Assembly (NCBI GenBank): GCA_004335835.1 | Contig: RWJK01001285.1 | Location: 2,487 to 14,142 of the forward strand | Source: Scenedesmus sp. ARA3 | Taxonomy: Eukaryota; Chlorophyta; Chlorophyceae; Sphaeropleales; Scenedesmaceae | Length of the DNA: 11,656 nucleotides | Reading direction: 5' to 3' | Part shown: positions 1 to 11,656 of the stretch, in pieces | Numbering within the stretch: position 1 is the stretch's first letter | Layout of the letters: every line of letters begins with the position of its first letter | Translations under genes and position numbers: made by a program | Notes under the pieces: model-generated | The model's database searches: none | The model's input: the letters and a program-made list of their open reading frames with translations, nothing else | Told to the model about the DNA's origin: nothing

Positions 1-54
<54 letters not shown>
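1..54. repeat. (CTG)18 microsatellite at the left edge
   Basis: Eighteen uninterrupted CTG triplets run from the first base, so the true array may be longer. On the minus strand it reads as CAG and lies just after the likely splice donor of the hydrolase-like exon, so it is probably intronic. If that donor is not used, the array would encode a second serine tract in the same frame. Confidence 0.95.
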
Positions 55-56
<2 letters not shown>

Positions 57-60
57 GCAC

Positions 61-176
61 CTGATGGGAGGCAGTGCTGCGTTAAAGCCCCTGCTGCGCA
101 GCTCCTGCACCAGCGGCTTGAATGCTTGCGCATCAAGGTAGAAGGCAGGCACCACCAGCACAGGCCCGCGGCTCAA

Positions 177-218
<42 letters not shown>

Positions 219-407
219 TGTCAGGCCTGCTGAGCTAGGCGACGAGCTGCTTGCTGCTGCTTGTACGCACATGTGGCGCATGTGCGCGACCTTGGACTGC
301 TGCTGGTGACGCCGCTGCATGCGAGCTGTTGCGTGGCTGTGCAGCGCTGCTGAGTGTGCAGGTATGCTGTTTGGCTGCTGCAGGGAGGCATGCATCTGCA
401 GACACAT
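61..407 (-). CDS. Alpha/beta-hydrolase-like protein, first exon (partial gene)
   Basis: The minus strand is open for 115 codons from ATG at 407 to a CAG|GTGCGG splice donor at 61/60; an in-frame TAG lies upstream near 500. A second in-frame ATG at 395 is an alternative start. Residues 1-64 are rich in Ser, Ala, Gln, His and Arg and could be a chloroplast or mitochondrial targeting leader. Residues 65-77 are 13 serines. Residues 81-115 contain PVLVVPAFYLDAQAFKPLV and then ELRSRGF..ALPPI(R). This pattern of hydrophobic strand, P-x-F turn and amphipathic helix followed by RG(F/L) is typical of the N-terminus of alpha/beta-hydrolase lipases and esterases. The usual PGF is PAF here. The catalytic Ser, Asp and His would lie in exons off the left edge, so neither catalysis nor substrate can be judged. 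The family call is from pattern recognition only. Confidence 0.6.
178..216. repeat. (CTG)13 microsatellite encoding a serine tract
   Basis: Thirteen perfect CTG triplets. On the minus strand they lie inside the hydrolase-like exon and are read in the AGC frame as 13 serines between the leader and the hydrolase core. The array is likely length-polymorphic, which would vary the linker without shifting the frame. Confidence 0.95.
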
Positions 408-1125
408 GCCAGCAGTGACAGGTAGCCAGGGCGTTGGAGGGAAGGACTGGCGCCGCTGGCGCAGGTGCGGGCTACAGCCTAGTGCATGCAGCTGAGCCTA
501 GATCACCTGCATGCGTCCAGAACGCAGACATTGCGTTTGCATGACTGTTTCTGCCTCTGAATTTTGCAGCAGTTCTGCTTGTGCTGGGGATGGGTGATGT
601 TGGTGTCAGAGTAGTCTTGGCAGAAACCCTCCTCACGATGACCAGAGGCCACAATAAAGTCCCAGCATACTGCTTAAAGATACTTGAAACACGGCTGCAT
701 TCTGCAACAATGCAGGACCAAGGGACTGAGTCATGTTACGCGGGTTTGGGGCTCGAGCTGAAGGGCGCTTCTGGGGCGTACATAGCTCATTGCGAGGCTG
801 CAGTTCCCTATCCTTCCAAATTCGTCGTGCTTGCACGGCGGATTGGTTTTATCACATGATGAGCGGATCAATCAGCCCTGTGGCTGAGATGTGGCCGACC
901 ACCCAACCTTGTTACAAGTGGTCACATATCCAATCTGAACCTAAAACCAAGGAAGTCAAATACTGTATCGCCCCTGCCGGATGCCTGTACTGGCCGGCAG
1001 TTTGTTGGGCCCGCCGTCTTTGTTGCTGCAGCTCTTGCGCCCGTTGCCTATTGGTTTACGATATGTATTGTTTATGTTTCTCGTCGTTGTTGCGGCCAGT
1101 TGACTCTCCGGGCGCCTGCACGCGC
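408..1125. promoter_or_regulatory. Spacer between divergent gene starts; possible bidirectional promoter
   Basis: This spacer lies between the minus-strand ATG at 407 and the tentative plus-strand ATG at 1126. From about 580 to 1100 it is visibly poorer in CAG and TGCATG repeats than its surroundings. CCAAT-like words occur near 929 (CCAAT) and 1049 (ATTGG), and an AT-rich stretch at about 1057-1078 could serve as a core promoter for the plus strand. No transcription start can be fixed from sequence, and the open frames here show no recognisable domain. Promoter function is inference from position and composition. Confidence 0.3.
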
Positions 1126-1620
1126 ATGGCAGCTGCAGCAGCAGCACCACCAGTAAGCACAGAAGAAGTGCAGCCAGCTGCGCTGGGGATGCGAACACAG
1201 GTAAAGCGTGTTGATCAGGTATATCAAAAGGTAAGAAGTACAGTCAAGGCAGCAGCAGCGTCTTCAGCTCCACGCAGAGTGCACACTGGCATCCAGATCA
1301 GCATGAATGTAGGTGGCCTTTCTGACAGCGTGTGTGCATGCCACCTGATGCCGAACTGATCCTGGCTGGTGCTGGGTGCGGGCTTCAAACCCGTAGCGGC
1401 CGGGAGGCCGAGTGGTTCGATTCCACCTGATCGGCGGCTCAAGGATTCGCAGCAGCAGCAGCAGCAGGCTAGTCAGTGAATGATGCTTTTGCCGCCGCTG
1501 TATGTGTGTGAACATGCAGCACTGCATGCCTGCAGAGAAGGGTTCACATCTCGCATGTGTTTTCAGGTGACCACCCTCTACGGCAGCACAGCGGCTTCCT
1601 GCATAGCTCGCCACTTGTAG
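1126..1620 (+). CDS. Tentative small two-exon gene, 52 residues, function unknown
   Basis: Exon 1 (1126-1230) starts at an ATG in good context (gcgcATGGC). It encodes MAAAAAAPP, a short acidic and polar stretch, then MRTQVKRVDQVYQK, which looks helical. It ends at a strong donor, AAAAG|GTAAGA. Two further phase-0 donors lie in frame at 1201 (GTAAAG) and 1219 (GTATAT). The best acceptor is GTTTTCAG at 1559-1566. Exon 2 (1567-1620) then adds 17 residues beginning VTTLYGS and ends at TAG. A TGTAA motif follows 16 nt after the stop, where green algae often place the poly(A) signal. The putative 336-nt intron contains the tRNA-Sec gene. I recognise no family. An alternative donor at 1616 (GTAGGA) could extend the gene. 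The segment could also be 5' transcribed sequence with no protein product. Confidence 0.3.
1311..1346. repeat. 7-bp inverted repeat just upstream of tRNA-Sec
   Basis: AGGTGGC (1311-1317) is perfectly complementary to GCCACCT (1340-1346), with a 22-nt loop, and ends 3 nt before the tRNA. It could form a hairpin in a 5' leader or be coincidental. Animal tRNA-Sec genes are driven by upstream elements, but no TATA box is obvious in this interval. Confidence 0.5.
1350..1436 (+). tRNA. tRNA-Sec: Selenocysteine tRNA, anticodon TCA
   Basis: This is a complete 87-nt tRNA with the special eukaryotic tRNA-Sec architecture. The acceptor stem has 9 positions (1350-1358 with 1427-1435); seven are Watson-Crick pairs, with A1355/A1430 and T1357/T1428 mismatched. 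The D-stem is 6 bp (1361-1366 with 1371-1376) around a 4-nt TGGT loop. The anticodon stem (1378-1382 with 1390-1394) carries loop CTTCAAA, with TCA at 1385-1387. The long variable arm is a 5-bp stem (1397-1401 with 1406-1410) with loop GGGA. The T-stem is 4 bp (GTGG/CCAC) with loop TTCGATT. The discriminator is G1436 and CCA is not encoded, as usual in eukaryotic nuclei. It would be charged with serine, phosphorylated, and converted to Sec-tRNA that decodes in-frame UGA in mRNAs carrying a SECIS element. No mismatch suggests a pseudogene. It lies within the putative intron of the 1126-1620 gene, on the same strand. Confidence 0.95.
1487..1490 (+). terminator. TTTT, possible RNA polymerase III terminator for tRNA-Sec
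   Basis: This is the first run of four T residues downstream of the tRNA, 51 nt after its 3' end and beyond a short (CAG)n tract. The distance is longer than usual for a pol III gene, so the primary transcript would carry a trailer of about 50 nt. Confidence 0.4.
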
Positions 1621-1636
1621 GAGGCTGCACTGCTCT

Positions 1637-1641
1637 TGTAA
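1637..1641 (+). promoter_or_regulatory. TGTAA poly(A) signal candidate
   Basis: TGTAA is the typical polyadenylation signal of chlorophyte green algae. This copy lies 16 nt past the TAG of the tentative small gene. The 5-mer is common by chance, so it adds only modest weight to that model. Confidence 0.3.
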
Positions 1642-2244
1642 TCGCTGTGCTGGCAAGCAAGCAGCGTTGTGCCTGCCATCACGTTACCCATCATGTTTGC
1701 CAGCATTGCTGTGCTTGCTTCCCTTGTGGCCAGGCGGGTACAGCCGCCAAGCAGCCACAGCTGTTGGGGCTGCTGTGGCAGTGGTTGCCATATCCAGCCC
1801 TTGGTGTATGCGCGTTGCTGGGCAGCAGGGCAGAGGGAGGTTTGACCTGTGCACACCTTGCTTTGCAGCATGTGAAGTGGCACTAATAGACGGCTCCTTG
1901 ACTCCAAAGTACCAAGTATATGCATAGCTGTGCACCTCCCCCGCACCACATGTGTGAGGGCATCAGCTCCATTGGCACAGCAGCCAGGGACGCTGCTTTG
2001 CATGATGGGGACAGCTGGCTGCCGCAGCCAGCATAGCGGCTATGCTTTCAAAGCAAGTTGATGTATGGTGGTTACATATGTTGCGTAACAGATAGATATA
2101 CATAATTGGCAATGCTCCTCAGTGCGCCCTCCCACAGGAATAACGCCGCACCATGTGGCACAAGCATGCTGTTGTGACAGCAGGCCGTGCAGCAGCACAC
2201 ACCACGCAGGCTGCCCTGATCAGCACACCCTCATAGGAGTGCCA

Positions 2245-2287
2245 ACAGAACAAAACTCCCATCATCATCACGTTACAGAACAAAACT
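2245..2287. repeat. 13-bp direct repeat, 30-bp period
   Basis: ACAGAACAAAACT occurs exactly at 2245-2257 and again at 2275-2287, separated by a 17-bp spacer containing CATCATCATCA. No inserted element is recognisable between the copies. Confidence 0.85.
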
Positions 2288-4128
2288 TTCTGTGAAAAAC
2301 GCATAAGGCACCAGCCACTGGCATGGCATGGCATGCTGGGAGCCCGCTGCGCGGCGCTTGTACTGTGTAGACATCAACGTGTGGATGGCTTGCCCCACAA
2401 GACGAGCCTTGGTAAACGATTTCAACAGCGCGTGAATTCCATGTGGCGCATTACGATGCGCACGCTGCCCTGCAAAAGCCAACAAACACAGCGGCCCAGT
2501 CCTACATAGAGGTGACAAGCATACCATAGTAGTACATAGTGAACAGTACTCAACCCAAGAGGCAGTGCAGCATTCATGACATGCCGCTCAGTAATGACAG
2601 ATGACAAGCCTGCATGAGCACAGGCCCAGTGTGATGCCGCAAGGCAGGCAATGCAGCTGCCAGTGCAACCTGGCAGGCACGCCTGGTGTGCAGGAGGGGA
2701 TGCCGCTGCTGCATCAAGCCGTAGTGCTCAGCCAAAACAGCATGGCAGAGCAGGTGGACAGCAAGGTCTGTTTGGGGGGAGCTGCAAGCGTTGGCAGTGC
2801 ATTTGTCAAGGCAGCTGGGCCCTAAAGCAAATGATGCCAGCAGCACGCAAACCCAACCCAACACCATGTATGCAATGCGAAGGAAAAGCCTACGCCAAAC
2901 CAAACACTCGGTCACTGCTGCGTAGCTGGCTCTGCATAGACAGGGAGGCTATGATGGCAATCACTTCCGAAACAACCACGGAGAGAAACCCGGTTGCAGC
3001 ATCACACGCAGCGAAGAGCTGCGGAGCTGCCTGATGCAGTAGGGCGCTGCACTGACACTGTGGATTGTGCTGTGCGTGCTCTATCATGCAGGAGGTGGCT
3101 GCAGTCTTTCTGACCCACAACATGAGCAGCGCGTGCTGGCATCTGGCATCAGGTCTGCATGCACTTCATTGAATTTGCAGTGTGAACCAGACCAGTCACG
3201 GGCATGTGCAGCAACACGAGCCAATCTGTCAGCTGCTGCACCCCAAGCGCCGCCAGCTAAGCACTCCAAGAAACAACAGCGAGCACTGCATGATGTGAAA
3301 AACAACCAACCAGCTGCCGAATACGTCATGCCTCCTTAGCACCCAAACTGTGTCTCCTACTCCTACTCAGTGCAACTGATCAGCGAACTGTGTACCTGGC
3401 CCAAATGCAGCTCAAGTTGAGCTAGGTGACAGCTGATGCGGCCTTCCTACTCTGCAGTGGCTTGCAAGCTGCAGCAAGCATGCGTAGCCTTTCAACAGAT
3501 CAACACACTGTCCGCATGGCGTCACGCAACTACAACCCAGTATGCCTATGTCAGCTCTCCCTGCTGCTGCTGCGGGCATCGCATGCGACGCTGCAATGCT
3601 ACCAGTACTCCGCAGCTTGTGCCAGCCACAGCTGCTGGCAGCCGTCCTGCAAGTGATGTGCTGAGCCGCAACAGGTGTGGCAGCAAACGCAGCACTGCCA
3701 GATACACAGTGGCGTGGCAGACGCATGTTTGATGAGCTGTTGGATGCTCATGCGTGCCCACAGTCAGCTGTGAGTGTTCGTGCTGCCTGTAGAGACACCT
3801 CTGCACCAAAATAACAACACGCCTGGCAGCACATTCTACTGCCAACATACATGCAGCTTGCATGGGTTGCTGCTCATGCGCACAGTTGCATGTTTATTAT
3901 TCCTTCATCGCAGATCTGAACAGAGCGTCCCATGCACACGTGCATGCAAAGCAAGGCGCAACGCCTGCATCAGCAGCAGCGTTCTCAGGTCCTCAACTGA
4001 CCCCAAGTCAACACTGAAGCATCAACTCAGTCCCAGGATCACCCAGCCGGCACTGTGCAAAGTTTGCCTGGAGCTCCTGCATGTGCAAGGTTTGGCCTGC
4101 GCCACAAATAAACAGCAGGAGAGCACAT

Positions 4129-4159
4129 CCTTCTTTCTGTCTCTCTTTCTCTCTCTTTC
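4129..4159 (+). other. 31-nt pyrimidine tract followed by CAAG
   Basis: The tract is nearly pure C/T (one G at 4139) and leads into TTTCAAG at 4162. It resembles a plus-strand 3' splice site. The following sequence carries an in-frame stop in the frame I find most protein-like (about 4240-4380), so no exon is called. Confidence 0.35.
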
Positions 4160-6363
4160 AAGCACCCGCAAACCGAGGGTGTGAGCCAACGGGTGTGTGT
4201 GTGCATATGCCTGTTCTGCACCCAGGCAGTGACATGTTGGGACCCCGGTGCTGCTGCAGTTTGTGCAGGAGCACCTTTTTGATTGGAGTCACGCACCCCA
4301 GCAATCAATGCGGGAGCTGGCAATAGCCTTCAATCATAAAACAGCAAAAGTCATCACAGAGGCTACCACAGCGCAAAAGAACCTGAAAAAGAACCACAAT
4401 GCAAGATGCATACCTTCACGATCAAGGCAAATACGAAAAGGCAGATACTACAGTGCTGCTCCAGCGCTTTGTCGCCCTGCTGGATCACATAGAAGCGGCC
4501 AGCACTGGTACGTCCAGTGGCAGCGGTTACTGCTGCTGCTGCTGCTGTGTGCTATAAGTGAAACACTTGCCTGGCAGGCCCAACAACAGCGAGGCATGTT
4601 GCCTTGCAAACACAACAAGCAAAGCATTCCACACCATGGACAGCACAATGAAGTGCATGATGCAGTGCACAGCTGTGTATTGTGCTGCAACAACCTGCCA
4701 CCGAAAGCAGGCGTTAACTGAACAGGGGCAGCTGGTGACGCCACCCTTGTCATTCCCACCAACAATGCTGACACGGACCGCTCCCAACACGCCAACTGCG
4801 CATCAGGACAAACATGGCTAATTCTAAGCGCAAGATGCTACCATATACTGCGGAAAAGAAGAACCTGAAAGCAAAACTACAGCAGGCTGTACACCCCGCC
4901 TGTAGACTACCGGGTGGCATTTGCATCAAAACAACAGAACAGCATTGCATATGATCTGGTAGGGTTCAGCCTGTTGTAGTGTGCTGCCTTTGCATGTGGC
5001 AGCGTTCTGAACACATGCAAAAGGCAACGCCTGCGCCAGCTGGCACTGGCGGCAAAGAACCTGACAGTGCTTGCTGATCAAAGCACCTGCCGCAGCAACC
5101 ACGCAATCCTGTAACCAGGATCAAGGGGGCTGGCTGTTAACAACACAACAATGCTAACTAGGACACCGACAGATCTGCTGGACACAGGCCTCCCAATTAT
5201 CCGCTGAGCGGCAAAGTGTTGCGCAAACTGCCGTTTGTGCACGTCAGCTGTAGCCGCAGTGGCAAGGACGCGCCCTGCACCCTCAGAAACACGCAGATGC
5301 GACTCTACGACCAACATCAGTGTAGGAGCTGCAGCAAAACCCAACCAGCAAGCTCGCGTGCCGCCGTGGTGGCAGAGCTATGCATTGTGACATGTGTTCT
5401 GTTGTGAAGGCCCATGGCGGACATGGCAAAAGAGCCAAGGGACACCAAACTGTGCAGCTGCACAGCAGCAGGAGGAGCGTGGCGCAGTGCGGTCTGCTGT
5501 CTAGCACACATGTAACCAAACATCAGGAGAGGTGCAGGCAGGTGAGATGAGGAGGACGTAAACTGCTGAGTCAAGACTCGCAGATATATAGGGTGCTGAG
5601 ATGCCTCCCGCTAGGACTGTAGCAAATCCTATGACATTCCTTGACAAAAGTGCCGCAACGATGCCAAACGAACGCAGCACAGAGCGCCGAGAGTAGTGCT
5701 GCACACAAAACACACAAAGCCAGGCGGCACACAAGCCCACCTGACCACGGGTTTGCCGCTATGCTGCAGCAAACCTCACACCGCTGCCAAACAACAAGGA
5801 AACTTTGAAAGCACGTGATTGAGTGGGCCAGCACACCAACACACTCACAAGCAGTGAGCAGCAGCAGCAGCGCCGCTGGAAAGATGAGATTGCTGCTGCA
5901 GAAGTGTGTGGCAGCAGTGGCAGCTGGACGGTGTGAGTCGCCCCTGCCGCAACGTGTTGTCAGCATAGCACACAATGTTGCCACCAATCCGTATATGCCA
6001 CATGCCGGTCAACGTTGTTCGTTGACATGCTACAACAGTATGTGCCACGCAGCACACTTGCACGACTTTCAAACCAGCTGGATCACGTTTGTTGAACACA
6101 GCTGTGTGCGCCGTAACCACCAAACACACCAAAGACTGTTCTGCAGTTCAACCTTGCCGAAACAACCTTATGTTCTTTATCTTCTTGTCGCTGCATCCAT
6201 GACCGTCGCGTCACCCACATCAAACCACAGGCAAGCCACCTGAAACATGCAACAGCTGCCCATCAAGCCTGTATCAAAAGTCGTTCGTGACGTCATGCAA
6301 AAGCCCTTGCGCAGCCAGCACAACCCCACACAGCAGCCCTGCATGTGCCATGCAGGGCGTGCA

Positions 6364-6802
6364 TCAGCAGCAGCAGCCATGCCAGCCTGTTGCAATGCTG
6401 CCCGCCGCTGCGCTGCTGTGTGTGTTTGCCACACCTGGGAGAGCACGCGGGTCCCGCAGCTGCTTCAGTTCAAACAGCATCCGCTCAACCTCTTGGGCTT
6501 GCTGCTGCAGCGCTTCCACGACAGAGTTGATGCGGCCCCCATTGCTGACGCAAGCAGCTGCTGCCGGCGTCGCCGGCGGCAGCACACCGCATGGTCAGTT
6601 GTGTGGCAGCAGCAGCTGCTGCTGTGCCTGCATCGGCATGCACAGGATGGTCTGCTGCTGCGGCGGCCGTGGCGGCAGCATAGCAGGGAATCCTGAGCAT
6701 GGAGGGGCGGCCAGCTCCCCTGCTGCCGCAGACAGAGCAACGCCGGCAGCTGCCAGCTCCTGCATGATCATTGCCTCCAGCTCATCATCCGTGGCCTCAA
6801 AG

Positions 6803-6840
<38 letters not shown>

Positions 6841-7099
6841 GGCGAGTGACGCGCCGCCGAGCGCCGGTGCTATGTATGTGGGCGCAGCGGCTGCGCTGCA
6901 TGCGCCGCTGGCAGCGCATGGGCCGCTGGCTGCGCCTGCCAGGGACTGATTGATTGCCTCGATCAGCAGAGAGTCCAGGTGGCTCTCATCATCGTCATCA
7001 CCATCATCATCATCATCATCATCATTACCAGCATCAGCATCATCATTGCAGCTGGGTGAGCTGGCCAGGCAGGCGGCGGCTGTGCCTGCTGAGCAGCTG

Positions 7100-7143
<44 letters not shown>

Positions 7144-8794
7144 AGACTGCCACCAGGCGTCCGCCAGCGATGCCGCCGCAGCTGCTGCAAAGGAGCTCTC
7201 AGAGCTCGACAGTGCGGATGGCAGCTGCAACTCGCACATGTTCGCCGGAGTAGCTACTGTTGCTGCAGCTGCTGCTGCTGCTGCTGGCACTCCTGCAGGG
7301 ACTGCCAAGGCAGCAGGCATCCAGTAGGCGCTGCCACAGCTGTGTGTTGCTGCGCACGCCTCCATGCCAGCAGTACCGCTGCAGCTGTTGCTGCCTGAGT
7401 GTGGCATGCTGTGCATGCCATCTGCTGTTGGTGCCCAGTTGAGGTGCTGCAGGCTGGCACAACTGCCTTGCTGTATTTCAGTTGGCAGCTCCGCAGCTGG
7501 GAACAGCTGCTGCTGCTGCTGCTCAGACAGCAGCAGCATCTCCAGCTGCCGCCTGCTGCGCCGCGTCTGTCTGGTGGTGGCCAGCACTTCTGGCTGCAGC
7601 TTTCGCTTGTCAAGGCTTGTGCGGCAGCTCCTGTGAGCGGCAGAGCAGGCAGCAGCAGCAGTGTTACTTGCCAGCCTGAACAGCGTGTGATCAGTTTGTT
7701 GCATGACGGGCAGTAAGCGTGCTTGTCTAAACAATGCAGCGATGTGCTGTAAAGATGGACAGTCTAGCATGAAAAATGCAAAGCAGCACACCTTCAAGCA
7801 TTGCTTGCTGTGCTGCCGAGTATGCGCAGCTAGAGGCACCTTGCAGGGGTGAGGCAACACAGCACAACACTGCAGCTCCTCCGCCAGCTGCTTCTGCTGC
7901 TGTGGTCGCATGCTGCGCTGGAAGTTGGCTGTTAACATGGAGTTTGCAGAGTTTTTAGCATATGAAGCAGATGGAGGTGTCACCTAAGCCGTGTGTGGGC
8001 TCACCTCTTGTGGCCTTTGAACTCTGCCAGGGGCTGCATCTTGCCGCACTGCTGGCAGAAGCGGTGCAGGGCGTCACCAGCTCCGCGGAGTGACACGGCA
8101 TCAGCCTGCGCGGCAACCAGTGCGCGGACATCTTGGGGTCATTTTTTGGTTGTTTGGGGGTTGATTTGCATCATGTTTGCATGGCCTAGAGTGTGCTCGG
8201 GTGGTGTGTTGCTCCCTTGCGTGACTGGCAGCAATCAGGCGCCAACCAACGTGATATGTTCAGCAGTGCGCAGGCGAGTACGGACGCTGTTCAACCTTCT
8301 GCATAGTTTTCTTTGAACTGCAGGGTGCTGGTGGCGCAGTGCAGCTGGCATTGGATACGTCAGATGGTGATTCGTGTTTCACAGGGTGCAGCCGCTGCAC
8401 TGCTGCTGATGATGAGGCTGGCAAGGATGCTATCTCACACCCACACACCTTGAGGTGCTCAGAGCACACCGCTTTCTTCTGGCAGTAGACCTTCTCAAGG
8501 GAAAGGTCAGCGTTGCAGCCTTCAATCTGCATCAACAGCAGGCATGAAGCACAGACGGTGATCAGCCAGGGGATGTACAGGCCCTGAGGGGACAGCGTGG
8601 CATGTCAGCTGCCATTGAATGATGACATGGCAGTGCGTGCAGCCTGACCGCGTGGTCATATTGAGTTCGAACATTTAAATAAGTCAAGCGCGCACTGAAG
8701 GTCTGATGGACACGAGACTCACCTGGCAGGGCCTCCACTGCTGTTGTTTGCCTGGCGCTTGGTGCTGCTGGCAGATAGTGCTGTCAGACGACAT
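6364..8794 (-). CDS. SBP-box zinc-finger transcription factor, five exons, 472 residues
   Basis: Nuclear DNA-binding regulator; SBP domains recognise GTAC-core sites. Modelled exons: 8794-8723, 8526-8449, 8105-8005, 7630-6644 and 6544-6364, with introns of 196, 343, 374 and 99 nt, all GT..AG. The start is an ATG in good context (taccATG). The SBP domain spans about residues 22-111. Zinc site 1 is C23-x4-C28-x16-C45-x2-H48, the spacing of CRR1/SPL7-type SBP proteins. Zinc site 2 is C67-QQ-C70-x3-Q74-x11-C86, where position 74 is normally His. It continues KRSCRTSLDKRK, and a basic RQTRRSRR at 104-111 is a likely nuclear localisation signal. The remainder is low complexity: Q13, several Ala tracts and an Asp tract (about 287-298) followed by LLIEAINQSL (305-314). 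A second acidic amphipathic segment lies at 361-376, and a probable coiled coil at 418-444. These may be activation and dimerisation regions (inference). No ankyrin repeats were found. The exon 4/5 junction is the weakest; without it, exon 4 ends at TGA 6595-6597. No TGTAA signal lies near the 3' end, so more 3' exons are possible. Confidence 0.85.
6807..6838. repeat. GCT/GCA tract encoding polyalanine
   Basis: About ten GCT triplets. On the minus strand, in the frame of SBP exon 4, they give a run of about 11 alanines just before the acidic segment starting DFEATDDE. Confidence 0.85.
7102..7140. repeat. (CTG)13 microsatellite encoding polyglutamine
   Basis: Thirteen perfect triplets, read as CAG on the minus strand in SBP exon 4 to give Q13 after WWQSE. 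It matches in unit and copy number the serine-encoding array at 178-216, read there in a different frame. Confidence 0.95.
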
Positions 8795-8801
8795 GGTAGG
8801 C

Positions 8802-8936
8802 CTGCATAGAACGTAAAAAAACCGTTTTCATGAGCATGTACTGTGCGTGTGAGGCCTGACTGGTGCATTGCCGCTGGTCGTGAATGGTGCCAAGTTTACG
8901 ATTGTGAGCAACAGCACGACCACTCTGCCTGATCAC
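8802..8936 (-). other. Possible 5' UTR intron of the SBP gene
   Basis: On the minus strand a T-rich tract runs into CTATGCAG|GCC at 8802/8801, eight bases before the SBP start codon. A matching donor, TTTGCAG|GTGATC, lies at 8937/8936. This would be a 135-nt leader intron. The short stretch upstream of the donor has no ATG, so it would be untranslated. An in-frame TGA about 36 nt upstream of the ATG supports the chosen start if this intron is retained. Confidence 0.35.
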
Positions 8937-9775
8937 CTGCAAAGTAACTTGTAGGTGTAGATCAAGCCTTTACAGGCTAGCTAGACGGCGAAAGCTAGCT
9001 GTAATGAATCTCTCAAAAGGCTTCTGACACATCTCACAGCCGTCAAACATACGGTCGCTCAGGAAATTTACCCTGTGACACCATCAAACGCGCCTTTGTA
9101 CCCGTGCAGCTGCCTAGTTCAGCCGCGCCACACTGTCAAGCATGTTACACAAGCCCTGTCCGGTGATGGAACACGACTACACAGCGGTACTGGGGTGTAA
9201 ACGTCCCACCATCAACACAATAAGCGCATTGATGGCACATTATGTCATAAAGTTAGTCGCGACGGCTGAAATGGCTGCGTACCGGTGTCACCTGATGTCT
9301 TCTAAGCACTGCTTGCATTACGGGAGAGGCCGTCCTGGCCGTTCAGACCTGAAAATGACGTTCGTAAAACAATGTAAGTGCTTTGGGAAAATTTAGCAGC
9401 CGCACTGAGCGCGCTATCAACCGAGCCAAACGAGTAAGAAAATTCCTGAGAAGATGTCGATGTGACAGTGCAGCACCACGTGGCACCTCTTGACCATGCT
9501 TCTGCTGGCTGTTTCTCACGTCTACAGTCGGTTATAGAATGATTGCCTGAAACTTCATATGTCGTTTGCATGCTGCAAGTACTAGCCACGAACATTCAGC
9601 TGCCAGCTGTAAATGTCCAGGGGCAGCACCATACCGTATGGCCACCGGTACAGTAGGCGCCCGAGTCCAACTTGGCTGCTGCTGTTGCCTTGACCAGCTC
9701 GTGGAGCGGTGCAGTGCTTGTGCGAGGTACGAGCAGATGTATACAGCGTGGCTCAGAGTACACATGCTGCTTGAA
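8937..9775. other. Gene-free stretch upstream of the SBP gene
   Basis: Probable promoter and intergenic DNA of the SBP gene. It is less CAG-rich than the rest of the window. Open frames (the largest are 97 codons at 9302-9595 minus and 84 codons at 9142-9396 plus) show no recognisable domain. It contains the hairpin at 8976-8999. A consensus-like donor (AAT|GTAAGT, near 9366) has no matching exon that I can see. Confidence 0.5.
8976..8999. repeat. 7-bp stem hairpin
   Basis: GCTAGCT (8976-8982) pairs with AGCTAGC (8993-8999) around the loop AGACGGCGAA. It lies about 180 bp upstream of the SBP start codon. No function can be assigned. Confidence 0.6.
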
Positions 9776-9994
9776 GGTGCGCAGCTGTGCATGACCAGCG
9801 TACTTCGGTATCCTGGCTTTGTGTAGAATTGTCATTTTACATGTCCTCATGCATGCAACAGCAATCCGTCTGTCAGCTGCTGCAATATGTGCTGGTTGAT
9901 GAGCAGTGTAATAACGAGTCAACTAGTCGGTTCTGCTTGTAAAATATACAAAGCCAGGATACCGAAGTACGCTGGTCATGCAGGGCTGCGCACC
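9776..9994. mobile_element. 219-bp MITE-like foldback element with 50-bp terminal inverted repeats
   Basis: Bases 9776-9825 match the reverse complement of 9945-9994 at 47 of 50 positions. The outer ends are GGTGCGCAGC...GCTGCGCACC and the shared core includes GCGTACTTCGGTATCCTGG. The 119-bp centre has no coding capacity. Flanks GCTTGAAG (left, overlapping the first TIR base) and GCTTGTTG (right) agree at 6 of 8 positions, perhaps a decayed 8-bp target duplication as made by hAT elements. The features fit a non-autonomous DNA transposon. A simple local inverted duplication is the alternative. Confidence 0.7.
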
Positions 9995-10022
9995 GCTTGT
10001 TGAGCTCTTAGCATGCGGCCGC

Positions 10023-10039
10023 CTGCTGAGGCTCAGCAG
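10023..10039. repeat. 17-bp odd palindrome CTGCTGAG-G-CTCAGCAG
   Basis: Two perfect 8-bp arms flank a single central G, immediately to the right of the MITE-like element. It could bind a dimeric protein or be chance within CAG-rich DNA. Confidence 0.7.
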
Positions 10040-10239
10040 CGGCGCCGCTGCCTGCATTTTTTTTTTGCAGTGCCAATGAGGCCTGAGGCCTGCTGAGCAA
10101 CCAAGTCGTGTATTACCCATAACTATATGGTTAAGATGGCAAATTAACGTGACATAAACGTACTGGAAGCTATGTGACTTGCCTGGTGGCTGCAGTCACG
10201 AATGCCAGCCTGGCAGCTGAGCTGCAGGGCCCCATCATG

Positions 10240-10264
10240 GCATGGACTCCATATGGAGCCATGC
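10240..10264. repeat. 25-bp quasi-palindrome centred on CCATATGG
   Basis: CTCCATATGGAG (10247-10258) is a perfect 12-bp palindrome. It is extended by GCATGG and CCATGC arms with one extra A (10246), giving 12 paired positions per arm. The centre contains CCATATGG, close to a CArG box (CC-A/T6-GG) but with only four A/T bases. Confidence 0.75.
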
Positions 10265-10986
10265 ATGGCTTCGGAAGCCTGAGGCTACCTGCCAGCTGGC
10301 TGGGTGACTGCCATCATGCACCCCTGCTGGTGCATGCGGAAGCTTTGCGAACCCCTAATGCGACAGGAAAGCTATTTTCAGCCCTCAAAAGCAAGGGGCT
10401 AAGTGCGCTCTCCGTGCGCACATACCTGTAACCCATCGACAGCACCTCAGTGTCGCAGGTTCGGAGTTTGACTCTGCCCGCTGAATCAGTGGATTGTAAA
10501 CAGGAACTGCCACAAACTCAGTGGTCTCAAAAAAGGTGTGCCCAATGTTGAAAGCATGGAGAACCACGAGCATCGCAAAGTATGATCTAATGACCGCACT
10601 TGTTACGCACAGGCGAATGACTGATCACACGGCCCGCAGCTAGAACAGTTGTCTTCAAGTGGCAATGCCACAGAGCATGGATTAACAGTGGCAAGTTGGT
10701 TCCACAGCAAAGCATCGTAGGACCTCCAGCAACGCCAGGTGTGAAAAATAGACGTCGTTCGCTGCTCGATATCTGCATCAAGCCGCCAGAGAGACAAAAC
10801 GCAGAAATTTTAATACTCTGTTGCTTGCGATCCGATGACAAGGGCAGCATCTATTGAGCCAACAGGCTGTGCCTTGCCCTGGAGACCACGGCCCTTACCC
10901 TGCGCTGCTGCCCAAATTCTTGTTTTGAACTATTTTCAGGTCAATAACAAGGTGCCGTCTCCCGGGTCCGTGATTTCAGACGCAGG

Positions 10987-11002
10987 CGAGTAAAAATACT
11001 CG
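10987..11002. repeat. 6-bp stem hairpin with AAAA loop
   Basis: CGAGTA, AAAA, TACTCG form a perfect stem-loop. No adjacent gene gives it a clear role. Confidence 0.65.
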
Positions 11003-11141
11003 TGTGAGAGTGCCCTGGCAACTACAGGTTCTTGCATAAGTCGTGAAAGCAGTAACTGTGCTGCGCCGCGTAGTAGAGAGTGACCGTTAATAAATGCTGT
11101 CCATATCAAGGGTACATGTCCAGAGCAGCATCTGCGCATGT

Positions 11142-11219
11142 GGTGTTTTGGCTGAGTGGTAGCGTGCAAGCGTGGTATCCATGAGGTCGCAGGTTCAACC
11201 CGCGGTCTGGTCAAACACA
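11142..11219 (+). pseudogene. tRNA-like sequence (SINE head or tRNA relic)
   Basis: It carries a perfect pol III A box, TGGCTGAGTGG (11149-11159), and a B box, GGTTCAACCCG (11192-11202), at the normal tRNA spacing of 43 nt. A 3-bp D-stem GCT/AGC surrounds a 7-nt loop. GTGTTT (11143-11148) can pair with AAACAC (11213-11218) as an acceptor stem. The T-stem works only with a shifted 5-nt loop and an A/C mismatch, and no proper anticodon arm forms. It is therefore not a functional tRNA. It is probably a tRNA-derived SINE head or a decayed tRNA gene. Confidence 0.55.
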
Positions 11220-11656
11220 GATACATATCGCGCGCGTGAATAGCCTTAGCCTTAGCCGCATGATGCAAAAAAATCACTTCTTTGGGCCCTGTTCTTGTTT
11301 TGCAGGGCTGCTGCTGGGCTGCCAGGGCTGTATTCTGTTGTGTGCATGCTCTGGCATGCATTCCTGGTGTCTGCTGGTCAACATCTGCTGTCTGCATCAC
11401 ATCACTGCCTTGTGCAGCTGATCCTGTGTGCTGGTGTGGTCAGGTCTGGCCTGCACAGCCTCAGGGGTGTGCCTCAATGTGTTGGCAAGTGATGTTGGGG
11501 GCTGGCTGCAGCTGATGCTGGGCCAATGTGTGTGATTTCTGGGTTCTGCTGCACCCACTTTAAAGCAGTAAAAATGAGCAGTTTTTTTCTAACTCCACCT
11601 GGAGGTAGTTTCTGGTGATGGCTTGCTCCCTGCATGCTTGCAATGGCTGCAACTCC
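11220..11656. other. Right-end stretch without a supported gene
   Basis: It begins with a CGCGCG run and a short CCTTAG tandem (about 11240-11254), then an A7 run near 11267. From about 11280 the plus strand is rich in T and G, with TGTTTTGCAG at 11297-11306, which resembles intron or splice-acceptor sequence. The open frames here are cysteine- and tryptophan-rich translations of TG-rich DNA and are not convincing as protein. Confidence 0.4.

Follow-up and report, generated by a model that had tools for sequence, protein, structure and literature searches.

The window analysed here, a stretch of 11,656 nt (positions 2487-14142 of contig C937), contains at positions 1350-1436 of its forward strand a complete eukaryotic selenocysteine tRNA (tRNA-Sec), an ordinary member of a known family. 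We estimate at roughly 0.93 the probability that the gene is nuclear, looks functional and encodes the tRNA[Ser]Sec of a Scenedesmaceae-like green alga. The simplest account of the data is a standard tRNA[Ser]Sec gene, present in two dispersed copies, in an organism with a small selenoproteome. At the level of sequence, the tRNA is accompanied by its partner genes (PSTK probably among them), by a UGA codon at the Sec site of a glutathione peroxidase (GPx) gene and by a SECIS-like hairpin.

Structure of the tRNA-Sec gene

ARAGORN called a single tRNA gene in the window, tRNA-Sec (tca) at 1350-1436 (+), and the covariance model RF01852 matched 1350-1435 (+) with 78.8 bits (E = 2.8e-15), covering all 91 model positions. 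The first-pass annotation had proposed a complete tRNA-Sec gene here, and every hallmark that it named was recovered when pairs were counted against the structure line of the RF01852 alignment. The gene spans 87 nt including the discriminator G73 (G1436). Its acceptor stem pairs a 9-nt 5' strand (1350-1358) with 1427-1435, seven of the nine positions being standard pairs and two being the mismatches A1355/A1430 and U1357/U1428, both of which had been predicted. The D arm (1361-1376) has a fully paired 6-bp stem (1361-1366/1371-1376) and a 4-nt loop. The anticodon stem (1377-1382/1390-1395, 6/6 paired) closes the 7-nt loop CTTCAAA with the anticodon TCA at 1385-1387, and the long variable arm (1397-1410) consists of a 5-bp stem (1397-1401/1406-1410, 5/5 paired) and a 4-nt loop. 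The T arm (1412-1426) has four paired positions out of four (1412-1415/1423-1426) and a 7-nt loop, giving the 9+4 acceptor/T geometry, and holds GGTTCGATTCC at 1414-1424, which we take to fit the B-box consensus. No CCA is encoded at the 3' end of the gene in the window; none is expected in eukaryotic tRNA genes. Upstream lies an 11-nt leader, TGCCACCTGAT (1339-1349), and the first TTTT on the 3' side, a candidate but distant Pol III terminator, is at 1487-1490.

The cloverleaf has a folding energy of -38.6 kcal/mol, only 0.5 kcal/mol above the unconstrained minimum of -39.1 kcal/mol. Because 21 of 200 shuffled sequences folded at least as well as this minimum, folding energy by itself says little, and the claim is carried by the covariance-model score, which at 78.8 bits against a gathering score of 47 is not the pseudogene score that the first-pass annotation had named as a reason to abandon the assignment. 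A BLAST search of window 1300-1480 against phage records returned 11 records at E 7, taken as chance.

The gene shares with eukaryotic tRNA[Ser]Sec (RF01852), for example that of Chlamydomonas and of animals, the TCA anticodon, the 9+4 arrangement, the D-stem, the variable arm, G73 and the absence of an encoded CCA. The U-U mismatch at acceptor pair 8 is likewise shared with the family and is also present in animal tRNA-Sec, whereas the A-A at acceptor pair 6 (1355/1430) is an additional departure from pairing. By its legend, Figure 3 of PMC2375036 draws an algal tRNA-Sec, and a passage of PMC5330540 calls the discriminator G73 essential.

The tRNA-Sec pathway of Pol III transcription, serine charging, PSTK, SepSecS and eEFSec/SBP2 is established for eukaryotes. 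On this pattern, the gene would be transcribed by Pol III from the internal B box at least. Serine would then be loaded onto the tRNA and phosphorylated by PSTK, and SepSecS would use selenophosphate to convert the phosphorylated Ser-tRNA. eEFSec and SBP2 would bring the product to the UGA of SECIS-bearing mRNAs, such as that of a Sec-GPx.

Selenocysteine machinery in the assembly

The first-pass annotation had asked for a search of the assembly (87.3 Mb, 1,567 contigs) for EFSec, SBP2, SecS, PSTK and SECIS elements, and had regarded an absence of EFSec, SecS and PSTK as fatal to its proposal. SepSecS and eEFSec exons and an SBP2-type domain were found; PSTK is only probable, and the SECIS part is answered by a SECIS-like hairpin on which the Rfam model is silent. 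SepSecS, eEFSec, SPS and an SBP2-type domain thus co-occur with tRNA-Sec in one assembly.

A search of the genome itself gave five SepSecS exon matches on contig C1156 (best E = 1.2e-42), and the best PDB match of a SepSecS exon was 3hl2 (E = 1.8e-39). One exon match crosses a TGA at its end, which was taken as intron. Splicing the gene by eye gives a protein that shares 99% identity, from end to end, with a 575-aa protein in public data; the source contigs of the latter are no longer than 2,646 nt, as would fit a transcript. The spliced protein is 89% identical to that of Tetradesmus obliquus, followed by Scenedesmus, Monoraphidium and Chlamydomonas (best 120 of 1,594 matches), so that, as judged by SepSecS and among the matches listed, Tetradesmus obliquus stands closer than Chlamydomonas and is the nearest relative with a name. 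On this basis the window is most likely nuclear DNA from a green alga resembling the Scenedesmaceae. In a literature search, whose ranking was driven by other terms, Tetradesmus obliquus was not named among the matches listed. The SepSecS locus itself (C1156:34000-40359, stretch L037) contains exon pieces in extra copies, with LPQEGWDEAT..LLLQ occurring several times and KLAAHLAGDALRIAGLAD repeated, which suggests exon-scale tandem duplication.

For eEFSec, the model TIGR00475 gave 17 matches in the assembly; all stayed below the cut-off, and by eye the majority are other GTPases. Exons on C730 look eEFSec-like by eye (LQFTLVDCPGHASLIRTIIGGAQIID), and a 109-aa exon among them matches the PDB eEFSec entry 5izk (E = 9.2e-31) and PF21208 (E = 2.5e-11). 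L7Ae-family domains were matched 11 times, and the one on C821 matches SBP2 in the PDB with E = 5.6e-12 (next best 3.3e-4). By eye, the L7Ae domains at C821:17003-17281 (L064) and C1396:54296-54595 (L065) are both SBP2-like, the second being split by a serine run. They are possibly an SBP2 pair; SBP2 is the best PDB match only for C821, the best matches of the C1396 domain being L7Ae proteins. The matched PDB entries for eEFSec, SepSecS and SBP2 are presumably human proteins.

The PSTK candidate on C955 began as a weak genome match (E = 0.0198) whose pieces show a P-loop, VDDINHYRSMRYE and FIECP. A PDB search with one 81-aa piece came back empty at E <= 1. When the exon pieces are joined, their best NCBIfam match is TIGR03575 (eukaryotic PSTK; E = 2.9e-12), with 46.5 bits that lie far below the whole-protein cut-off of 382, and they score 28.7 bits against PF08433, over its cut-off of 22. 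PSTK is therefore probably encoded in the assembly. A further weak PSTK match on C639 was dropped, as it has a helicase motif by eye.

Selenophosphate synthetase (SPS) was matched 10 times, on C1026 and C1459, and both loci have Cys at what we take to be the Sec/Cys site. The two genes differ (C1459:76500-84000, L045; C1026:85000-94000, L046): one is SelD-like with GGGCGCK, and the other lies inside a longer frame with RCGGCGAKVG and may be a fusion.

A GPx gene with TGA at the selenocysteine site

PF00255 matched at eight places on four contigs; the GPx active site has Cys on C1327, C1320 and C1420, and TGA on C18. The C18 gene reads NIASE-TGA-PLQ at the Sec site and continues across an intron with NVNYPGLRTLY. 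Spliced by eye, with Cys written for the TGA, this frame matches PF00255 (GSHPx) with E = 1.3e-31. A point against is that a proline directly follows the Sec position, where GPx usually has glycine. The C18 GPx is a probable UGA-encoded selenoprotein, which gene models ending at UGA would cut short.

A SECIS-like hairpin lies at C18:9700-9736 (L035:5201-5237), ~340 nt after the inferred GPx stop near L035:4859. It consists of A-TGAC, a 10-bp helix, an AAA-bearing loop and C-TGAG (ATGA...AAA...TGA), an arrangement that we take to be the SECIS core layout. A fold-based scan of L035:4801-7600 (+) returned this hairpin as its sole element, at -20.2 kcal/mol, and when the 1,500 nt downstream of GPx were dinucleotide-shuffled, hits at -15 kcal/mol or lower arose in 8 of 200 cases and at -20 kcal/mol or lower in none of 200. 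The same kind of scan over both strands of 12 stretches (189,652 bases) gave 21 distinct hits, eight at or below -15 kcal/mol and three at or below -20 kcal/mol; from these three, about 0.02 such hits would be expected by chance per 1,500 nt. The GPx hairpin is the weakest of the three, the stronger hits, at -25.5 kcal/mol in the SepSecS locus and -23.9 kcal/mol on C161, being read as chance. A stricter first SECIS scan downstream of GPx found nothing, and the Rfam SECIS model found no element at E <= 5 in five stretches including L035 with its GPx. When a 101-nt segment was folded, the minimum contained helix II but lacked helix I (z = -1.94, a stability matched by 9 of 200 shuffles).

That the tRNA is a relic in an organism no longer making selenoproteins is extremely improbable. 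The selenoproteomes of Sphaeropleales are small, 0-5 proteins according to a part of PMC7539508, and a part of PMC6627142 reports Monoraphidium neglectum to be without PSTK; several blank searches here would also fit a relic. A Sep15/SelM search of the assembly gave no match, and no Sec form was seen among the Rdx, TGR-like and SPS matches read. Rdx is represented by one exon on C1351, and no CxxU exon was seen by eye in the stretch read. The TGR search gave 13 matches on four contigs (C909, C161, C748 and C202); no GCUG ending was found at the TGR-like 3' ends of C909, C161 and C748, and by eye the C909 and C161 candidates look like glutathione reductases. Against a relic stand the two intact tRNA-Sec copies, the detected SepSecS, eEFSec, SPS and SBP2-type domain with a probable PSTK, and the GPx with its TGA and SECIS-like hairpin. 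This GPx likewise supports the expectation of the first-pass annotation that the organism encodes selenoproteins and that an in-frame UGA is not always a stop.

A Sec-decoding apparatus, together with at least one probable UGA-encoded selenoprotein, is indicated for this Scenedesmaceae-like alga. This fits the portions of PMC6627142 and PMC7539508 that bear on it; in the former, full Sec machinery is reported for the sequenced genomes of the three core chlorophyte classes, except Monoraphidium neglectum.

A second copy of the tRNA-Sec gene

The tRNA-Sec family search of the assembly, in which 53 of 5,924 first-look candidates were scored, gave two matches at E <= 0.001, both with 78.8 bits and over the cut-off. 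The second copy, on C1507, is identical to window 1339-1437 over 99 nt, comprising the 11-nt leader, the tRNA and one further base. A DNA search with window 1300-1500, in which common words were skipped, found no further copy, the only extra match being one of 24 nt (E = 0.34) beside the C1507 copy. Beyond the 99-nt block, the best upstream flank score was reached by 2 of 300 shuffles and the best downstream score by 18 of 300, and both best alignments fall on GCA-repeat runs. By sequence comparison, the flanks of the two copies are unrelated, homology stopping 11 nt 5' and 1 nt 3' of the tRNA. The C1507 copy lies antisense to an SNF2-family (SNF2-helicase) gene between two exons; since these exons match PF00176 when joined (E = 8.3e-26), it is predicted to lie within an intron of that gene.

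More than one tRNA-Sec copy at separate loci is also known from zebrafish, Volvox carteri and human (tRNA-Sec2). In the relevant passages of PMC5330540, two copies are given for Volvox carteri and for zebrafish (an identical pair), and a retroposed intronic copy is described in hominids. Volvox is among the copies with compensatory changes in Table 3 of that paper, whereas the copies here are identical. The dispersed identical copies point to a recent copying event or to sequence homogenisation, and allow the duplication of a tRNA-Sec gene to be tested in an alga.

It is very unlikely that one of the copies is an assembly artefact. At 14,142 nt, C937, the contig of the window, is short, and part of PMC5330540 holds that many identical multiple copies suggest artefacts; those artefacts, according to the same part, are identical including 100-bp flanks, whereas the flanks here are unrelated, and C1507 is 219,970 nt long.

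The two copies differ in their candidate terminators: TTTT begins 4 nt past G73 at the C1507 copy and 51 nt past it at the window copy. A T4 within 4 nt is found at 0.7% of positions in the window and 0.3% in the C1507 stretch, and within 51 nt at 7.6% and 3.6%, respectively. By eye, nothing TATA-like stands at -30 of the window copy, which, lacking also a near T4, could be weakly transcribed or not at all. Given the short shared block and the unequal T4 distances, the window copy may have arisen by recent duplication. A stronger form of this reading, in which a recent retroposition or other duplication gave rise to the window copy, this copy is silent or only weakly transcribed, and the active gene is the one on C1507, is a serious if tentative possibility. 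It would account for homology that breaks off 11 nt upstream and 1 nt downstream of the tRNA and for a T4 at a distance that only 0.3-0.7% of positions match in the one copy against 51 nt in the other, and it has a precedent in human tRNA-Sec2, a published retrocopy whose homology, in the section of PMC5330540 that treats it, covers only the mature tRNA. As here, homology in that case is nearly confined to the tRNA and one copy is intronic; it is the C1507 copy, however, that sits in a predicted intron like human tRNA-Sec2. The human copy also shows decay, with C73 and disrupted acceptor pairs (in the same section of PMC5330540), whereas neither algal copy does: both retain every tRNA feature, and the window copy is identical to the C1507 copy, with G73 and every pair kept. 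Inspection by eye revealed neither a target-site duplication nor an A-tail. We continue to prefer a functional-looking gene in the window.

The last 9 nt of the shared leader repeat the tRNA's own 3' strand (CCACCTGAT, 1423-1431). Such a 9-nt repeat ends 10 of the ~11,535 other 11-mers of the window (tRNA region excluded), so the feature is unusual, though spotted after the fact. With a leader ending in CCACCTGAT, the duplicated unit looks like a tRNA-Sec 3' end joined to the next start, that is, a head-to-tail or circular tRNA-Sec form minus its last few bases. An origin of both loci from a processing or concatemer intermediate copied through RNA is nonetheless unlikely. If it did occur, the CCACCTGAT leader may now act as a shared leader or initiation element, and the unequal T4 distances may set different outputs of the two genes.

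Other features of the window

Upstream of tRNA-Sec, window 842-940 (+) matches RF01210 with 33.9 bits (E = 4.8e-4), below the gathering score of 46, and is a possible U13 C/D snoRNA gene. In a genome search with RF01210 (51 of 5,173 candidates scored) the window match was the best of three (E = 4.0e-4); matches below the cut-off were also obtained in 3 of 14 prokaryote controls. The region has TGATGA at 857, CTGA at 935 and, at 905, AACCTTGTTAC, the complement of GTAACAAGGTT, which we take to lie near the 3' end of 18S rRNA. The term 'U13 snoRNA' was absent from the green-alga literature among the matches listed.

Two stretches at 11150-11210 and 10440-10490 are tRNA-like, with B-box-like motifs (GGTTCAACCC at 11192 and GTTTGACTC at 10466). 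They received no ARAGORN call and are possible tRNA-derived SINEs.

On the reverse strand, ~6595-8800 contains exons for an SBP (SQUAMOSA promoter-binding) domain, two of which, when joined, match PF03110 (E = 3.8e-13). Next to them, a 462-aa ORF carries long runs of Gln, Ala and Asp and gives nothing above the Pfam cut-off; it probably forms one gene with these exons. Finally, a 50-nt inverted repeat (9776-9825/9945-9994), 94% complementary with 119 nt between its arms, looks like a foldback or MITE-type element.
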